A DNA stretch of 64,000 bases, from the NCBI GenBank assembly GCA_951801955.1, contig CATOOV010000005.1:1-64000 (forward strand), written 5' to 3'. This DNA is from an uncultured Lachnospiraceae bacterium (GTDB lineage Bacteria; Bacillota; Clostridia; Lachnospirales; Lachnospiraceae). Each line of letters starts with the position of its first letter. Positions within the stretch are counted from its first letter, which is position 1. Of the stretch, positions 1 through 64,000 are shown piece after piece. Made by a program: the position numbers and the translations under genes. Below the pieces are notes generated by a model. It saw nothing but the letters and a program-made list of their open reading frames with translations, was not told where the DNA came from and did not search any database.

Positions 1-310
1 CATAGCCGCATAAAATACTGTAAATCCAACTTTTTAAACAAGGTATTTTCACCAAGGGATAAGTGCACCCTTTTTTAGGAGAAAATATTTTTCATTTTTC
101 TATTGACATTTATTAGCTGGACTTTTTTGACTTGAAATTCCGGGAAACGATGAGCAATTCCCTTTGCCTGTTGCTCACATTTGCGGGCGGAGGCAAATTG
201 GAATACAAGGATTCCTGCCTGATTTATGCCTTCCACAATCGAGTAGGGGAATGGCCTTATCCCCTTCTCGCCGCTTTAGCGGCATATTTCCTCTTCACGG
301 ACCTGCACAT
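1..310 (-). other. Stretch after the T-box with no recognised gene
   Basis: No convincing gene lies here on either strand. On the minus strand, downstream of the T-box terminator, the longest reading frame with a purine-rich leader (GAGGAAAT before ATG near position 284) is only about 36 codons and matches no family I know. The gene controlled by the T-box must therefore start beyond the left edge, or has been lost. The plus-strand frames at 132-385 run through the leader region and look like chance frames. Confidence 0.4.
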
Positions 311-348
311 AAAAAACCCCGGAATACAAGTTTATTTGTATTCCGGGG
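311..348 (-). terminator. T-box intrinsic terminator
   Basis: A 14-bp stem (CCCCGGAATACAAG paired with TTTGTATTCCGGGG) closes a very short loop. On the minus strand it is followed by six uridines. It lies directly after the T-box sequence and is the regulated terminator of that leader. Confidence 0.9.
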
Positions 349-620
349 CGAATTATTGAATTATCCGCGGTACCACCCGCCTTGAGAAATCATATGCCTC
401 CCGATCTGTCCAATATCTTATCGTACATTTCGGGTAATCCTTCTCCACTCTTATGCGTAACGTGCATTGACGTACTGACCTACCTTCTGCACACAGCAAA
501 AATTCAACCAGTCTGCTCCAGAGTGTTCCCTTTATCTTCTCCTCCAAACGACGCTCTCAGTCGGTGACGCCATATTCCTGTCAGTCTCTGAAAACAAGAG
601 TCTCCTTCAACGCTTTACCT
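311..620 (-). promoter_or_regulatory. T-box riboswitch leader
   Basis: On the minus strand at about 362-378 the sequence contains the conserved T-box core GGGTGGTACCGCG, which in this family pairs with the uncharged tRNA acceptor end. It is followed about 15 bases later by a GC-rich hairpin and a U-run (311-348), the expected antiterminator/terminator arrangement. The 240 bases upstream are long enough for Stem I and the intervening stems. T-boxes sense uncharged tRNA and control aminoacyl-tRNA synthetase, amino acid biosynthesis or transport genes. I could not place the specifier codon by eye, so the amino acid is unknown. No regulated gene follows within 310 bases. Confidence 0.88.
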
Positions 621-696
621 TGCTAATGTTTTATGTTGACCATAATATCACTCTTTTTTCATTTTTGCAAGGGTTTTTTATTATTTTTTTCACCAT

Positions 697-3600
697 CTAT
701 TTTACGGTTGCCGTACTGGGAAGCCCTGCTTTTTTGAACAATGCTTTGTATTTCTTTACCTTTTTATTCGGCACGTCTATCTTTGCCTTCTTGGCAATTC
801 CCTTGAACGCATATTTCTTTACTGTTTTCAGCTTGTTAGACTTTAAGGTCACTTTCTTCAGCTTGGAGTCTTTATAGAATGCTTTGCTTTCAATGGTTGT
901 AATTCCTGTACCCATTGCTACTGTGTCCAATTTAGGATTAGACGCAAAGGCAGAAGCCCCAATCTTAGAAACCCCGTTGCCAATGGCTACTTTCTGCAAT
1001 TTTTTATTGGCATAAAACGCCTTTGAAGAGATACTGGTAATTTTAAATGTATATCCATTGAGTTTTACTTTTTCTGGTATCGTAATGGAAGTATAGGTTT
1101 TCTTTATTGGTTTTGTCACGGTTACTGTTCCATTCTTCGCATCCGACTTTGTAACCTTATAATATAACTTGCCTACTTTGTAAACAGAACCTTTCTTGGG
1201 AACACTGGGCTTTTTCTTTACGGTGACTACTGCTTTTCCATATTTGGATTTATTGAAAGTAGAGGTAGCTTTTACGGTCAATTTGGAGGCTTTCTCATCA
1301 GATCCCACAGTCAAAAGACCATTTTTGCTGATCTTGGTTTTACTGCTCTTCTTTCCGCTGACACTCCATGTCACTGTTTTCGGCGCACCGTTCTTTACCG
1401 TTACCTTTGTGGTAAACTGCTTGGTCTTTCCAACCTCTACGGTTATTGTTTTTGGCGACACACTTACAGATTCCACCACAGGTTTGGGTTCTGACGCTTT
1501 TGGTATTACAGTGACAAATACCTGGGCAAATACAGATTGGTCATTTGCTGAGGAAGCTATAACTTTCAGTTTCTCTGCTGTTTCATCTTCTCCTATGGTC
1601 AGCAAACCTTTCTGCGTAATTTTCGTTTTTGCGCTCTTATTTCCTTCTATGCTCCAGACAACCTCACCCGTTCCTTCTCCTGTCATTTCTGCCGTAAACT
1701 GCTGGCTCTTGCCTGCCTGTAACTGCAGTGTGATACAGATAATTCCGATCTCCGGTTCCTGGGAACCTTTCTTTGTCACCGTAACTTCCGCTTCATCATA
1801 TTTTGTGTCATCTGCTGCGGAGACAGCCCTTACAAAGAGTTTGCTTCCCGCCTCGTCTTCTGCAACTGTCAGAAGTCCTTCCTTGCTGACTTTTGTCTTA
1901 TCGCTGCTGTTTCCGGTGATACTCCAGTTGACAGTCTGTTTTGCGCCATTCTTAACATTTACCTCTGCTGCAAACTGCTTGGTGGAGCCAACCTGTACGG
2001 TTGCCGTCTTAGGTGTTACATTTACGGATTCTACGATGGGTTTCTCCTCCACTGGACCAGAAGTTCCTGTCTCACCCACCTTCCACAATTGAAGTTTCGA
2101 ATCGCCCTCTGCCTTCTGCACTGCTTTTGCGCCTGCAGTTTCATTTTCCAGAGTTAAATACAAACCGCTTTTTGCATTTTTGAATTTTACAAATTCACCG
2201 TTTTGTTCCATGATCCAATTCTGGTCATCTCCGCCAGTATATGGCCAGATAATCAAACGTTCCCCGTCCTCCGAGGTGCCGCCATTTACAGCCGCTACAC
2301 TAAAGCTCTTAATATTCACCAGCTTCACAGTATCCACATTTCCAACTTTACTTGGTTCTAAATACCATTGCTGGTTTGCCTGCGCGCTGTAATCCCAGGA
2401 AATCACATTGGCAAGTGATTTCACTCCTCCGCCATCTACACAGAGTGCCTGATTTGTCTGAGCATTTTGGATAGATACGATCTTATCCTGGGAAATCTTT
2501 TCCGTCATATCCGTCTCTTTCCCAGTAAGAGGTGTTCCCTGGGTAGTAAAAGTACTAATAGAATGTGCCGGAAGTTCCGCACTCACCTTGCGCCCATTAA
2601 AATTGATATCTACACTTTTTGCCTGATTGCTTCCATTCTTTACCAAAAGGGCAATGGTCCCGTCTGGATTGCGGAAAGCAATCTCACGAAGCTCTTTGGA
2701 GTATACAGAATCCGCTTCTTTATCGGAATCCTGTGTCAGCTCATAAGGCATATCATAGGTGCCGCCGCTCTCAATCCTGCGCGCCCCTGCTTTTACCGCA
2801 TCTGTATAATGCTTTGTCTCATAAAATTGAGGATTAATGGTATATTTTTTCGTATTCTCATTTACGGTAATAGGCGCATTCTGGTGCCAGGGATTTTCTG
2901 CGGTATTATCTCCTCCTGGATTCACGCCATCCCATTCCAAAACCATATTCCACAGGTTATATGCCGAGATACCATTGGATAAATACATCCACATCTCATC
3001 AAACTGGTATTCTGCATACTGCCAGTTGTTATTTCCGTCTCCGCACATGGTCTCCGACTGCATCATGCCAAGGTCAAATCCCGTTTTGTAAAGAGAACGC
3101 GCCTTATTGTAGGACCACCATTGGAAATTGATACCAGAAATATAGCTTCTTGCTTTCTGGTCGTTCAGCGTAGGATCCATCAGGCTGTCATCAGAGTTTG
3201 TAAAAGTTCCCAGATAAATCTCAACTCCCAAGTCTTTCATTTCCGGTCCAAGATAACCCTTAATAAAATCTCTGAGTTGTTCCCCGGTCCAAACACAGGA
3301 GGAGTATGCAGTCCACATGGTAGGCTCATTCTGAGGGGATACCATAGAAATTTCAATGCCTTCTGCCTTGTAAGCCTCGATAAACTTGCGGAAATATTTT
3401 GCATATGCAGCCATATTTTGCTCTGTACTGTTGAAATATCCGGCAATCAGGCTGTTCCAGGGCGAACCATCCTCTGCCTTTTTCATCCAGCTAGGAGGGG
3501 TCCAGGGAGACGCCCACAATTTCAATTTTGGCTGGCGTTCCAGCGCTGCCTTGATATACGGAATCAGTTTTTCCTTATCCCGCGCGATAGAAAAATCTTT

Positions 3601-6600
3601 CAACTCGTAATCGTCTTTTGTCTCATCCAAAGAATACAAGTCCATGGCAAAATCACTGGAACCAATTGGCAGCCTTCCCATGGTCAAGTGAAGCCCTTCT
3701 GGTTCGTCTGCTTTAAACAAAAGATCCAAAATATGGTTCCGCTCTGCCTCTGTCAACTGCATCAGCTTATGCCAGCCTCTTTCATTGAAACATCCGCCCC
3801 AAACTTCTTGCGCCATTTCCTGATAAGTTACATTTTCATCCACATCAATATAGAGGTCACTGTGGTTATTCTCATCCCACTCTGTTGTTTTCAAATTTCC
3901 CTTATTTTGCAGGTATTTCCCTTCCTGGGACAATATCCAGCCCACTTCGCCTTCCTGCGGTGGTGTTGGCGGGTCAACCGGCTTTTCTGGGATAGTTACT
4001 GTCACGGCTGCCTGGTCAAATTTACTCTCATCCTCTGTGGAAACAGCTTTGACTGTCAGGCTCTTTGCTGTTTCATTTTTTGCCACTGTCAACAGTCCTG
4101 CAGCACTGACTGTTGTTGTTTTGCTTTTATTACCGCTGACACTCCAAGTTACCGTCTGTGCAGCGCCATTCTTTACACTTACCTCTGCAGTAAACTGATG
4201 CGTCTTTCCAGCTTCTATGGTTGCTTTCTTAGGTGTCACGCTCACAGATTCTACAATTGGATCTGTACTCTCAGTTGCTGTCAGTGTTACCTCAGCTTCT
4301 GCATATTTCGCTGTATTCTCCTTGGAAACTGCTTTTACTGTAATCTTCTGTGCGGTTTCCTCTGCAGCCACGGTCAGCAATCCTTTGTCACTGATTGACG
4401 TATCATTACTATTATTGCCGCTGACACTCCAAGTTACGGTTTGTTTTGCACCGCCTGTTACTTCCACCTTAGCAGTAAACTGCCTGGTAGTTCCATATTG
4501 TACATTTGCTTTCTGAGGCGTTACACTTACAGATACTACTTCTGGCTCTATTTTCTCTACCGTCACAGTTGCCTTTGCCACTTTGCCTGCATCGAAGGTA
4601 GAGGTGGCTCTCACCGTCAGGCTGGAAGCGGTCTCATCGGCTGCCACCGTCAGCAAACCAGTCCTGCTGATTTTTGTACCAGCGCTTTGATTGCCCTCCA
4701 ATTCCCAGTTTACTGTCACAGGCGCTCCGCTGCTGCCTGTGACTGTGGCGGTGAACTGCTGGCTGTTTCCAGTCTGCATCGCAACACTCTCAGGATCGAT
4801 ACTGACAGATTCTATCGTTGGAGCTGCAACGGCAGCTTTTTCTATTTTCCATGACTTATCATCTTTGCCCTCTTCCCACGCCCATAGGATCGCCGGATTA
4901 GGATTAATACTTGCATTGATCGCCATATAAAGTTCTGTGCCTGCTTTCTTGAACCTTACATACCCATCACCAGTGTCTTCCATAACCCAATTCTGGCTGA
5001 CATCGTCACTTTCTGGCTGGATGGTCACATTTGCCAACTGGGTTCCAGCTGCTGACGCCACATTAAAGCTCTTAAGATTTACCAACTTCACAATATGGTT
5101 TGCTTCATCCACCGTTTTAATATACCATTGCTGGTTCATCTCACCACTGTAATCATAACGTAAAACATTCGCTCCCGTTTTTGCACCGCCGTCATTGATG
5201 CATAATCCCAGCTCTGCACCATTTGCCCCTGGCACTTTATTGATAAGTTTTACAATATTTTCCTGAGAAACCTTCTCTGCCATATCTTTCTCAGCGCCAG
5301 TCAACGGCGTTCCCTGAGCTGTAAAGGTATGGATCGAATGTGCCGGAAGCTCTGCGCTTACCTTGCGTCCATTGAAGTTGATATCCACATTTTTGGGATC
5401 GTCACTGCCATTTTTGACCAACAAAGAAATGGTTCCGTCTGGATTGCGGAAAGCAATTTCACGAAGTTGTGCGCAATAGACCGAATCCTCCTGTTTATCA
5501 GAATTTTCTGAAAGAGTATATGGCGTATCATAGGTACCGCCGCTCTCGATTCTGCGCGCTCCAGGCTGTACTGCATCTGTAAAGTGCTTGGTCTCATAAT
5601 ATTGAGGATTGATGCTATATTGCTTCGTTGTCTCGTTTACTGTAATCGGCGCATTCTGATGCCAGGGATTTGGCGCCGTATTGTTTCCTCCTGGATTTGT
5701 CCCATCCCATTCCAAAACCATATTCCACAGATTATAGGCTGAGATACCATTCGATAAATACATCCACATCAAATCAAATTGATTTTCTGCATACTGCCAA
5801 TTGTTATTCCCATCTCCGCACATGGTCTCCGACTGCATCATCCCCTGGTTAAATCCAGTGCGATACAGCGCACGCGCCCTATTGTAAGACCACCATTGGA
5901 AATTAATTCCAGAAATATATTTTCTTGCTTCTACATCATTCAATGTGGGATCCATCAATTTATCATTGGAATCTGTAAAAGTTCCCAGATAAATCTGGAC
6001 GCCCAGCTCCTGCATTTTGGGTCCTAAATAATCCCGTATAAAATCCCGAAGTTGTTCTCCTGACCAAACACAGGAAGAATATGGTGTATTCATGGTCGGC
6101 TCATTCTGGGGAGATACCATATAAATCTCGATACCTTCCGCATCATATGCCTCAATAAACTTACGGAAATACTGTGCATATGTCTCCATATTTTGTGGTG
6201 TATACTCAATAAAGCCGCCATTTTTCTGATCAATTGTATGCGGAACACCTTTATCTGTCTGTTTCATCCACCAAGGCGGGGACCACGGCGACGCCCAGAT
6301 CTTTAAATTCGGCTGGCGCTCTAGAGCAGCTTTTATATATGGAATCAGCTTCTCCTGATCACGGGCGATAGAAAAATCATTCAACTCATAATCATCTTCT
6401 GTCTCGTCCAACGAATACATATCCATAGCATAATCACTGGAACCAATTGGCATTCTCGCCATCGTCAGATGCAGCCCCTCTGGTTCATCTGGTTTAAACA
6501 AAAGATCCAAGATATGGCTGCGTTCCTCTTCTGTCAACTGCATCAGCTTATCCCAGCCCCGTTCGTTAAAACAGCCTCCCCACACATCCTGGGCCATCTC

Positions 6601-6864
6601 CTGATATGTAATATTTTCGTCCACATCAATATAAAGTTCGCTGTGGTTGTCTGCATCCCACTCCGTGGTGGTCAGGTCTGCCTGTTTCTGCATATAATTT
6701 CCTTCTTGGGACATTACCCAAGACACAGTGTCTGTCTCTCCTGCCGCATGGCTGACCGATGCCGGATTAATACCGATACCAGAAACAGCTAAACTGGCTG
6801 AAAGCAGTACAGACAGGCAGGTTTTTTTGATAGATACTGCTTTTTTGCATTTCTCCCATTTCAT
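697..6864 (-). CDS. Secreted tandem GH30 glycoside hydrolase with Ig-like and leucine-rich-repeat domains
   Basis: A 2055-residue exported enzyme. Residues 1-41 are a signal peptide (KK start, hydrophobic core, SHAAG). The rest is a duplicated cassette: GH30 barrel plus side domain (about 45-520), beta-trefoil/ricin-like domain (about 535-675), three bacterial Ig-like domains (about 682-958), second GH30 (about 974-1445), second beta-trefoil (about 1455-1595), three more Ig-like domains (about 1608-1885) and a BspA-type leucine-rich repeat tail (about 1893-2055). Both GH30 copies keep the acid/base Glu in SPQNEPTM (E255, E1180) and the nucleophile in MMQSETMCGDG (E346, E1271), so both look active. 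GH30 enzymes cleave beta-linked glucosyl, xylosyl or galactosyl substrates, including glucosylceramide; the substrate here is not determined. There is no LPXTG anchor. The ATG follows AAGGAGGAAGGTAAC. Confidence 0.93.
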   Translation of the reverse strand: MKWEKCKKAVSIKKTCLSVLLSASLAVSGIGINPASVSHAAGETDTVSWVMSQEGNYMQKQADLTTTEWDADNHSELYIDVDENITYQEMAQDVWGGCFNERGWDKLMQLTEEERSHILDLLFKPDEPEGLHLTMARMPIGSSDYAMDMYSLDETEDDYELNDFSIARDQEKLIPYIKAALERQPNLKIWASPWSPPWWMKQTDKGVPHTIDQKNGGFIEYTPQNMETYAQYFRKFIEAYDAEGIEIYMVSPQNEPTMNTPYSSCVWSGEQLRDFIRDYLGPKMQELGVQIYLGTFTDSNDKLMDPTLNDVEARKYISGINFQWWSYNRARALYRTGFNQGMMQSETMCGDGNNNWQYAENQFDLMWMYLSNGISAYNLWNMVLEWDGTNPGGNNTAPNPWHQNAPITVNETTKQYSINPQYYETKHFTDAVQPGARRIESGGTYDTPYTLSENSDKQEDSVYCAQLREIAFRNPDGTISLLVKNGSDDPKNVDINFNGRKVSAELPAHSIHTFTAQGTPLTGAEKDMAEKVSQENIVKLINKVPGANGAELGLCINDGGAKTGANVLRYDYSGEMNQQWYIKTVDEANHIVKLVNLKSFNVASAAGTQLANVTIQPESDDVSQNWVMEDTGDGYVRFKKAGTELYMAINASINPNPAILWAWEEGKDDKSWKIEKAAVAAPTIESVSIDPESVAMQTGNSQQFTATVTGSSGAPVTVNWELEGNQSAGTKISRTGLLTVAADETASSLTVRATSTFDAGKVAKATVTVEKIEPEVVSVSVTPQKANVQYGTTRQFTAKVEVTGGAKQTVTWSVSGNNSNDTSISDKGLLTVAAEETAQKITVKAVSKENTAKYAEAEVTLTATESTDPIVESVSVTPKKATIEAGKTHQFTAEVSVKNGAAQTVTWSVSGNKSKTTTVSAAGLLTVAKNETAKSLTVKAVSTEDESKFDQAAVTVTIPEKPVDPPTPPQEGEVGWILSQEGKYLQNKGNLKTTEWDENNHSDLYIDVDENVTYQEMAQEVWGGCFNERGWHKLMQLTEAERNHILDLLFKADEPEGLHLTMGRLPIGSSDFAMDLYSLDETKDDYELKDFSIARDKEKLIPYIKAALERQPKLKLWASPWTPPSWMKKAEDGSPWNSLIAGYFNSTEQNMAAYAKYFRKFIEAYKAEGIEISMVSPQNEPTMWTAYSSCVWTGEQLRDFIKGYLGPEMKDLGVEIYLGTFTNSDDSLMDPTLNDQKARSYISGINFQWWSYNKARSLYKTGFDLGMMQSETMCGDGNNNWQYAEYQFDEMWMYLSNGISAYNLWNMVLEWDGVNPGGDNTAENPWHQNAPITVNENTKKYTINPQFYETKHYTDAVKAGARRIESGGTYDMPYELTQDSDKEADSVYSKELREIAFRNPDGTIALLVKNGSNQAKSVDINFNGRKVSAELPAHSISTFTTQGTPLTGKETDMTEKISQDKIVSIQNAQTNQALCVDGGGVKSLANVISWDYSAQANQQWYLEPSKVGNVDTVKLVNIKSFSVAAVNGGTSEDGERLIIWPYTGGDDQNWIMEQNGEFVKFKNAKSGLYLTLENETAGAKAVQKAEGDSKLQLWKVGETGTSGPVEEKPIVESVNVTPKTATVQVGSTKQFAAEVNVKNGAKQTVNWSITGNSSDKTKVSKEGLLTVAEDEAGSKLFVRAVSAADDTKYDEAEVTVTKKGSQEPEIGIICITLQLQAGKSQQFTAEMTGEGTGEVVWSIEGNKSAKTKITQKGLLTIGEDETAEKLKVIASSANDQSVFAQVFVTVIPKASEPKPVVESVSVSPKTITVEVGKTKQFTTKVTVKNGAPKTVTWSVSGKKSSKTKISKNGLLTVGSDEKASKLTVKATSTFNKSKYGKAVVTVKKKPSVPKKGSVYKVGKLYYKVTKSDAKNGTVTVTKPIKKTYTSITIPEKVKLNGYTFKITSISSKAFYANKKLQKVAIGNGVSKIGASAFASNPKLDTVAMGTGITTIESKAFYKDSKLKKVTLKSNKLKTVKKYAFKGIAKKAKIDVPNKKVKKYKALFKKAGLPSTATVK

Positions 6865-6896
6865 GTTACCTTCCTCCTTGCCGTTTTTATCTTTTC

Positions 6897-6950
6897 ATTA
6901 TAATATAATTTTCTTTCTTTTTATCTAGAATAATGTTACATGATTCTAGA
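6897..6950 (-). promoter_or_regulatory. Putative promoter and palindromic operator of the GH30 gene
   Basis: A minus-strand TATAAT (6897-6902) lies about 33 bases before the GH30 start codon. Upstream is a perfect inverted repeat, TCTAGAAT - 11 bases - ATTCTAGA (6924-6950), that covers the expected -35 area. The arrangement suggests a repressor or activator site controlling the glycosidase. I saw no second copy of this palindrome. Confidence 0.4.
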
Positions 6951-7280
6951 AATTTATACGATTCTTTATACAGCTAAGAAAAAAATGAAGAGAGGATGTT
7001 TCTAAATAATTCAAAACGCCACGGAAGCAATACCTTTCAACCTTAAACTCCAGCAAGAGTACAAAAAATGCAGGGGAATGTAGGAAAAGAGAAAAAACAG
7101 TCCCATGGGCAAACAAAGCCAGGTGCCAAAACGCAGTTAAAAAACTACTTTCGACCACCTGGCTCCTACTTATAAACTTCAAACAAGTATTTTGCATTAA
7201 ATTACACATAAGGATACGGATTTGTTTTTTCCAGCAAAGCTCCCGCACTCCACAGCAAGAACGCAAAAGTGTCCTTGAAC
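6951..7280. other. Intergenic region between csm6 and the GH30 gene
   Basis: No gene is supported. An imperfect hairpin at 7118-7165 (AGCCAGGTG ... CACCTGGCT) could terminate csm6. At 7248-7280 lies a palindromic stretch related to the AAGAACGC repeat seen at 34739 and 43418. The minus-strand frame at 6946-7341 runs through these repeats and is not credible. Confidence 0.4.
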
Positions 7281-8573
7281 TTACAGCATCCCCATTAAAT
7301 CCTGATTCATCACCTGATAGACCTGTTTGTCTTTGCAGCAAATCTTCAGCCCTGCATACCCTGCCAGTTCAAACATCATATCCATAATCTGGATTGGCTC
7401 AAACCCTGTCTGTTTTTTTATCCACCCTGCAGTAACCCCAAGAATCTGGTGCGCCGCCAAATTCCGCACTTTCTGCTCCACTATACGGATCTTACCCATC
7501 AAATCCAATACTTTTTTATCACTGCTTTTTTGTTGTAAAATACTTAAAATCACATAAGAGGAAATAAATGTATAATCCCTCCAATTATTTTGTGGTTTAA
7601 TGTTTTGTATTCGCAATTTCTTCAAAGACAGATTCCATGCACCGCTCTTTTGTTCCTTTCCAATATCTGCAAATTTCAAACCACATGATTTTTCCAGAAC
7701 TTTTTCCGAAAAAGAATAAAAAATAGGGGTCACATCACGAATAAAATCTGCATACTGCTTTTTTAACAATTTTATCTGCATCGCCAAAAGATACTCATAT
7801 TCCTGCATTTCCCGTTCCCCTGTAAAGGGAAACCAATGCTGTAAATCGTATTTTTTCCGATTATTATTTACGTAGTATAAATCCAGACGATTTCTGGCAA
7901 TTGCAATGTCAAGACAATCCACAAATTCTTGGGACGGTTTCACAGACAAGGTTCCTGCCATCATTTTTGCCGCCTCATAGTCGTATTCTGCAATATATTT
8001 CTGTATATTTTCTATGCGGATACGGTCAAGAAGGCGCTTCGCATCTGATACCATACAGCGGTTTTCAAAGCCTTCCTTGCGGTCTTCATTGCATTCCCAC
8101 TGAATATCCAAATGGTACTGGTCTTTGTCTTCATGGTACTTATTGAGTGATTTCCTTGGTGTAGATACCTGGATAGCCGTTATGTCATTCCACAACATGG
8201 ACAGCATCTGGAGGGAACTTTTCATTGCTGGCGTACCAGAAGAGACATTGACTAAAATTTCCTTTGGCTTATCTTTTTGTCTGATTTCACTTAACATCTG
8301 CTCAAAAGGTGCAATAAAGGCGTCAAAAATCTGTACATGTTCCATCTCTTTATCTTGAATGACTTTGATCTCGCAATGCCAGTGCAAATCTTTTCCCAAC
8401 AACTGCAGGGATTTCTGGTAACGGTCATCCTGGTCATGATATGCACACATTTCCTTCGACAAATAGAGATATACTTTGTCTGGCTGGTAGACCCTGCAGA
8501 TATGCAGCATGCTGCCGTCTTTACAGTTTGAAATTGGATCTGTCCCTCCTACTGCGCTAAACAATACTTTCAT
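7281..8573 (-). CDS. csm6: Csm6, CARF-HEPN cyclic-oligoadenylate-activated ribonuclease
   Basis: A 430-residue ancillary nuclease of type III-A CRISPR immunity. The N-terminal CARF domain carries the typical VGGTDP loop near residues 8-13 and VSSGTPAMKSS around residue 110. It binds the cyclic oligoadenylate made by Cas10. The C-terminal HEPN domain has the catalytic motif RNLAAH (R370-H375), so single-stranded RNA cleavage should be intact. The start is set at ATG 8573, preceded by GGAGGAAAC. An in-frame extension to 8723 would translate CRISPR repeats and is rejected. The gene sits just beyond the leader-distal end of the array, on the same strand as the csm genes, and may be co-transcribed through it. 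Confidence 0.93.
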   Translation of the reverse strand: MKVLFSAVGGTDPISNCKDGSMLHICRVYQPDKVYLYLSKEMCAYHDQDDRYQKSLQLLGKDLHWHCEIKVIQDKEMEHVQIFDAFIAPFEQMLSEIRQKDKPKEILVNVSSGTPAMKSSLQMLSMLWNDITAIQVSTPRKSLNKYHEDKDQYHLDIQWECNEDRKEGFENRCMVSDAKRLLDRIRIENIQKYIAEYDYEAAKMMAGTLSVKPSQEFVDCLDIAIARNRLDLYYVNNNRKKYDLQHWFPFTGEREMQEYEYLLAMQIKLLKKQYADFIRDVTPIFYSFSEKVLEKSCGLKFADIGKEQKSGAWNLSLKKLRIQNIKPQNNWRDYTFISSYVILSILQQKSSDKKVLDLMGKIRIVEQKVRNLAAHQILGVTAGWIKKQTGFEPIQIMDMMFELAGYAGLKICCKDKQVYQVMNQDLMGML

Positions 8574-8610
8574 GTTTCCTCCGTATATTATATTTAATTT
8601 TCCATTCTTT

Positions 8611-9203
8611 GTTTTGTCCCCTTTCGGAGTTCTTTCTTTGCCTTGACATCCAATCAGCAATATAGGGTTCCTATCAAAGATTTCCGTCCCCTTTCGGAGT
8701 TCTTTCTTTGCCCTGACATCCAATCAGCAATATAGGGTTCCTATCAAAGATTTCCGTCCCCTTTCCGGGATTTTTAATTTGAAGTGTTGGCTTGTGAAAT
8801 AAGTTGTAGCCCGTTTCTGTCCCCCTTGGGGGCTTTTTAAAAAAGTGTCATATTTTGGCATTAAAATTTATTAGTTTCCGTCCCCTTTCCGGGGTTTTTG
8901 TTTCTTAATCTCAGAAATTGGTACTCTTATTGCAGTCATCAAAATATTTCCGTCCCCTTTCCGGGGTTCTTTTTCTTAAATATATCCATTTTTTCAGGAA
9001 AAGTCAATGAAAAAACTTCTTTGCACTCTTTCTGGGCTTCCCATTTCTTAAATTAATAAAATGGGGATTTTGTCAACGAAGGCTTTGTAAGGTTTCCGTC
9101 CCCTTTCTGGGGCTATTCTTTCTTAAATTGGTATGCATTTAGCGTTGATACGATGGATGTGTACATGTTTCCATCCCCTTTCTGGGGCTATTCTTTCTTA
9201 AAT
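8611..9203 (-). CRISPR. Type III-A CRISPR array, about 9 degenerate repeats
   Basis: Repeat units begin near 8611, 8680, 8750, 8813, 8874, 8946, about 9016 (very degenerate), 9092 and 9167. They are 36-37 bases with spacers of about 34-38. In plus-strand reading the best copies start GTTTCCGTCCCC and end TTTCTTAAAT. On the minus strand the repeat therefore ends GGGGACGGAAAC, giving a crRNA 5' handle ACGGAAAC close to the ACGAGAAC of Staphylococcus epidermidis type III-A. This orients transcription on the minus strand, like the cas genes. The repeats best matching each other are at 9092 and 9167, the leader side; those at 8611-8850 are eroded. The first two units form an almost exact 70-bp tandem duplication, so they share one spacer. 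Confidence 0.93.
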
Positions 9204-9443
9204 CCACCCACTGTACCCCAGAAAAATCAATGCTCATAGGCGCCATTTGCGGGGGAAGTTTATTTTTCATATTTTTTCAGATATGAGAATATAAGAAAAC
9301 TCTCCAAAAGCATTGAAAAATGAAGCAGCAGGGGAAACAAACACTTGCTTTTTACAGCAGGGCGAATGTCAGGCACACAACTTTGCAGATGCTGTAAAAA
9401 CACCCTGCACGCTGCCACAAAAAGGCTGCGGCTTTTTGAATGG
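9204..9443 (-). promoter_or_regulatory. CRISPR leader between csm5 and the array
   Basis: These 240 bases separate the csm5 stop codon from the least degenerate end of the array. They are partly AT-rich and hold an imperfect inverted repeat (TTTTTACAGCA around 9350 against TGCTGTAAAAA around 9390). The location and the repeat-decay gradient support a leader on the minus strand. The small frame at 9260-9517 overlaps csm5 in another frame and has no supporting features. Confidence 0.5.
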
Positions 9444-10580
9444 TTAAGTTTTACCATTCCCCGCTTCTCTTTCTGAGATACAAAAGCGGCAATGCCCCAT
9501 ATGGTACCGTTTGCCATGATAATAGGTTACTTTGCAGATATGGGGGGAAACTCCCAGGCTTTTGTCCTTCCGATGTTTATGCCTTTCTGAAATGCCAATT
9601 GCTTGAAAGACGCCCATCGTCATTTCCACCCCTGTATATTTCCCAAACATAGGATATAGTTCCGTCTTTGTGACAAATCCGCTGCCTCCGCCAAGCCAGA
9701 CGGACTGTGTGTCTGGGCGGTCTATCTCTGGATAATGATTCAAAAAACAATTATAGTAATTGTTTGCAAAATATTCAATGGCATCTTCCAAATATTCCTT
9801 GCCCACATCACAAATACTGGTATCAACCGTAATCTGGAAACGGATGACTGTCCCTGGACGCAAAGTCTCCCGCAAAGTATTCAATTTTTTCTCAGTTCCA
9901 TCTGTGTGAAGCTCCAACCTCTGGCACAGAACAAGATCTTGATTGGTTAAAGGTTCGCTGTCACTGACAACCATCCCTGCCATTTTATCATTGACAGCAT
10001 CGTCTACCTTTGTTGTGGATCTTTTCAACGTCTTGAAACAAACGGATTCCATCTTTATGGATTCCTTCTGGCAAATCATCCTTTGCCTCCTGCGATTTGT
10101 ACGGATTATTCCTTCTATCTGTTCTGCAAGGCTCTCGTATTTCTCAGGATTCTGTGAGAGGTCATATGCCTGGATAATTGTCCGCAGCATTCCCTTCAGG
10201 GAGCTTCCCGGCACATAAGGCATTCCATAAGCATCTTTTACAAATTCCAGCACAGATAATTTACTGTGTGTATCAATCACTGCATCCTGGCAGTCTACCT
10301 GATATTTTGCGCACTGCATAGAATCCTTTTTTGAAACTTTGTGACGTTCCAGCCAGCTCCCAAGATCCTCCCGGCTGTCTCCCAACATAAATCTGCCATA
10401 TTCGGAAATCAGATTGTTCTTTGACAGCAACAGACTCAATTTAGACAGATCCATAACAAAAATACGCTTTTCACTGGGTGAAAAAGCATATTCTTTTTTC
10501 CCGATTTCCTTTCCGCTTCCAATAAATACAGGTCCAACTGCCGTCAATTCCACATCGTATACTTTCAATACCTCTTTCAA
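9444..10580 (-). CDS. csm5: Csm5, type III-A effector RAMP protein
   Basis: A 378-residue RAMP-fold subunit that caps the Csm complex at the crRNA 3' end and takes part in crRNA maturation. The N-terminus (VELTAVGPVFIGSGKEIGKK) and the glycine-rich loop YVPGSSLKGMLRTII at about residues 120-135 are typical of Csm5. The length is usual for the family. Its ATG overlaps the csm4 stop by four bases (ATGA type), showing translational coupling. It is the last gene before the leader and array. Confidence 0.93.
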   Translation of the reverse strand: MKEVLKVYDVELTAVGPVFIGSGKEIGKKEYAFSPSEKRIFVMDLSKLSLLLSKNNLISEYGRFMLGDSREDLGSWLERHKVSKKDSMQCAKYQVDCQDAVIDTHSKLSVLEFVKDAYGMPYVPGSSLKGMLRTIIQAYDLSQNPEKYESLAEQIEGIIRTNRRRQRMICQKESIKMESVCFKTLKRSTTKVDDAVNDKMAGMVVSDSEPLTNQDLVLCQRLELHTDGTEKKLNTLRETLRPGTVIRFQITVDTSICDVGKEYLEDAIEYFANNYYNCFLNHYPEIDRPDTQSVWLGGGSGFVTKTELYPMFGKYTGVEMTMGVFQAIGISERHKHRKDKSLGVSPHICKVTYYHGKRYHMGHCRFCISEREAGNGKT

Positions 10581-11512
10581 GACACCACCTCCAAAAAGAG
10601 AGGTTTTGCGTAACGGTATACCGGATGACTTCCATTATCACCCACATCATAAACATCTCCTTGAAATTTATTCAGAAAACAGGAACCAGCCTGAAATACA
10701 TACAGATCCCGTTTCCGTGACTGCTCCTTTGCATATGTCTCCGACATTACAAATCCGCTTCGCTTGGTAAGAAGGTAACTTGCCTGCTGCAAAGCTTTCT
10801 CCAGTTCTTCGTTGGTGGGCAGGCTCACAGACAAGGACATATATACAGAACCTTTGTCTGATTGCAAGCGTCTGTAAATTTCCTCTGGCAGCTTTCCCAA
10901 TTTTAGTTCAAAACGCCCCAGTCCGGCACTGCGTTTCCCGCCAATTCCAGATAGAGATACTCCCATAAGGCATTCCTCTAACTCCCATGCGTCCTCCTCT
11001 GATTGATACCCCACGATCAAATACAAACCGCTCCCAGGTTTAAAGTAATATACCCCTACCCGAAAGAGATCGGTTTCTTCTTTTCCCCTGATGGCTGCAG
11101 ATACCCTTGTCACTTTGTCCCCAAGCCCTTTTCGAAATTTTTCATTTTCTTGCTTTACATCCAAAGTCCCCCCCAAATATTGCTCCAGCTTTCCAACTGG
11201 GACATACGCCAGTTTTTTATATGCTTTTTTCAGAGTGGAATCTGCCTGATCCTGTTCTGTGTCTACCTTCAGCATGGGCTTTGGTAAATAATAGGTGGTC
11301 CCTATATAGGGAAAGGCATCTGAAATACAGATTTCCCCTGCCGCAGCCTTTTTTACAAAATGTTCAAGCTGCTGGTTTCCCTGTTTTAAACATTCCTGGC
11401 ACATAGCGGAAAAAATGGTATCCGCACACAGCGTATATTCCGTATCATCCAATGACTTTTTTCCAAAATGCACCCCAGTAGTAAATTCAAACTTGTAAAT
11501 CTTATATTCCAT
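10577..11512 (-). CDS. csm4: Csm4, type III-A effector RAMP protein
   Basis: A 311-residue Cas5-like RAMP that holds the crRNA 5' handle and contacts Cas10. The start (YKFEFTTGVHFGKKSLDDTE, then ADTIFSAMC) matches the Csm4 N-terminus. A glycine-rich segment, VSLSGIGGKRSAGLGRFEL, lies at about residues 190-210, as expected for this subunit. The gene begins three bases after csm3 and overlaps csm5 by four bases, so it is inside one tight operon. Confidence 0.93.
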   Translation of the reverse strand: MEYKIYKFEFTTGVHFGKKSLDDTEYTLCADTIFSAMCQECLKQGNQQLEHFVKKAAAGEICISDAFPYIGTTYYLPKPMLKVDTEQDQADSTLKKAYKKLAYVPVGKLEQYLGGTLDVKQENEKFRKGLGDKVTRVSAAIRGKEETDLFRVGVYYFKPGSGLYLIVGYQSEEDAWELEECLMGVSLSGIGGKRSAGLGRFELKLGKLPEEIYRRLQSDKGSVYMSLSVSLPTNEELEKALQQASYLLTKRSGFVMSETYAKEQSRKRDLYVFQAGSCFLNKFQGDVYDVGDNGSHPVYRYAKPLFLEVVS

Positions 11513-11515
11513 CGC

Positions 11516-12187
11516 CTACACATCCTTTAAAAGCTTATTACAGGTTTCTAATATGTCTTCTGACAATTCTCCCACGATTATATCTGCGCCCAGGTCATGA
11601 AATTTCACTTTCCCATATCCTCTGGAACCATTTCCTCCTAAGTAGTCATACTGCAAAAGCTTCATTCCCTGTGCAATTACTTCAAAATCTTCTGTAATTT
11701 CCTGTTGCTTCTGCTCCTGTTCATAAAATTCATAGATAAAATCAATACCAAATTCAGCTCCCCGTACAACACGCTCAATCTGCCTGGGATTTGCCATTGC
11801 AGTAATGCGGTTAATGGTATTTTCAAACTTTATCTCTGTTAGGCTTTGCAGCCCATATTCCCGCAGCTTTTTTGCATTCGTAAGCATCATATCTGAAATA
11901 ATCATACGGCTTCTCTTTAGGTTCCCTTTTTTTGCCGAACCAAACAACCTCGTCAAACGTCCATCATCTTCATCTGGTATTGCCGCCAAGGTCTCATTAT
12001 AGGATTTTGCCAGCAGCGTCCTCATTTTTCCCTTTAAGGAACTGCCCGGAATCATAGGGGCATTTGTCCTTGCATCTTTAATCACTGGTGCATCCACCGC
12101 TCCAATTGCGGCATAGGCAGATGAACCGCCAATATGCATTCCTGTTACCACTTCTAATTTCCCTGTAATCTGTATCTTTATGTACAT
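11516..12187 (-). CDS. csm3: Csm3, type III-A backbone RAMP and target-RNA nuclease
   Basis: A 223-residue backbone subunit present in several copies per complex; it cuts target RNA every six bases. The start is placed at the ATG at 12187 (MYIKIQITG), not at 12199, because GGAGG lies five bases upstream of it. This also puts the catalytic aspartate in AIGAVDAPV at D32, the position known for S. epidermidis Csm3. The Gly-rich loop MIPGSSLKGKMRTLL follows. The active-site Asp is present, so RNase activity should be intact. Confidence 0.95.
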   Translation of the reverse strand: MYIKIQITGKLEVVTGMHIGGSSAYAAIGAVDAPVIKDARTNAPMIPGSSLKGKMRTLLAKSYNETLAAIPDEDDGRLTRLFGSAKKGNLKRSRMIISDMMLTNAKKLREYGLQSLTEIKFENTINRITAMANPRQIERVVRGAEFGIDFIYEFYEQEQKQQEITEDFEVIAQGMKLLQYDYLGGNGSRGYGKVKFHDLGADIIVGELSEDILETCNKLLKDV

Positions 12188-12229
12188 TGCATCCTCCATT
12201 CTGTGCGCTTTTTCAATACAAATTTCCCC

Positions 12230-12625
12230 TTAATTGTCTTTTCCACCATAAAATCTGTGATAAGCCACCAATGCTTCCATATATTTGTGAAATAACAAAT
12301 ATTGCTTCTTATTGTCCTTGATCTCATCCACGCATTTTAAAATATCTGCCTTTATAATGAAATCTTTTACAGAAGGCTCCCGTCCTGCTTCATATATAAA
12401 ACGGACTTTCAGATATTGGATTCTTCCACAAATTTCATCGCTCAAAGAATCAACCTGACAATTTAGCACCTCATTGTAAATATCTGTTGCCATTGTCAGA
12501 AGATTTCTAATTTTTGTGGTTGTAACCATCGGCATTGGTTTCCCAGTCCTCTCATTTTTTCTGTTCTTATGCGCCAGAATGGTCTGTTCTGCCTTCTCTA
12601 CATAGGTTGTCTCCGTTATCACCAT
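12230..12625 (-). CDS. csm2: Csm2, type III-A small subunit
   Basis: A 131-residue, mostly helical and charged protein. It is assigned to Csm2 from its size, from the ending YMEALVAYHRFYGGKD, which is typical of the family, and from its place between cas10 and csm3. Csm2 lines the interior of the effector filament and contacts target RNA. Its start overlaps the cas10 stop by seven bases, and a GAGGAGGAAGG ribosome site lies inside the cas10 end. Confidence 0.9.
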   Translation of the reverse strand: MVITETTYVEKAEQTILAHKNRKNERTGKPMPMVTTTKIRNLLTMATDIYNEVLNCQVDSLSDEICGRIQYLKVRFIYEAGREPSVKDFIIKADILKCVDEIKDNKKQYLLFHKYMEALVAYHRFYGGKDN

Positions 12626-14991
12626 GTTCCTTCCTCCTCATCCCTGATACTGTATGCATACAGATTGATTGCTGTCTTTAACTGCCTGCAGTCCTTTCCC
12701 TCCCGAATCCACTGATACATATTTCTGGAAAACTCCTTGTAACGCCCTTTTTCCTCATTGCTTGATTCATTCCCAGGTTCCATTTTTGCCAAAAGGTAAA
12801 CATACCTGGCGAGATTGACCTTATCCTCCTGCCTGCATACCAGTTCCAGCAAATGATACAAAAAACTTTTTCCCCGATCCTCAGAAGACTGGAAAAATTC
12901 CCGGATTGCCTGGTATTTCTCCCCGATCACCTCATTTTCAAATACCTGCCAGGAATAGGTTCCATCGCTGACCATTATGGTGTCGCCGCTTTGTGGGTCA
13001 GCTTCCTCATGATTTTCCCCGTCAGGCAGAATGGTCACTGCATTTTTTCCTGGACACATTTTAGACTCTTCCTCCAACCCTGCAACCTCAGAGGCGCTGA
13101 CATGAATTGGAAATTTCGGCTGATAAATGCCAATTCCTGCTGAAATAGACAAGGATCCCTCTGTATATCTTTCAAATGCCTGCTGAATATCTATGGCAAG
13201 CTCCAAAACATCATCCCAGGCGCCCACAAGGAACAAATCATCGCCGCCAGAATATACAACGGCTGCTTTCCGCTCTTTTTTTTCTTTGCTGTGCATATGA
13301 TACACAGGCTCTTTCAGTATTTGATTGATATGGTACTTAAAAAACATGGAGAGCTGCCTGGATAAAGCAGCCGTCCTGGACAACGTTACATACTTATCCC
13401 CATTTTTTTCACTTTCAAAGCCAGAAACAAATGCTTTTCCCAAATTATCCACATCTGCCCGCAGAATTCCAATCCGCTTGACTCCCTCTGCCTGCCGCGC
13501 AAATTCCTCGCTGCTGTCTCCAGTCGTATAATCGCCAACCCAGATTTTTGAAGCAAAATGTTTTCCCGAATACATCTTATTTTTTCCATAAGCACGAAGA
13601 AACGAGTCCTGCTGCGTATATTCCTCGAAAGACTCCTCCTGACCGGCAATCAGATAAGCGCCAAAGGGCAGCGGCAGTGCATCCTCCCGTTTTGTTTTGA
13701 CAACCACAAAAAAATCACTGTATAAAATATCCTTTGAAATGCGAAAGATTGCCGAACAACTCTCGCACATTCCTGACTGGACCAACTGTCCAAGCCTTTT
13801 GCAAACTTTACATTCCCTAGTATCATCTGCTGGTTTTCTTTGGTTTAACTCTTGAATCTGACCTGCTGTATACCTTGCACATTTCTTCTTAGAGATCGCT
13901 GCTCCCACCTGCTTAAAAATATCTGCATAACTACCTGCTGGCTCGTTCCTCAAATCCCTGGCGGAACACGCTGCAAGAGCAGAAGCCATGAAAAGTGAAA
14001 TATCAAACTGTTCCAGCAGCCACTGGTTCAATTCCCTTTCAAAATCCATTACAACCTGTTTGGTTTTTTGTGTATTCGCCATCAAAATATAACAATGCCC
14101 GCCGCCGGAATAGATGAGGTTTGCCCTAGACAGTTCCAATCGCTCCAAAAGCGTATCCACCACATGCTCCATCATAATTTCCAGATAAAAAGAACGTGCA
14201 CGCAAATTCCGCAGCGCCCCCTCACTGTGTATAGTATAGATAAAATTTTGAATCCCGGAGATATCCATGGAAAACAATGCGAACATTTTTTCTTCCTGAA
14301 ACTCTCTGCCACGGCGCCAAAGCTTGTCCTTGTAGTCTGTAACCTGTTTCTCCTGGAGATAATCATAAATACAAGTATTACAAGCCGCCGTCAATTTGAG
14401 ATGGTCATACAAACAGACATCTGACAATTCATCTTTTGCCGTGGAGGATGGAACATAACTGAGATTCCCCTCCAAGATTTCCAAAATAGAATTTAAATAC
14501 TCTGGTTCCCACATAATCCCACGCAAATTTTCCAGCAAATTTTGTTTTATGGTAAGATAAAAATGCTGGTCAAATACGAATTTTTCCTCAACCGGAAAAT
14601 TAATGCCTTCCTTCTCTCCCAATATCCTCGGATGATAAAAAAGTTTTTTGTCATTGCCATTTAAAATATTAAAGACAGATTCCAAGGGAGTTTCTTTGTC
14701 ACTCTCCTTTTCCTCCATATCCGATTTCCTGTGCTCTGCCGCAGCCGTGATATTATCTGCAAAATATGTAATATATGCAAAGGAATCCGCGGGTATCTCT
14801 GCATTTTCTAACTCTGCCCCATGATGATACCGGACGGATTCCAGCACCTGTCTCTCTTTCAGCCCGGCTTCTTGCATTAAAAACTCGTAACCACTGACAC
14901 TGTGTTTTCTCCCGTCACCTTGTTGGTAAACCACCTTTCCCACATCGTGGAGCAGTCCGCCCACAATTAACTGCACCCTTTCTTTTGTCAT
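12619..14991 (-). CDS. cas10: Cas10/Csm1, type III-A signature subunit with HD nuclease and cyclase motifs
   Basis: A 790-residue large subunit. Residues 9-20 hold the HD nuclease motif GGLLHDVGK (H15, D16), with a second histidine pair in RYHHGAE near 54-60. This domain degrades single-stranded DNA at transcribed targets. A zinc ribbon lies at C394/C397 and C409/C412. The second Palm domain has SGGDD (GGDD 582-585), the cyclic oligoadenylate synthase site, which fits the presence of csm6. Both active sites look intact. The start is preceded by AGGAGGAGAAG. It is the first csm gene after cas6, 113 bases downstream of it. Confidence 0.96.
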   Translation of the reverse strand: MTKERVQLIVGGLLHDVGKVVYQQGDGRKHSVSGYEFLMQEAGLKERQVLESVRYHHGAELENAEIPADSFAYITYFADNITAAAEHRKSDMEEKESDKETPLESVFNILNGNDKKLFYHPRILGEKEGINFPVEEKFVFDQHFYLTIKQNLLENLRGIMWEPEYLNSILEILEGNLSYVPSSTAKDELSDVCLYDHLKLTAACNTCIYDYLQEKQVTDYKDKLWRRGREFQEEKMFALFSMDISGIQNFIYTIHSEGALRNLRARSFYLEIMMEHVVDTLLERLELSRANLIYSGGGHCYILMANTQKTKQVVMDFERELNQWLLEQFDISLFMASALAACSARDLRNEPAGSYADIFKQVGAAISKKKCARYTAGQIQELNQRKPADDTRECKVCKRLGQLVQSGMCESCSAIFRISKDILYSDFFVVVKTKREDALPLPFGAYLIAGQEESFEEYTQQDSFLRAYGKNKMYSGKHFASKIWVGDYTTGDSSEEFARQAEGVKRIGILRADVDNLGKAFVSGFESEKNGDKYVTLSRTAALSRQLSMFFKYHINQILKEPVYHMHSKEKKERKAAVVYSGGDDLFLVGAWDDVLELAIDIQQAFERYTEGSLSISAGIGIYQPKFPIHVSASEVAGLEEESKMCPGKNAVTILPDGENHEEADPQSGDTIMVSDGTYSWQVFENEVIGEKYQAIREFFQSSEDRGKSFLYHLLELVCRQEDKVNLARYVYLLAKMEPGNESSNEEKGRYKEFSRNMYQWIREGKDCRQLKTAINLYAYSIRDEEEGTW

Positions 14992-15104
14992 CTTCTCCTC
15001 CTGCCCACACTTTTATCAGATGGGTGACCACGTTCACTTGCGATACTGCAAAACCAGCGCCCGCGACAGCCCACCTTGATTTTGCTGCAAAATTCTCTTA
15101 TCAC

Positions 15105-15845
15105 TTATTCCAACACTTTTAAATGCCCCATTCCCATAGCAGCTTTTATCCCAACTCCAGAATATTCCCCAAAATGCAAAAGCATATTTATGAAATTAAC
15201 CATCGCCTGGGGACCGCTGACACGAATTGTAATTTCACCCATAAATGCCGGGATTTTCGCCCCATGTACAGAATAATGGCAGCTTCTCAGGCGATATTGC
15301 ACAACCTTGCTGTACTGGACCAGTTGTTCTAATACTTCTTCGTTTACCACCGTTTCCTTCTGGGATGCCGCATCATATTTGTTCATCAGACTTTGGTAAA
15401 TCAAGGGTAAATCTGGAAAAAACACATATTCTCCACGACGTTTAAAAGCGGTTGGCGTTTGAAATTGTATTTTTATATAACGATTGGCATTTGTAAAATA
15501 ATATTGATCCATAAAATCATTGCTCTCCAGCTGCAGCAATTCCTTTCTTCCAACAGACACCTTCCAATTATAATACTGCAAATAAAATTCTTTAAATTTA
15601 CTGCTCTGCAGAGGAGAAATTACATGCTCATAAGCTTCCTCATTGGTAGTACAGATTGTCCATATATTTTCTCCATCTTGCTGGCTAACTGATTGGCTAT
15701 AGGGATGCAATGCAGATTTGTGAAGCTCGTTGGCATATTCCATGTCCACTTGCTCCATTAAGATACCTTGTAAAAGAACTGCTTTCTGCCACGAAAATTG
15801 TTCTCCTTTTTCCGGCTTCAGTTCCAGTTCTAGTTTCGCAAACAT
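15105..15845 (-). CDS. cas6: Cas6, CRISPR pre-crRNA endoribonuclease
   Basis: A 246-residue RAMP protein that cuts pre-crRNA within the repeats. The C-terminal glycine-rich loop SGVGIKAAMGMGHLKVLE is diagnostic. An HKSALHPYSQS segment at about residues 42-52 supplies a candidate catalytic histidine. It is the first gene of the minus-strand cas operon. The preceding 150 bases contain a TATAAT-like -10 (minus strand, 15881-15886). No cas1 or cas2 is next to it; the region upstream is sulfur metabolism. Confidence 0.93.
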   Translation of the reverse strand: MFAKLELELKPEKGEQFSWQKAVLLQGILMEQVDMEYANELHKSALHPYSQSVSQQDGENIWTICTTNEEAYEHVISPLQSSKFKEFYLQYYNWKVSVGRKELLQLESNDFMDQYYFTNANRYIKIQFQTPTAFKRRGEYVFFPDLPLIYQSLMNKYDAASQKETVVNEEVLEQLVQYSKVVQYRLRSCHYSVHGAKIPAFMGEITIRVSGPQAMVNFINMLLHFGEYSGVGIKAAMGMGHLKVLE

Positions 15846-16006
15846 GTAGATTCCCCTTCCTTTTCCCCATTTTTAGACATATTATAACATTTTCATTTTC
15901 AATAATCTACATTATAATTTCTTTTGCGCGAGTGTGCATGTTAGTCTTCTCATAGAGGAATTATGAAAAAAATCCCTCTATAAGAAAAAAACTGACCCAT
16001 TAAAGA
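15846..16006 (-). promoter_or_regulatory. Probable promoter region of the cas operon
   Basis: On the minus strand a TATAAT hexamer at 15881-15886 lies 36 bases before the cas6 start codon; no good -35 is seen at 17 bases. Further upstream a short hairpin (ATAGAGG ... CCTCTAT, about 15952-15981) is present. Confidence 0.35.
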
Positions 16007-16052
16007 AAAACAACAGGACATGGTTTCAAAAATCTGTTAGATTTCCCATGTC
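16007..16052 (-). terminator. Intrinsic terminator of cysK
   Basis: An 11-bp stem (ACAGGACATGG / CCATGTCCTGT) with a loop of about 20 bases, followed on the minus strand by TGTTTTTCTTT. It lies about 95 bases after the cysK stop codon and separates it from the cas operon. Confidence 0.7.
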
Positions 16053-16113
16053 CTGTATATATTTTGCCTAATACGGCAGCCCTGCAGATTGTATGCTGGC
16101 TAATATATGAAAA

Positions 16114-16155
16114 AACACACATATAGGAAGTTCGATAGGGTTTCCTATATGAGAA
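16114..16155. repeat. Short palindrome of the TTTCCTATATG family
   Basis: CATATAGGAA and TTTCCTATATG form a stem around GTTCGATAGGG, followed by AGAAATAAT. Nearly the same hairpin and tail occur at 19070-19110, and half of it at 35811-35830. This copy overlaps the cysK stop codon and supplies its last codons. Confidence 0.6.
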
Positions 16156-17077
16156 ATAATGGTGTGGAATAATACCTGTCGCCGCTGTCGGGCAGCAACG
16201 CCACAATAGTCTTTCCTTCCTGTTCTTTACGCTTTGCAAGTTCTATTGCCGCATACAAAGCGGCGCCTGAAGAAATCCCAACCAAGACCCCTTCTGTCTT
16301 TGCCATTTCCTTTCCCATCTCAAATGCCGCCTCATTCGCAACCGGAAAAACCTGGTCGTACACTTTGGTATTTAACGTATCTGGTACAAAGCCTGCGCCG
16401 ATTCCCTGAATTTTGTGCGGACCGCCCTTTCCCTCAGACAATATCGGGGATGCAGACGGTTCCACCGCAACCACCTTTATCTGAGGATTTTGGGACTTCA
16501 AATATTCGCCCACTCCAGTAATGGTTCCTCCTGTTCCAACGCCTGCCACAAAAATATCTACCTTTCCTTCGGTATCTTCCCATATTTCTGGACCAGTGGT
16601 ATCTCTGTGAATTTGCGGATTTGCCGGATTTTCAAATTGCCCTGGAAGAAAGCTGTTCGGAATCTCCTTTGCCAGCTCTTGTGCCTTTGCAATCGCCCCT
16701 TTCATACCTTTGCCGCCTTCCGTGAGAACTAATTTGGCGCCATATGCTTTTAAAATATTTCTGCGCTCCACACTCATGGTTTCTGGCATAGTAAGGATTA
16801 CCTGATACCCCTTTGCGGCTGCAATTGCCGCAAGACCGATTCCCGTATTTCCTGAAGTCGGCTCAATAATCACAGAGCCTTCCTTTAAAACCCCTTTTTT
16901 CTCTGCATCTTCAATCATAGCTTTGGCAATACGGTCTTTCACGCTTCCCGCCGGATTAAAATATTCCAATTTCACCAGCACTCTTGCCTTTAGACCATAC
17001 TTTTTTTCAATATTAACTACTTCCACCAATGGGGTATTTCCAATTAACCCCAAAGTTCCCTGATATATTCCAGACAT
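16145..17077 (-). CDS. cysK: Cysteine synthase A (O-acetylserine sulfhydrylase)
   Basis: A 310-residue fold-type II PLP enzyme making L-cysteine from O-acetylserine and sulfide. PNPLVEV-like IGNTPLVEV is at residues 12-20, the PLP lysine in [10 protein letters not shown] at about 43-52, and [10 protein letters not shown], which binds substrate carboxylate and phosphate, at about 74-83. The end ([14 protein letters not shown]) is standard, but the last two residues are encoded by an intergenic palindrome that carries the stop codon. The start follows AAGGAGGCAGGCAG. It lies about 210 bases downstream of metY on the same strand and may share its transcript. Confidence 0.95.
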
Positions 17078-17089
17078 TCTGCCTGCCTC

Positions 17090-17286
17090 CTTTATTCAGT
17101 TTTCCCTGATAACCCTTGGACTTTAAACTTATTTCACGGTTCGAAATGACCTTTAAAACTTATATGGTTCAAATTGACCTTTAAAACTTATATGGTTCCA
17201 AATGATCTTTAAAATTTATTTTATGGCTTGAAATGTTTCCATTAACCCTTTGGTAATATCATCCATACCTTAAAAACTTTCGTAAT
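17090..17286 (-). pseudogene. Remnant copy of the metY 3' end with tandem repeats
   Basis: Read on the minus strand, 17215-17268 encodes GMDDITKGLMETFQAIK and a TAA stop. This aligns with the metY C-terminus (IDDIIEDLEEAFQAVK, stop), which lies just upstream. Further downstream the sequence repeats a unit of about 29 bases ending TTTAAAGGTCA three to four times. The simplest reading is a duplicated metY tail that decayed and then expanded. No longer coding frame remains. Confidence 0.65.
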
Positions 17287-18594
17287 TTATTTTACCGCCT
17301 GAAATGCTTCCTCTAGATCCTCGATAATATCATCAATATGTTCTGTGCCAATGGACAGACGGATGCTATTTGGCGCAATTCCTTGTTCTTTCATTTCCAC
17401 CTCGTTTAGCTGGGCATGGGTGGTGGAAGCCGGATGGATGGCAAGAGATTTCACATCCGCTACATTTGCCAGAAGAGAAAATATTTCCAGGTTATCGATA
17501 AAGTCTTTTGCCGTCCGCTCATTTCCCTTTATCTCAAAGGTAAAAATAGAACCGCCTCCCTTGGGGAAATATTTCTGATATAATTCCTGCTGTCTTGGAT
17601 CTGTACTGACAGACGGATGATGTACCCTTTCCACCTGGGGATGGCTGTTTAAGTATTCTACCACCTTCAAAGCGTTTTCCACATGACGTTCCACCCGCAA
17701 AGACAAAGTTTCCAATCCCTGCAGAAAGATAAATGCATGGAACGGGGAAAGGGTTGCCCCTGTGTCTCTCAAGAGAATCGCGCGGATTTTTGTCACAAAA
17801 GCTGCTGCTCCAGCCGCCTTGGTAAAGCTGACACCGTGGTAGCTTGGATTGGGTTCGGTAAGGGAAGGAAATTTCCCGGATGCTTCCCAATCAAATTTTC
17901 CACTGTCTATAATTACGCCGCCAATAGCAGTTCCATGCCCTCCAATAAACTTGGTCGCAGAATGAATTACAATATCTGCCCCATGTTCTATGGGCCTTAC
18001 CAAAAATGGTGTGGCAAAGGTGCTGTCCACCACCAAGGGAATCTTATGCGCATGTGCAATCTCTGCAATTGCTTCTATATCGCTTACATCAGAATGGGGA
18101 TTACCCATCGTTTCAATATAAAGCGCCTTTGTCTGTTCCCTGATGGCTGTCTCAAAGTTTTCCACCTTGGAAGGGTCTACAAACGTTGTAGTGATACCAT
18201 ATTCTGGAAGGGTATGTTCCAGAAGGTTATAACTGCCGCCGTAAATATTGTTTGCTGCCACAATATGGTCCCCGCTCTTTGCAAGGTTTTGAATGGTATA
18301 TGTAACAGCCGCGGCTCCCGAAGCTACGGCAAGCGCTGCCACGCCTCCTTCCAAAGCTGCGATCCTTTGTTCAAAAATATCCTGGGTCGGATTTGTCAGC
18401 CTTCCATAAATATTTCCTGCATCCTCCAAACCAAACCTTGCTGCAGCATGGTCAGAATTGTGGAACACATAAGAAGAAGTGGCATAGATTGGCACCGCTC
18501 TGGCATCTGTAACTGGATCTGGCTCTTCCTGTCCTACATGTAACTGCAGCGTCTCAAATTTCAATGTTCTGTCTGTGTATGTCTTCTTACCCAT
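17287..18594 (-). CDS. metY: O-acetylhomoserine sulfhydrylase
   Basis: A 435-residue Cys/Met-metabolism PLP enzyme that converts O-acetylhomoserine plus a sulfur donor to homocysteine. It has the family features YGRLTNPTQDIFEQRIA near residue 63, the PLP lysine in VIHSATKFIGGHG at about 205-217, and the long region (FPSLTEPNPSYHG) that distinguishes MetY from MetB/MetC. The start follows AGAGGAGAAAACG. Downstream is cysK; upstream on the same strand are a JAMM peptidase, a ThiF-like E1 and a rhodanese-TtcA fusion. This is the same gene company as in Wolinella succinogenes, where MetY takes sulfur from a thiocarboxylated carrier protein. Confidence 0.95.
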   Translation of the reverse strand: MGKKTYTDRTLKFETLQLHVGQEEPDPVTDARAVPIYATSSYVFHNSDHAAARFGLEDAGNIYGRLTNPTQDIFEQRIAALEGGVAALAVASGAAAVTYTIQNLAKSGDHIVAANNIYGGSYNLLEHTLPEYGITTTFVDPSKVENFETAIREQTKALYIETMGNPHSDVSDIEAIAEIAHAHKIPLVVDSTFATPFLVRPIEHGADIVIHSATKFIGGHGTAIGGVIIDSGKFDWEASGKFPSLTEPNPSYHGVSFTKAAGAAAFVTKIRAILLRDTGATLSPFHAFIFLQGLETLSLRVERHVENALKVVEYLNSHPQVERVHHPSVSTDPRQQELYQKYFPKGGGSIFTFEIKGNERTAKDFIDNLEIFSLLANVADVKSLAIHPASTTHAQLNEVEMKEQGIAPNSIRLSIGTEHIDDIIEDLEEAFQAVK

Positions 18595-18702
18595 ATCGTT
18601 TTCTCCTCTTTTTCATATATTACTCCGTTTAAGATGCTTTGGAGTATGGTCTATATTTTCCTATTATTCCTACCGAGTTACTTGGTTATTTGATGTAAAA
18701 AT

Positions 18703-18743
18703 AATATAACCTATTTTTCACAAAGTGTCAATAGGTTATTTTT
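18703..18743 (-). promoter_or_regulatory. metY promoter with an operator-like palindrome
   Basis: On the minus strand TTGACA (18726-18731) is separated by exactly 17 bases from TATATT (18703-18708), 109 bases before the metY ATG. The inverted repeat AATAACCTATT / AATAGGTTAT overlaps the -35 and the start of the -10, so a bound repressor would block RNA polymerase. Rrf2-type regulators of sulfur genes (CymR) use AT-rich palindromes at such places; assigning CymR is inference. Confidence 0.7.
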
Positions 18744-18752
18744 ATTATATAG

Positions 18753-19067
18753 GATTCGGGTGTCAAAAGGTGGTTTTCAAAAGGAATATTGGCAAATTGC
18801 ACAAATGGATGCAAAACGTTGCGACTTGTCCTGACAGTTAGAATTTCTTTGTGTTCTGTTTTTGAAACAGCAATTTCCAAACACGATGTTTGGAAAAGGC
18901 TGATCTGAGCCATGGATGGCGAATATCAGCCGGTTGCGTAAATTTGCCATTCTTGTTTATCGAAACACTTAGAAATTCTTCTGTCTGGGACACTCGAAAC
19001 AACATTTGCATTTCTTTGTGCAATTTGTCAAGAAAGTTTTTAGGAACCACCTTTTGACACCCGAATC
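18753..19067. repeat. 315-bp interspersed element with 23-bp terminal inverted repeats
   Basis: The two ends are perfect inverted repeats of 23 bases, starting GATTCGGGTGTCAAAAG (18753-18775 and 19045-19067). The interior contains the palindrome TTTCCAAACA / TGTTTGGAAA. A 58-bp hairpin at 24491-24545 has related ends (GGTGTCAAAAGATGGTT), and the interior resembles 35685-35812. No transposase is present, so this looks like a non-autonomous MITE-like or structured repeat. The minus-strand frames inside it (18728-19050) are not genes. Confidence 0.75.
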
Positions 19068-19217
19068 TATATTAGGAAATTCCACCGAATTTCCTATATG
19101 ATAAAATAATATGCGCACACGCACAAGGGGAAAATATTGCTTCGCAATTGTGCTCGGCGCGGCACTGTATCCCCTTTGATATAATTTAGTTACTTGCCTC
19201 CTGTACTGGCGGAGCCT
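19068..19217. other. Gap after the JAMM peptidase with an unused ribosome binding site
   Basis: Just after the peptidase stop codon, the minus strand has ACAGGAGGCAAGTAA (about 19190-19204), a perfect Shine-Dalgarno sequence, but no start codon or frame of useful length follows. At 19070-19110 comes a TTTCCTATATG palindrome and then the 315-bp element. A small gene may once have followed here. Confidence 0.45.
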
Positions 19218-19634
19218 TCACCCATCTGATATAAGCGGCTCCTCCCATATCTGCCCGCCTTCCTCCACCCGAAATACAGTCAGTTCAGGCTCTTGTCCCA
19301 TCAAAGATAAAATCAAATAACGCAAACCCATATCATTCGCCAGGCGTATATCTTCTTTGGAAGGGCAGGAAGGGGAATTTGGATGTGAATGAAAATTTCC
19401 TAACAGAACAAAATCATGGGCTCGCATATCTTTTATCGCCGTAAACTGCTCTTTGGGATCCATAAAAAAATGTTCCCTGCCATGTTCCATATTCGTTAAA
19501 AAATACACTTTTTCCACATGGCAGTCCCCTCCATCCTTTGTACCTCCCAAAAGACCGCAGGCTTCTTCTGGGAGCCTCTGCCTGCAATATTTCACAATCA
19601 AATCATAATCCTGTTTCCTTAAATACAGCATCAT
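19218..19634 (-). CDS. JAMM/MPN+ metallopeptidase (M67 family, Mec/HcyD-like)
   Basis: A zinc peptidase of about 138 residues. The JAMM signature is complete: catalytic Glu in PEEACGLLGG (about residue 24), then GNFHSHPNSPSCPSKEDI. Bacterial members cleave an amino acid off the C-terminus of a ThiS-like sulfur carrier (Mec+ with CysO, HcyD with HcyS). The start is set at ATG 19634, or the adjacent ATG at 19631, because AGGAGG lies directly upstream; the longer frame from 19670 has no ribosome site and overlaps the E1 gene. It follows the E1 gene closely on the same strand. Confidence 0.85.
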   Translation of the reverse strand: MMLYLRKQDYDLIVKYCRQRLPEEACGLLGGTKDGGDCHVEKVYFLTNMEHGREHFFMDPKEQFTAIKDMRAHDFVLLGNFHSHPNSPSCPSKEDIRLANDMGLRYLILSLMGQEPELTVFRVEEGGQIWEEPLISDG

Positions 19635-19651
19635 CCCTCCTGACAGCGGTC

Positions 19652-20410
19652 CTAGGACGCTCCCCCACATACAGGGCAGTCTGGCACATGCACAGGAAGT
19701 TTTACGGTACGAAACTCCATTCTCAGTGCGTCGTATGTCAATAACTTCCCCACCAGCAAGTCGCCTGTTCCCAGCAGATACTTAACTGCCTCCATCGCCT
19801 GGAGGCTTCCAACCACTCCTGCCACTGCACCGACCACTCCTGCCTGCTTACAATTCGGCACTGTATGTTCTGGCGGTGGATTGCGGAATACACAGCGGTA
19901 ACAGGGTCCCTCCCCTGGTAAATACGTCATAAGCTGTCCTTGAAACCGCAGAATCCCTGCGTGGCAAAATGGCTTCTTCTCCAACACACATGTGTCATTA
20001 ATCAAAAATTTTGCTGGGAAATTATCAGTCGCATCCACAATAAAATCATAATCTGCAATCAATTCCATAATATTTTCATCGTTCACAAAAGTCTGGTACG
20101 CATGGACTGCGACATCTGGATTGATGTTTTGTATGGTTTCTTTTATGGAATGCACCTTTGGTTTCCCAATGTCACTTGTTCCATGTGCAATCTGCCTTTG
20201 GAGATTTGACAAATCTACCTCATCTGCATCTGCAATTCCAATCGTCCCCACTCCTGCCGCCCCAAGATACATGGCAACAGGGGATCCTAGCCCTCCGGCG
20301 CCAATAATTAAAACTTTCCCTTCCAGCAGCTTTCTTTGCCCTTGTGTTCCTACTTCCTGTAAAACCATCTGCCTGTGATACCGTGTTTTTTGTTCCTTGG
20401 TAAGCTCCAT
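19652..20410 (-). CDS. ThiF/MoeB/HcyF-type E1-like adenylyltransferase
   Basis: A 252-residue enzyme that adenylates the C-terminal glycine of a ubiquitin-like sulfur carrier. The ATP-binding motif GAGGLGSPVAMYLGAAGVG is at about residues 37-55, followed by DADEVDLSNLQRQ, DATDNF at about 125-130, and two zinc CxxC pairs (CYRC about 170, CPVC near the end). The same fold serves thiamine, molybdopterin and cysteine/homocysteine pathways. The neighbours metY, JAMM peptidase and rhodanese fusion favour homocysteine or cysteine synthesis here. No ThiS/CysO/HcyS-like carrier gene was found in the window. Confidence 0.88.
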   Translation of the reverse strand: MELTKEQKTRYHRQMVLQEVGTQGQRKLLEGKVLIIGAGGLGSPVAMYLGAAGVGTIGIADADEVDLSNLQRQIAHGTSDIGKPKVHSIKETIQNINPDVAVHAYQTFVNDENIMELIADYDFIVDATDNFPAKFLINDTCVLEKKPFCHAGILRFQGQLMTYLPGEGPCYRCVFRNPPPEHTVPNCKQAGVVGAVAGVVGSLQAMEAVKYLLGTGDLLVGKLLTYDALRMEFRTVKLPVHVPDCPVCGGAS

Positions 20411-20461
20411 CTTTTCTTCTCCTCTTTTTTCAACTTATCTATGATTCCTCTTTCTACCTCC

Positions 20462-21616
20462 TCAATATCCATCCAGAAAATGATGCAGCTCTCCATGAGC
20501 TTTGTAGGCAATGACAGTATTTAAATTTACATTTTCCACACTTCTGAAAATATTTGCCTCCACAAAGGGGTTCGTCTTTTTTAATTCTGCAATCAGCCGC
20601 TTAATTTCCATCCTCTTTGACAAATTCTGTCCTTCTGGTCCGCATGTGCTGCAGGCATCTGTAAACCGGCAGGCACACTGGAGAAAATACAGTTGATTGT
20701 AGTCCCGCCAATGTTTGATGTCCTCTTCGCGGATATAGTACATGGGGCGAATCAATTCCATCCCTTCAAAATTTGTACTATGCAGTTTTGGCATCATGGT
20801 CTGGACCTGACCGCCATATAACATCCCCATCAAAATAGTCTCAATCACATCATCATAGTGATGCCCCAACGCGATTTTATTGCAACCTAACTCTTTTGCT
20901 TTGTGATAGAGGTGTCCCCGCCGCATTCGGGCACAGAGATAACAGGGCGACTTTTCAACCTCATACACTGCATCAAAAATCTCTGTCTCAAATATGGTAA
21001 TGGGAATCTCCATAATCCTGGCATTATGTTCAATCACCTTGCGGTTTGCTTCACTGTAGCCTGGATCCATGACCAAAAAATTTAGTTCAAACGACACTTT
21101 CCGATGTTTTTGCAGTTCCTGGAACAATTTCGCCATTACCATGGAATCCTTTCCGCCTGAAATACAGACGGCAATCCGGTCTCCTTCCTGTACCAGCTTA
21201 TAATCCCGGACTGCTTTGGCAAACCGGGAAAAAAGCTGCTTATGGAATTTCTTGCGGATGCTCTTCTCAATCTCGGCGCCCCTCTGTTCTTTTCGGTTTA
21301 CAGATTCCTGCATCTGTGATATCAACCATCCATGATAACCGCCTTTTAATGAATATGCCTCAAATCCCTGCCTAACTAATTCCTCTGCCCTTTGACGGCT
21401 AAAAATCCCTTTGTTGCAATAAAGGATCAGTTTTTTATCCTTTGGAAACCCCTGTAACTTCTCTTTCCATTTCTCCTGGGAAACATGCAGCGCCTGTGGA
21501 ATCCCCCCATAAGACACGTCAAATTCCTCCCGGATATCCACCAAAAAGAAAGTACCTTCCCCCATCTTTTGTAAATCCTGGTATGTGATTTCCAGGTTTT
21601 CTGATTTAAGTTCCAT
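20462..21616 (-). CDS. Rhodanese - TtcA-like ATP-pyrophosphatase fusion
   Basis: A 384-residue two-domain protein. The N-terminal rhodanese domain (about residues 5-105) has the sulfur-carrying cysteine in LILYCNKGIFS (C67). The C-terminal PP-loop domain has CISGGKDSMV (about 151-160), then CYLC (C225, C228) and a later cysteine cluster, as in TtcA/TtuA proteins that bind an iron-sulfur cluster and thiolate tRNA or a carrier. The start at ATG 21616 is preferred because AGGAG lies about 10 bases upstream; the frame extends to 21673. The fusion suggests direct sulfur delivery. In this cluster it may supply sulfur to the carrier pathway; tRNA thiolation is the alternative. Confidence 0.82.
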   Translation of the reverse strand: MELKSENLEITYQDLQKMGEGTFFLVDIREEFDVSYGGIPQALHVSQEKWKEKLQGFPKDKKLILYCNKGIFSRQRAEELVRQGFEAYSLKGGYHGWLISQMQESVNRKEQRGAEIEKSIRKKFHKQLFSRFAKAVRDYKLVQEGDRIAVCISGGKDSMVMAKLFQELQKHRKVSFELNFLVMDPGYSEANRKVIEHNARIMEIPITIFETEIFDAVYEVEKSPCYLCARMRRGHLYHKAKELGCNKIALGHHYDDVIETILMGMLYGGQVQTMMPKLHSTNFEGMELIRPMYYIREEDIKHWRDYNQLYFLQCACRFTDACSTCGPEGQNLSKRMEIKRLIAELKKTNPFVEANIFRSVENVNLNTVIAYKAHGELHHFLDGY

Positions 21617-21814
21617 GCCACTTCTCCTGTGCATATTACGATTGACCTTTTCTTTTCCTTGTCCATTATACATGGAGAAGCAGCATTAAGCAAGAAACAT
21701 ATCTAAATCCCTTTATTTGCAGTTCCTCAAAGGCTTTCTCATTAAACAAAAAACAGTTCTGAATCCCTGTAATCCCCCACAGGCTTTTATCTCAATCAAA
21801 GTTCCACTTCCTAT

Positions 21815-23062
21815 TTAGTGAAAAGAAGGGTTCATCTGGTATACGCATAGGGTAATGGTTCCATCTTCGTTCCATAAAAAGGTTTCAATATAAACTTTTT
21901 CCTGCCCGCCAAAAATATTTTTCGCTTTTGCCATTCCCTCCTCATCTTTTTCTGAGAGCATCTCCACTGAAATTGTTGAGGAAGAACCCGCGCCATCTTC
22001 ACCAACCTGGTACTCATACGTAAGATTTCCCTCTGTATCTGGTGTCAATATCATTTCCTTTACAAGGCTGGCTTTCTTTTCAAAATCTGCCTTTTTCCAA
22101 TCACTGATTTCCTCTGAAACCCTTTCGAAAAAATCGTCTTCTTGGGACGTATTCGTTTTCTCCTCCTTTTGACCATCTTTTTTAGGAGAACGTTCTCCTG
22201 TTATATTCTCTTCTTCATCTTCTGCCCCATCTTCCTTCCACTTCATCTCCATCTCTCTGATGTAATCCTCGGCTGCCCGTTTATCTGCTTTCTTTTTCTC
22301 TAACGGCAGCGTAAACAAAGCATTGGTTCCTTGATACGATTCATTTCGGCTGATAGCGCCGCTTTCCTTGTCAAACTGATACGCCTCTGTGTTATAAAAT
22401 GTCCCATCACTGACACAAAGGAAAATTTCACGGTCTGCAAATATCTCCACATTATCGCACTCTGCAATCCGGTACTGGATTCCATCTTCTAGAATTTCAG
22501 AATAACAGCCATTCATAGTCACAATATTATACTGTGCTGGATCCAGCCCCTCAATCAACGGCGATATAAAAAATGGATCCTTGCCATAGCTTTCTTCACT
22601 GGTATCTGGTCTTGGCGTCCCATCTGTATGTTCAATTGCAGTTACCACATAAGTTCTGTCATCGTATACATTTCCTTGCCCATCCTGGCTGATAAATTCA
22701 CTCAAGCGCCTGCCAGAGACAATCCCAAGAAGTGTAATCCGATAATTGCCATACTCCTGGACTTCATGAACTGCCACTGCATCCTCACCGTTAAATGCTG
22801 CTGCCAACCCCTTGTCTTTTGTCACCTCTGCCACCTGCCCTGGGGTCAGGTATTTCCAAGCTGCGTATACAGTGAAAGAACCAACGGACAGTACCAATAC
22901 CGCAAGCGCTACCGCTGCCGGAATTCTTTTTCTTTTCTGTGTACCCATAATTTCTGCCTCCTTTTTCCAAGCTTTTTTTAATATCTCCTGATTTAATCTG
23001 TCATCTGGTTCTATTTTGGAAGAAAGGGCATATTTTAACAAATCATCCATATCATGTTTCAT
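21815..23062 (-). CDS. Membrane-anchored partner of the ECF sigma factor (anti-sigma-like)
   Basis: A 415-residue protein whose start overlaps the end of the sigma factor gene by 11 bases, with GGAGG nine bases upstream. Residues 1-45 are cytoplasmic and charged; a single membrane segment (AAVALAVLVLSVGSFTVYAAW) spans about 48-68; the rest is extracytoplasmic, with an acidic low-complexity stretch around 275-310. This architecture is typical of Clostridial DUF4179-type anti-sigma proteins. The signal it senses is unknown. Tight coupling to the sigma gene is the main support. Confidence 0.75.
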   Translation of the reverse strand: MKHDMDDLLKYALSSKIEPDDRLNQEILKKAWKKEAEIMGTQKRKRIPAAVALAVLVLSVGSFTVYAAWKYLTPGQVAEVTKDKGLAAAFNGEDAVAVHEVQEYGNYRITLLGIVSGRRLSEFISQDGQGNVYDDRTYVVTAIEHTDGTPRPDTSEESYGKDPFFISPLIEGLDPAQYNIVTMNGCYSEILEDGIQYRIAECDNVEIFADREIFLCVSDGTFYNTEAYQFDKESGAISRNESYQGTNALFTLPLEKKKADKRAAEDYIREMEMKWKEDGAEDEEENITGERSPKKDGQKEEKTNTSQEDDFFERVSEEISDWKKADFEKKASLVKEMILTPDTEGNLTYEYQVGEDGAGSSSTISVEMLSEKDEEGMAKAKNIFGGQEKVYIETFLWNEDGTITLCVYQMNPSFH

Positions 23063-23582
23063 TGATCATAACCTCCAAATCTTTTTTCAGCAAGGCTCTT
23101 GCTTTGTGAAGCCGGCTTTTTACAGTTCCTTGAGGAATCCTCATAACCGTTCCGATTTCTTCTATCGAAAGTTGAAGGGTATAGAAAAGATACACAGGTA
23201 TGCGATATTTTTCGTCTAAATGTTCTACCGCCTTTCGCACTTGTTCCTTAAATTCCTTTTGAAGTATGGCATCTTCTGCAGAATTGCTTTTCTGTGGCAT
23301 TTCCTCTTGAATTGCTTCTTCTATCAAAGTTTGGGTTCCGGCAATTCTCTGACGCCAGGCAAATTTACGCCTTCGGTTTTTCCATATGCGCAATGCAACA
23401 GAAACCAGATAACTTTTGGGATTACGGTCAAAATCAAGACATTCCCCCAACTCCACCGCCTTTAGAAACGTATCTTGATAAAGATCCTCTGCCTCCTGGC
23501 GGTTTCTGGTAATCTGACTGCAAAATGTGTAAATATCTTTTCCATATTCTTGAATGCACTGTTCCAGTTGTATTCTGTTCAT
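23052..23582 (-). CDS. ECF-type RNA polymerase sigma factor
   Basis: A sigma-70 family factor of 176 residues. Region 2 includes QEAEDLYQDTFLKAVE (about residues 29-44). Region 4 has LSIEEIGTVMRIPQGTVKSRLHKARALLKK near the C-terminus, the -35-binding helix-turn-helix. The start is placed at ATG 23582, where GAGGAG lies four bases upstream; a longer frame to 23618 exists. Its partner membrane gene overlaps the 3' end. ECF factors of this kind usually drive their own operon in response to envelope stress. Confidence 0.9.
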   Translation of the reverse strand: MNRIQLEQCIQEYGKDIYTFCSQITRNRQEAEDLYQDTFLKAVELGECLDFDRNPKSYLVSVALRIWKNRRRKFAWRQRIAGTQTLIEEAIQEEMPQKSNSAEDAILQKEFKEQVRKAVEHLDEKYRIPVYLFYTLQLSIEEIGTVMRIPQGTVKSRLHKARALLKKDLEVMINET

Positions 23583-23761
23583 AATCTCCTCAATTCTGTG
23601 CCTTGCTTTGCCCTTCACCTATACATTGTAATAACTTTTATTTTGGTTCACAGAAAATATAAAAATTTTATTCCATAATGTTTCCTATTATTTTTAGACA
23701 ATTTTTGATATACTAATGAAATATCACATTCACTTTCCGTCAAATATGAACGTGATATTTA

Positions 23762-23938
23762 CTATTACTCAGGCGGTTAAATATCACAACAGAATTACGC
23801 TGAACAAATTTTCACATGCAAGACAAAAGATTGAGCTGCAGCGATTGATGAGGGTCTGCCCCGCTTTATCGGGTACAACGCAGCAGATGGAAATTTGGGC
23901 AAGTAAAATGTCGCGGTATTTAGCTGCCTGAATAATAG
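23762..23938 (+). repeat. 177-bp palindromic interspersed repeat (copy 1)
   Basis: The ends are imperfect inverted repeats (CTATTACTCAGGCGGTTAA and its partner ending GCCTGAATAATAG). The interior aligns along its length with the reverse complement of 56654-56816, sharing for example CAGATGGAAATTT. It lies 38 bases upstream of the carbonic-anhydrase-like gene, so it forms part of its leader. No coding capacity is evident. Confidence 0.8.
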
Positions 23939-23975
23939 TACCTAACACAACTGATCTTAAGAAAGGATAATGACA

Positions 23976-24470
23976 ATGCATACTCTGAAAGATCCCATCA
24001 TAGGAAAAAATGTTTTCATGGCTACCGGCGCCGTGGTCTGTGGTGATGTAACTTTAAAAGACAATGTTAATATCTGGTTTCACGCTGTTATCCGTGCAGA
24101 AAGTGGTTCCATCGTAATTGGAAAGGATTCCAACATTCAGGACGGATGCATCATCCATGTGGACCAGGGTGCAGACGTCACCATCGGAGAACAAGTCACA
24201 ATCGGGCATGGCGCAATTATCCATGGCTGTACCATTGGCGACTGCACACTAGTCGGCATGGGCGCCATCATCATGAATCATGCGGTAATCGGAAAAAACT
24301 GCATTGTTGCTGCTGGAGCCCTAGTCACGCAAAACACCATAATTCCAGACAACTCCCTGGTTCTTGGCAACCCTGCAAAAATAAAACGAACCGTTACAGA
24401 AGAAGAGATCTCCCATAACCGACAAAATGCAGAGACTTATTTGGAGGATGTAGCATATTATACCAGATAA
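23976..24470 (+). CDS. Gamma-class carbonic anhydrase-like hexapeptide-repeat protein
   Basis: A left-handed beta-helix protein of 164 residues (YrdA/PaaY/CaiE group). Hexapeptide repeats run from about residue 10 to 140 (IGKNVFMATGAVV, VTIGHGAIIHGCTIG). Three histidines in IIHVD, IGHG and IIHG form the expected zinc or iron site. Many members have carbonic anhydrase activity or are accessory acyltransferase-like proteins; the true activity is unknown. AAGGA lies eight bases before ATG 23976; an ATG at 23970 is also possible. It stands alone on the plus strand. Confidence 0.85.
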   Translation: MHTLKDPIIGKNVFMATGAVVCGDVTLKDNVNIWFHAVIRAESGSIVIGKDSNIQDGCIIHVDQGADVTIGEQVTIGHGAIIHGCTIGDCTLVGMGAIIMNHAVIGKNCIVAAGALVTQNTIIPDNSLVLGNPAKIKRTVTEEEISHNRQNAETYLEDVAYYTR

Positions 24471-24490
24471 TTCTCTACATTAATTGATCT

Positions 24491-24545
24491 AGGTGTCAAA
24501 AGATGGTTTTCGAAAAGGATTTTATCGAACCAACTTTTGACACCT
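24491..24545. repeat. Short hairpin related to the 315-bp element
   Basis: AGGTGTCAAAAGATGGTT and AACCAACTTTTGACACCT are near-perfect inverted repeats around a 19-base loop. The outer sequence is shared with the ends of the element at 18753-19067, so this looks like an internally deleted copy. It may also act as a terminator for the gene ending at 24470. Confidence 0.65.
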
Positions 24546-24800
24546 AAATTATGAATTAAAATTGCAGTGAATGGAATAATTTTATCCATTTCGCTTCAAA
24601 ATGATTTACAATTCCACTGTGACCAATATCCATTATTATGATTTTATCCACATCATCCTGTGTAAATAAAAAATCAAATAGAATAAAATTGCCACTTATT
24701 TCACTGTTTCAATTTTCATAAAATAATTACTCATCCTTTCCACTTAGATATGGGGTTATCATTCCACCACCTTCATTCCCAGCTTATTTTTTTGAAACCC

Positions 24801-24829
24801 TTGACATTCACAGAAAAATATGTTATATA
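24801..24829 (+). promoter_or_regulatory. Sigma-70 promoter of the gene at 24882
   Basis: TTGACA (24801-24806), a 17-base spacer and TATATA (24824-24829), 53 bases before the start codon. Between promoter and gene the motif ACAATAC or AATACA recurs several times, a possible operator. The 330 bases before this promoter hold no recognised gene. Confidence 0.7.
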
Positions 24830-24881
24830 CTTATAAATACATAACAATACAAAACAATACTTTTGCAAAGGAGAATTTTCT

Positions 24882-25442
24882 ATGGAATACACAATCCTAT
24901 CTTTGAGAAAGAATCCAAAGATACTTGGTTTATTTTTAAAGGGACAAGAATACCAGCCATCCGTCAGCCGAGTTGATTTTTTTAATCAAGCAATCGAACA
25001 TGCTTTGTCATCACAAAGCAATTGGAAAAACTTATCAGGCGTAACCCTTGACTATCCCAAAGTTGACGCTTCCACTCCTCAATTCTTCCAGCTTAAAGTG
25101 GATAAAAATAAATGGAACCGTATTGTAGATGAAATAAAAAACTCTTTTTATCCACCGCTTAAAAGGACCACCGCCCCATATGCAGTGAAGCTTGTCTTGA
25201 CAAGCTACTTGCAATATTTATCAAATATACAGAAAGGCTATAAAGAAAATGCAGCGGATCATCATATGGATGAAGCGAAAACCAGAGAAACAGAATTAAG
25301 CAAACCAGAGATGGCAAAAATTCTTTGCGAGATGATGCTTACGGATGAGTGCAAAGAAATTAGAGAAATCCGTAAGCTTATGTTGGATTGGAGGAACGAT
25401 ACAAATGGCAATGATAACAAACGTATTCAAAAGGAACAATGA
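24882..25442 (+). CDS. Unrecognised 186-residue protein
   Basis: A clean open frame with AAGGAG eight bases before the ATG and a consensus promoter. I do not recognise the family. The sequence is mixed charged and helical; the segment KRTTAPYAVKLVLTSYLQYL (about residues 94-113) resembles the YxxKLLLTNYLxYL pattern of small plasmid or ICE maintenance and DNA-binding proteins, but that is weak. It is AT-rich compared with flanking housekeeping genes and lies just left of the island at 25921-30166. Its end overlaps the next small frame by 38 bases. Confidence 0.55.
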   Translation: MEYTILSLRKNPKILGLFLKGQEYQPSVSRVDFFNQAIEHALSSQSNWKNLSGVTLDYPKVDASTPQFFQLKVDKNKWNRIVDEIKNSFYPPLKRTTAPYAVKLVLTSYLQYLSNIQKGYKENAADHHMDEAKTRETELSKPEMAKILCEMMLTDECKEIREIRKLMLDWRNDTNGNDNKRIQKEQ

Positions 25443-25658
25443 GGTACAGTCGTTAAATGATGCTTTTACAGCTTTAGTAAACTTAAACCCTAACGATAAA
25501 TATAAAAAGCAGAAAGCTGCTGGTTCCCTTGGCGGGTCATGTACATCTGGCTTTTTGAAGAGGCAAGGAAAGACCTACCAAAGAACAAGGTAGATGGATT
25601 TATGATAACAGCAAACACCTATGTACACATTGGATATGATGGAGTATTGTATGTTTAA
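25405..25658 (+). pseudogene. Small downstream gene, probably frameshifted
   Basis: A 62-codon frame starts at ATG 25405 with GGAGG eleven bases upstream and stops at 25593. A second frame (25539-25658) continues with natural-looking protein, including EEARKDLPKNKVDGFMITANT and a normal end. One frameshift near 25540 would join them into a protein of about 80 residues. It may be a decayed partner of the preceding gene. Function unknown. Confidence 0.45.
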
Positions 25659-25920
25659 TTTTTGAATAGTAAAATAAATTTTATATGTAAAATTTATTGC
25701 AACGCTCTTTTTAATGGTATAAAATATCTTTGATATATTTCATTTTTCTTGAAATACAAATTTAGAATTTACTTCAAATCCGCACCAAACTATGCTAATT
25801 TATGCAGATGTATGCAGAATTTGATTAAAATAAGCAAGAAAGGAAAATGCTCACAAAGCCAGTAAATACAAAGGTTTTGCAGAGATATGCAAGGTTATGC
25901 AAAATACGATAAAAATACTT
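25659..25920. other. AT-rich region left of the island with TATGCA repeats
   Basis: No gene. The motif TATGCA occurs repeatedly (about 25800-25900) beside the left attachment repeat, which is where integrase arm-binding sites would be expected. That role is inference. Confidence 0.35.
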
Positions 25921-25942
25921 TTCGTCTGCCACGGCAATATCT
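25921..25942 (+). repeat. Left attachment-site repeat (attL)
   Basis: A 22-bp sequence starting TTCGTCTGCC and ending GCAATATCT is identical to 30145-30166 inside the phosphatase gene. Flanking bases still encode IKILFVCHGNI, the phosphatase N-terminus, but the start codon position reads ACG and the frame ends quickly. This marks the original 5' end of the phosphatase gene, displaced by integration. Confidence 0.85.
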
Positions 25943-26131
25943 TGAAATGTTCCTGAAAAGTCTGTAAAATCAATGGTTTCACGGAAAATCAAGGCGCTTA
26001 CTATACCACTACTACACCATTTTTGAAAGAGCCTTGGAATGACAAAGTTAACAAAAAATCAATTTAGAAATTTTGTATAAATCTAAAATATATTGGATTA
26101 TGATGCAAATTGGACAGACACTGTCTATAAC

Positions 26132-26169
26132 AAAAAAAGGAATAAAGAGGTATTCTTATTCCTTTTTTG
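26132..26169. terminator. Bidirectional intrinsic terminator
   Basis: AAAAAAGGAATAA and TTATTCCTTTTTT form a stem with A- and U-tracts on both strands. It separates the left att region from the promoter of the P-loop gene. Confidence 0.75.
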
Positions 26170-26204
26170 TTGCAAAGAAGTAGCTAAACAAAGAAAATAT
26201 GAGA

Positions 26205-26310
26205 GTAATTTTTCAAAATATTCCTGTAAAACTATTGACAAGAAATATACGAAGTGTTATCTTAATCAAAGAAAGGGAATAATATACAAAAAATATTCTT
26301 GTAAATATCA
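26205..26310 (+). promoter_or_regulatory. Promoter of the P-loop gene, flanked by a direct repeat
   Basis: TTGACA (26235-26240), a 17-base spacer and TATCTT (26258-26263) lie 70 bases before the ATG. The sequence AAATATTCCTGTAAA just upstream and AAATATTCTTGTAAA downstream (about 26291-26307) form a direct repeat around the promoter, which could bind a regulator. Confidence 0.65.
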
Positions 26311-26332
26311 AAATAAGAGGGAGGAAAGTTTA

Positions 26333-28597
26333 ATGCAGGAATACAAAATCAATATGATTCTTGATGGCGGCTCGTACAAGGCATCATATACGAAAGATGG
26401 GAGGCAGTTGAAAGTAACTATTGGAAACGAAAAGGTTACTACAGTAATGGCTGCTCGTAAGGTGAGCAAAGAGGTTGAGGAACTTATGAATTCGTCTTTG
26501 GAATTAATAGATCTGAAAAAGATGTATGCAATAAATCGTGATGCTGAGCGGTGTGGTTACCATTGTTCAGTAATTAGGTTTCAGAATGTGTCGATTGAGA
26601 TTGCCGTAAAGATAATGTTTCCAGATAGCTATGAAGAATTTATAAAATCAGAAGACTTTTCTCAAATTAAGATTGAGGATAAACCGTTGGAAATCTTGAA
26701 CGTAGGGTGTACGGGTTCTGGTAAGACAAGGTTTATTCTAAGCGCAGTTCTTTCGAATAGCGCGTTGAAAAATTTTGTACCAGCATTGACAAGTTTAAAG
26801 GAAACTACGGCATGCTCGATTGTATACCATATTAATTCATCGACTCAGGAAATGCCAAAAGAGTGTGATTTTAAACTAATTGTTGAATTAAAAAGCAAAG
26901 AAGAGATTTATGTTAGTATTAAAGCTTTAATTGTCGAAGCAGTAGAGGAATACATTGTTACGATTAAAGAAAATTGCAAAAAGATTTCTGTTCTTTCTGA
27001 ATTGTGCAAAAAGTGTAGGGGCACTGTGGCAAAAAGATTAGAATTGAATTATGACAAAACATTTGGGTTAGGAATCAGAAATCTTAATAATAGCCTTTCG
27101 GTTTCAATAGAGGAGCTGACCAAAAGTGCGTTGATTGATTTTTATGGAAGCAGCAAATCAATTGATAAAATGGCAGAGAAGGATAGTGATTTTATTATTA
27201 AACAGCTGATTCGTGATTACGAAGATGAACAGTTTGATATCAGCAGTGATGAAATTGAAGCTATGCTCGAAGCATATAATAACGAGGCTATGATTACAAC
27301 AATATATTCCGAATTAGAGAAAGATCTGGAGGCGTATAATAAAGAATATTCTTCAGAATCGAGTATAGGAGAGATTCTAACTTATTTTGGGCATACTGAG
27401 GATGCAAAGACGTTAGATTACTTGAGCCATGTGTTTGGTAATAAGAGTAAGCAGAGGAAAGGCGATTTTTACACAATTGAACCTGTTGTAAAGAAGGCGG
27501 AATTTTATTTGCAGATAAAGAATATGTCATATGATAGAGAGATTATTCTATCAGACAGTATAGGAATAAATCAGGGACAAAAAGATGCGGCAAGAATTAG
27601 TGAAGTTGTCTTTAATCGCGTTCAGGAAGCTGTACAAAGCAGAAAACCGGATATTATCTTGTATCATACAAAATTAAATAATAAGGATGATTATATGCTT
27701 GACATAATAAAGAAGTTGAATGCTCAGGGTTATGGTCAGTCTACTTATGTTGTTGCCGGAAGGTTGGATGAAGTCCTTTCTACATATTTAACGGATAAGT
27801 ATATGGAGAAGGACGATATGACAGAAGCGATATTTGATGATTTTGTAGAGGAGACAAAACAAATCTATGTTGATTCGGACAGTGTGACATTAAATTCCAT
27901 TATTGGTGAAAAATACTTAATTTGCGATAAAACAAATAAGATTGCAGAAAATGCAGATTATGCGTTCAAGTATACTTGTCCGATGATTTTGGAACATGTG
28001 ATTACGGAGGTCTTAGGAATTGAAAAAAGCAATTGTCATTATGATGATGTAGATTTCATGGAGATAATTCAGAATAATGATGTAGCAGGAAATGTGTATA
28101 GAAATTATTTGGATAGTATACCGCGAATGATTCCGTTAGCTTACAATCAAATGCGGTGGAATACATTGCAGAGAGCTATTGAGGAATTGCGTTGGGATGG
28201 ATACGGATTTGACGTATTATATCCAGCATTTAATATTAAGAATGCTATAGCGTATGAATTAAATCGGGATGAAATCAGAAGTGAATTTGCCAAGAAATTT
28301 AGAGAAGATGCAGAGGAAATGAAGCGCAGATACTTACTTGAAGTGGCTGAAGTTGCACAGATAGTACTAGTAACAGAGTATCGTATGCTGATGAAACGTT
28401 TATTGGCAATGCGCAATGATATAGTTTATCGCACAAACCTGAATTTAACAATGACAGATGATAGGAAGTACAACTTACATCGTTTATACAATACCTGTTT
28501 GGAGCAGGATGGTGTAAAAGGTGCATATGTATTGAAAATTGTATTTCATATCGCGTGGATTCGAACACTTGAGTATTTTAAGAGAAAAGCAGGATAA
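26333..28597 (+). CDS. Large P-loop protein with dynamin-like GTPase motifs, unknown family
   Basis: A 754-residue cytoplasmic protein I cannot assign to a family. The Walker A/G1 motif GCTGSGKT is at 125-132. Threonines in LKETTACS (about 155-162) could serve as G2, DSIG at 408-411 fits G3 (DxxG), and TKLN at 446-449 resembles the dynamin G4 TKLD with Asn for Asp. About 275 residues separate G1 and G3, far more than in ordinary GTPases, so a large insertion or another NTPase type is possible. The C-terminal 250 residues are charged and probably helical. No membrane segment is clear. The start follows GGGAGGAAAG; an upstream in-frame extension to 26093 runs through the promoter and terminator and is rejected. 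It is the sole large cargo of the island, which suggests phage defence or element maintenance. Confidence 0.85.
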   Translation: MQEYKINMILDGGSYKASYTKDGRQLKVTIGNEKVTTVMAARKVSKEVEELMNSSLELIDLKKMYAINRDAERCGYHCSVIRFQNVSIEIAVKIMFPDSYEEFIKSEDFSQIKIEDKPLEILNVGCTGSGKTRFILSAVLSNSALKNFVPALTSLKETTACSIVYHINSSTQEMPKECDFKLIVELKSKEEIYVSIKALIVEAVEEYIVTIKENCKKISVLSELCKKCRGTVAKRLELNYDKTFGLGIRNLNNSLSVSIEELTKSALIDFYGSSKSIDKMAEKDSDFIIKQLIRDYEDEQFDISSDEIEAMLEAYNNEAMITTIYSELEKDLEAYNKEYSSESSIGEILTYFGHTEDAKTLDYLSHVFGNKSKQRKGDFYTIEPVVKKAEFYLQIKNMSYDREIILSDSIGINQGQKDAARISEVVFNRVQEAVQSRKPDIILYHTKLNNKDDYMLDIIKKLNAQGYGQSTYVVAGRLDEVLSTYLTDKYMEKDDMTEAIFDDFVEETKQIYVDSDSVTLNSIIGEKYLICDKTNKIAENADYAFKYTCPMILEHVITEVLGIEKSNCHYDDVDFMEIIQNNDVAGNVYRNYLDSIPRMIPLAYNQMRWNTLQRAIEELRWDGYGFDVLYPAFNIKNAIAYELNRDEIRSEFAKKFREDAEEMKRRYLLEVAEVAQIVLVTEYRMLMKRLLAMRNDIVYRTNLNLTMTDDRKYNLHRLYNTCLEQDGVKGAYVLKIVFHIAWIRTLEYFKRKAG

Positions 28598-28775
28598 TGT
28601 GGTGGTAGAGGCTGTTAGTATTCTAGGGCAAACCCCTTTTCCGATTCCCTAATGCCAAACGCAGAGAGTTGGTTATCTCAAAGGATACTTACTTTAGAAT
28701 GAGCTATGTTTAATTGAACAAAGTTCCTTCTGCTCCTTGTGGCAATAATATTTTCAATTTAACTCATTTGGTTCA

Positions 28776-28828
28776 TCATAAGATTAGCACATCTTCTATT
28801 TGGTTGGTTTGATGTGGTAATCTTATGA
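28776..28828. terminator. Inverted repeat after the P-loop gene
   Basis: TCATAAGATTAGCACATC and GATGTGGTAATCTTATGA pair over 17 of 18 bases around a 17-base loop. It lies about 180 bases downstream of the P-loop gene and could be its terminator, though no long U-run follows. The rest of 28598-29019 holds only a smaller hairpin near 28971 and no gene. Confidence 0.45.
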
Positions 28829-29019
28829 TACCAAGGATGTGGTGCTTTTTATGTCAAGATACCAGTTTTATTGGTGGGAAAGTTGAGTAAATTGTATTAA
28901 AGGCAGCGATATTTTAACAATTAATCCATGAGGTGAGTTTTTTCGATAACAAACCCAGGAATCAGAAATACCTCCATTTGAAATGGGGGTAACTACATTT
29001 TTTACAATTTTTCATTTGT

Positions 29020-29187
29020 TTATACTTGTTCACAGTCAAAGCTATTTGGTACGATGCCGCACAAAACATTAATGCTATTTTCACTGTCTTCAGTATTTTC
29101 ATTATATTCGCGCATAGCTTTATTAATTTGAATACATAATGAATATAATATATCGTCTTTTAGATTGCTTTTTTGGTTTTCACTCAT
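29020..29187 (-). CDS. Small hypothetical protein, possibly truncated
   Basis: A 55-codon frame from ATG 29187, in which the acidic segment YNENTEDSENSINV (about residues 31-44) is followed by a sensible ending. The frame stays open upstream to about 29253, so this ATG may be internal to a gene cut off where the integrase sequence begins (29241). No family is recognised. It is divergent from the integrase fragment and has only a weak ribosome site. Confidence 0.4.
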   Translation of the reverse strand: MSENQKSNLKDDILYSLCIQINKAMREYNENTEDSENSINVLCGIVPNSFDCEQV

Positions 29188-29240
29188 ATCATACCCATCT
29201 TCATATTTATTATAAATATCACCAATTGTTGAATCAATAG

Positions 29241-29957
29241 GTATTTGATTTTAAGCTGGTTGATGTCGTGCCAAACGATTCACAAAAACGTATCGCCATG
29301 ACAGAGGAACAGCAGGAACTTTGGATGGGGTTTATCCGAAATGATAAAACCTATGCAAAGTATTATGATGAATTTGTCGTGCTGTTGGGGACGGGAATGC
29401 GTGTCAGTGAATTTTGTGGCTTGACAAAAAGTGATTTGGATTTTGAAAGCCGGAAAATCCGTGTAGATCATCAGCTTGTCAGGGAACGGGGCGGAAAATA
29501 TTATGTTGAGAAAACAAAGACCGAGTGCGGATGCCGCTTTATTCCCATGATAGAAGAAGTCTATCGAAGTATGAAAAATATCCTTGTCAATCGTAAGAAG
29601 TTGAAAACAGAAATGATTGTTGACGGATACAGCAGCTTTCTTCTGCTGGACAAGGATGATAAGCCAAAAGTAGCATTACATATCGAAAATGAAATACGGT
29701 GGGCAATGAAGAAATACAAGAAACTTTATCCTGAAAAACCATTGCCGCATACCACACCTCATGTATTCCGACATACGTTCTGTACCAATATGGCAAATGC
29801 AGGCATGGATATTAAGACCTTGCAGTATGTAATGGGACATTCCGATGTAGGCGTTACACTGAATGTCTATACTCATGCCAGCTATAACCGTGCGGCGGAG
29901 CAGATGGCAAAGATTTTAGACTTCAAAGAAGCGGATATGCATGGAAAACAGAGATAA
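29241..29957 (+). pseudogene. int: 5'-truncated Tn916-type tyrosine integrase
   Basis: The catalytic domain of a phage-type tyrosine recombinase, about 238 residues. Catalytic residues are present: Arg in TGMRVSEFCGL, HVFRHTFC (HxxR), GHSDVG and the nucleophile Tyr in NVYTHAS. The N-terminal DNA-binding and core-binding domains of about 150 residues found in Tn916-like integrases are missing. Homology begins at 29241 (VFDFKLVDV), directly after a TAG stop and next to unrelated DNA, so the gene was cut by a rearrangement. A GTG at 29268 could start a 229-residue product. It reads toward the right attachment site. Confidence 0.85.
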
Positions 29958-30129
29958 TCAGGTTGAGAAGTACACTAATCTACTACACCAATTACTACAC
30001 CATTTGCCCGTAAATTTGCGTAGATTTATAACGAATTACACAGATTAAGGGTAAAAAACCAAAAATGAAAAATGCGCCAGAAAGCTTGAAATATCAAGGT
30101 TTGAAGGCTTATGAAGGGATATAAAAGAT

Positions 30130-30600
30130 ATGATTAAAATATTATTCGTCTGCCACGGCAATATCTGCCGTTCACCTATGGCGGAATTTGTAATGAAAGA
30201 CATTATAAAAAAACAGAATATTGCAAATAAATTTTATATTGCAAGCGCTGCAACCAGCACTGAAGAAATTGGAAATCCCGTTCATTATGGAACCCGAAAT
30301 AAACTGTCGCAGGTAGGTATTTCCACAGCAGGAAAATATGCAGTGCAGATGAAGCGTAGCGACTATAAAGATTATGATTATTTAATTGGAATGGATAACT
30401 GGAACTATCGGAATATGCTTCGGATTGTAGGGGCAGATAAAGAGCAAAAATTGAGCCTGCTTTTGGATTATACAGATCATCCGAGAGATGTAGCTGACCC
30501 CTGGTATACTGGAGATTTTGATAAAACTTATGAGGACGTGGTGGCAGGCTGCCAAGGATTTCTGGCATATCTGCGAGAACAAGGAAAATTGAATGACTAA
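30130..30600 (+). CDS. Low-molecular-weight protein tyrosine phosphatase
   Basis: A 156-residue phosphatase. The P-loop C(X)5R is at the N-terminus (FVCHGNICRSPMAE; Cys8, Arg14) and the general-acid loop DPWYTGDFDKTYED near residue 120. Such enzymes dephosphorylate tyrosine kinases that control capsule and exopolysaccharide synthesis, or stress proteins. The first 12 codons overlap the right attachment repeat, so the present start codon and upstream DNA come from the island. The frame is intact. Confidence 0.92.
   Translation: MIKILFVCHGNICRSPMAEFVMKDIIKKQNIANKFYIASAATSTEEIGNPVHYGTRNKLSQVGISTAGKYAVQMKRSDYKDYDYLIGMDNWNYRNMLRIVGADKEQKLSLLLDYTDHPRDVADPWYTGDFDKTYEDVVAGCQGFLAYLREQGKLND
30145..30166 (+). 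repeat. Right attachment-site repeat (attR)
   Basis: Identical over 22 bp to 25921-25942. It lies in codons 6-13 of the phosphatase, covering the catalytic CHGNI(C) region, a conserved target for a site-specific integrase. Upstream, ACTACACCA occurs twice (about 29980-30000) and once near 26007, possible integrase arm sites. Confidence 0.85.
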
Positions 30601-30753
30601 GAATGACTACAAGCAGCAAGTGTGTGCCTGTTCTCTCATCTCAAAGTCATGTGTTGCCTCTACACTCCTGGTGCAGTGGGTGCGGATGTCCCACAGACGT
30701 CCAGCACCCGCTAAAAACTATATTAGATAGAGATTTCACTTAGATTTTATACT

Positions 30754-31116
30754 TCACTCCCCCAAAATCTCCCGCTGTTTTTTCTTGCTCAATCCATCAA
30801 ATACCAGTTGGTATGATTTATCCAGCAGATCTTTTAACAAATCATCTGGCACCTCTCCGTCCACTTTCACGGAATTCCAATGCATTTTATTCATATAATA
30901 TCCCGGAATAATATCCTCATACTGTACCCTTAAAAATTCTCCTTCCTCCGGCTCCAATTTCAATGTAATATAATAAGGTTCATTATTTTCCGCCAGGCAG
31001 ACTGCTGTAAACATTTTTCCTCCAACCTGGTAACGGATCCAATTCCAGTCTTTCTGAAGGTCTTTGGTGACCCCTGTTTTATTTTGTAAATACTCATCTA
31101 TCCATCCATATTTCAT
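30754..31116 (-). CDS. MmcQ/YjbR family protein
   Basis: A 120-residue protein of the CyaY-like, double-wing-motif MmcQ/YjbR family. It has the characteristic pattern of a central KMFTAVCLAENN ... ITLKLEPEE strand and the PGYYMNKMHWNSVKVDGEVPDDLLKDLL segment (about residues 65-100). The molecular function is unknown; DNA binding has been suggested for the family. The start is at ATG 31116 with AAGGA seven bases upstream. A 53-residue extension to 31275 reads through the 59-bp repeat at 31239 and is rejected. The 150 bases between it and the phosphatase gene contain nothing recognisable. Confidence 0.85.
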   Translation of the reverse strand: MKYGWIDEYLQNKTGVTKDLQKDWNWIRYQVGGKMFTAVCLAENNEPYYITLKLEPEEGEFLRVQYEDIIPGYYMNKMHWNSVKVDGEVPDDLLKDLLDKSYQLVFDGLSKKKQREILGE

Positions 31117-31238
31117 ATCATTTTCCTTTCTGAATGAGACTCCTTTCCATTCCTTTTTGGTCGGAGCCCTCTTGATACATACAGTAATCCAAAAAACTAT
31201 ACCCAAAGACCCCATCATGCCATTCAGCGTATTATAAA

Positions 31239-31297
31239 ATTCAAGCATATCACCAGCGTTCTTGCTGTGAAGCACACATTATGCATCGCATGACAAA
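31239..31297 (+). repeat. 59-bp interspersed repeat (copy 1)
   Basis: Matches 43418-43476 at about 50 of 59 positions, both starting ATTCAAG and ending ACAAA and sharing GTTCTTGCTGTGAAGC. Related half-copies with the AAGAACGC palindrome occur at 7248-7280 and 34739-34763. Non-coding. Confidence 0.7.
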
Positions 31298-31455
31298 GCT
31301 GCCCACCGCCTGCAAAGGCGGGAGCCATCCTTCATCTGGTATAAATGGAATCCCCATTCAGCTAATTTCTTTGACAAATGCGATCAGAATCATTATACTG
31401 AAACAAACGGCAACCTTCCACCCAACAACCAAATGCAATTTTGAGGGATTTTATT

Positions 31456-31899
31456 ATGAGACAACGTGAAAAAGAAGAAACCGCATTATTTTATATTGGC
31501 TGGTCCATCGTTTTTTTAGTCGGAATCCTTGGACTTCTATACCAGCTATTTCCCCTTCCCATTTCAAAACTCCTGCTGCCCTGCCTTGTGAACAGCACAC
31601 TGGGAATATACTGTCCTGGCTGCGGTGGGACAAGGGCAATTGCTGCACTGTTGCGAGGCGACCTTGCCACCTCCTTTGTGTGCCATCCACTGGTGCCTTA
31701 TGCAGTGGTCGGCGGGGGATGGTTTTTGATCAGTCAATCCATTGAACGAATTTCCAAACACCGGATCAAAATTGGATTGAAATACAGGGATCTCTATATC
31801 TGGATGGCATTGGGCATTGTAATCGTAAATTTTATATTGAAAAATTTGCTGCTGATTGTCTGGAACATTGACCTGTTAAAACATATCACCCTTTCATAG
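31456..31899 (+). CDS. DUF2752 family membrane protein
   Basis: A 147-residue integral membrane protein with three probable helices (about residues 12-32, 68-88, 107-130). The DUF2752 signature GIYCPGCGGTRAIAALLRGD is at about 52-71. Function unknown. The start is set at ATG 31456 with GAGGG nine bases upstream; a TTG at 31441 would be in frame. Confidence 0.85.
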   Translation: MRQREKEETALFYIGWSIVFLVGILGLLYQLFPLPISKLLLPCLVNSTLGIYCPGCGGTRAIAALLRGDLATSFVCHPLVPYAVVGGGWFLISQSIERISKHRIKIGLKYRDLYIWMALGIVIVNFILKNLLLIVWNIDLLKHITLS

Positions 31900-32196
31900 T
31901 AATTTTGCAAACTGCTTTCTTACTGCTGGAGGTCTTCACAGTATTGGAAGCTTTTCCTTTTTTATCCCTGTGACCTGTCCATATTTATCTACCTTTGCAA
32001 CTTTTTATTGGAGCTGTTCCAGGAAAACATATCTGTAGAATTTTTTGGTGATAACTACTTTTTGATAAAACAATTTCTTTTTCCTTCTGCCAGGCATCCA
32101 TTTTTCCCATTACATTTACATTCCATATTTGCCTCCTACCCTCCGATCATAAAAAGTGCACTCCTTACAATCATTTCTTGATTTAGGCAATTTTCT
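31900..32196. other. Intergenic region with one doubtful tiny frame
   Basis: No established gene. On the minus strand AGGAGG precedes an ATG at 32126 that opens only 23 codons, with four cysteines (MECKCNGKNGC at the start); this could be a gene remnant. Nothing else was recognised. Confidence 0.35.
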
Positions 32197-33396
32197 CTAT
32201 TTGGAAATCAGATAATCTATCATCTCGCACCCTTTTGCAATACGATTCCCTGCCTGTGCCGCTTCCTTTTCATTGTATTTCCAAGTATGATGCAAACATT
32301 TTGTACTGTCATAAAACAGATAAGGCACGTCATCCCCGGTATGGGTGCGGATACTAACCGGGGTAGGATGGTCTGGCATCACCAACATACGAAACTCCTC
32401 CCCTGCCTGCTTTAATCCTGTATAAATCGGGGCAATGACACGCTCATCCAAGTATTGTATCGCCTGAATTTTCTTTTCGGCACTGCCCTGATGCCCCATT
32501 TCATCTGGCGCTTCCACATGGACATAGACAAAATCATACTGTTCCTTTGCCAGCGCATCCACCGCAGCCTGTGCTTTCCCCTCGTAATTGGTATGAAGCC
32601 CGCCGTTTGCTCCTTCCACAAAAATATTTTTCATGGAAGCCCCAACTGCTATCCCTTTCAATAAATCCACGGCAGATACCATAGCGCCTTTCAATCCTGT
32701 CTTCTCTTCAAAAGAAGACAATGCCGGTCTGGTTCCTGCCCCCCAGAACCAACAGGAATTTGCCGGATTTAAGCCTTTCTTTTTTCGTTCCACATTGATT
32801 GGATGGTTTACCAAAATGTCATAACTCTTTCTCATCATTTCACAGAGCATCGCATCCTTTGGAAGAAACTGACCAATGGTCTGACCTAATACGTCATGGG
32901 GAGGCGTCAGTTCTGCCGCTTGTCCATGCTCCAAAATCAACAGATGGCGGTAACTAGTGCCTACATAGAATTTATATATTTCCGTCTCAAGCTCTTTTTT
33001 TACGGCTTCGATTAAGATTGCGGCATCCTCGGTAGAAATCTCCCCTGAACTGTGATCTATAATCTTCTTATCTTCATAATTTTCTTCTTCAGAAAGCGTT
33101 ACAAGATTGCAGCGCAGGGAAACATCGGTCGGTTTCATATCCACACCGATACTTAATGCCTCCAGGGGCGAACGCCCAGAATAATAAACCTTTGGGTCAT
33201 AACCCAGCACAGAGAGGTTTGCCGTATCGCTTCCAGGAGACATCCCGTCTGGAATCGTATGTACCATTCCAATCTCTCCGGTCGCTGCAAGCAAATCCAT
33301 ATGTGGCGTTTTAGCATATTCCAAGGGCGTCATCCCCTGCAATTCTTCCAGGGGACGGTCTGCCATTCCATCTCCCAATACAATTACATATTTCAA
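32197..33396 (-). CDS. Proposed homoserine kinase, cofactor-independent phosphoglycerate mutase family
   Basis: A 399-residue alkaline-phosphatase-superfamily enzyme. The metal site is visible: VLGDGMAD at residues 5-12, GSDTANLSVLGYDP (Ser/Thr region, about 55-68), HVEAPDEMGHQG (about 283-294) and MPDHPTPVSIRTHTGDDVPY (about 330-350). This subfamily, close to archaeal ApgM, is proposed to be a homoserine kinase because it lies beside threonine genes. Here homoserine dehydrogenase (35866-37068) is 2.5 kb away on the same strand. Phosphoglycerate mutase activity is the alternative. The start is a TTG at 33396 behind AAGGTGG; no ATG fits the conserved N-terminus. Confidence 0.87.
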   Translation of the reverse strand: MKYVIVLGDGMADRPLEELQGMTPLEYAKTPHMDLLAATGEIGMVHTIPDGMSPGSDTANLSVLGYDPKVYYSGRSPLEALSIGVDMKPTDVSLRCNLVTLSEEENYEDKKIIDHSSGEISTEDAAILIEAVKKELETEIYKFYVGTSYRHLLILEHGQAAELTPPHDVLGQTIGQFLPKDAMLCEMMRKSYDILVNHPINVERKKKGLNPANSCWFWGAGTRPALSSFEEKTGLKGAMVSAVDLLKGIAVGASMKNIFVEGANGGLHTNYEGKAQAAVDALAKEQYDFVYVHVEAPDEMGHQGSAEKKIQAIQYLDERVIAPIYTGLKQAGEEFRMLVMPDHPTPVSIRTHTGDDVPYLFYDSTKCLHHTWKYNEKEAAQAGNRIAKGCEMIDYLISK

Positions 33397-33532
33397 TTTA
33401 TGTTCCACCTTTCTTGTTAGTTTAAAAAATCCATTTCTATGATATACCAAAATATCAAAACAGAAAATACCTAAAATTAATTTTTTAAAGGAAAAGGGAG
33501 TATAAAAAAGTAATAAATGCGCTGTATACAAA

Positions 33533-33736
33533 TTATATAGAAATAATATTCAAATACATGCAAAGAGGACATTTTGCCAAACACAGAATTTCCTCTTTTT
33601 TAAATAATTCTTCTGCTGTGGTTTCCATCCCTGCACCTTTATCCGAAAACAATACGCTGCATTCCGTGCAGAGCCAGTGCTCCCTAACGCCATTTTCGAT
33701 ACAGCCTGCTGTCTGTTCCTCCACCTTGGACAACAT
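33533..33736 (-). pseudogene. Fragment of a cell-surface cysteine-pair domain
   Basis: The 67-codon frame contains CIENGVREHWLCTECSVLFS followed by an ETTAEEL-type ending. This resembles the short repeated domain (ENGTKxHYxCxxCxxxF) in large surface proteins of Lachnospiraceae. No signal peptide or other domain is present, so it looks like a remnant. It lies directly upstream of the kinase gene on the same strand. Confidence 0.45.
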
Positions 33737-33739
33737 ACG

Positions 33740-34466
33740 TTCCCCTGTTACGGCAACCTCCTCTCTCTAAGCCTTACCGCATTCCATTAAATTTTCTGGT
33801 ACTAATATAAAAAGACTCTCTGCTGACATGGGATTGCTTCCATCTATCTAAAAAGTATAGCCATTCCCATTTGATATATTGATGCTAACATTTTTTTACC
33901 GCACAAACAATATATTTTTAAAAACTCCTTCTTATATTGTTGATATATTTATGGTACCAAAAGTAATAAATTTTTCTACATACAAAAAATATATCTGTAA
34001 AAGTGGATCCCAAACTCCTGCCAAGACCCGCGGAATTAATAAAATAATCACATAGACACAACGAGGTTTCCCAACAGGTATAGCAAAGGATGCCCCCTGA
34101 TGGTCATTGGACCTTTCCTTAAGGTATACTCCAAAAATGCCTATAATGCCATTCGGTACCTCATAAGGTATAAGTATTTGTATAAGAAAAAGGTTCACTG
34201 TTTCTAATTTGTAATATAGAATCTATGGTAGATAAGACCGTAGATAACCTCAGTAGTAGGTAATAAAAAAGTATTGACGTTACTTTTATGTGCAATTTGT
34301 TCGTTTGAATAATAAATTGTTGAATAAATGGATCTGACCCCGTTCAATATGCCAATTCATTTAAGAATGCTAACCCCTCTTGCATAAAACAGTTGCCGTG
34401 CCATACGGGTCAACTCTGCTGGCAAACGCATATTTTTAAGAAAAAGTTGAAAATAATATGATTTGA
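33740..34466. other. AT-rich intergenic region, no supported gene
   Basis: Short frames exist (for example minus strand 33932-34198, ending KERSNDHQGASFAIP-like sequence) but have no ribosome site, family match or neighbours to support them. The region looks like degraded DNA between the kinase gene and a series of remnants. Confidence 0.4.
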
Positions 34467-34724
34467 TTGATTTTTACAGATATTGAAAGGACACTGTTCA
34501 ATGTACCTGATGAAAAATGGTGGAGACTATATACAAAAAATATCGATCGTGGTTTATATTTAGTAGTAGAAAAAGATCACGAACTTTGTGTCCGCAGTGG
34601 ATTTGACTGGTCTTATAGAAGAAAGATTCCACAAGAGGAGGAATTGGATTTAAATAATGACATTATCAGTGAAGTCCACAAAAAGATAATGGATGGCGAG
34701 ACAGATATTAATATGCAACTTTAA
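34467..34724 (+). CDS. Hypothetical protein or gene remnant
   Basis: An 85-codon frame with natural-looking composition (aromatic and acidic, WWRLYTKNIDRG early and a segment EEELDLNNDI later) but only a TTG start and no clear ribosome site. I do not recognise it. It may be the C-terminal part of a lost gene. Confidence 0.35.
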   Translation: MIFTDIERTLFNVPDEKWWRLYTKNIDRGLYLVVEKDHELCVRSGFDWSYRRKIPQEEELDLNNDIISEVHKKIMDGETDINMQL

Positions 34725-34738
34725 CCCGCACCCTGCAA

Positions 34739-34763
34739 CAAGAACGCCGATGGCGTTCTTGAA
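34739..34763. repeat. AAGAACGCC palindrome
   Basis: CAAGAACGCC and GGCGTTCTTG pair around a 3-base loop. The same palindrome, with changes, occurs at 7248-7280 and within the 59-bp repeats at 31239 and 43418. It may also terminate the frame ending at 34724. Confidence 0.6.
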
Positions 34764-34823
34764 CATAGAAATTTCTTCAAAGCACTATTTCCAGAATTTC
34801 CCCCATCAAACTTTCCCTATATT

Positions 34824-35452
34824 TTACAGATATTTCTTTGCCTGTGTCTCAGAAAACCCATAGTTCTTAATAATTGCTGTCTTTATTTCTGCATCCCCAA
34901 TCCCAAATTCCCGGAGTGCGTCTACCATCCCCTGAATGCCTTTTTCTATACCCTTTTCCATGCTTTCTTTGCGGATTCTCTCATCCCTTAACCGAAATTC
35001 TGGTTCCATCATTTCCATTAATGATTCAACATATCTTTATTCCCTTTCCATTCTTCCAATACCTGCTTGTTTGCTTCTAGCGCCGCTTCCAATACCGAAT
35101 CTGCCAATTCCTTTTCAAATGCCTCTGTCATACATTTTTTCTTGTCCAACAGTTTCCATATATCTTTTGTTCCCAGTCACCGAGATAATGACCTCAGCCA
35201 TGCATGGGGTTCTTGCTCCAATTCCCTGGTTACAACCACCTGTGTTGGGAACAATACTTTTTCTTTTATATGATAGATTCCCTTATATGGCTGGCTGACT
35301 GCATAACCATGCTCCTTAAAATAATTGAAAAGTTCCTTCGGTTTCCCATGCCGGACAATGGACACTGTAATGTCATCCGCTTTCCTCTCATCCAGGGTTC
35401 TTCCATAGGATTTATAAAAGCTTGCATATCTCTCTTTCGTTAAAAAAATTAT
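34824..35452 (-). pseudogene. Decayed PD-(D/E)XK / Rpn-type transposase-nuclease gene
   Basis: Three pieces in different frames on the minus strand line up in order: ITVSIVRHGKPKELFNYFKE to HAWLRSLSR (35177-35452), then MTEAFEKELADSVLEAALEA (35040-35165), then a charged RxxGIEKGIQGMVDALREFG tail (34824-35018). This order and the TVSIVRHGKP motif are typical of the Rpn/PD-(D/E)XK family common in Firmicutes. The N-terminal nuclease core is missing and frameshifts separate the parts, so it is inactive. Confidence 0.65.
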
Positions 35453-35684
35453 AACATATCTTCCCGATTTTGCAACTGCCTGCGGTTCTTTCAACATGCA
35501 AGGCAAAGGAATGGGGCATATCTGTGCTACGTCCCCTAACGGCAACGCACAGAATGGGAAATCAGAAAACCCAAGTTGTCAAATACTTATTCATCTCCTT
35601 GTTACAGACCAGATGTCTAAGTTCCTAAGTGCCCTGTGGATGCATTGCCCGCGGAAATAAAATTATGCCCTCTTTGGAATAAAT

Positions 35685-35830
35685 TTCTTCGTATTCTTTC
35701 TTACTAATCAACAATTTCCAAACTAGACATTTGGCAAAAGATAACCTGAACCATAGAGGACAAATATTAGCCAGTTGCGTAAAGTTTCTATTTCTTTTAT
35801 GAAAAATTCCTATATGATAAAATAATGCCC
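35685..35830. repeat. Diverged copy of the 315-bp element interior
   Basis: The stretch CAATTTCCAAAC ... CCAGTTGCGTAAA aligns with 18868-18945 at about 60-70 percent by eye, in the same orientation. The region ends with TTCCTATATGATAAAATAATG, as at 19090-19110. Terminal GGTGTCAAAAG repeats are not seen here. Confidence 0.6.
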
Positions 35831-35865
35831 CAAAAGCAACACGCCTTTGGGACACTCTTCCTTTA

Positions 35866-37068
35866 CTAAACAACACGGATCCTCTGTTTGATATTTTTTA
35901 ATGCCTCTGCCTTTTCTTCAAAAGCTTCCTCTGTCATGATTCCAGTTATAAAACCAATCTCTCCTGCCACATCTGGCGCCTCCACAAATTCCACTTCCCC
36001 GAATACAGACTTTACACGCTCCTTTGCTTCTGTAGTCCGCACAAAAAAGCGGTTTTCTGCTTTCTTGGAATCCACTAGGTTCAGCTTCCCGGAACTCCAG
36101 GAAATCAGGATATTCTTATGTAGATGTTTTGCGATATCAACAATATCTGCAACCACTGCGCTTGCAGTAGGAAGCTTGCCGGCGCCGCTGCCATAGAACA
36201 TGGCGTCGCCCAAAACATTTCCATGAACGAAAATGGCGTTGAATACATCATTGACACTGTACAACGGATGTTGCTGTGATAACATAAAAGGCGCAACCAT
36301 TGCACAATAACCTTCTTCTGTCTTCTTGCTGGTGGCAAGGAGCTTAATTACCCTTCCCATAGCATTTGCATATTTGATATCGTCCGCAGTGATGCTGCTA
36401 ATTCCTTCTGTATAAATATCTTCGAAGTCTACTTGCTGCCCGCATACCAATGCGGTTAAAATCGCAATCTTCCTGCAGGCGTCATAGCCCTCCACATCCG
36501 CTGTGGGATCTGCTTCCGCATAACCTCTGGACTGGGCATCTTTCAATACGTCATCAAATTCCAATCCTTCAAAGGTCATTTTGCTGAGCATATAATTCGT
36601 CGTTCCATTTAAGATCCCTGTAATCTCCTCAATCTCATCCGCAGTAAGGGATGAATTCAAAGGTCGGATAATGGGAATTCCCCCTCCCACGCTTGCTTCA
36701 AACAGAAAGTTGATGTTCTGCTCCTTGGCAATTGCAATCAGCTCGGCACCATGCTTTGCCACCAACGCTTTGTTGGAGGTGGTTACATTTTTCCCTGCAA
36801 GCAATGCACGTTTCACAAAGGTGTATGCCGGCTCCACGCCGCCCATTGCTTCTACAACTACCTGGACTTCTGGATCTTCTGCAATCACATTATAATCGTG
36901 AATCACCTTGTCCTCCATGGGATCTCCTGGAAAATCCCTTAAATCCAGAATATATTTCACTTCAATCTCATCACCAGCCCGTTTGGCAATGCTTTCTCTG
37001 TTGGTATTTAACACTTCTACCACACCGGAACCAATGGTTCCATAACCTAAAATCGCTATTTTAATCAT
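35866..37068 (-). CDS. hom: Homoserine dehydrogenase
   Basis: A 400-residue NAD(P)-dependent enzyme converting aspartate semialdehyde to homoserine. The Rossmann motif GYGTIGSGV is at residues 8-16; the homoserine dehydrogenase signature GYAEADPTADVEGYDACRK at about 196-214; TSNKALVAKHG near 96-106. The C-terminal 80 residues form an ACT domain for threonine feedback. It follows the ACT-domain regulator by four bases, indicating one operon. Its product feeds metY (via O-acetylhomoserine) and the proposed homoserine kinase, both in this window. Confidence 0.96.
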   Translation of the reverse strand: MIKIAILGYGTIGSGVVEVLNTNRESIAKRAGDEIEVKYILDLRDFPGDPMEDKVIHDYNVIAEDPEVQVVVEAMGGVEPAYTFVKRALLAGKNVTTSNKALVAKHGAELIAIAKEQNINFLFEASVGGGIPIIRPLNSSLTADEIEEITGILNGTTNYMLSKMTFEGLEFDDVLKDAQSRGYAEADPTADVEGYDACRKIAILTALVCGQQVDFEDIYTEGISSITADDIKYANAMGRVIKLLATSKKTEEGYCAMVAPFMLSQQHPLYSVNDVFNAIFVHGNVLGDAMFYGSGAGKLPTASAVVADIVDIAKHLHKNILISWSSGKLNLVDSKKAENRFFVRTTEAKERVKSVFGEVEFVEAPDVAGEIGFITGIMTEEAFEEKAEALKNIKQRIRVV

Positions 37069-37072
37069 GATG

Positions 37073-37516
37073 TCACTCCCTGGCTAATATTTTTAGATAA
37101 TGAATTCCTTCTTGCTGTTCAATGTTTTCTACCATCTGGGACACATTTCTGGTATCTGGAAGTACATCCACGCTTAACGTCAAAGACGCAATCCCATTTA
37201 CCGGGATACTCTGATGGATGGTCAGGATATTTGCATGAAAATCTGCGACAATCTGAAGAACCAAGGACAAAAGCCCTGGTTCGTCATCCATCTGTATCAC
37301 CATGGTAATAGTCTTTCCCTTGGCATTGTCATGAAACGGAAAAATATCATCTTTATACTTATAAAAAGAACTACGGCTGATTCCAACCAGATCAGTTGCT
37401 TCCTGTACAGATTCCACCCTTCCAGATTCCAATAATTTCTTTGCTTCCACCACTTTTAATAATACCTCTGGAACGGCTTTTTTCTTTAAAACAAAGTATT
37501 TTGTCTTTTCTTCCAT
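37073..37516 (-). CDS. ACT domain-containing protein (PheB/UPF0735 family)
   Basis: A 147-residue protein. The N-terminal half has a short helix-turn-helix-like segment (SVQEATDLVGISRSSFYKYKD, about residues 38-58); the C-terminal half is an ACT domain (ITMVIQMDDEPGLLSLVLQIVADFHANILTI begins about 71). ACT domains bind amino acids; this family commonly sits before hom and may regulate the pathway. The start at ATG 37516 follows GGAGGCAGT; the longer frame to 37549 is not needed. Confidence 0.88.
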   Translation of the reverse strand: MEEKTKYFVLKKKAVPEVLLKVVEAKKLLESGRVESVQEATDLVGISRSSFYKYKDDIFPFHDNAKGKTITMVIQMDDEPGLLSLVLQIVADFHANILTIHQSIPVNGIASLTLSVDVLPDTRNVSQMVENIEQQEGIHYLKILARE

Positions 37517-37616
37517 ACTGCCTCCGGTTTGTTTGCCTGCGAAATACATTTGTACTCATAGGAAAGATATTAGCATATTTATTTTCTTTATGCAACCTCT
37601 TTTTCCCATACCTTAT

Positions 37617-37697
37617 AAAATGCCGAATGGCTGAATGGGCGGCACTTGGGTATCCCTTGTAACATGCCAAACGCCTGAATGGGCGGCATTTCAGGAA
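37617..37697. repeat. Two tandem GGCGGCA hairpins after prfB
   Basis: Two copies (about 37618-37650 and 37664-37693) of ATGCC-AA-G-CTGAATGGGCGGCA, each able to fold (ATGCC ... GGCAT). They lie between prfB and the ACT gene and could act as terminator or RNA-stabilising stems. Confidence 0.45.
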
Positions 37698-38811
37698 TCA
37701 GCCCCCGGAAAGGCTTTTCCATTTTAAATATGCATTGATAAACAAGTCCAAGTTTCCATCCATAACGCTGTCTACATTTCCAGTTTCTGCATTGGTGCGA
37801 TGGTCTTTTACCATTGTATAAGGCTGCATCACATAAGAGCGGATCTGGTTCCCCCAACCGATCTCTGTCACTTCCCCCCGGATATCTGCCTCTTTTTTTT
37901 CATTCTCCTCTTGCTTTAACAGATAGAGTTTCGCTTTTAACATCTGCATTGCCTTGTCTTTATTCATATGCTGGGAGCGTTCGTTCTGGCATTGCACTAC
38001 AATTCCGGTGGGAAGGTGGGTGATACGGATTGCAGAAGAAGTCTTGTTGATATGCTGCCCGCCTGCACCGCTGGAACGGTACGTGTCAATTCGAAGTTCA
38101 TCGTCCTTGATCTCGATATCCAGATCTTTTTCTATATCCGGCATCACATCACAGGAGGCAAAAGAAGTCTGCCGTTTTCCGGCAGCATTAAAGGGTGAAA
38201 TCCGTACCAAACGATGCACGCCTTTCTCAGATTTCAGATATCCATAAGCATTTTCCCCTTTCACCTCAAAGGTAATGGATTTAATCCCTGCTTCATCGCC
38301 GTCCAAAGAATCCAGCACCTCCACCGTAAACCCTTTATCCTCTGCCCATCTTTTATACATCCGGTAGAGCATACTGTTCCAGTCGCAGGACTCCGTCCCT
38401 CCTGCCCCTGCATGAAGGGACAAGATGGCACTTTCCCCGTCATATTCTCCAGAAAGCAAGGTTTTGATTCGAATCGTTTCAAAGGTCTCCTCAAATTCCT
38501 GCAGCGCTTCCTGAATCTCAGGTATCAGGGAAGCATCGTTCTCCTCATACCCCATTTCCAATAAAGTCTCTATATCCTCGTATTGTTCACTCAAGTGTGC
38601 ATAAGTTTCCACATCGTCTTTTAAACTCTTAAGCTCCTTCATTTTTACCTGGGAAGTGTCTGTATCATCCCAGAAATCTGGAGCCTCCATCTCCCGTTCT
38701 AATTCCTGGATCCGCTGTTCTTTGTTCGCCAGGTCAAAGTGAATCCCTCACTTCCACTAACGGTTCTTTGTATGTGTTCCATGTTGCCTTGAACTGGTCT
38801 AATTCAACCAT
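37698..38811 (-). CDS. prfB: Peptide chain release factor 2, with programmed +1 frameshift
   Basis: RF2 reads UGA and UAA stops. It is encoded in two frames: 25 codons from ATG 38811 (behind GAGGTGACACA) to an in-frame TGA at 38734-38736, then the main frame from 38735 to 37698, giving about 370 residues. The site CTTTGAC with a GAGGG sequence upstream matches the known autoregulatory frameshift, where low RF2 lets ribosomes slip. The main part has the anticodon-like SPF (LVRISPFNAAGKR) and the catalytic GGQ (SSGAGGQHINKT). This is normal regulation, not a mutation. Confidence 0.96.
38733..38755 (-). promoter_or_regulatory. prfB +1 frameshift site
   Basis: On the minus strand GAGGGATTCACTTTGAC: a Shine-Dalgarno-like GAGGG, a CTT slippery codon and the TGA stop followed by C. 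The upstream 25-codon frame ends at this TGA; shifting by one base continues as DLANKEQRIQELE into RF2. Confidence 0.93.
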
Positions 38812-39087
38812 TGTGTCACCTCTTTCTGTTTGAAATTTCTGCTTTCCATTATAAGGGTTTCCTGTCCCTGCGTCAATAACTAGATCCCATGTATGTCTCT
38901 GATGGTTAAGTGCTGTGACAGATTACGCAGGACAGATCTTCGTGTGCAAGGAGGAAGATTGGACTGCTGCAAATGGCTGCTGTTAGAAAATCTATCAATT
39001 CTTGCCAGTAAACGTCTAAGATAATTAGATTCATTTTCAATGTATCACCACACCAGTACTAACCAATTAAAAAAATCCTATATTCCC
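38812..39087. other. Intergenic region between prfB and sdpR
   Basis: This divergent region should hold the prfB promoter on the minus strand, but I cannot point to one. No gene, repeat or RNA was recognised. Confidence 0.3.
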
Positions 39088-39138
39088 TTGACAAACTTTA
39101 AAATCAGAGATACCATATATTTAGAAATTTTTCTAAAT
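39088..39138 (+). promoter_or_regulatory. sdpR promoter with ArsR-type operator
   Basis: TTGACA (39088-39093), a 17-base spacer and TACCAT (39111-39116). Right behind the -10 is a 20-bp palindrome, ATTTAGAAA ... TTTCTAAAT (39119-39138), placed to block transcription when the repressor binds. SdpR-family proteins repress their own operon, so this is the likely operator. Confidence 0.7.
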
Positions 39139-39158
39139 ACTTTTTGGAGGTGATACCT

Positions 39159-39452
39159 ATAGGTTTTGCAGAAACTTTTAAGGCACTGGCAGATACTGTT
39201 CGAAGGGATATTCTGGTTTTGTTGAAAAAAGGACGTCTGCCTGCCGGAGAAATCGCAAGTAATTTTGATATGACAAGCGCAACCATATCGTATCATCTGA
39301 GCATTCTGAGAAAAGCAGGGCTGGTATACGAACAACGGGAGAAAAACTTTATTTATTATGAACTAAATACTTCGGTGCTAGAAGAAGTCATGTTGTGGCT
39401 GTCAGATTTAAAAGGAGGGACACAAAGAGATGGAAAAATGCAAGAACAATAA
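39159..39452 (+). CDS. sdpR: SdpR-like ArsR-family autorepressor
   Basis: A winged-helix repressor of about 97 residues. It has AETFKALADTVRRDILVLL at the N-terminus and the recognition helix region MTSATISYHLSILRKAGLVY (about residues 37-56). No metal-binding cysteines are present, as in SdpR. In Bacillus subtilis SdpR represses sdpRI until the SdpC toxin is sensed by SdpI. The start is unusual: GGAGGTGATACCT is followed by ATA where ATG is expected. Upstream TTG (39144) or GTG (39150) are in frame but overlap the ribosome site itself. The sdpI start lies within its 3' end. Confidence 0.87.
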   Translation: MGFAETFKALADTVRRDILVLLKKGRLPAGEIASNFDMTSATISYHLSILRKAGLVYEQREKNFIYYELNTSVLEEVMLWLSDLKGGTQRDGKMQEQ

Positions 39453-40077
39453 AAGCTTTATCTTAATTACATGCCTAATCACTCTATTTCCTATGATTGC
39501 AGGGCTTCTTTTGTGGCAAAAACTGCCGGAGCAAATAGCCACACATTTTGGTTCAGGAAATGTGCCGAATGGATGGAGCAGTAAAGGATTTACTGTTTTT
39601 GGCATTCCTTTATTTATCCTTGCAGCACATTTACTTTGCACATTTTTTACCGCAGTAGATCCGAAAAGACAGCATATCGATGAAAAGTTATACAAAATAA
39701 TACTTCTTATATGCCCTGCGGTTTCCCTGGTTTGCGGCATTTCGATCTATACCTATGCATTGTCTATTGATATCAATATAGCATTTTTCGTAAAAATATT
39801 TGTAGGTTTACTTTTTATCTTTATAGGGAATTACCTGCCAAAATGCAGACAAAATTATTCGATCGGAATAAAACTTCCCTGGACTTTGGATAGTGAGGAA
39901 AACTGGAATCGCACCCATCGGCTTGCCGGTTGGCTTTGGGTTGTTGCAGGTTTATTATTTCTTCTGACTGCTTTTTTTCATATTAATTCCGGGTGGACAT
40001 TTCTTATAATTGCAGCGCTCCTGACTTTTATTCCATGTTGTTATTCTTTTCTTCTCTATCATAAGACAAACAAATAG
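39430..40077 (+). CDS. sdpI: SdpI family immunity/signalling membrane protein
   Basis: A 215-residue membrane protein with about six helices. The N-terminus carries the DUF1648 pattern (PEQIATHFGSGNVPNGWSSK, about residues 32-51); the C-terminal half has the SdpI motif (GNYLPKCRQNYSIGIKLPWT, about 137-156, then NWNRTHRLAGW). In B. subtilis SdpI gives immunity to the SdpC killing peptide and sequesters SdpR. The gene overlaps sdpR by 23 bases. No sdpA, sdpB or sdpC is in the window, so this is an immunity-type pair without its toxin. Confidence 0.9.
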   Translation: MEKCKNNKSFILITCLITLFPMIAGLLLWQKLPEQIATHFGSGNVPNGWSSKGFTVFGIPLFILAAHLLCTFFTAVDPKRQHIDEKLYKIILLICPAVSLVCGISIYTYALSIDINIAFFVKIFVGLLFIFIGNYLPKCRQNYSIGIKLPWTLDSEENWNRTHRLAGWLWVVAGLLFLLTAFFHINSGWTFLIIAALLTFIPCCYSFLLYHKTNK

Positions 40078-40328
40078 AACGCTTTTGTCTTTAACCATCT
40101 AATAAGTAGATACTAGGAGAAAATAACGATCTATAGATATATTGTCACAATTGTTTGTAAATTGTACACTGATTCGTTGTACGATACAAAAACTTTTTGC
40201 AACAAATTTGCAAACAATTCTACTACAATTAAAACAATATTAGTCAGAAATGCCCTTTCTTTTACCCTTTTAATGCAGCAGCCCCGAACAACGCTTTTGT
40301 GTGAAAAATGTATAGAATGGAGAAATAC

Positions 40329-41012
40329 ATGAATTTATGGGTTAAACAACAGTTAGAAATGCATCAAGATTTGGAATTTCAGCAATTCACCACAAGGCTT
40401 CTTCCAGGAATTACAAATATATTGGGCGTGCGCCTGCCTGTTTTAAGGAGCATGGCAAAACAGCTTGCAAAGGGAGCATGGCAGGAGTATTTACAGTGGG
40501 CATTAGATGACAGTTATGAAGAAATTATGCTCCAGGGATTGGTTCTGGGCTATGCCAAAGGGACTCTGCAGGAAAAAAAGCCATTTTTACGGTTATTCCT
40601 CCCCAAAATTAATAATTGGTCTATCTGTGACAGTACCTGTTCCACACTAAAAATTGCAAAAAAACAACCAGAAGAATTTTGGGAATTTTTACAAGAATAC
40701 TTACATAGTTCAAAAGAGTATGAGGTACGCTTTGTTTTGGTGCAGATGCTTGACTATTATATTAATGAAGATTATCTTTTTCATGTATTGGAAGCAGTAG
40801 ATTGCGTCACTTTGAAAGCATATTACGTGCAAATGGCGCAGGCATGGGCAGTTTCTATCTGTTATCGGGAATTTCCAGAACAGACCTTACCTTACTTAAA
40901 AGAGAATCACTTAGATGGTTTCACCCACAATAAGGCAATCCAAAAGATTACAGAATCCTTAAAAGTTCCAAAGGAAGACAAGATATACCTTAAGACACTG
41001 AAAAGACTGTAA
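40329..41012 (+). CDS. AlkD-like DNA alkylation repair protein
   Basis: A 227-residue HEAT-like repeat protein of the AlkD DNA glycosylase family, which removes bulky or cationic alkylated purines. Family hallmarks are LGVRLPVLRSMAKQLAK (about residues 32-48), WSICDSTCSTLKIAKK (about 98-113) and YEVRFVLVQMLDYYI (about 130-144). The start is taken at ATG 40329, with GGAG seven bases upstream, though ATGs at 40317 and 40308 are in frame. It lies before ogt on the same strand, forming a small alkylation-repair pair. The 250 bases upstream contain nothing recognisable. Confidence 0.88.
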   Translation: MNLWVKQQLEMHQDLEFQQFTTRLLPGITNILGVRLPVLRSMAKQLAKGAWQEYLQWALDDSYEEIMLQGLVLGYAKGTLQEKKPFLRLFLPKINNWSICDSTCSTLKIAKKQPEEFWEFLQEYLHSSKEYEVRFVLVQMLDYYINEDYLFHVLEAVDCVTLKAYYVQMAQAWAVSICYREFPEQTLPYLKENHLDGFTHNKAIQKITESLKVPKEDKIYLKTLKRL

Positions 41013-41112
41013 CAATTATAACATTTTTTGTCTTCTTTTCATTGCCCCAAATCATAACTTTTTACTCTGGCAGTGAAGTATCTCAGAATACGAAAAAGGA
41101 GTTTGATTCATA

Positions 41113-41595
41113 ATGAAATATTTTGACTACTACCACTCCCCTCTGGGTAACATGGTAATCATAGAGGAAGACAACGCTGTCATACAACTTAGCCTGACTA
41201 GCAAAAAAACAGATAATGAATACCTTTCTTCCGACACCATGACCCACACTACAACTGCCCTTCTCCATACAGCAAAATCCCAGCTCACAGAATATTTTCA
41301 GGGAAAACGCAAAACCTTTGACCTTCCGCTGGCTCCCTCTGGCACACCCTTCCAAAAAAAGGTATGGCAGGCTCTTTGCCAGATTCCCTATGGGGAAACC
41401 CGAAGTTACAAAGAAATAGCCATCCAGATTGGAAATCCAAAAGGCTGTCGTGCTGTCGGTATGGCAAATAACCGCAATCCTATTATGCTTATCATTCCAT
41501 GCCATCGGGTAATTGGAAGCAATGGCACATTGGTCGGCTATGCCGGAGGGCTGGACATCAAAAAGTGGCTTTTGGAATATGAGAAAGAGAATTGA
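41113..41595 (+). CDS. ogt: Methylated-DNA-protein cysteine methyltransferase
   Basis: A 160-residue suicide repair protein that takes the alkyl group from O6-alkylguanine. The active-site motif IIPCHRVIGSNG is at about residues 129-140, the DNA-binding helix with RAVGMANNRNP precedes it, and YKEIAIQIG lies near 97-105. The methyltransferase part is complete, and the N-terminal ribonuclease-like domain is short. It follows alkD by 100 bases and is probably functionally linked. Confidence 0.94.
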   Translation: MKYFDYYHSPLGNMVIIEEDNAVIQLSLTSKKTDNEYLSSDTMTHTTTALLHTAKSQLTEYFQGKRKTFDLPLAPSGTPFQKKVWQALCQIPYGETRSYKEIAIQIGNPKGCRAVGMANNRNPIMLIIPCHRVIGSNGTLVGYAGGLDIKKWLLEYEKEN

Positions 41596-41599
41596 TGGA

Positions 41600-41962
41600 T
41601 TACTTTATTTTATATAGAAAAATCCCCATTGTAAACTGCCACCTTGATTTTCCAATGGTATCCAAATTGACAGTTTTTTTAAATTCAATGATATGCAGTT
41701 CCCATTTTCCACTCTCACATATGAATTTATATACAAAAACATCCGCACATGCTGTAGCTCCTTTCTTTTGCCCATCCAAATAGGACAATACATGATTCTC
41801 TGGAGAAAGCAAAATCAAAGTATCTCCTTGTGCGGTATAGGTAAGATTTACTTTTCCCTCCTGTCTCTTTTCTTTTAGTTCTGTCTGCTCTTTTCCTTTT
41901 AAAATTACATATGTCTCTTTTCCAAACATGTGTAATTTTTCCTCTATCTGTTTGGGAAACAT
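41600..41962 (-). CDS. Possible PD-(D/E)XK nuclease partner of the upstream ATPase, probably truncated
   Basis: A 120-residue protein I cannot assign firmly. The segment ACADVFVYKF ... WELHIIEFKKT (Asp74, then E93-x-K95 on a hydrophobic strand) fits a PD-(D/E)XK nuclease core. The C-terminus stops abruptly (RWQFTMGIFLYKIK) five bases from the end of the convergent ogt gene, so the 3' part may have been lost when these regions were joined. The start at 41962 follows AGGAGGAATAGC and comes one base after the ATPase stop, so the two are co-translated. A role as effector of the ATPase, possibly in phage defence, is inferred. Confidence 0.5.
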   Translation of the reverse strand: MFPKQIEEKLHMFGKETYVILKGKEQTELKEKRQEGKVNLTYTAQGDTLILLSPENHVLSYLDGQKKGATACADVFVYKFICESGKWELHIIEFKKTVNLDTIGKSRWQFTMGIFLYKIK

Positions 41963-41963
41963 G

Positions 41964-43325
41964 CTATTCCTCCTGTTCTGCTTCATATTCTTGAACCTCA
42001 GAAGTTTGTTGCAATATTTCCATCAAAGCATTCGAAAATGTTTTGACCTGAAACTGACCATTCCGTGGAATAATTCTCTCTATTACAGAATACCCTCCCT
42101 GATCTGTAAACTGATACACTGCCACATCCTGCAAATCAATCACATCTTGTTTTGACAATTCTAATCTATCCATCAATTCTTTGGGCGTTCCCATCTCTTT
42201 GAGTTTGCATATATTATTGATATGCTGAATAATGATATCACTGTGAGTCGTTGCAATCATAGAAATACCATTATTTACAAGGCGTATTAATAACTTCCCC
42301 ATTTCCTGTTGTAATCTGGGATGTAAGCACATTTCGGGTTCCTCATAACAAATTGTTTTCAAGCTGTGCCCATATTTTAAGAGTAGCAACAATGGAGCCA
42401 ACTCCGTCACTACCGCTGAAGAGGTACGAAGCGGCAGACTGTCTGTGCTTCCATCAGGCGTATATCGGATTTCCTTTCCGCCGACCTCACTGCCATGCGA
42501 AACCTTTCCATGTACCATAGACCCTTCCATCCAGTTGACAATTTCAGCATATTCTGTCTTATGATCCAGCGATAATTCCTCAAGCATATCCAGGAAATGT
42601 AACACAGGCTTTGTAAAAGGCTGAATCTTTAACCTTCTTTCCCTACCATAAGATTCAAAACTATCATATGCAATCTGCCTTCCAATCCTGTTTATAACAT
42701 TTTTGGCTAAGACAAACCCCGTCCTTGCTGCGGGAAGGTAGACAGTATTCAAAGAATAAGATCTATTTTCTCCCTTCAAAAACCAAAGCAAGATACTTAT
42801 CATAAGCATATTTGTAATTAAAGCATAATTGTTTTTCCTTATCCCATCTAATACATTAATTACATTCTCTTTCTGAACATAATAAAATACGGTTTCATTT
42901 CCTTGTTTCTCACTGGTAATTTTTACAGAAAATTCCTGTTCCATCACTACTTCAAGTTTCCCGACCGTTACTTGTCCTGAATTAAAAATTCCTGCTACAA
43001 ACCTATCTTTGTTCTCTTCTAATACTTCGTTCAGAATCTCAACAAATATTTGGGATGGTAGTTCTATCTCTTGTTTTAATTTTTTATCAGCTTCCAACAC
43101 AAACTTGCTCAGCATCTCATAAACTTCCTGTTTCCTCTCCATCTGCAACTGGGCGAAATTTTGAAAAAGGGCAGAAGGATCTTCCGCTGAATAAAGCCCC
43201 CATAACAATGACAATAGATAGCTCTTTCCACTGTTGTTGTCCCCTACAAATAAAGTCAATGGAGAAACCTGTATTTCTGCCCTCCCAATCTTTCCAAATT
43301 TTTCTATTCTTAAGCGGTGCTGCAT
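41964..43325 (-). CDS. AAA/ABC-type ATPase (OLD/RecF-like)
   Basis: A 453-residue ATPase of the SMC/ABC-like clade. Walker A is GDNNSGKS (residues 28-35) after the LTLFVG strand, an ABC-signature-like TSSAVVTELAPLL lies at about 300-312, Walker B is KTICYEEPEMCLHPRLQ (about 322-338), and the switch histidine is in MIATTHSD. Helical insertion lies between. Such ATPases pair with nucleases in anti-phage systems and elsewhere. No TOPRIM domain follows, so it is not a full OLD protein. The start at 43325 has GGAGGAGAAT directly upstream. The downstream gene begins one base after its stop. Confidence 0.85.
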   Translation of the reverse strand: MQHRLRIEKFGKIGRAEIQVSPLTLFVGDNNSGKSYLLSLLWGLYSAEDPSALFQNFAQLQMERKQEVYEMLSKFVLEADKKLKQEIELPSQIFVEILNEVLEENKDRFVAGIFNSGQVTVGKLEVVMEQEFSVKITSEKQGNETVFYYVQKENVINVLDGIRKNNYALITNMLMISILLWFLKGENRSYSLNTVYLPAARTGFVLAKNVINRIGRQIAYDSFESYGRERRLKIQPFTKPVLHFLDMLEELSLDHKTEYAEIVNWMEGSMVHGKVSHGSEVGGKEIRYTPDGSTDSLPLRTSSAVVTELAPLLLLLKYGHSLKTICYEEPEMCLHPRLQQEMGKLLIRLVNNGISMIATTHSDIIIQHINNICKLKEMGTPKELMDRLELSKQDVIDLQDVAVYQFTDQGGYSVIERIIPRNGQFQVKTFSNALMEILQQTSEVQEYEAEQEE

Positions 43326-43378
43326 ATTCTCCTCCATAATAAATACTCTGTGTTATCCCAACATACAATAGGAATCCA

Positions 43379-43408
43379 AAACGCCACCGGCATCTCGACG
43401 GTGGCGTA
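43379..43408 (-). terminator. Hairpin between the amidase and ATPase genes
   Basis: ACGCCACCG and CGGTGGCGT form a 9-bp GC-rich stem with a short loop; T- or A-runs flank it (AAAAAA on the plus strand, GTTTTGG after it on the minus strand). It lies between two minus-strand genes and could terminate transcription coming from the amidase gene. Confidence 0.55.
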
Positions 43409-43417
43409 CAAAAAATC

Positions 43418-43476
43418 ATTCAAGAACACCGCCAGTGTTCTTGCTGTGAAGCGTACATCATGCATCGCATAACAAA
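43418..43476 (+). repeat. 59-bp interspersed repeat (copy 2)
   Basis: Same 59-bp unit as 31239-31297. Here the first half is a clear palindrome (CAAGAACAC ... GTGTTCTTG). It lies just downstream of the amidase gene. Confidence 0.7.
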
Positions 43477-43528
43477 TTTCTATTACACTGGCTGATAACC
43501 AGACAATTCACGAAACAATCCCTATACA

Positions 43529-44746
43529 CTAATTCCCAAAATACGTATCCAGCCCATTGGCAATTCCCTCTGCAAGCTGCTGCTGATAACCGCCATCCGC
43601 CATATTCTGGTCTTCTGTAGGATTTGTCATAAAGCCCATTTCTACAATGGTGACAGGGACAGTACACCAATTGATTCCGCTCATGCTGTCTGTCTCCCAG
43701 ATATACTTCTTATTTGCCCCAGTGGCATTGACTGCGCCGTCCAGCACACACTCTGACAGGCTGCGGCACTGGCTGTAGAGATTTCCCATATATGGATTGG
43801 CAGAAGTGGGACAAATTGTGAGAATACCATGTTCCCCGCTGTCGTCGGCACCATTGGCATGGACACGGATAAAAGCATCTGCACCTGCATTATTGGCAAC
43901 TGCAGCACGCTCACTATTGCTGATATTCACATCATGGCTGGTACGCACCATCATCACTTGATACCCTCTCGCCTCAAGCTCTGCCTGCAGCTTCAGGGAT
44001 ACCTGAAGGGTCAGCTCATACTCATTCAGTCCGGTCACACAGCCAGAGGTGCCGCTGGCAACCTTAGCCTTGGTCTCAGAAGCTCCTGGACCAATTGGTT
44101 CCTGTTCGCTGTTGCCATGTGCCTGATGTCCTGCATCAATCACCACCAGATAACCATTATCTGTCACCTCTGAGGCAAGCTGCAGATATTCCGATGCAAT
44201 ATAATATTCCTGATCCCCCACTTTTACCGCACTCCAAGTTCCATCATCCGCCGTCCTGGTAAACGGACTTCTTCTGGGCACGGTCTGATATACCTCACTG
44301 TCTGTAGAAGGGGTTTTTCTTATATTTACAGAGGAGGTAGTCACTACCTCCTCTTCAGCATAAACTACCGTGTCAGGATTTAAGGCAGGAACCGATGCCT
44401 CTTTCTTTTTGGAAGATTCCTCATCCTTTTTGGAATCTTTTTTATTTTCTTTGCCCTTCTGCTGCTCTTTGGATTCCTGTTTACTTTCTTGGGAGCCTTT
44501 TTCCTCGCCCTTCTGCTGCTCTTTGGATTCCTGTTTACTTTCTTGGGAGCCTTTTCCCTCTCCCTTAGGCTCCTCTTTGGCTTGCTCCTCTTTCGTTTCC
44601 AAATCCTGCTTTCGTTCTTCTTTTTCATTCTCTGAATTGCCAGCAATATTCTCATTTTCCTGCTGATTTTGGAAGCCTTTGCCGGCACAGCCGCCAAGGA
44701 CCAGCGCCAAAAGCATCAGTACTATAAGAATCAGATATTTTTTCAT
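43529..44746 (-). CDS. Lipoprotein N-acetylmuramoyl-L-alanine amidase with SH3 domain
   Basis: A 405-residue lipoprotein. The signal peptide ends in the lipobox LGGC (about residues 17-20). Residues 24-120 are a charged, repetitive spacer; an SH3-like wall-binding domain (SSVNIRKTPSTDSEVYQTV, begins about 137) follows; then an Amidase_3 zinc domain with VVIDAGHQAHG, EQEPIGPG, RVHANGAD and TIVEMGFMTN. It cleaves the stem peptide from muramic acid. The start at 44746 follows GAGAGGATACCG. Pyruvate kinase lies upstream, with a MITE-like element between them. Confidence 0.92.
   Translation of the reverse strand: MKKYLILIVLMLLALVLGGCAGKGFQNQQENENIAGNSENEKEERKQDLETKEEQAKEEPKGEGKGSQESKQESKEQQKGEEKGSQESKQESKEQQKGKENKKDSKKDEESSKKKEASVPALNPDTVVYAEEEVVTTSSVNIRKTPSTDSEVYQTVPRRSPFTRTADDGTWSAVKVGDQEYYIASEYLQLASEVTDNGYLVVIDAGHQAHGNSEQEPIGPGASETKAKVASGTSGCVTGLNEYELTLQVSLKLQAELEARGYQVMMVRTSHDVNISNSERAAVANNAGADAFIRVHANGADDSGEHGILTICPTSANPYMGNLYSQCRSLSECVLDGAVNATGANKKYIWETDSMSGINWCTVPVTIVEMGFMTNPTEDQNMADGGYQQQLAEGIANGLDTYFGN
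44454..44561 (-). repeat. 54-bp tandem repeat inside the amidase gene
   Basis: Two near-identical 54-bp units (44454-44507 and 44508-44561) encode KGSQESKQESKEQQKGEE twice in the spacer after the lipid anchor. Frame is kept, so copy-number change would only alter linker length. Confidence 0.85.
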
Positions 44747-44769
44747 CGGTATCCTCTCTCCTGTCACCT

Positions 44770-44915
44770 ATTAACGATTACTAGGTAATTGCGAAACTAC
44801 CAAATGATCAAAGTTTCCTATACAATTTTACCTAAATATTTTCTATCAAATTTCTTGAATTGTATAGGAAACTTATAAAACGATTGCGTTTCGCAATTAC
44901 CTAATTAACGATTAC
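44770..44915. mobile_element. 122-bp MITE-like element with 12-bp target duplication
   Basis: The element (44782-44903) has perfect 16-bp terminal inverted repeats, TAGGTAATTGCGAAAC, and an inner 17-bp inverted repeat AAGTTTCCTATACAATT. It is flanked on both sides by ATTAACGATTAC (44770-44781 and 44904-44915), a perfect 12-bp direct repeat with no extra bases. It has no coding capacity. The target includes the last codons and stop of pyruvate kinase, which are restored by the duplication. Confidence 0.9.
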
Positions 44916-46659
44916 AACTAATAATTCCTTCTCTGCTGTCCAAAGTCACATACGCCCCTGTTTTCAAAATACTGGTAGCATTTGCGGCATCAACAATAAC
45001 CGGAATATCCAGGCTCAGCCCTGCAACTACCGCATGGGAATTGTCACCGCCTTCCTCAACAATCAGCCCGGAAGCTTTGCGTATCTGCTCCATCATATCA
45101 TTGTTGGTCTCCTTTGCCACAATAATGTCCCCTTCTTTAAAATTCTTTTTCAGTTCCTCTGCATTTCTGCAGACACATATGTTCGCAGATACAGTTTTCT
45201 CATTGATGCCTTGTCCGGTGGCAAGGATATGTCCAGCTACATGGACTTTCAAAATATTCGTAGTCCCTGAAACGCCCAGTGGGACGCCTGCTGTAATAAC
45301 CGTAATGTCTCCCATAGTGACCAGCCCGGCTTTCTCTGCCATATCCACTGCATGTTCGAAGAGTTCATCCGCGTCATCTTTCTGTAAAATCTCCAATGGT
45401 GTTACTCCCCAAGAAAGATTTAACTGACGGCACACTTTCTGATGCATACTTCCGCCAATAATATTGCAGTCTGGGCGGTACTTGGAAATCATCCGTGCCG
45501 TTTTTCCTGATTGGGTCACTGTAATGATCGCTGCCGCATTCAAATCAATTGCCGTGGTACAGGTCGCATGGCTGATTGCATTGGTGATATCAGGGTTGCT
45601 CATTGTTTCCCGCATCTTAAACCGTGTGGTATAATTGATATCCTGCTCTGTCCGTATGGAAATTTTTACCATCGTCTTCAATGCCTCTACCGGAAACTGT
45701 CCTGCTGCAGTTTCTCCGGAAAGCATTATGGCACTGGTTCCGTCATAAATTGCATTTGCAACATCGGTAGCCTCAGCCCTGGTAGGTCTTGGATTCTTCA
45801 TCATGGAATCCAGCATCTGGGTAGCAGTAATGACCTGTTTTCCTGCATCAATGACCTTTTTAATAATCATTTTCTGAATTACTGGCACATCCTCCAAAGG
45901 AATTTCCACACCCATATCACCTCTTGCCACCATAATTCCGTCTGATACCCGGATAATCTCATCAATGTGATCTACTCCCTGCATATTCTCTATTTTTGCA
46001 ATGACATTGATATTATGGCAGTTCTTTTCCTCAAAAATTTTGCGGATCTGTAAAATATCATCTGCAGTACGCACAAAAGACGCCGCTACAAAATCAAAAT
46101 CGTTTTCAATTCCAAATACAATGTCCTCATAATCCTTATCACCAATATAGGGCATGGACAATTCCACATTGGGCACATTGACGCCTTTCTTATTGGAAAT
46201 GATTCCACCGTTTACTACATGGCAGATAATCTCTGTCGCTGTCACTTCCTCCACACTCAGTTCAATCAAGCCGTCATCAATCAGAATTCTGGAACCTGCC
46301 TTAACATCCTTCACCAGATCCTTGTAAGTAATAGAAACTCTGTTCTCATCTCCCACAATCTCTTCCGTTGTCAGAACAAATCTCTGTCCGGCGTGAAGCT
46401 GTGCCTTTCCGCCTTCCAGTTCGCGCAGACGAATTTCAGGACCCTTGGTATCTAACAAAGTTGCAATCGGAAGGTTCAGTTCTTCCCGCAGCTTTTGCAC
46501 CTTTTTCAGGCGTTCTCCCTGCTCCTCATGGGTTCCATGGGAAAAATTAAATCTTGCAACATTCATCCCCTCAAGCATCAGCTGCTTTAATACATCATCT
46601 TTGTCTGTTGCTGGTCCCAAAGTACAAATAATTTTTGTTTTTCTCATATTTTTCATCAT
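44905..46659 (-). CDS. pyk: Pyruvate kinase with C-terminal PEP-utiliser domain
   Basis: A 584-residue glycolytic enzyme making pyruvate and ATP from phosphoenolpyruvate. It has KIICTLGPATD at the N-terminus, the catalytic signature IIAKIENMQGVDHIDEI (about residues 212-228), MVARGDMGVEIP and TATQMLDSMMKNPRPTRAEATDVANA. Beyond residue 475 it carries the extra domain seen in Bacillus-type enzymes (IVEEGGDNSHAVVAGLSLDIPVIV). The start at 46659 follows AGGAGAGTGT. The stop codon lies in the duplicated target of the MITE-like element. It follows the carbamate-kinase-like gene by 18 bases. Confidence 0.95.
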   Translation of the reverse strand: MMKNMRKTKIICTLGPATDKDDVLKQLMLEGMNVARFNFSHGTHEEQGERLKKVQKLREELNLPIATLLDTKGPEIRLRELEGGKAQLHAGQRFVLTTEEIVGDENRVSITYKDLVKDVKAGSRILIDDGLIELSVEEVTATEIICHVVNGGIISNKKGVNVPNVELSMPYIGDKDYEDIVFGIENDFDFVAASFVRTADDILQIRKIFEEKNCHNINVIAKIENMQGVDHIDEIIRVSDGIMVARGDMGVEIPLEDVPVIQKMIIKKVIDAGKQVITATQMLDSMMKNPRPTRAEATDVANAIYDGTSAIMLSGETAAGQFPVEALKTMVKISIRTEQDINYTTRFKMRETMSNPDITNAISHATCTTAIDLNAAAIITVTQSGKTARMISKYRPDCNIIGGSMHQKVCRQLNLSWGVTPLEILQKDDADELFEHAVDMAEKAGLVTMGDITVITAGVPLGVSGTTNILKVHVAGHILATGQGINEKTVSANICVCRNAEELKKNFKEGDIIVAKETNNDMMEQIRKASGLIVEEGGDNSHAVVAGLSLDIPVIVDAANATSILKTGAYVTLDSREGIISCNR

Positions 46660-46677
46660 ACACTCTCCTATCAGCAT

Positions 46678-47610
46678 TTATTTATGGATTAATGTGCCTG
46701 CTTCACCCACGCTGTCCTCCCTGGAGACATCCAGTTTGGTGATTTGCACACTGCGCACAGCAGAATTACCAATAAATTCAATTGCCGTTTCAATCTTAGG
46801 AAGCATTGTTCCTGGCTCAAACTGCCCTTCTTCCATATATTTCTTTGCCAAAGATACAGTCATCTCATCAATAGTCTGCTCATTTTCTTTACCAAAATTC
46901 AGACACACTTTCTCTACGCTGGTTAAAATCACCAGGCGATCTGCATCCACCATATCTGCGAGTTTACCAGCAGCCGAATCTTTCTCAATCACTGCACTTG
47001 CCCCTTTGAGCTTGTTTCCCTGTGCCAGCACTGGAATACCGCCGCCGCCGCAGGCAATCACCACCTGGTCTGCGTCCAGCAGTGCGCGGATGGCATCAAT
47101 TTCCACAATATCCACAGGTCTTGGAGCCGCTACAATTCTGCGGTATCCTTCCTTTGTCTTTGCAACATGGTTCCCCTTTTTTTCCTCTGCCTCTGCTTCC
47201 TCCTCCGTCATCACACGCCCAATCACTTTTGTAGGATGGTAAAAAGCATCGTCATAAGGATCTACTAATACCTGGGTGAGAATGGTTGACACCGGCTTAT
47301 AAATCCCGCGATTCAATAGCTCCGTGCGAATGGCATTCTGAAGGTCATAACCGATATACCCCTGGCTCATCGCAGAGCAGACAGACATGGGTGTTGCCGT
47401 ATATTCAGGATAAATCCGGCAAAATTCTGCCATAGCAGTATGAATCATTCCAACCTGTGGACCATTGCTGTGGGAAATAACCACCTGATAATCTTCTTTG
47501 ATAAAGTCAACCACCGCTTTTGCCGTCCTTTTGGTTGCACTTTTCTGTTCTGGCAATGTAGTTCCCAGTGCATCATGCCCTAATGCGATTACGATTTTTT
47601 TCTTTCTCAT
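46678..47610 (-). CDS. arcC: Carbamate kinase-like protein
   Basis: A 310-residue amino acid kinase-fold protein. Most carbamate kinase motifs are present: SHSNGPQVGM (about residues 45-54), VVASPRP-like IVAAPRPVDIVE, VIACGGGGIPV (about 195-205), ASAVIEKDSAAGKLADMVDAD and LPKIETAIEFIGN. The N-terminal phosphate loop, usually LGGNAL, reads ALGHDALGTTL, so activity or specificity may differ. Neither arginine deiminase nor ornithine carbamoyltransferase is nearby. The start at 47610 follows GGAGGGATTTTTT. It probably shares a transcript with pyruvate kinase. Confidence 0.85.
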   Translation of the reverse strand: MRKKKIVIALGHDALGTTLPEQKSATKRTAKAVVDFIKEDYQVVISHSNGPQVGMIHTAMAEFCRIYPEYTATPMSVCSAMSQGYIGYDLQNAIRTELLNRGIYKPVSTILTQVLVDPYDDAFYHPTKVIGRVMTEEEAEAEEKKGNHVAKTKEGYRRIVAAPRPVDIVEIDAIRALLDADQVVIACGGGGIPVLAQGNKLKGASAVIEKDSAAGKLADMVDADRLVILTSVEKVCLNFGKENEQTIDEMTVSLAKKYMEEGQFEPGTMLPKIETAIEFIGNSAVRSVQITKLDVSREDSVGEAGTLIHK

Positions 47611-47634
47611 AAAAAATCCCTCCATATACAGTAG

Positions 47635-47667
47635 GACGCCAATCCTGATACTAGCCGGATTGGCGTC
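47635..47667. terminator. Hairpin between htrA and the carbamate kinase-like gene
   Basis: GACGCCAATCC and GGATTGGCGTC form a perfect 11-bp stem with an 11-base loop. No long U-run follows on the minus strand, so termination may be weak. Confidence 0.55.
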
Positions 47668-47716
47668 TCGGTTTATCTTTATCCTACCATATTTTTAGGG
47701 ATTTTAAAAGAAAAAT

Positions 47717-49627
47717 TTAATTGTTCTTCCTTCCTAACTTAACGCTTACTTTTTCTTCCTTCCACTCACCATTTTCATTTCTCTGAATGGTCACCTCTAC
47801 CTCGGTATTTGCGGCATAGTACTGCATAATATCCTGTAGCCCTTCCATAGATTGGACTTTTCTGCCGTCAAATTCTGTGATCACATCCCCTTTCTTAATC
47901 CCTGCCTGTGCGGCAGCGCTATTCTCAGTTACCATCGTTATATATAAGCCTTCTGGCATTCCGAAGCTCTCTGACAATTCCCCTGTTACATCCTGTCCCG
48001 CAACACCTAAAAATGCGGAGTCAGATTCATCCACCAGTTCTCTATTAATCAAGTCGTTGATAATTGGTTCTGCTGCGGAAATCGGAATGGAATAGCCCAT
48101 ACCTTCCACCTCAGTATCGGAATATTTTACAGAGTTAATCCCTATTACTTCGCCATTCATATTTAACAGCGCACCGCCGCTGTTACCAGGATTGATTGCC
48201 GCATCGGTCTGAAGCAGGTCATTCGTAATAGAAGCGCCTGTTGTTTCATCTTGTACGGTTACTTCTCTGTCTAGTGCACTGATCACGCCTGTTGTCACTG
48301 ACTGTCCATACCCCAATGCATTTCCAATTGCCACTACCGACTGTCCCACCTTGATGTCATCTGAATTGCCCAGAGTTGCCACCTTAATCTGATTCATGGT
48401 ATCGCTTGGGATATCCTTCACTTTCACTGCAAGTACTGCAAGATCTGTGCTGGCGTCCGTGCCTTTAATCTCTGCTGTTACTTGCTGGTCATCAATGAAA
48501 TTTACTGTAAGCTGCGTGGAATTGGCAACCACATGGTTATTGGTGGCAACATAGATTTCTTCCTCTGTCTGCCCTATAATAATCCCACTTCCTGCACTGG
48601 AAGTCTCCTGCTGGAACCTCCTTCCAAAGAAGTCTGCTTCCATCTGTCCCATATTCGTAATGGAGACAATCGAAGGCATTACATTTTCCACAATGTCAGA
48701 GACATCTGTAACTGTAGTTGCCGTACTTACATTGGTAGCAGACAAGCTGCCATTGTTCACTGTGGGTTTTTCAGCATTTCCTGCTGAAGTTTCCACTTTT
48801 GCCTGTTTGCCTGATGTACGTTCAAAGGCAAGTCCTGTTCCATAAAATACGGTGCTGGACACCAGTCCAAATACTAGGGCAAGCGCTGCACATTTTATGA
48901 CTGTCATTCCAAAACTATGTTGTTTCTTCATACCAGAAACTTTCTGTTTCTTCTTTTCTTTCTTATCGGAAGCATTCTTTGCTTCCTGAAAAGCTGGATT
49001 GCCTGCAGTGTAGCTTTGTTCTGTCCCATATCCTTGATTTCCTGTCTGTCCTTCTGAATAACCTTGATTTCCAGTATAACCCTTGGCGCCCTGTGCTGCT
49101 GTATATCCCTGGGTTCCAGCCTGATCTGTAGCATAATCCTGATTTCTGGCATAACTATTGCCGCCTGTCTGGGTATCTCCATAACTCCCTGTTGTATAAG
49201 TCCTCTGGGCGCTGCTGTTCTCCTCTTCTCTTCTCTCATAATAATTGGGATTGCGCTCCTGATTCTCCTGATTCACATAACTGTAAGAATATATGGAGCC
49301 GGAAGCGCCTGTATTTGTGGGAACCTCCTGGCTGGAATCTGCCTGTACCATGTTTCCATTCATCGTATTTCCCATATTTTCCATATTCTCGCTTCCTGTA
49401 TTCATTGTATTTCCTGTATTTTCCATATGATTGCCTCCTGCGTTCATTGTATTGCCTGTATTCTCCATATTTCCACCTCTGTCCCTTTCATTTTCTGTAT
49501 GTTCCATATTGTTTTTATCTATTGTATGCTCCATATGGCTTCTAGTAATATCATCCACATGGCCATTTGTATTATGATTCATATTGTTGCTAAAATTATT
49601 TTCATTATAATTATAATTATTTTCCAT
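47717..49627 (-). CDS. htrA: HtrA/DegP-type membrane-anchored serine protease
   Basis: A 636-residue surface protease for misfolded exported proteins. Residues 1-225 are an unusually long Asn/Gly/Met/Tyr-rich cytoplasmic tail with repeats such as MENTGNTMN and GNQGY. A membrane anchor (VIKCAALALVFGLVSSTVFY) lies at about 241-260. The trypsin-like domain has the triad His in ATNNHVV, Asp in TDLAVLAV and Ser in NPGNSGGALL. One PDZ domain ends the protein (AQAGIKKGDVITEFDGRKV). The ATG at 49627 follows GGAGACGTTGGTT; a TTG six bases earlier is less likely. Confidence 0.94.
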   Translation of the reverse strand: MENNYNYNENNFSNNMNHNTNGHVDDITRSHMEHTIDKNNMEHTENERDRGGNMENTGNTMNAGGNHMENTGNTMNTGSENMENMGNTMNGNMVQADSSQEVPTNTGASGSIYSYSYVNQENQERNPNYYERREEENSSAQRTYTTGSYGDTQTGGNSYARNQDYATDQAGTQGYTAAQGAKGYTGNQGYSEGQTGNQGYGTEQSYTAGNPAFQEAKNASDKKEKKKQKVSGMKKQHSFGMTVIKCAALALVFGLVSSTVFYGTGLAFERTSGKQAKVETSAGNAEKPTVNNGSLSATNVSTATTVTDVSDIVENVMPSIVSITNMGQMEADFFGRRFQQETSSAGSGIIIGQTEEEIYVATNNHVVANSTQLTVNFIDDQQVTAEIKGTDASTDLAVLAVKVKDIPSDTMNQIKVATLGNSDDIKVGQSVVAIGNALGYGQSVTTGVISALDREVTVQDETTGASITNDLLQTDAAINPGNSGGALLNMNGEVIGINSVKYSDTEVEGMGYSIPISAAEPIINDLINRELVDESDSAFLGVAGQDVTGELSESFGMPEGLYITMVTENSAAAQAGIKKGDVITEFDGRKVQSMEGLQDIMQYYAANTEVEVTIQRNENGEWKEEKVSVKLGRKNN

Positions 49628-49818
49628 AACCAACGTCTCCTTTCTTCTTTTGCTCTCCCTTCGTTTCTAATTAGCAGTTTACGGAACAATTGTGACTAAT
49701 TTGTGACTAATATTTTAAAAAAAAGTGTTTTTCCATTTTTGCCGCTAATGTAAATACTGTACCCAAATTTACGGATAACCCTTATAGGATGAGGAATGAA
49801 AGAATCTGTTAACTAGCC

Positions 49819-49875
49819 AAAACCCCAGCCCCTGATTCAAACACTGACAGCGTTTGAATCAGGGGCTGGGGTTTT
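49819..49875. terminator. Strong terminator after glmS
   Basis: A 24-bp stem, AAAACCCCAGCCCC paired with GGGGCTGGGGTTTT plus ten more pairs, and a 9-base loop. U-runs are available on both strands. It lies about 100 bases beyond the glmS stop and isolates glmS from htrA. Confidence 0.9.
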
Positions 49876-49977
49876 CCAGACTGGCTTCTGCAAGCCCTGG
49901 CACGGGATTTGCTGCACTTTTGCTGGCATCACACATTCCCAATCCCTGCGCCCAAAAAAGAAATGTATCTCGAACTA

Positions 49978-51804
49978 TCATTCCACCGTTACAGATTTCG
50001 CAAGATTCCGTGGTTTATCCACATCACAGCCTTTTCCTACAGATACATAATAGCTAAAGAGCTGCAGGGGAATAATCGCCAGAGAATTGGTAAACCAGCG
50101 ATTTGTCTGGGGAATATAGATTACATAATCCGCAGCTTTCTTAATTTCAAGATTCCCAGTATTTGTCACTGCCAATACAAAGGCGCCACGGCTGGTCAAT
50201 TCTACAATATTGCTGATGGTCTTTTTATAAAGTTCTTCCTGAGTCAGCACTGCTGCGACCAACGTCCCCTCCTCAATCAGGGAAATCGTGCCATGTTTTA
50301 ACTCGCCTGCCGCATATGCCTCAGAATGGATATAGGAAATCTCCTTAAGTTTTAAGGAACCTTCCATAGAAATGGCATAGTCAAGACCACGTCCCACAAA
50401 AAATACATCCTTTGCAGAAATATACCGGTTGGCAAAATGCTGAATCTTTTCTTTGTTGCTTAATAACATTTCAATCTGCTCCGGCAGCTTCTGTAAATCT
50501 TTAAGATACGACGCCATCTCTGCCTCTGTAATCTCACCACGAACCTTTGCAAACTGAATGGCAAGGAGATATTCTGCAATCAACTGCGCGCTGTATGCTT
50601 TCGTGGTAGCCACAGCGATCTCCGGACCAGCCCAGGTATACATGACTTTGTCAGCCTCCCTGGCAATGGAACTGCCCACAACATTGACAATACCCAATGT
50701 CTGAATCCCCCTGCCCTTTGCTTCACGCAGCGCAGCAAGGGAATCTGCTGTCTCACCTGACTGGCTGATAATAATTACAAGTTCATCTTCCTGGAGAATT
50801 GGATTCCGATAACGGAACTCGGAGGCAAGATCCACTTCTACCGGAATACGTGCCATACCTTCAAATACATATTTCGCCGTAACTCCAGTGTGATACGCGG
50901 AACCACATGCCACCATATGGATTTTTCGTATCCTGCGGATTTCCTCATCTGTCATTCCCAGTTCTTCAATATAAACAGCGCCATCCTTAATACGGGGGCT
51001 TAAAGTATCCCTGACTGTCTGGGGCTGCTCATACATCTCTTTTAACATAAAATGTTCATAGCCGCCTTTTTCCGCCGCATTCATATCCCAGTCAATGGTA
51101 GTGGATTCCTTTGTAATTCCTTCCCCATCCACATTATAGAAAAAGATATCCTCTCCCGATAATACTGCAATCTCCTCATTCTGGATAAAATACACATTCC
51201 GGGTATACTTTAAAACCGCAGGCACATCGGAAGCGATCAAATTCCCATCTTTTCCATGCCCTACAATCAAAGGACTGTCCTTGCGCACTGCATAGATTTG
51301 TTCTGGATGTGCTTTAAAAATAATTCCCAGACCATAAGAGCCTTCCACACGATGCATTACTTTGATAATAGCCTCAATGGGATCCCCCTTGTAATAATAA
51401 TCCAACAGATGCGCCACGACCTCTGTATCGGTATCTGAGACAAAATGATAATTTTTGTTTTCCAAATATTTTTTTAATTTCAGGTAATTTTCTATAATTC
51501 CATTATGTACAACAGCAATGGTTTCCTCCTGGTTAAAATGGGGATGCGCATTGATATTCGAGGGCGCGCCGTGAGTCGCCCACCTGGTATGGCCAATTCC
51601 AGACACCCCTGGCATGGTGGCGCCGTCGTGAGTCAGCTCACTGAGCACCTTTAACCTCCCAATTGCTTTCTGTACTTTTATGTTGTCTCCATCATACACT
51701 GCGATACCAGCGGAATCATAACCCCTATATTCTAACTTAGATAATCCATCAAGCAAAATTGGCGCTGCCTGGGATTCTCCAATATAACCTACAATGCCAC
51801 ACAT
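49978..51804 (-). CDS. glmS: Glutamine-fructose-6-phosphate aminotransferase (isomerizing)
   Basis: A 608-residue enzyme supplying glucosamine-6-phosphate for peptidoglycan. The N-terminal glutaminase has Cys2 (MCGIVGYIG) and HTRWATHGAPS; two SIS isomerase domains follow (SQSGETADSLAALREAK, GRGLDYAISMEGSLKLKEISYIHSEA) with the conserved end NLAKSVTVE. The start follows AGGAGGAAAGAAA. It lies 14 bases after the LCP gene. There is therefore no room for the glmS ribozyme often found before this gene in Firmicutes. Confidence 0.97.
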   Translation of the reverse strand: MCGIVGYIGESQAAPILLDGLSKLEYRGYDSAGIAVYDGDNIKVQKAIGRLKVLSELTHDGATMPGVSGIGHTRWATHGAPSNINAHPHFNQEETIAVVHNGIIENYLKLKKYLENKNYHFVSDTDTEVVAHLLDYYYKGDPIEAIIKVMHRVEGSYGLGIIFKAHPEQIYAVRKDSPLIVGHGKDGNLIASDVPAVLKYTRNVYFIQNEEIAVLSGEDIFFYNVDGEGITKESTTIDWDMNAAEKGGYEHFMLKEMYEQPQTVRDTLSPRIKDGAVYIEELGMTDEEIRRIRKIHMVACGSAYHTGVTAKYVFEGMARIPVEVDLASEFRYRNPILQEDELVIIISQSGETADSLAALREAKGRGIQTLGIVNVVGSSIAREADKVMYTWAGPEIAVATTKAYSAQLIAEYLLAIQFAKVRGEITEAEMASYLKDLQKLPEQIEMLLSNKEKIQHFANRYISAKDVFFVGRGLDYAISMEGSLKLKEISYIHSEAYAAGELKHGTISLIEEGTLVAAVLTQEELYKKTISNIVELTSRGAFVLAVTNTGNLEIKKAADYVIYIPQTNRWFTNSLAIIPLQLFSYYVSVGKGCDVDKPRNLAKSVTVE

Positions 51805-51818
51805 TTTCTTTCCTCCTG

Positions 51819-52943
51819 CTAATTGCTGCTTTCTCCAGATACTCCAGTCCGGTATATAATCTCATCACTAATTTTTTGTACGCTCTCTGTTACAGTATAA
51901 CTTGTTGTCCCATAAAGGAAATCATGAAGCTGCTTTACATTAGTGGCAAGATCCACTGGAATGACACAGTCTGCATCTTCTTTCTGATAAGATATATCTA
52001 CAACTACATTTTTCATATCAAACGGGAATCCTGCATTATCACCCATTTTATAATTAAACGCGTCCATTGCCATGGCTGCCAGCTCTGCTTTTCCAAGACT
52101 GGTCTGAATTTTTGGAAATACTGCGTCAATGAGTTTATTGACTGTACCCATATCTGCTTTCAATGCCTTTTCTACCATTTTATTCACTACAAGGCGCTGG
52201 CGTTCCGTTCTTTTAAAATCATCCCCCATGGTATAACGGATTCTTCCGAACGAGACTGCCTGTACCCCGTTTAACGTATACTTTCCAGCGCCAGGAAGAG
52301 GATCATAGGTCTTTCCTGTCACCTCAGAGGTTTCCACGCAATAATTATTCAGATGCACTGCTTCCTCATCTGTAACTTCCACTTCCACTCCCCCCAAGAT
52401 ATCCACTGCCTCTGCCACTGCACTGAAATCAAAGGACACATATTCTGCAATATCCAAATCCAGATTTGTATTGAGCATACGTACTGCCTGTTTGGGACCT
52501 CCCACGGCATAAGCGGCATTTGCCTTGCTGAATGCCTCCCGATTCTCTAAATCTGCCATTTTCAGGAACGTGTCCCGATAAACAGATACCAGACGTACTT
52601 CTTTGGTCTCCTTATCAATTCTCGCCACCATAATCACATCGGAATTTCCACTGTTATAAGTACTGTCTTCCCGATTATCCAGACCAAACAACGCAATGGT
52701 AGTATATTCTCCCAGCACATCCCTTGTCTCTTTGGTCAATTCTTCATTTTTTACTGATTCCGCCTCAAAAGTTTCATCTGTAGTAATCTTGTCCATCTTT
52801 GCATTGGTCCACAGCCATGCCAGCACGCCGCACAGCACAAGCAGCTCCACACACACCAGTGCAATCCCTCTCCTTAGCCGCTTTGCTTTCTTTATTTTTT
52901 TCTCTGACATAAGATTGTCCCGATCACTATTTTTCTTTGCCAT
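51819..52943 (-). CDS. LytR-CpsA-Psr (LCP) family wall-polymer ligase
   Basis: A 374-residue membrane protein with a short cytoplasmic N-terminus, one membrane segment (about residues 26-46) and an extracellular LCP domain. Motifs include FGLDNRED and SDVIMVARIDKETKEVRLVSVYRDTFL (about 88-127), NAAYAVGGP, VDILGGVEVEVTDEEAVHLN and RIRYTMGDDFKRTERQRLVV. LCP enzymes attach teichoic acids, capsule or glycans to peptidoglycan. The gene lies just before glmS and downstream of glycosyltransferases, consistent with attaching their polymer. Confidence 0.93.
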   Translation of the reverse strand: MAKKNSDRDNLMSEKKIKKAKRLRRGIALVCVELLVLCGVLAWLWTNAKMDKITTDETFEAESVKNEELTKETRDVLGEYTTIALFGLDNREDSTYNSGNSDVIMVARIDKETKEVRLVSVYRDTFLKMADLENREAFSKANAAYAVGGPKQAVRMLNTNLDLDIAEYVSFDFSAVAEAVDILGGVEVEVTDEEAVHLNNYCVETSEVTGKTYDPLPGAGKYTLNGVQAVSFGRIRYTMGDDFKRTERQRLVVNKMVEKALKADMGTVNKLIDAVFPKIQTSLGKAELAAMAMDAFNYKMGDNAGFPFDMKNVVVDISYQKEDADCVIPVDLATNVKQLHDFLYGTTSYTVTESVQKISDEIIYRTGVSGESSN

Positions 52944-53124
52944 ACCTTCACCTTTACCTATTTTTTGCTTTTTGTCTGTTTTTATTACTAATATATTTTT
53001 TAATTATTACATACTTATGACTTATATTATAATATTTCCTGTCATTTATCAACCATTATTTTGTTGAATTTCAAACTCATCTCCCAATTTTTGGCATAAA
53101 ATTACAGTTACAAGTAACTGACAT

Positions 53125-53874
53125 TTATCTCACCAAAATCCGTCTGAGAAAACATCCAAAAAATACCAGGCGATTTCGTAACATTTTAAAAATTCCGTAA
53201 TGATGCATCGCAGAATTATTATCCCCATGTCTGCGGTACAACAACAGTGGTTCCGGCAAAAAACAAGATTTACCAGCAAAATAATCCCCCAAGATCCCAA
53301 TCCACTGGTCATGCATTTCAATCTGGACCGGAATCGGCAGGATCCTATCTAAAAGTTCCCGCTGGAAAGCCATACAACAACCAATATAACTGTTTTTTAT
53401 CATATTTTTCATTACCCCGGCTTTCGCTCCCCGAAACGCAAAAAAAGACTCCATAAGGATGTGGGAAGGTTCTTTCCCTGCAAACACTTTGGCATCGTGA
53501 ACCACTACAACAGCCTTCTCTTCCTCAAATGCCTGCAGTACCCGTTCCACTTTTCCTGGCAGCCAGATATCATCCTGGTCTGCAAGAAAAATATAACTGC
53601 CTTTTGTATTTTTTATCGCGTGTTCCACATTTTTCTTAATTCCCTGCCTTGGTCCCTGCAGCAGCCTGACTCTTTCATCTTTCTCATACTCTTTCAGAAT
53701 CAAAGAGGTGCCATCCTTAGAGCCGTCATCAGAAATCACCAGTTCATCACCGTCTTCTAGCTGTTCCAAAATTGAATCAACCTGCTGCCCCAAGTATGCT
53801 TCTCCATTGTAAGTAACCATAGCCACGGACACACGGATATTTTTATTATCTTCTACCAAAGCTTCCACCCCCAT
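53125..53874 (-). CDS. Family 2 glycosyltransferase (rhamnosyltransferase-like)
   Basis: A 249-residue GT-A enzyme. Motifs: VSVAMVTYNGEAYLGQQVDSI (about residues 14-34), ELVISDDGSKDGT (about 44-56), FLADQDDIW (DxD-like, about 95-103), and GCCMAFQRELLD. The ADQDDIW form is typical of rhamnosyl or alpha-glycosyl transferases in O-antigen and capsule clusters; the sugar is not known. The start overlaps the preceding transferase by 22 bases. Confidence 0.9.
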   Translation of the reverse strand: MGVEALVEDNKNIRVSVAMVTYNGEAYLGQQVDSILEQLEDGDELVISDDGSKDGTSLILKEYEKDERVRLLQGPRQGIKKNVEHAIKNTKGSYIFLADQDDIWLPGKVERVLQAFEEEKAVVVVHDAKVFAGKEPSHILMESFFAFRGAKAGVMKNMIKNSYIGCCMAFQRELLDRILPIPVQIEMHDQWIGILGDYFAGKSCFLPEPLLLYRRHGDNNSAMHHYGIFKMLRNRLVFFGCFLRRILVR

Positions 53875-54617
53875 TTTTTAAAATATTGTATCATGGAAGC
53901 CAGATGCATTTTTAACAGTTTTCGATCTTTATGGGACCCCCGTTCCCATTTATGGATAACAGAAGTAAATGGACAAAACCAAAGGCTGCTCTTTTCGTTT
54001 ACCCGCTTACAGAGATCGGCATCCTCCATATACATAAAATAACGGCAGTCAAATCCTCTCAATTCCTTGAATAACTTGGTTTGTACCAATAAAAAACTGC
54101 CCTGGGCAAAAGGAACCTGGAACGGTTTCTCAAAATCCATATCCTGCATGGTGTGATAAGATTGGCGCTTTCTAAAATGGGAAGGCAGAAACATACGGAT
54201 ACCCATATCGAAAACGGTAAGTTCCCGTCGGTAAACAGCCTGTAAATTTCCCTTTTCATCCAGTAACTTAGGCACAGCCATCCCCGCCCTGGTTTCCTCC
54301 ATAAATTGAAACAGCACGGAAAAACTATCCTCCGCCAAAATAATATCTGGATTTACAATGGCATGGTACTTTGAATTTAGCATATCAAGCACATAATTAT
54401 GACCGCCGCCAAATCCAAGATTCTTGCCTGGCGACAGATAAATTACATCCTTATATTTTCCTGGCAGGGAGGACAGCGTATTTTTTTGTGTGCTGTTGTC
54501 CACAATATAAATTTTTTTTGATACAGTCACAGCGGTATGTCCTTCAATAGAACATACCGCATTTCTCACATCTATTTCATTGTTATATGCCACTATGGTA
54601 ATTGAAATATCTATCAT
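53853..54617 (-). CDS. Family 2 glycosyltransferase
   Basis: A 254-residue GT-A enzyme with ISITIVAYNNEIDV at the start, IYIVDNSTQKNT (about residues 35-46), GKNLGFGGGHN (about 62-72), YHAIVNPDIIL with the metal-binding NPD, and a C-terminal YFMYMEDADLCKRVNEK acceptor-side motif. The start is taken at ATG 54617, where AAAAGGATC lies upstream and an ATGA overlap couples it to the sugar-phosphate transferase. It acts after that priming enzyme in building a surface polysaccharide. Confidence 0.9.
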   Translation of the reverse strand: MIDISITIVAYNNEIDVRNAVCSIEGHTAVTVSKKIYIVDNSTQKNTLSSLPGKYKDVIYLSPGKNLGFGGGHNYVLDMLNSKYHAIVNPDIILAEDSFSVLFQFMEETRAGMAVPKLLDEKGNLQAVYRRELTVFDMGIRMFLPSHFRKRQSYHTMQDMDFEKPFQVPFAQGSFLLVQTKLFKELRGFDCRYFMYMEDADLCKRVNEKSSLWFCPFTSVIHKWERGSHKDRKLLKMHLASMIQYFKKWGWKLW

Positions 54618-56029
54618 GACGATCCTTTTCCCGTCAGCACCACCCCTACCGTCCGAAACAAAATTCTTACATCTGACCCAAGGGACCAATTGGAAATATA
54701 TTGGGTATCCAGTGCTACAATCTCTTCAAAATCTTTGATATCGCTTCTTCCGCTAACCTGCCACATCCCTGTCAGCCCTGGACGAATGCCAAGCCTTGCT
54801 TTATGATGGAGTTCATACTGCTCAAATTCATCTTCAGTCGGAGGCCTTGTCCCAACCAGGCTCATATCGCCTTTTAGCACATTCCAGAACTGGGGCAGTT
54901 CGTCAATGGAGTACTTGCGCATAAATTTCCCCACCTTGAAAATTCTGGGGTCGTCTTCGATCTTGAACATCAAACCTTCCATCTCATTTTGTTCCATCAA
55001 ATCTTTTTTCATATCATCCGCCCCCACAATCATGGTGCGGAACTTATGGAGTTTAAAACGCCTTCCATTTTTACCAATCCTGGTCTGGGAATAAAATACC
55101 GGACCTGGCGACTGAAGTTTGATCAATGGCGCAAAAATTAAAAAGGCGATTCCCATAAAAACCATTCCTACCATGCTGCCCAAAATATCCATACAACGTT
55201 TGATAAACACCTGCCGATTAGTAGCAATCTTCATACTTGTGGTCAATACCAAATATTTACTGCATTGTTCTACCAGCTTATTCGGCATCAGGCGGGATTC
55301 CCTTACAAGATTAAAATGTACGGTCAATCCCAGCTCCAACAGCTCATTTGCCAAAGCTTCACTGCTCTCCCTGGTGTTCCCATTGATAAATACTTCATCC
55401 ACCACATTTAGGCGGACATATTCCAAAAATCCATCCGCCGAAGCTACCACGGGCACCCCGCAGATCTTCTCGCCCGTTTGGTCTGAATCTACAATCACAA
55501 CGCCTGTGATCTCAAACTCTTTATACCTGTCGCTCTGAAAATCAGAGACACACTGTTGTGCATAGCGCTCCTCTGTCACAATCAGTAATTTGGTAAACCT
55601 GTTTTTGCGGATCACCCGCTGGCGGATATAAATTTTCCAAAGGCACCGGGAAAAATATTCCACCACAATGGAAGCACCCCAAAAAACCAGAATTACCTGC
55701 CTGGAATAGATTTCAGATTGTTTTGTCCCCCACAAATAAACCGTGATCGCCGCAAATATGGTACTGCAGTGCATAACTACTGCCTTTAGTTCCTGAATCC
55801 GGTTCCTCCGTAAAATTCCCGTATATGCCTCTGTAAAAAATACAATACATATATCTACCAGCAGCAAAACAATTGCCAAACGGTTATAATACTCACTGAT
55901 CCCGGTATTTTTCCGAAAATTTCCCAGCCTGATCAGACAGGACAGATAAAAAGTAATTTCCAGGCAAAGAGCATCCACGATTAAAAAATCCAAATGTTTT
56001 ACCCAGCTCTTTTTCTGTTTTTTGTACAT
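54614..56029 (-). CDS. Undecaprenyl-phosphate sugar phosphotransferase
   Basis: A 471-residue polyprenyl glycosylphosphotransferase (WcaJ/EpsL type) that starts repeat-unit synthesis. The N-terminal half has four membrane helices and a nucleotide-binding-like domain (about residues 140-260); the C-terminal catalytic half starts at the membrane re-entrant helix (RCMDILGSMVGMVFMGIAFL) and has KLHKFRTM, KYSIDELPQFWNVLKGDMSLVGTRPP and RPGLTGMWQVSGRSD. It heads a three-gene glycosyltransferase operon with overlapping genes. Confidence 0.94.
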   Translation of the reverse strand: MYKKQKKSWVKHLDFLIVDALCLEITFYLSCLIRLGNFRKNTGISEYYNRLAIVLLLVDICIVFFTEAYTGILRRNRIQELKAVVMHCSTIFAAITVYLWGTKQSEIYSRQVILVFWGASIVVEYFSRCLWKIYIRQRVIRKNRFTKLLIVTEERYAQQCVSDFQSDRYKEFEITGVVIVDSDQTGEKICGVPVVASADGFLEYVRLNVVDEVFINGNTRESSEALANELLELGLTVHFNLVRESRLMPNKLVEQCSKYLVLTTSMKIATNRQVFIKRCMDILGSMVGMVFMGIAFLIFAPLIKLQSPGPVFYSQTRIGKNGRRFKLHKFRTMIVGADDMKKDLMEQNEMEGLMFKIEDDPRIFKVGKFMRKYSIDELPQFWNVLKGDMSLVGTRPPTEDEFEQYELHHKARLGIRPGLTGMWQVSGRSDIKDFEEIVALDTQYISNWSLGSDVRILFRTVGVVLTGKGSS

Positions 56030-56121
56030 AATTCTAATCCTCGAAAGTTAATAGTAAAAATACGGTCACATCATACAACAAATCATTTCTGCAAAACAAC
56101 GATTTTTGTATTAATAATTTC

Positions 56122-56328
56122 TTAAGATTCTCCAGAAGTATGATTCCGTATGTACAGCCAGCTTTCAGAGTAGTTCTTCCTCTGTTGTTCATTCATCTGG
56201 CTGAATTTTGCAAATGTCAGTTTCGAAGGAATCATCTGTGTTCCTCCGCATTTATGGCAAAATACTTCTTTCCTCCGCGACACCGTAGTAATGCTACCGC
56301 ATTTCGGGCATATAAATACTTTCATCAT
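56122..56328 (-). CDS. Small zinc-ribbon protein
   Basis: A 68-residue protein with two CxxC pairs, FICPKCGSI (residues 6-14) and VFCHKCGGT (about 22-30), forming a zinc ribbon, then a polar helical tail. Function unknown. Its ribosome site is weak. The position between two glycosyltransferase units on the same strand suggests a small local gene. Confidence 0.6.
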   Translation of the reverse strand: MMKVFICPKCGSITTVSRRKEVFCHKCGGTQMIPSKLTFAKFSQMNEQQRKNYSESWLYIRNHTSGES

Positions 56329-56406
56329 ATGTTTCTCACACCCAACTCTGTAAATTTTTTAATTCACTCTATTGTAGCATTGAATTTGAAAAAGGGCAAG
56401 TTCTAA

Positions 56407-56653
56407 TGAACCTGCCCTTATGAAAATCAACCATAGGATACATCATGCAAATGTAAAACACCCTTCTTTTTTAACCCTTTGCATTCCCTATCTCTCCTCA
56501 GTAGTCAGTTTTCCCATTTTTCCATATTCTATTTAAAATCCGTCCCATATTTCCTTTAACTAATTCTTCCAACTTATTTACTGATTTTATGCTTTAAAAG
56601 TATATTTTACCCTCTTATTCCTTTCATAACTCTAAGGCATATTTAATCTTTTA
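56407..56653. other. AT-rich intergenic stretch, nothing recognised
   Basis: No gene, promoter or RNA could be supported here. It lies between the zinc-ribbon gene and the palindromic repeat. Confidence 0.3.
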
Positions 56654-56816
56654 CTATTACTCCGGCGGTTAAATATCGACGTTTTTACTTGTCTAAATTT
56701 CCATCTGCTACGTTGTCATCAATCGTTGTAGCACTCGCTACAACTCACTCTTCCGCCTTGCTGATGAAAATTTATTCTGCGTAAAATTCATCGACATTTA
56801 ACCGCCGGAGTAATAG
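56654..56816 (-). repeat. 163-bp palindromic interspersed repeat (copy 2)
   Basis: The ends CTATTACTCCGGCGGTTAAAT and ATTTAACCGCCGGAGTAATAG are near-perfect inverted repeats. Read on the minus strand, the interior aligns with 23762-23938. An inner hairpin GTTGTAGC / GCTACAAC sits in the middle. It ends three bases from the stop codon of the adjacent glycosyltransferase and could serve as its terminator. Confidence 0.82.
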
Positions 56817-56818
56817 TT

Positions 56819-58735
56819 TTATGGCTTTAAGGCATAATTACATTTTTTCAGTGAGAAATTGGGATTGTAATAAGGGTCGCCTTCTTTGAGCAAATCAATC
56901 CACCTGGTACGGATAAACTCAATTTCCTCTCCAAACCGATATACTTTTTCTTTGGTATCTTCCTTTCCGCGGGATTTTGATTCATAGTGATAAGCTTCCA
57001 CAAAGGGATTATACACCACCAGATAACCTTCCTTTCCCACCCGAAGACAAAAATCCAGGTCGTTAAATGCCACCGCAAGCTGTTCTTCCAATCCATGGAC
57101 TTTCTCATATACATTCCTCGAAACCATAAAGCATGCCGCCGTGACTGCACTGTAATTCAATTGGATTGCCGCCTTATGGTAATATCCCTCCTGCCCCCGG
57201 CGCAATCCAGGAAACATATTTGCAGCAATTCCGTCAATTCCTACAACAATTCCTGCATGCTGGATGGTATTATCTGGATAATACAGCCTTGCGCCCACAA
57301 TGCCAACTTCTGGTCTCTGGCAGTTCCCCAGCAGTTCTTCCAGCCAGCTCTCTGTGATGATCTCAATATCATTGTTGAGAAGGACAAAATATTCCCCTTC
57401 TGCAAACGATGCGCCAAAATTATTGATTGCCGAATAGTTGAACTCTCTGTCCCAGATTACCACTTTGACTGTTTGACCGCCAGGAAGAACTCCCTTGCCG
57501 TATATAGAATTTTCGTCTGTCTTAAAATGTTCTGGTCCTTCTTCCTGTTTACAGTCCTGTAATGCCTCATTGCCAAAGACAGCGGTCTGAGGGCGATATC
57601 CGCAAAGTTCCCTGTAATATGCAAATGTCTCCGGCTCCACACTGTTGTTCTCTATAATTACCACTTCATAATTCTTCCAAGTAGATTTCTTTAAAGAGTC
57701 TATACACCGCCGCAGGGTGGCAGACTGGTCTTTATTGGGAATCAGAATCGATACCAGCGGATTCCCAGTTACCGGATAAGACACGCGGTAAAATCCAAAA
57801 TGCATAAGCTGGCTCACCTTTCCAGGCTGCCCTACCCGCTTTAAATGTTCTTCCACAGCACGGCGCCCAGCTTCATAAGCATATGTTTTACTTAATGGGT
57901 TATCTGCCGTAGAATTACTGTGCACCCGCCAGTGATACAAGACACGCGGCACATGTCCTACTTTCTTTGCAAGTTCTGTGCATCGAAGGATAAAATCATA
58001 ATCCTGTGCGCCGTCAAATTCCCCCCGCAGCCCTCCTGCCTGTTTGGCTGTCTTACGCTTTACGCAGAGAAAATGTGTGATATAATTGTTAGAACGCAAA
58101 AGATCCGGACTGAAATCCGGCTTAAAATGTGGTTTTTTATGTTCTAATCTGTGCTTTTGTTCCTCCACCTGGTCCTCGTCAGAATAGATCATATCTGCCT
58201 CTGGTTCCTGATTCATAAATGAAACCATCTCATACAGCGCTTCCGGCGCCAATAAATCATCATGGTCAAGCAGCCCTATCCATTCTCCCTTGGCCAAGTC
58301 AATGCCCCGATTGGTGTTTCCTGCAATCCCTAAATTCTCTCCAAGAAAGTGATATAAGATCCGTTTTTCTTGATGATTGTTACAGTAGCTTTCCACAATT
58401 CCTGCAAGTCCGCCGGAAGGCGTGGCATCCACTAGGCAGAGCTGCCAATTGCTGTAGGACTGCATTCTCACTGAATCAAGCATCTCAATCAAATATTTTT
58501 CTGGTGTCTGGTAACAGGGCACAATGACGCTGACCAAGGGACGATATGCAAATTTCTTCTCATTCTTTGCCTGCCTTGCCAATTCCTCCGCATCTGCCTT
58601 ATATTTTTCAAACCAGGGACCATAGGGTACATCATCTGGTTCTAACTTATCCCGGAGCCGATTCAAAAAAGCCTTGGGACCATAATGTTTCAGATAACGG
58701 ATTCCCTTTTTGATTCGATAAGGAGTAATCTTCAT
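56819..58735 (-). CDS. Two-domain family 2 glycosyltransferase
   Basis: A 638-residue protein with two GT-A domains. The first (about residues 65-270) has SVIVPCYQTPEKYL, ENLGIAGNTNRGID and GLLDHDDLL; the second (about 320-590) has SILIPNKDQSATLRRCI, VVIIENNS, LLNNDIEI and AFNDLDFCLRVGKEGYLVVYNPF. Such tandem enzymes build rhamnan or other wall glycans, often adding sugars alternately. The ATG at 58735 follows GGAAGTTTGATT. It is followed downstream by the priming transferase unit and preceded by wall hydrolases. Confidence 0.9.
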   Translation of the reverse strand: MKITPYRIKKGIRYLKHYGPKAFLNRLRDKLEPDDVPYGPWFEKYKADAEELARQAKNEKKFAYRPLVSVIVPCYQTPEKYLIEMLDSVRMQSYSNWQLCLVDATPSGGLAGIVESYCNNHQEKRILYHFLGENLGIAGNTNRGIDLAKGEWIGLLDHDDLLAPEALYEMVSFMNQEPEADMIYSDEDQVEEQKHRLEHKKPHFKPDFSPDLLRSNNYITHFLCVKRKTAKQAGGLRGEFDGAQDYDFILRCTELAKKVGHVPRVLYHWRVHSNSTADNPLSKTYAYEAGRRAVEEHLKRVGQPGKVSQLMHFGFYRVSYPVTGNPLVSILIPNKDQSATLRRCIDSLKKSTWKNYEVVIIENNSVEPETFAYYRELCGYRPQTAVFGNEALQDCKQEEGPEHFKTDENSIYGKGVLPGGQTVKVVIWDREFNYSAINNFGASFAEGEYFVLLNNDIEIITESWLEELLGNCQRPEVGIVGARLYYPDNTIQHAGIVVGIDGIAANMFPGLRRGQEGYYHKAAIQLNYSAVTAACFMVSRNVYEKVHGLEEQLAVAFNDLDFCLRVGKEGYLVVYNPFVEAYHYESKSRGKEDTKEKVYRFGEEIEFIRTRWIDLLKEGDPYYNPNFSLKKCNYALKP

Positions 58736-58750
58736 AATCAAACTTCCTTT

Positions 58751-61700
58751 TTATTTTGTCTGGACACACCATGCATTCGAATATGCCGAATAACGAACCT
58801 TTCCATCCACCTTTTTCCACGTCCGTATCCTATAGTAATAAACCTTGTTCTTTTTCAAACCCTGGTCGGTATAGCTTGTGGTTTTCGAGTTGGTGACGGT
58901 TTTCACCGCCTGGTATTTTCCATTTATTCCTGTCTTACGATACAATTTATACCCATGCGCCTCAGATATCTGCTTCCACTTCAGGGCAGCCTTGCTGGAA
59001 CTGATGCCAGAAATCTTTGTAAATTGCGTCTCGGCAAGCTCTGGCTGTGCACATACAATGGAAGACCATTTGGAATATTGATTCTTTTTTCCAATGGTCT
59101 TATAAGCTCTGACTTTATAATAATAAGTTTTGCCCAGCGTAACATTTTTATCCGTAAAGGTCACGGTAGAATTCTTCGTGACCTTTTTTAAGGATGTATA
59201 TTTTCCGCCGTAGGAAGCGGAACGATATATTTGGTAACCTGTCGCATCATCGTTTTTCTTCCATTTCAGCTTAACTCCCGCGGCAGATGCAGAAACCGTG
59301 CTGAGGGTTGGCTTTGTAATCTTCGTCTTAACCATCAAAACCCTGGAATAGCTGGAACTTTTCTTTCCATAGGAAGATTTCACATACGAACGTATCCTAT
59401 AATAATACGTAGTACCTGGTTTTATACTGCTGTCAGTCCATTTTAATACCTTATTGCTGTCAATAGCCTTAACTTTCTTGTACCCTCCCTTTTCTTTGGT
59501 GGAACGATACACATAATAGCCTGTCGCCTTGGAATCCTGTTTCCAAGTAAGCTTTGCCTTGTTCACGCCAGAAATAGAAATGCTGCTCAGTTTCGGTACA
59601 TCCATATTGATTTTTGCTGTCTTTACACTGGTATAGGAAGAGAAATAGTTCTTGCCCCCTATCGTCTTATATCCGCGGATCTTATAGGAATAGGTATGTC
59701 CTGGAAGTATCGTTTTGTCTGTAAATGCTATGGAATCTTTCCCTTTTACAGACTGGATGTGGACATACTTTCCAGAATCTATCTTTCGATAGATACGGTA
59801 TCCTGATACAGACGCTTTCTTCCAAGTCATTTTTACCGCTGTATAATTTTTTACTGTAAATTTTGTCCAGGAAGTGGCAGGTATCGCATAACTTACCTTT
59901 TTCTCGGAAGAATATTTGGAATACTGCGTTCCTGAATTTAATCTGACAAAAGCGCGTACTTTGTAATAATACACTTTTCCTGGAGTTATGTTTTTATCCT
60001 CATAGGAAGTTTTTTCTTCTTTCTCCAGTGTCTTTATCCTCTTATAACTTCCTTTTGCACCTTCTTTGCGATACACCCGATATCCTGATGCGCCACCAAC
60101 ATGGGTCCAGGAAAGCTTTGCGGAAGTATAACCATTTTTAGATACTTTAATCGTTGGCTGCTGTAACGAATCTCCTGGCAGGGGACAGGATGATGCGGAC
60201 ATATTTTTGTAAACAGGCACTTTAAATACAAAACTGTTGTTGATCACTCCCATAGCATTATAACTGTTGCGGATATTTCTGCCTTCACTGTCTGCCGCCA
60301 GCAAATTCTGCATATATTGGTGCCAGTATAATCCAAAATAAGAATCATCCACATCAAATTTCTGCAGATATAACGTATCCTGGCCTTTTGATACATGTGA
60401 GTCTACCGTTTTCTTTGCACCACCATACAATGCAGCATAGCGGGTCGTCCACCCTTCTTTTTTTGCCTCCTTCAAACCATTGATGATTACTTCCTCTCCG
60501 ATACCAGTGGCAGAGATATTAAAATAGTTATAATAGCCCTCAAATCCTGGATAAGTTCCTGAAATTAATTTAGAAGTTCCATTTACCCCCTGCTCCTGGC
60601 GAATACGGCTTGCCAGAAAATAAGGGCTGACCTTCAGGGCTTTCCCAATCTTCATAAATGCCTTGGCATAGGTAATCCCCCCGCCAGAGCCATCCTCCAA
60701 CTTTTTTTTACTCATAAAGGTACCGCTTAAAATTTTCTCCACGCCGGATTCTGTATGATAAGCGCTGTTATAGGTCAACTGCTCAAACTGGAATACGGAA
60801 GTTTCATTCAAAAAATTACGTGGATCCAGATAGTACTTTACAATTGGCTCTGTCGCCTGCACCCAGGTGTTACCATCTTTGACCTTCCACTGACCAGTAG
60901 CTGCATCATAATCCCTTGGGTCTATAGACTTCCAATTAAAAGGGTGACTCAGCTCAACCAGATTTCTTTCATATACCATCTCATTTTTCACGACATCTGA
61001 CCACTTTAACCCAGTATTCATTGGTACAAACGTCCAGTTGGGATGTGCCTGGATTAACTTCTTAATATAAGTACGGTAACTGGAAGGAAAGGAAGAAAGA
61101 TTGGTACCGCCCAGCACATTTGCCGTCTTGATTCCCGCCGCCCTTCTCTTAAGCTCATTCAAATTTTGCTGTTTCCATTCTTCCAGCCTGGTATCTCCAG
61201 ACACCACAAAACTACTCTGGACATAACCTGTGTACTCCACATCATTCATTCCAAACGCAACCTGGAACCACAGTTCATCCACTTCCAGTACGACTCCCAG
61301 AAACCGTACCTGGTAACCGCTGGGCAGCTTCTTCATTACAGAGGATCCCTGTGATGGCTCCTGGTAAATGGGAATGTCTGTGTTATTGGAAAGCACACCA
61401 TACATATCATACTCTTGCAACAGCGCTGCAAAAGCTTCCTCCGGTGTAGGTTCCTGTGCCTCTTGCCCCTGCAAATTCTCAGATTTCAATAAATTTTGCT
61501 GCAAAGTACCACTTGTCCCATTCAAATCTTCTATCTGGCCTTCACTCAAACTGTTATCATCCATGCCAATTCTTTCAGATTGTTCTGAACCATTGTCACC
61601 ACTGACTTCCATCCTGTCTTGTATGCCATCTTTGCCGCTGTCTGGCTGTTCTAACAATTCATCATTCCCGCTGCCTGTTTCCTCTTGAAGCTGCACTGCA

Positions 61701-61792
61701 TACGTCACAACACTATTCCCACAGACCTCCGTGATCAGAACAGCTGCCCCAAGCAGCCATGCTATCAACTTCACTTTGTTTGTTAATTTCAT
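58751..61792 (-). CDS. Secreted beta-N-acetylglucosaminidase with Fn3 repeats
   Basis: A 1013-residue exported wall hydrolase. Signal peptide at residues 1-33 (LIAWLLGAAVLITEVCG). An acidic spacer follows, an SH3-like domain (about 125-190), then a glucosaminidase domain (about 215-540) with the LytB-like motifs YFLASRIRQEQGVNG and YYNYFNISATG; the Glu in RQEQG is the likely catalytic residue. Five Fn3-type domains (about 555-1013) repeat the pattern KLTWK...GYRVYRK. The start is placed at 61792 with GAGG six bases upstream; the frame extends to 61948 but overlaps the upstream gene and lacks a signal sequence. It likely splits septal peptidoglycan. Confidence 0.9.
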   Translation of the reverse strand: MKLTNKVKLIAWLLGAAVLITEVCGNSVVTYAVQLQEETGSGNDELLEQPDSGKDGIQDRMEVSGDNGSEQSERIGMDDNSLSEGQIEDLNGTSGTLQQNLLKSENLQGQEAQEPTPEEAFAALLQEYDMYGVLSNNTDIPIYQEPSQGSSVMKKLPSGYQVRFLGVVLEVDELWFQVAFGMNDVEYTGYVQSSFVVSGDTRLEEWKQQNLNELKRRAAGIKTANVLGGTNLSSFPSSYRTYIKKLIQAHPNWTFVPMNTGLKWSDVVKNEMVYERNLVELSHPFNWKSIDPRDYDAATGQWKVKDGNTWVQATEPIVKYYLDPRNFLNETSVFQFEQLTYNSAYHTESGVEKILSGTFMSKKKLEDGSGGGITYAKAFMKIGKALKVSPYFLASRIRQEQGVNGTSKLISGTYPGFEGYYNYFNISATGIGEEVIINGLKEAKKEGWTTRYAALYGGAKKTVDSHVSKGQDTLYLQKFDVDDSYFGLYWHQYMQNLLAADSEGRNIRNSYNAMGVINNSFVFKVPVYKNMSASSCPLPGDSLQQPTIKVSKNGYTSAKLSWTHVGGASGYRVYRKEGAKGSYKRIKTLEKEEKTSYEDKNITPGKVYYYKVRAFVRLNSGTQYSKYSSEKKVSYAIPATSWTKFTVKNYTAVKMTWKKASVSGYRIYRKIDSGKYVHIQSVKGKDSIAFTDKTILPGHTYSYKIRGYKTIGGKNYFSSYTSVKTAKINMDVPKLSSISISGVNKAKLTWKQDSKATGYYVYRSTKEKGGYKKVKAIDSNKVLKWTDSSIKPGTTYYYRIRSYVKSSYGKKSSSYSRVLMVKTKITKPTLSTVSASAAGVKLKWKKNDDATGYQIYRSASYGGKYTSLKKVTKNSTVTFTDKNVTLGKTYYYKVRAYKTIGKKNQYSKWSSIVCAQPELAETQFTKISGISSSKAALKWKQISEAHGYKLYRKTGINGKYQAVKTVTNSKTTSYTDQGLKKNKVYYYRIRTWKKVDGKVRYSAYSNAWCVQTK

Positions 61793-61895
61793 ATATTCCT
61801 CTTTTTCCTCCTCTAAATCATCCATCCCATCATGTACTTTCCTTGTATAGTGCCTCAGCGATATTTGATAATACCGCATGAGACACCGCTCCCAC

Positions 61896-64000
61896 TTATG
61901 CCGGGGCTGCCAGCATCCGTTTTTCCGCAATCTTTCCATAACTTCCACGTCCTGTATGGCTGCCTTCCCGGACTGCGCGGATCCGATAATAATATCTGGA
62001 CCCTGCTTTTACCTTTGTGTCAGTAAAACTTGTAATATCTCCTCCTTCTATCTTGGCGACCTCAACAAACCCCGTGGATTTTTGGGCGCTGCGCATGATT
62101 TGATAGCAATTCGCCCCTGCTGCTTTCTTCCAAGTCAATGTAATTCCCTTGTTCCCTGCCTGGACATTTTCCACTTGTACCTTCTGCAAATTAATTGCCG
62201 ATTTCGCTTTGGAATTACCGCTATATCCTTTCACTCCCTTGTTTTTTACCACTGTCTCCACCACATAATAATACCGTTTCCCACCTTCCACATTCCGATC
62301 TACATATTGTGTCACCTTGCCATCCCGAATCTCAGCAATTTTCTTATAGGAACCATTCTTTTTGGTACTGCGCTTAATGTTGTATGCATAGGCGCCTGGC
62401 GATTTTTTCCATTTCACTTCCATGCTTCCAGTGCCATACGACCTTACATAACTGACCGTGGTACTTGTAACGGTCTTTCCGCCCACTGCACTACAGTAAC
62501 CGCTGGAACCATTGATTCCATTGACCCGGTTTACCACTTCCACCTTGTAATAATATTGCTTTTCTGGTATCAAATTCATATCCATATAGGAAGTTCCACC
62601 GTTTTTAATCACTGCTACAACTTGGTAAGTCCCGCTTTTGTTTGTGCTTCTTTTCACTCGGTATGCATAAGCATTGTTGATCTTTTTCCATTGGACTAGG
62701 AGTGATGTGCTGTCCTTGGAACTAACACTGGTAATGGAAGTTTTTTTCACTACCCATCCATAGGCCTCTGTACAATAACTGCTGTAACCATTTTTCTCCC
62801 CGCCTCTGGCACGTACTTTATAATAATATCTCTTATGTTTCTTCACTGCCTTATCTGTATAAACAGTTCCTGCTTTTGCATCTATCGTGGCAATTTTCTG
62901 ATAGGTTCCATTCAAAGAATCTTTACGCACAAGTTCATACGTTTTCACTCCCGAAACTTTCTTCCAGGTAATTTTAAGGCTGCTGCCACTTTTTGAGCTG
63001 ATACTGGTAATTTTCGGAGCTGTCAGTGCCTTACCAGAATGTATGGCTGAAAATGAAGATTTCTCCCCATCCGTATATACGGCGCGAACTTTATAATTGT
63101 AAGTAATACCTGACTTCACTCCCTTGTCATCAAGGGAGCAATCCTTGACATCTGCCACTTTGCTATAAGCCCCTGTCTTGGGATCACTGCGGTATACCTG
63201 ATAGGAAGCTGCACTCTTTACCTCACTCCATTTTATCTGCAGTACATTGCTCTTTCTAGACTGGATTGACTGGATTTCCGGCTTGCTGCCCCTTTTTTTT
63301 AGCCCATAATATGCCACAATCCCTTTGGCATCAGCAACGCCTAATTTTTTCAGCTTGGCATCCGTATTTAAAAATCCACTGACATCAGACGCATAACTTA
63401 AAAATGCATGTTCAATCAACACCGCTGGAAACCCAGCAAGCTTGCTTCTGCGTATAATGGCGAGATAATCCGCAAGGGAACCATCTGGATAGGTCGTATT
63501 ATTTTCTGAGTTATGTATCAGGATTCCATCTGCCCAAGTAGACAATCCCAAAGCGCTCAGCTTCTGGAAAATTTCCCAGGCAAGCCCCTTGCCTTCTGCT
63601 CCAAGTTCTGGACGATAATTGCCGTTTGGATAATATACTCCGACCCCGCTGGCACTTGGAGAGGTGCTGGCACTGGAATTCAGATGAAAACTCACATACA
63701 CGTCTGCCTTTTTGTTTGCCGCAAATTCTACCCTCGCGGCATTACAGGTAGCAGAGCCGACAGTAGAGCCTCCATATGGACAGCTATTCGTTTCTCTTGT
63801 CATATATACCGTAACACCCGCATATTTTTTTAATTCTGTCCTGCAGTATTTCGCAATCTTTAATACCAGTTCTTCCTCTTTACAACCATTTCCCCTAGCG
63901 CCGGCATGGGTGCTGTCATGACCAGGATCTAATACAATGACCTTTTTGCTTGCCGTTGGGGATGCCGCTCTCGGAGAAACCTCAAACTTGCCTTCCTCCT
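61896..64000 (-). CDS. N-acetylmuramoyl-L-alanine amidase with Fn3 repeats (5' end off window)
   Basis: At least 700 residues, open at the right edge. The Amidase_3 domain is complete in sequence terms: VIVLDPGHDSTHAG (about 63915-63955), an acidic EEEL site, SFHLNSSAS and LIEHAFLSY (catalytic Glu). Five Fn3-like domains follow, each with the WKK...YxVxRS pattern, and the protein ends EKRMLAAPA. No membrane anchor is seen at the C-terminus. The signal peptide and start lie beyond 64000. The Fn3 cassettes match those of the next gene, 104 bases downstream, so the two hydrolases probably work together. Confidence 0.92.
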   Translation of the reverse strand, partial: EEGKFEVSPRAASPTASKKVIVLDPGHDSTHAGARGNGCKEEELVLKIAKYCRTELKKYAGVTVYMTRETNSCPYGGSTVGSATCNAARVEFAANKKADVYVSFHLNSSASTSPSASGVGVYYPNGNYRPELGAEGKGLAWEIFQKLSALGLSTWADGILIHNSENNTTYPDGSLADYLAIIRRSKLAGFPAVLIEHAFLSYASDVSGFLNTDAKLKKLGVADAKGIVAYYGLKKRGSKPEIQSIQSRKSNVLQIKWSEVKSAASYQVYRSDPKTGAYSKVADVKDCSLDDKGVKSGITYNYKVRAVYTDGEKSSFSAIHSGKALTAPKITSISSKSGSSLKITWKKVSGVKTYELVRKDSLNGTYQKIATIDAKAGTVYTDKAVKKHKRYYYKVRARGGEKNGYSSYCTEAYGWVVKKTSITSVSSKDSTSLLVQWKKINNAYAYRVKRSTNKSGTYQVVAVIKNGGTSYMDMNLIPEKQYYYKVEVVNRVNGINGSSGYCSAVGGKTVTSTTVSYVRSYGTGSMEVKWKKSPGAYAYNIKRSTKKNGSYKKIAEIRDGKVTQYVDRNVEGGKRYYYVVETVVKNKGVKGYSGNSKAKSAINLQKVQVENVQAGNKGITLTWKKAAGANCYQIMRSAQKSTGFVEVAKIEGGDITSFTDTKVKAGSRYYYRIRAVREGSHTGRGSYGKIAEKRMLAAPA

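Follow-up and report, generated by a model that had tools for sequence, protein, structure and literature searches.

Integrase-only islands that carry defence genes, and the hotspots that hold them, are described for Escherichia coli (PMC10121019). They resemble the locus analysed here in that a small island lies next to an integrase at a fixed gene and has a variable, partly defence-related cargo, whereas here the target is a phosphatase gene, the host would belong to another phylum, and a truncated integrase accompanies a cargo that matches no known system. Another counterpart is an element with restriction-modification and Dodola genes at the same site in a related genome (locus L062). For the protein itself, the closest described systems are bacterial dynamin-like proteins such as DynA and LeoA, and DynA of Bacillus subtilis is reported to delay lysis after phage infection (PMC8844932).

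The locus lies in a 64,000-nucleotide stretch of a contig from an uncultured Lachnospiraceae bacterium, which we call the window. Direct repeats at the start of a tyrosine phosphatase gene, at its 5' end, enclose an open reading frame on the forward strand (26333-28597) that encodes a protein of 754 residues, with no inner stop. The original prediction took it for an unrecognised P-loop protein, the sole cargo of a phosphatase-targeted island. We suspect, with a probability of roughly 0.4, that this orphan is a GTPase-like NTPase that acts as a single-gene defence cargo.

The protein shares with the bacterial dynamin-like group its large size and P-loop, the register of the G1 and DxxG motifs, a switch threonine and an insert between G2 and G3, as well as a helix-rich C-terminal part in low-confidence predicted secondary structure. 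Unlike those proteins, it has no match to Dynamin_N, carries DSIG in place of DxPG and has an atypical G4, and its distance from G1 to G3 is about twice the longest among seven dynamin-like proteins compared.

The phosphatase gene as an integration site

The target is a gene for a low-molecular-weight (LMW) protein tyrosine phosphatase on the forward strand (30130-30600; Pfam LMWPc, 2.2e-34). The att-like repeats at 25876-25942 and 30100-30166 end in 22 identical nucleotides (25921-25942 and 30145-30166), and, with up to two mismatches allowed, the 15-nt att core has only two copies in the window, against a chance expectation of 0.08. The right repeat, on the forward strand, overlaps the phosphatase gene as far as codon 13, and its identical end corresponds to codons 6-13; therefore, the element supplies the first codons of the phosphatase together with the upstream region.

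Counting the window's own genome, 34 of 41 genomes have the phosphatase, and 20 phosphatase loci were compared, 19 from the same genus and one (L066) from another family of the same order. In 14 of the 20, the phosphatase has a homologue of the window's integrase on its upstream side; the six loci counted as misses are L049, L057, L063, L064, L065 and L066, and two of these, L057 and L063, have nearly no upstream sequence. Extra upstream copies of the att core, with one to four mismatches, are present in L058, L060, L062 and L064, and a match with three mismatches in L049 is probably due to chance. In this genus, integration has recurred at the 5' end of the LMW phosphatase gene, and the prediction of a phosphatase-targeted island is supported. 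Occupants include prophage-like and mobilizable elements (judged by eye) with matches to restriction, PglZ, Dodola and Fic genes.

The site in the window was itself used more than once, given that the sequence flanking the island on its left (25768-25940) shares 87% identity with a stretch of L053 that runs from behind an integrase into the phosphatase start, and that the L053 element, prophage-like by eye, differs from the present island. The segment 25768-25942 (forward strand) combines the right end of an older element with the left att repeat of the island. A remnant of the older integrase is not claimed, as only a 12-residue likeness (E 0.14) was seen at about 25605. We found no relevant report of an integration hotspot at a phosphatase gene in the open-licence literature of PubMed Central; the site could be mined for variable, partly defence-related cargo across many genomes of this genus.

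Eighteen cargo proteins were picked by eye from nine of the 20 loci, and five of these nine gave PADLOC matches at E <= 1e-15: a type II methylase, DolA and DolB in L062, GmrSD-type and HEC-06 in L050, FRG and PDC-S15 in L056, PDC-M46A/B in L061, and Fic and PDC-S04 in L049. We take the PDC labels to denote predicted candidates rather than tested systems. L064 was slightly over the limit (5.4e-15), L060 reached 1.9e-5, and the tested cargo proteins of L048 and L059 had no PADLOC match. Defence genes are thus among the occupants of the site in related genomes, including the sister element of L062, where a cytosine methylase is paired with an endonuclease of the Bpu10I type and accompanied by DolA and DolB. 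A less selective comparison covered all retained open reading frames of at least 150 codons, 75 from eight occupied sites (105,728 nt) and, as a control, 79 from other stretches of the same eight contigs (105,008 nt). At E <= 1e-15, 92 PADLOC models were matched at the site and 33 in the control, and among the first 25 matches listed per set the labels suggest about seven and about four different proteins, respectively. The enrichment was not accepted as proof of function because the control stretches contain defence genes too (MTase, AbiEi and PDC-S01). The location gives moderate support to a defence reading, and the site's bias towards defence genes is a modest one.

The island and its orphan gene

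Inwards from their own left att copies, L062 is 79% identical to 25886-26048 of the window and L064 is 77% identical to 25894-26114, so that 25943-26114 (forward strand) is a left end common to sister elements. Towards the right end lies a 5'-truncated tyrosine integrase of 229 codons on the forward strand (29244-29957). Its in-frame start at 29244 corresponds to residue 162 of a 401-codon relative in L062, so that 161 residues are missing from its beginning, and it ends three residues short of the relative's end, with 84.6% identity over 240 columns. The L062 element has the same integrase family, site and a similar left end, but it is about 13 kb long and has relaxase-like and primase-like genes (by eye), and its cargo is absent from the window island. 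The IMG/VR contig L102 encodes an integrase of 414 codons, and its DNA is 89.5% identical to 29244-30166 of the window and no further left. A 76-residue open frame on the minus strand (29020-29250), probably a fragment of another gene, spans the truncation point. We suspect a deletion or replacement at about 29243, because the integrase homology to L062 and L102 starts at 29244 and the minus-strand frame crosses this junction.

The element's own integrase should not be able to mobilise it any more, and the island is an immobile remnant of an integrative element. The direct att repeats at the target gene are as the original prediction described them, but the element is a remnant rather than a working one. 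Similarly, the orphan gene is intact and alone, but it is not quite the sole content between the att repeats, where the integrase piece is also found.

The orphan gene lies in AT-rich DNA (32-34% GC in 26000-27999, against 42-47% in 17000-22999 of the window), and its ATG is preceded by a strong ribosome site, GGGAGGAAAG. Upstream, a promoter-like region on the forward strand (26215-26305) contains TTGACA-17-TATCTT at 26235-26263 with an extended TG, bracketed by 16-nt direct repeats (26215-26230 and 26290-26305) that are identical at 15 of 16 positions. The original prediction had noted the AT richness, the ribosome site, the promoter and its flanking repeat, and all are present, but promoter-like sites are common in the window (30, against 20.3 +/- 4.0 in shuffled sequences), so that the site alone proves nothing. 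Better support for a promoter comes from the homologue described below (L001), where a site of the same layout stands at the same place. The two share TTGAC[AT], a 17-nt spacer, TATCTT or TATTAT and the extended TG, and they begin 98 nt (window) and 95 nt (L001) before the ATG; the L001 scan gave no more promoter-like sites than shuffles did (2 against 1.9). The 16-nt repeat has 14 matches in the window at up to three mismatches where 4.07 are expected, and the copies around the promoter-like site may form an operator. Its conservation in the homologue does not exceed chance, and a conserved operator is not supported, given a single L001 copy with two mismatches and at least one copy in 79 of 200 shuffles.

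Behind the gene, 170 nt past the stop codon, RNA folding predicts a strong hairpin on the forward strand (28767-28835; -30.3 kcal/mol, z = -5.27, with none of 200 shuffles as low) that has a T run at 28846-28850 and may be a terminator; it is absent from the list of the terminator scan. Given the promoter-like site in both copies and the hairpin behind the window gene, the orphan gene looks like a single transcription unit.

Protein family and proposed nucleotide domain

None of Pfam, NCBIfam, PADLOC and PHROGs gives an acceptable match for the orphan protein, and no PADLOC family reaches E <= 1. Dynamin_N is absent from the Pfam matches at E <= 1 (full length) and at E <= 10 (segments), in scans whose filters remove most weak matches. 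Below the Pfam cut-off, the P-loop matches include Pox_A32, AAA_7 and Microtub_bd, and no GTPases. Plasmids and phages held no homologue at E <= 0.01, viral contigs held none when scanned with the orphan protein, its alignments and the L001 protein, and sequence searches of the PDB with the single protein and with its P-loop segment gave no match. Two candidates were rejected, namely the NCBIfam family acidic_w_LPXTA (E 7.7e-4; 18.8 bits, where the cut-off is 50) and a BEN-domain protein of the PDB, taken as chance (E 0.0037 with one segment profile, 0.029 with the full profile). Since a clear match to a characterised family was sought in these collections and none appeared, the description of the family as unrecognised stands.

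Whole-genome searches of overlapping sets (145, 397, 392, 391 and 299 genomes) returned the window copy and five weak matches, none of them convincing. Three (E 1.7e-4 to 3.7e-4) fall on MurB-like housekeeping genes (named by eye), that in genome G549 (7.0e-4) has three stops, and that in G934 (2.8e-4) is a 380-codon frame that lacks a P-loop and adjoins a helicase-like frame (by eye). The one true relative, L001, comes from a Lachnospiraceae metagenome-assembled genome and was obtained by scanning genome contigs with exact 8-residue patterns, a procedure that distant relatives would escape. It too has 754 residues, aligns from end to end without gaps and is 67% identical. The best-conserved block, 401-450, holds DSIG (46 of 50 residues identical), and GCTGSGKT, ETT, DS[IV]G and GRLDE are all kept. 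With a third-position excess and with pN at 0.21 and pS at 0.85 per site (synonymous sites being saturated), both copies are under purifying selection and thus maintained. The L001 contig starts 326 nt upstream of the gene, no mobile element is visible around it, and seemingly unrelated genes follow (a metallophosphatase and a sensor kinase, by eye). Homologues gathered mainly in conserved housekeeping loci, which would have spoken against the original prediction, did not appear, this one relative lying at the end of its contig. The orphan gene stands alone in both contexts, in agreement with the expectation of a single-gene system. In these searches, the protein is very rare, and the window copy, which is intact, matches no curated model.

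We use the motif names G1 to G4 in their generally known sense. Walker A, or G1, is GCTGSGKT at 125-132 in the window protein and is identical in L001; ETT at 157-159, assigned by eye, is a possible G2; and the G3 candidate is DSIG at 408-411 (DSVG in L001), which keeps the Asp and Gly and lacks the Pro of dynamins. The original prediction located GCTGSGKT, DSIG and TKLN (446-449) correctly in the translation, but its use of TKLN as G4 is probably wrong. TKLN departs from a strict [NT]KxD and lies only 38 residues beyond G3. Of seven bacterial dynamin-like proteins of the same genomes that were scanned for the pattern, four have a G4 candidate, 58-64 residues beyond G3, and the other three gave none. 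We propose that GRLD at 476-479 holds the G4 position. It is part of an [AS]GRLDE stretch common to the window protein and L001, lies 68 residues after DSIG at a strand end in a low-confidence model, and fits better than TKLN, though it is not [NT]KxD; in the dynamin-like proteins, G4 is often degenerate as well (NWWN, NCSN). The distance from G1 to G3 is 283 residues, against 93-142 in the seven dynamin-like proteins, and the low-confidence secondary structure places a helix-rich insert of some 180 residues at about 190-370. Both AlphaFold models of the protein have low confidence (pLDDT 36.5 and 43.3).

For profile tests, the two halves of the proposed nucleotide domain were joined with the helical insert taken out. 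Against bacterial dynamin-like proteins, the joined query aligned with G1 to G3 in register and scored 31.3, which none of 60 shuffles of the second half reached (maximum 26.2). The alignment probability was low, at 13.7%, and it varied from 1.7 to 19.3% across 25 join points, so that the alignment depends on where the halves are joined. With the same query, absolute scores were higher for FtsK (39.4) and for TraG (44.0, in 19 columns around the P-loop), and across the tests with the protein they ranged over 39-41 and 44-45, respectively. However, the real score was reached by 37 of 60 second-half shuffles for FtsK and 23 of 60 for TraG, as it was by 28 of 60 for a small GTPase-like set (L073). 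Because the second half adds nothing to the FtsK and TraG scores, their likeness is that of the P-loop alone, whereas the dynamin-like one is not confined to it. A small-GTPase set of the Era/EngA/TrmE type gave nothing (13.4). Once the P-loop is allowed for, the profiles favour dynamin-like proteins, with whose GTPases the original prediction had compared the motif set, over FtsK and TraG, but weakly and without Dynamin_N. We consider the orphan protein to be probably a GTPase-like P-loop NTPase and do not file it as a dynamin.

Possible roles of the orphan gene

In our preferred reading, the orphan gene is an intact cargo with its own promoter-like site, in a decayed integrative element parked in the recurrent site at the 5' end of the phosphatase gene. 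Its nucleotide domain would consist of a strand, P-loop and helix (118-145), the switch ETT, the helix-rich insert, DxxG and GRLD, and the C-terminal part beyond it would be mostly helical. Large NTPases of this sort often work by assembling with themselves, in a nucleotide-dependent manner, on membranes or on target complexes. The most likely job would be that of a single-gene defence which protects the host, and the element residing in it, from phages or competing mobile DNA, and a new defence protein is a plausible reading of the gene and our best guess. More tentatively, and with considerable doubt, we suggest that the protein belongs to a so far undescribed family of large proteins that depend on GTP and have a long helical insert interrupting the nucleotide domain, and that it forms on its own a mobile anti-phage or anti-element system. 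If true, this would add a solo defence protein family that is invisible to current defence catalogues, given that two members were found and that the window protein matches no curated model.

The alternative that survives best, although we doubt it, is an accessory gene for host fitness or regulation, involved neither in defence nor in element maintenance. Islands at this site also carry genes that PADLOC does not match, such as the tested ones of L048 and L059, and defence-type genes occur in the control stretches as well. Against this, a lone large nucleotide-binding protein, in a mobile element whose nearest sister has two defence systems, would be an unusual metabolic cargo.

It is unlikely that the protein is an ASCE-type ATPase of the FtsK/HerA or conjugation-related kind, left behind by a module that served to transfer or maintain the element before its decay. 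The P-loop form GxTGSGKT is typical of this class, the TraG and FtsK scores are higher in absolute terms than the dynamin-like one, Pox_A32 and AAA_7 are among the sub-cut-off matches, and the intact integrase relative in L102 adjoins a DnaC-like gene (by eye). Apart from this Walker A, however, neither the profile shuffles nor Pfam indicate a family likeness beyond the P-loop, the TraG match being confined to its 19 columns. Moreover, there is no acceptable Pfam or NCBIfam match, inspection by eye found no hhhhDE-type Walker B, and the gene stands alone in both contexts.

A true member of the dynamin superfamily, remodelling membranes like DynA or LeoA, is more improbable still, as the G1-G3 register, the spacing of GRLD, the degenerate G4 of the compared proteins and the delayed lysis seen with DynA speak for it, but Dynamin_N is unmatched, G3 lacks its Pro and the distance from G1 to G3 is far outside the range of those proteins.

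Some further features of the site and its surroundings were observed. In L058, L060 and L064, the extra att cores point to small cassettes with att sites at both ends, which could be mobilised in trans; between two cores, L064 has Schlafen-type AlbA_2, RecG-C-type and acetyltransferase-like frames and no integrase match. Beside the window island, a 186-residue open reading frame (24882-25442) weakly matches the PADLOC family PD-Lambda-2_A (E 0.0018) and has no Pfam match. A hexapeptide-repeat, gamma-carbonic-anhydrase-like gene (by eye) lies to the left of the island on the forward strand (23970-24470), whereas in most relatives it lies to the right of the phosphatase on the minus strand, so that phosphatase and island together appear inverted with respect to this gene.
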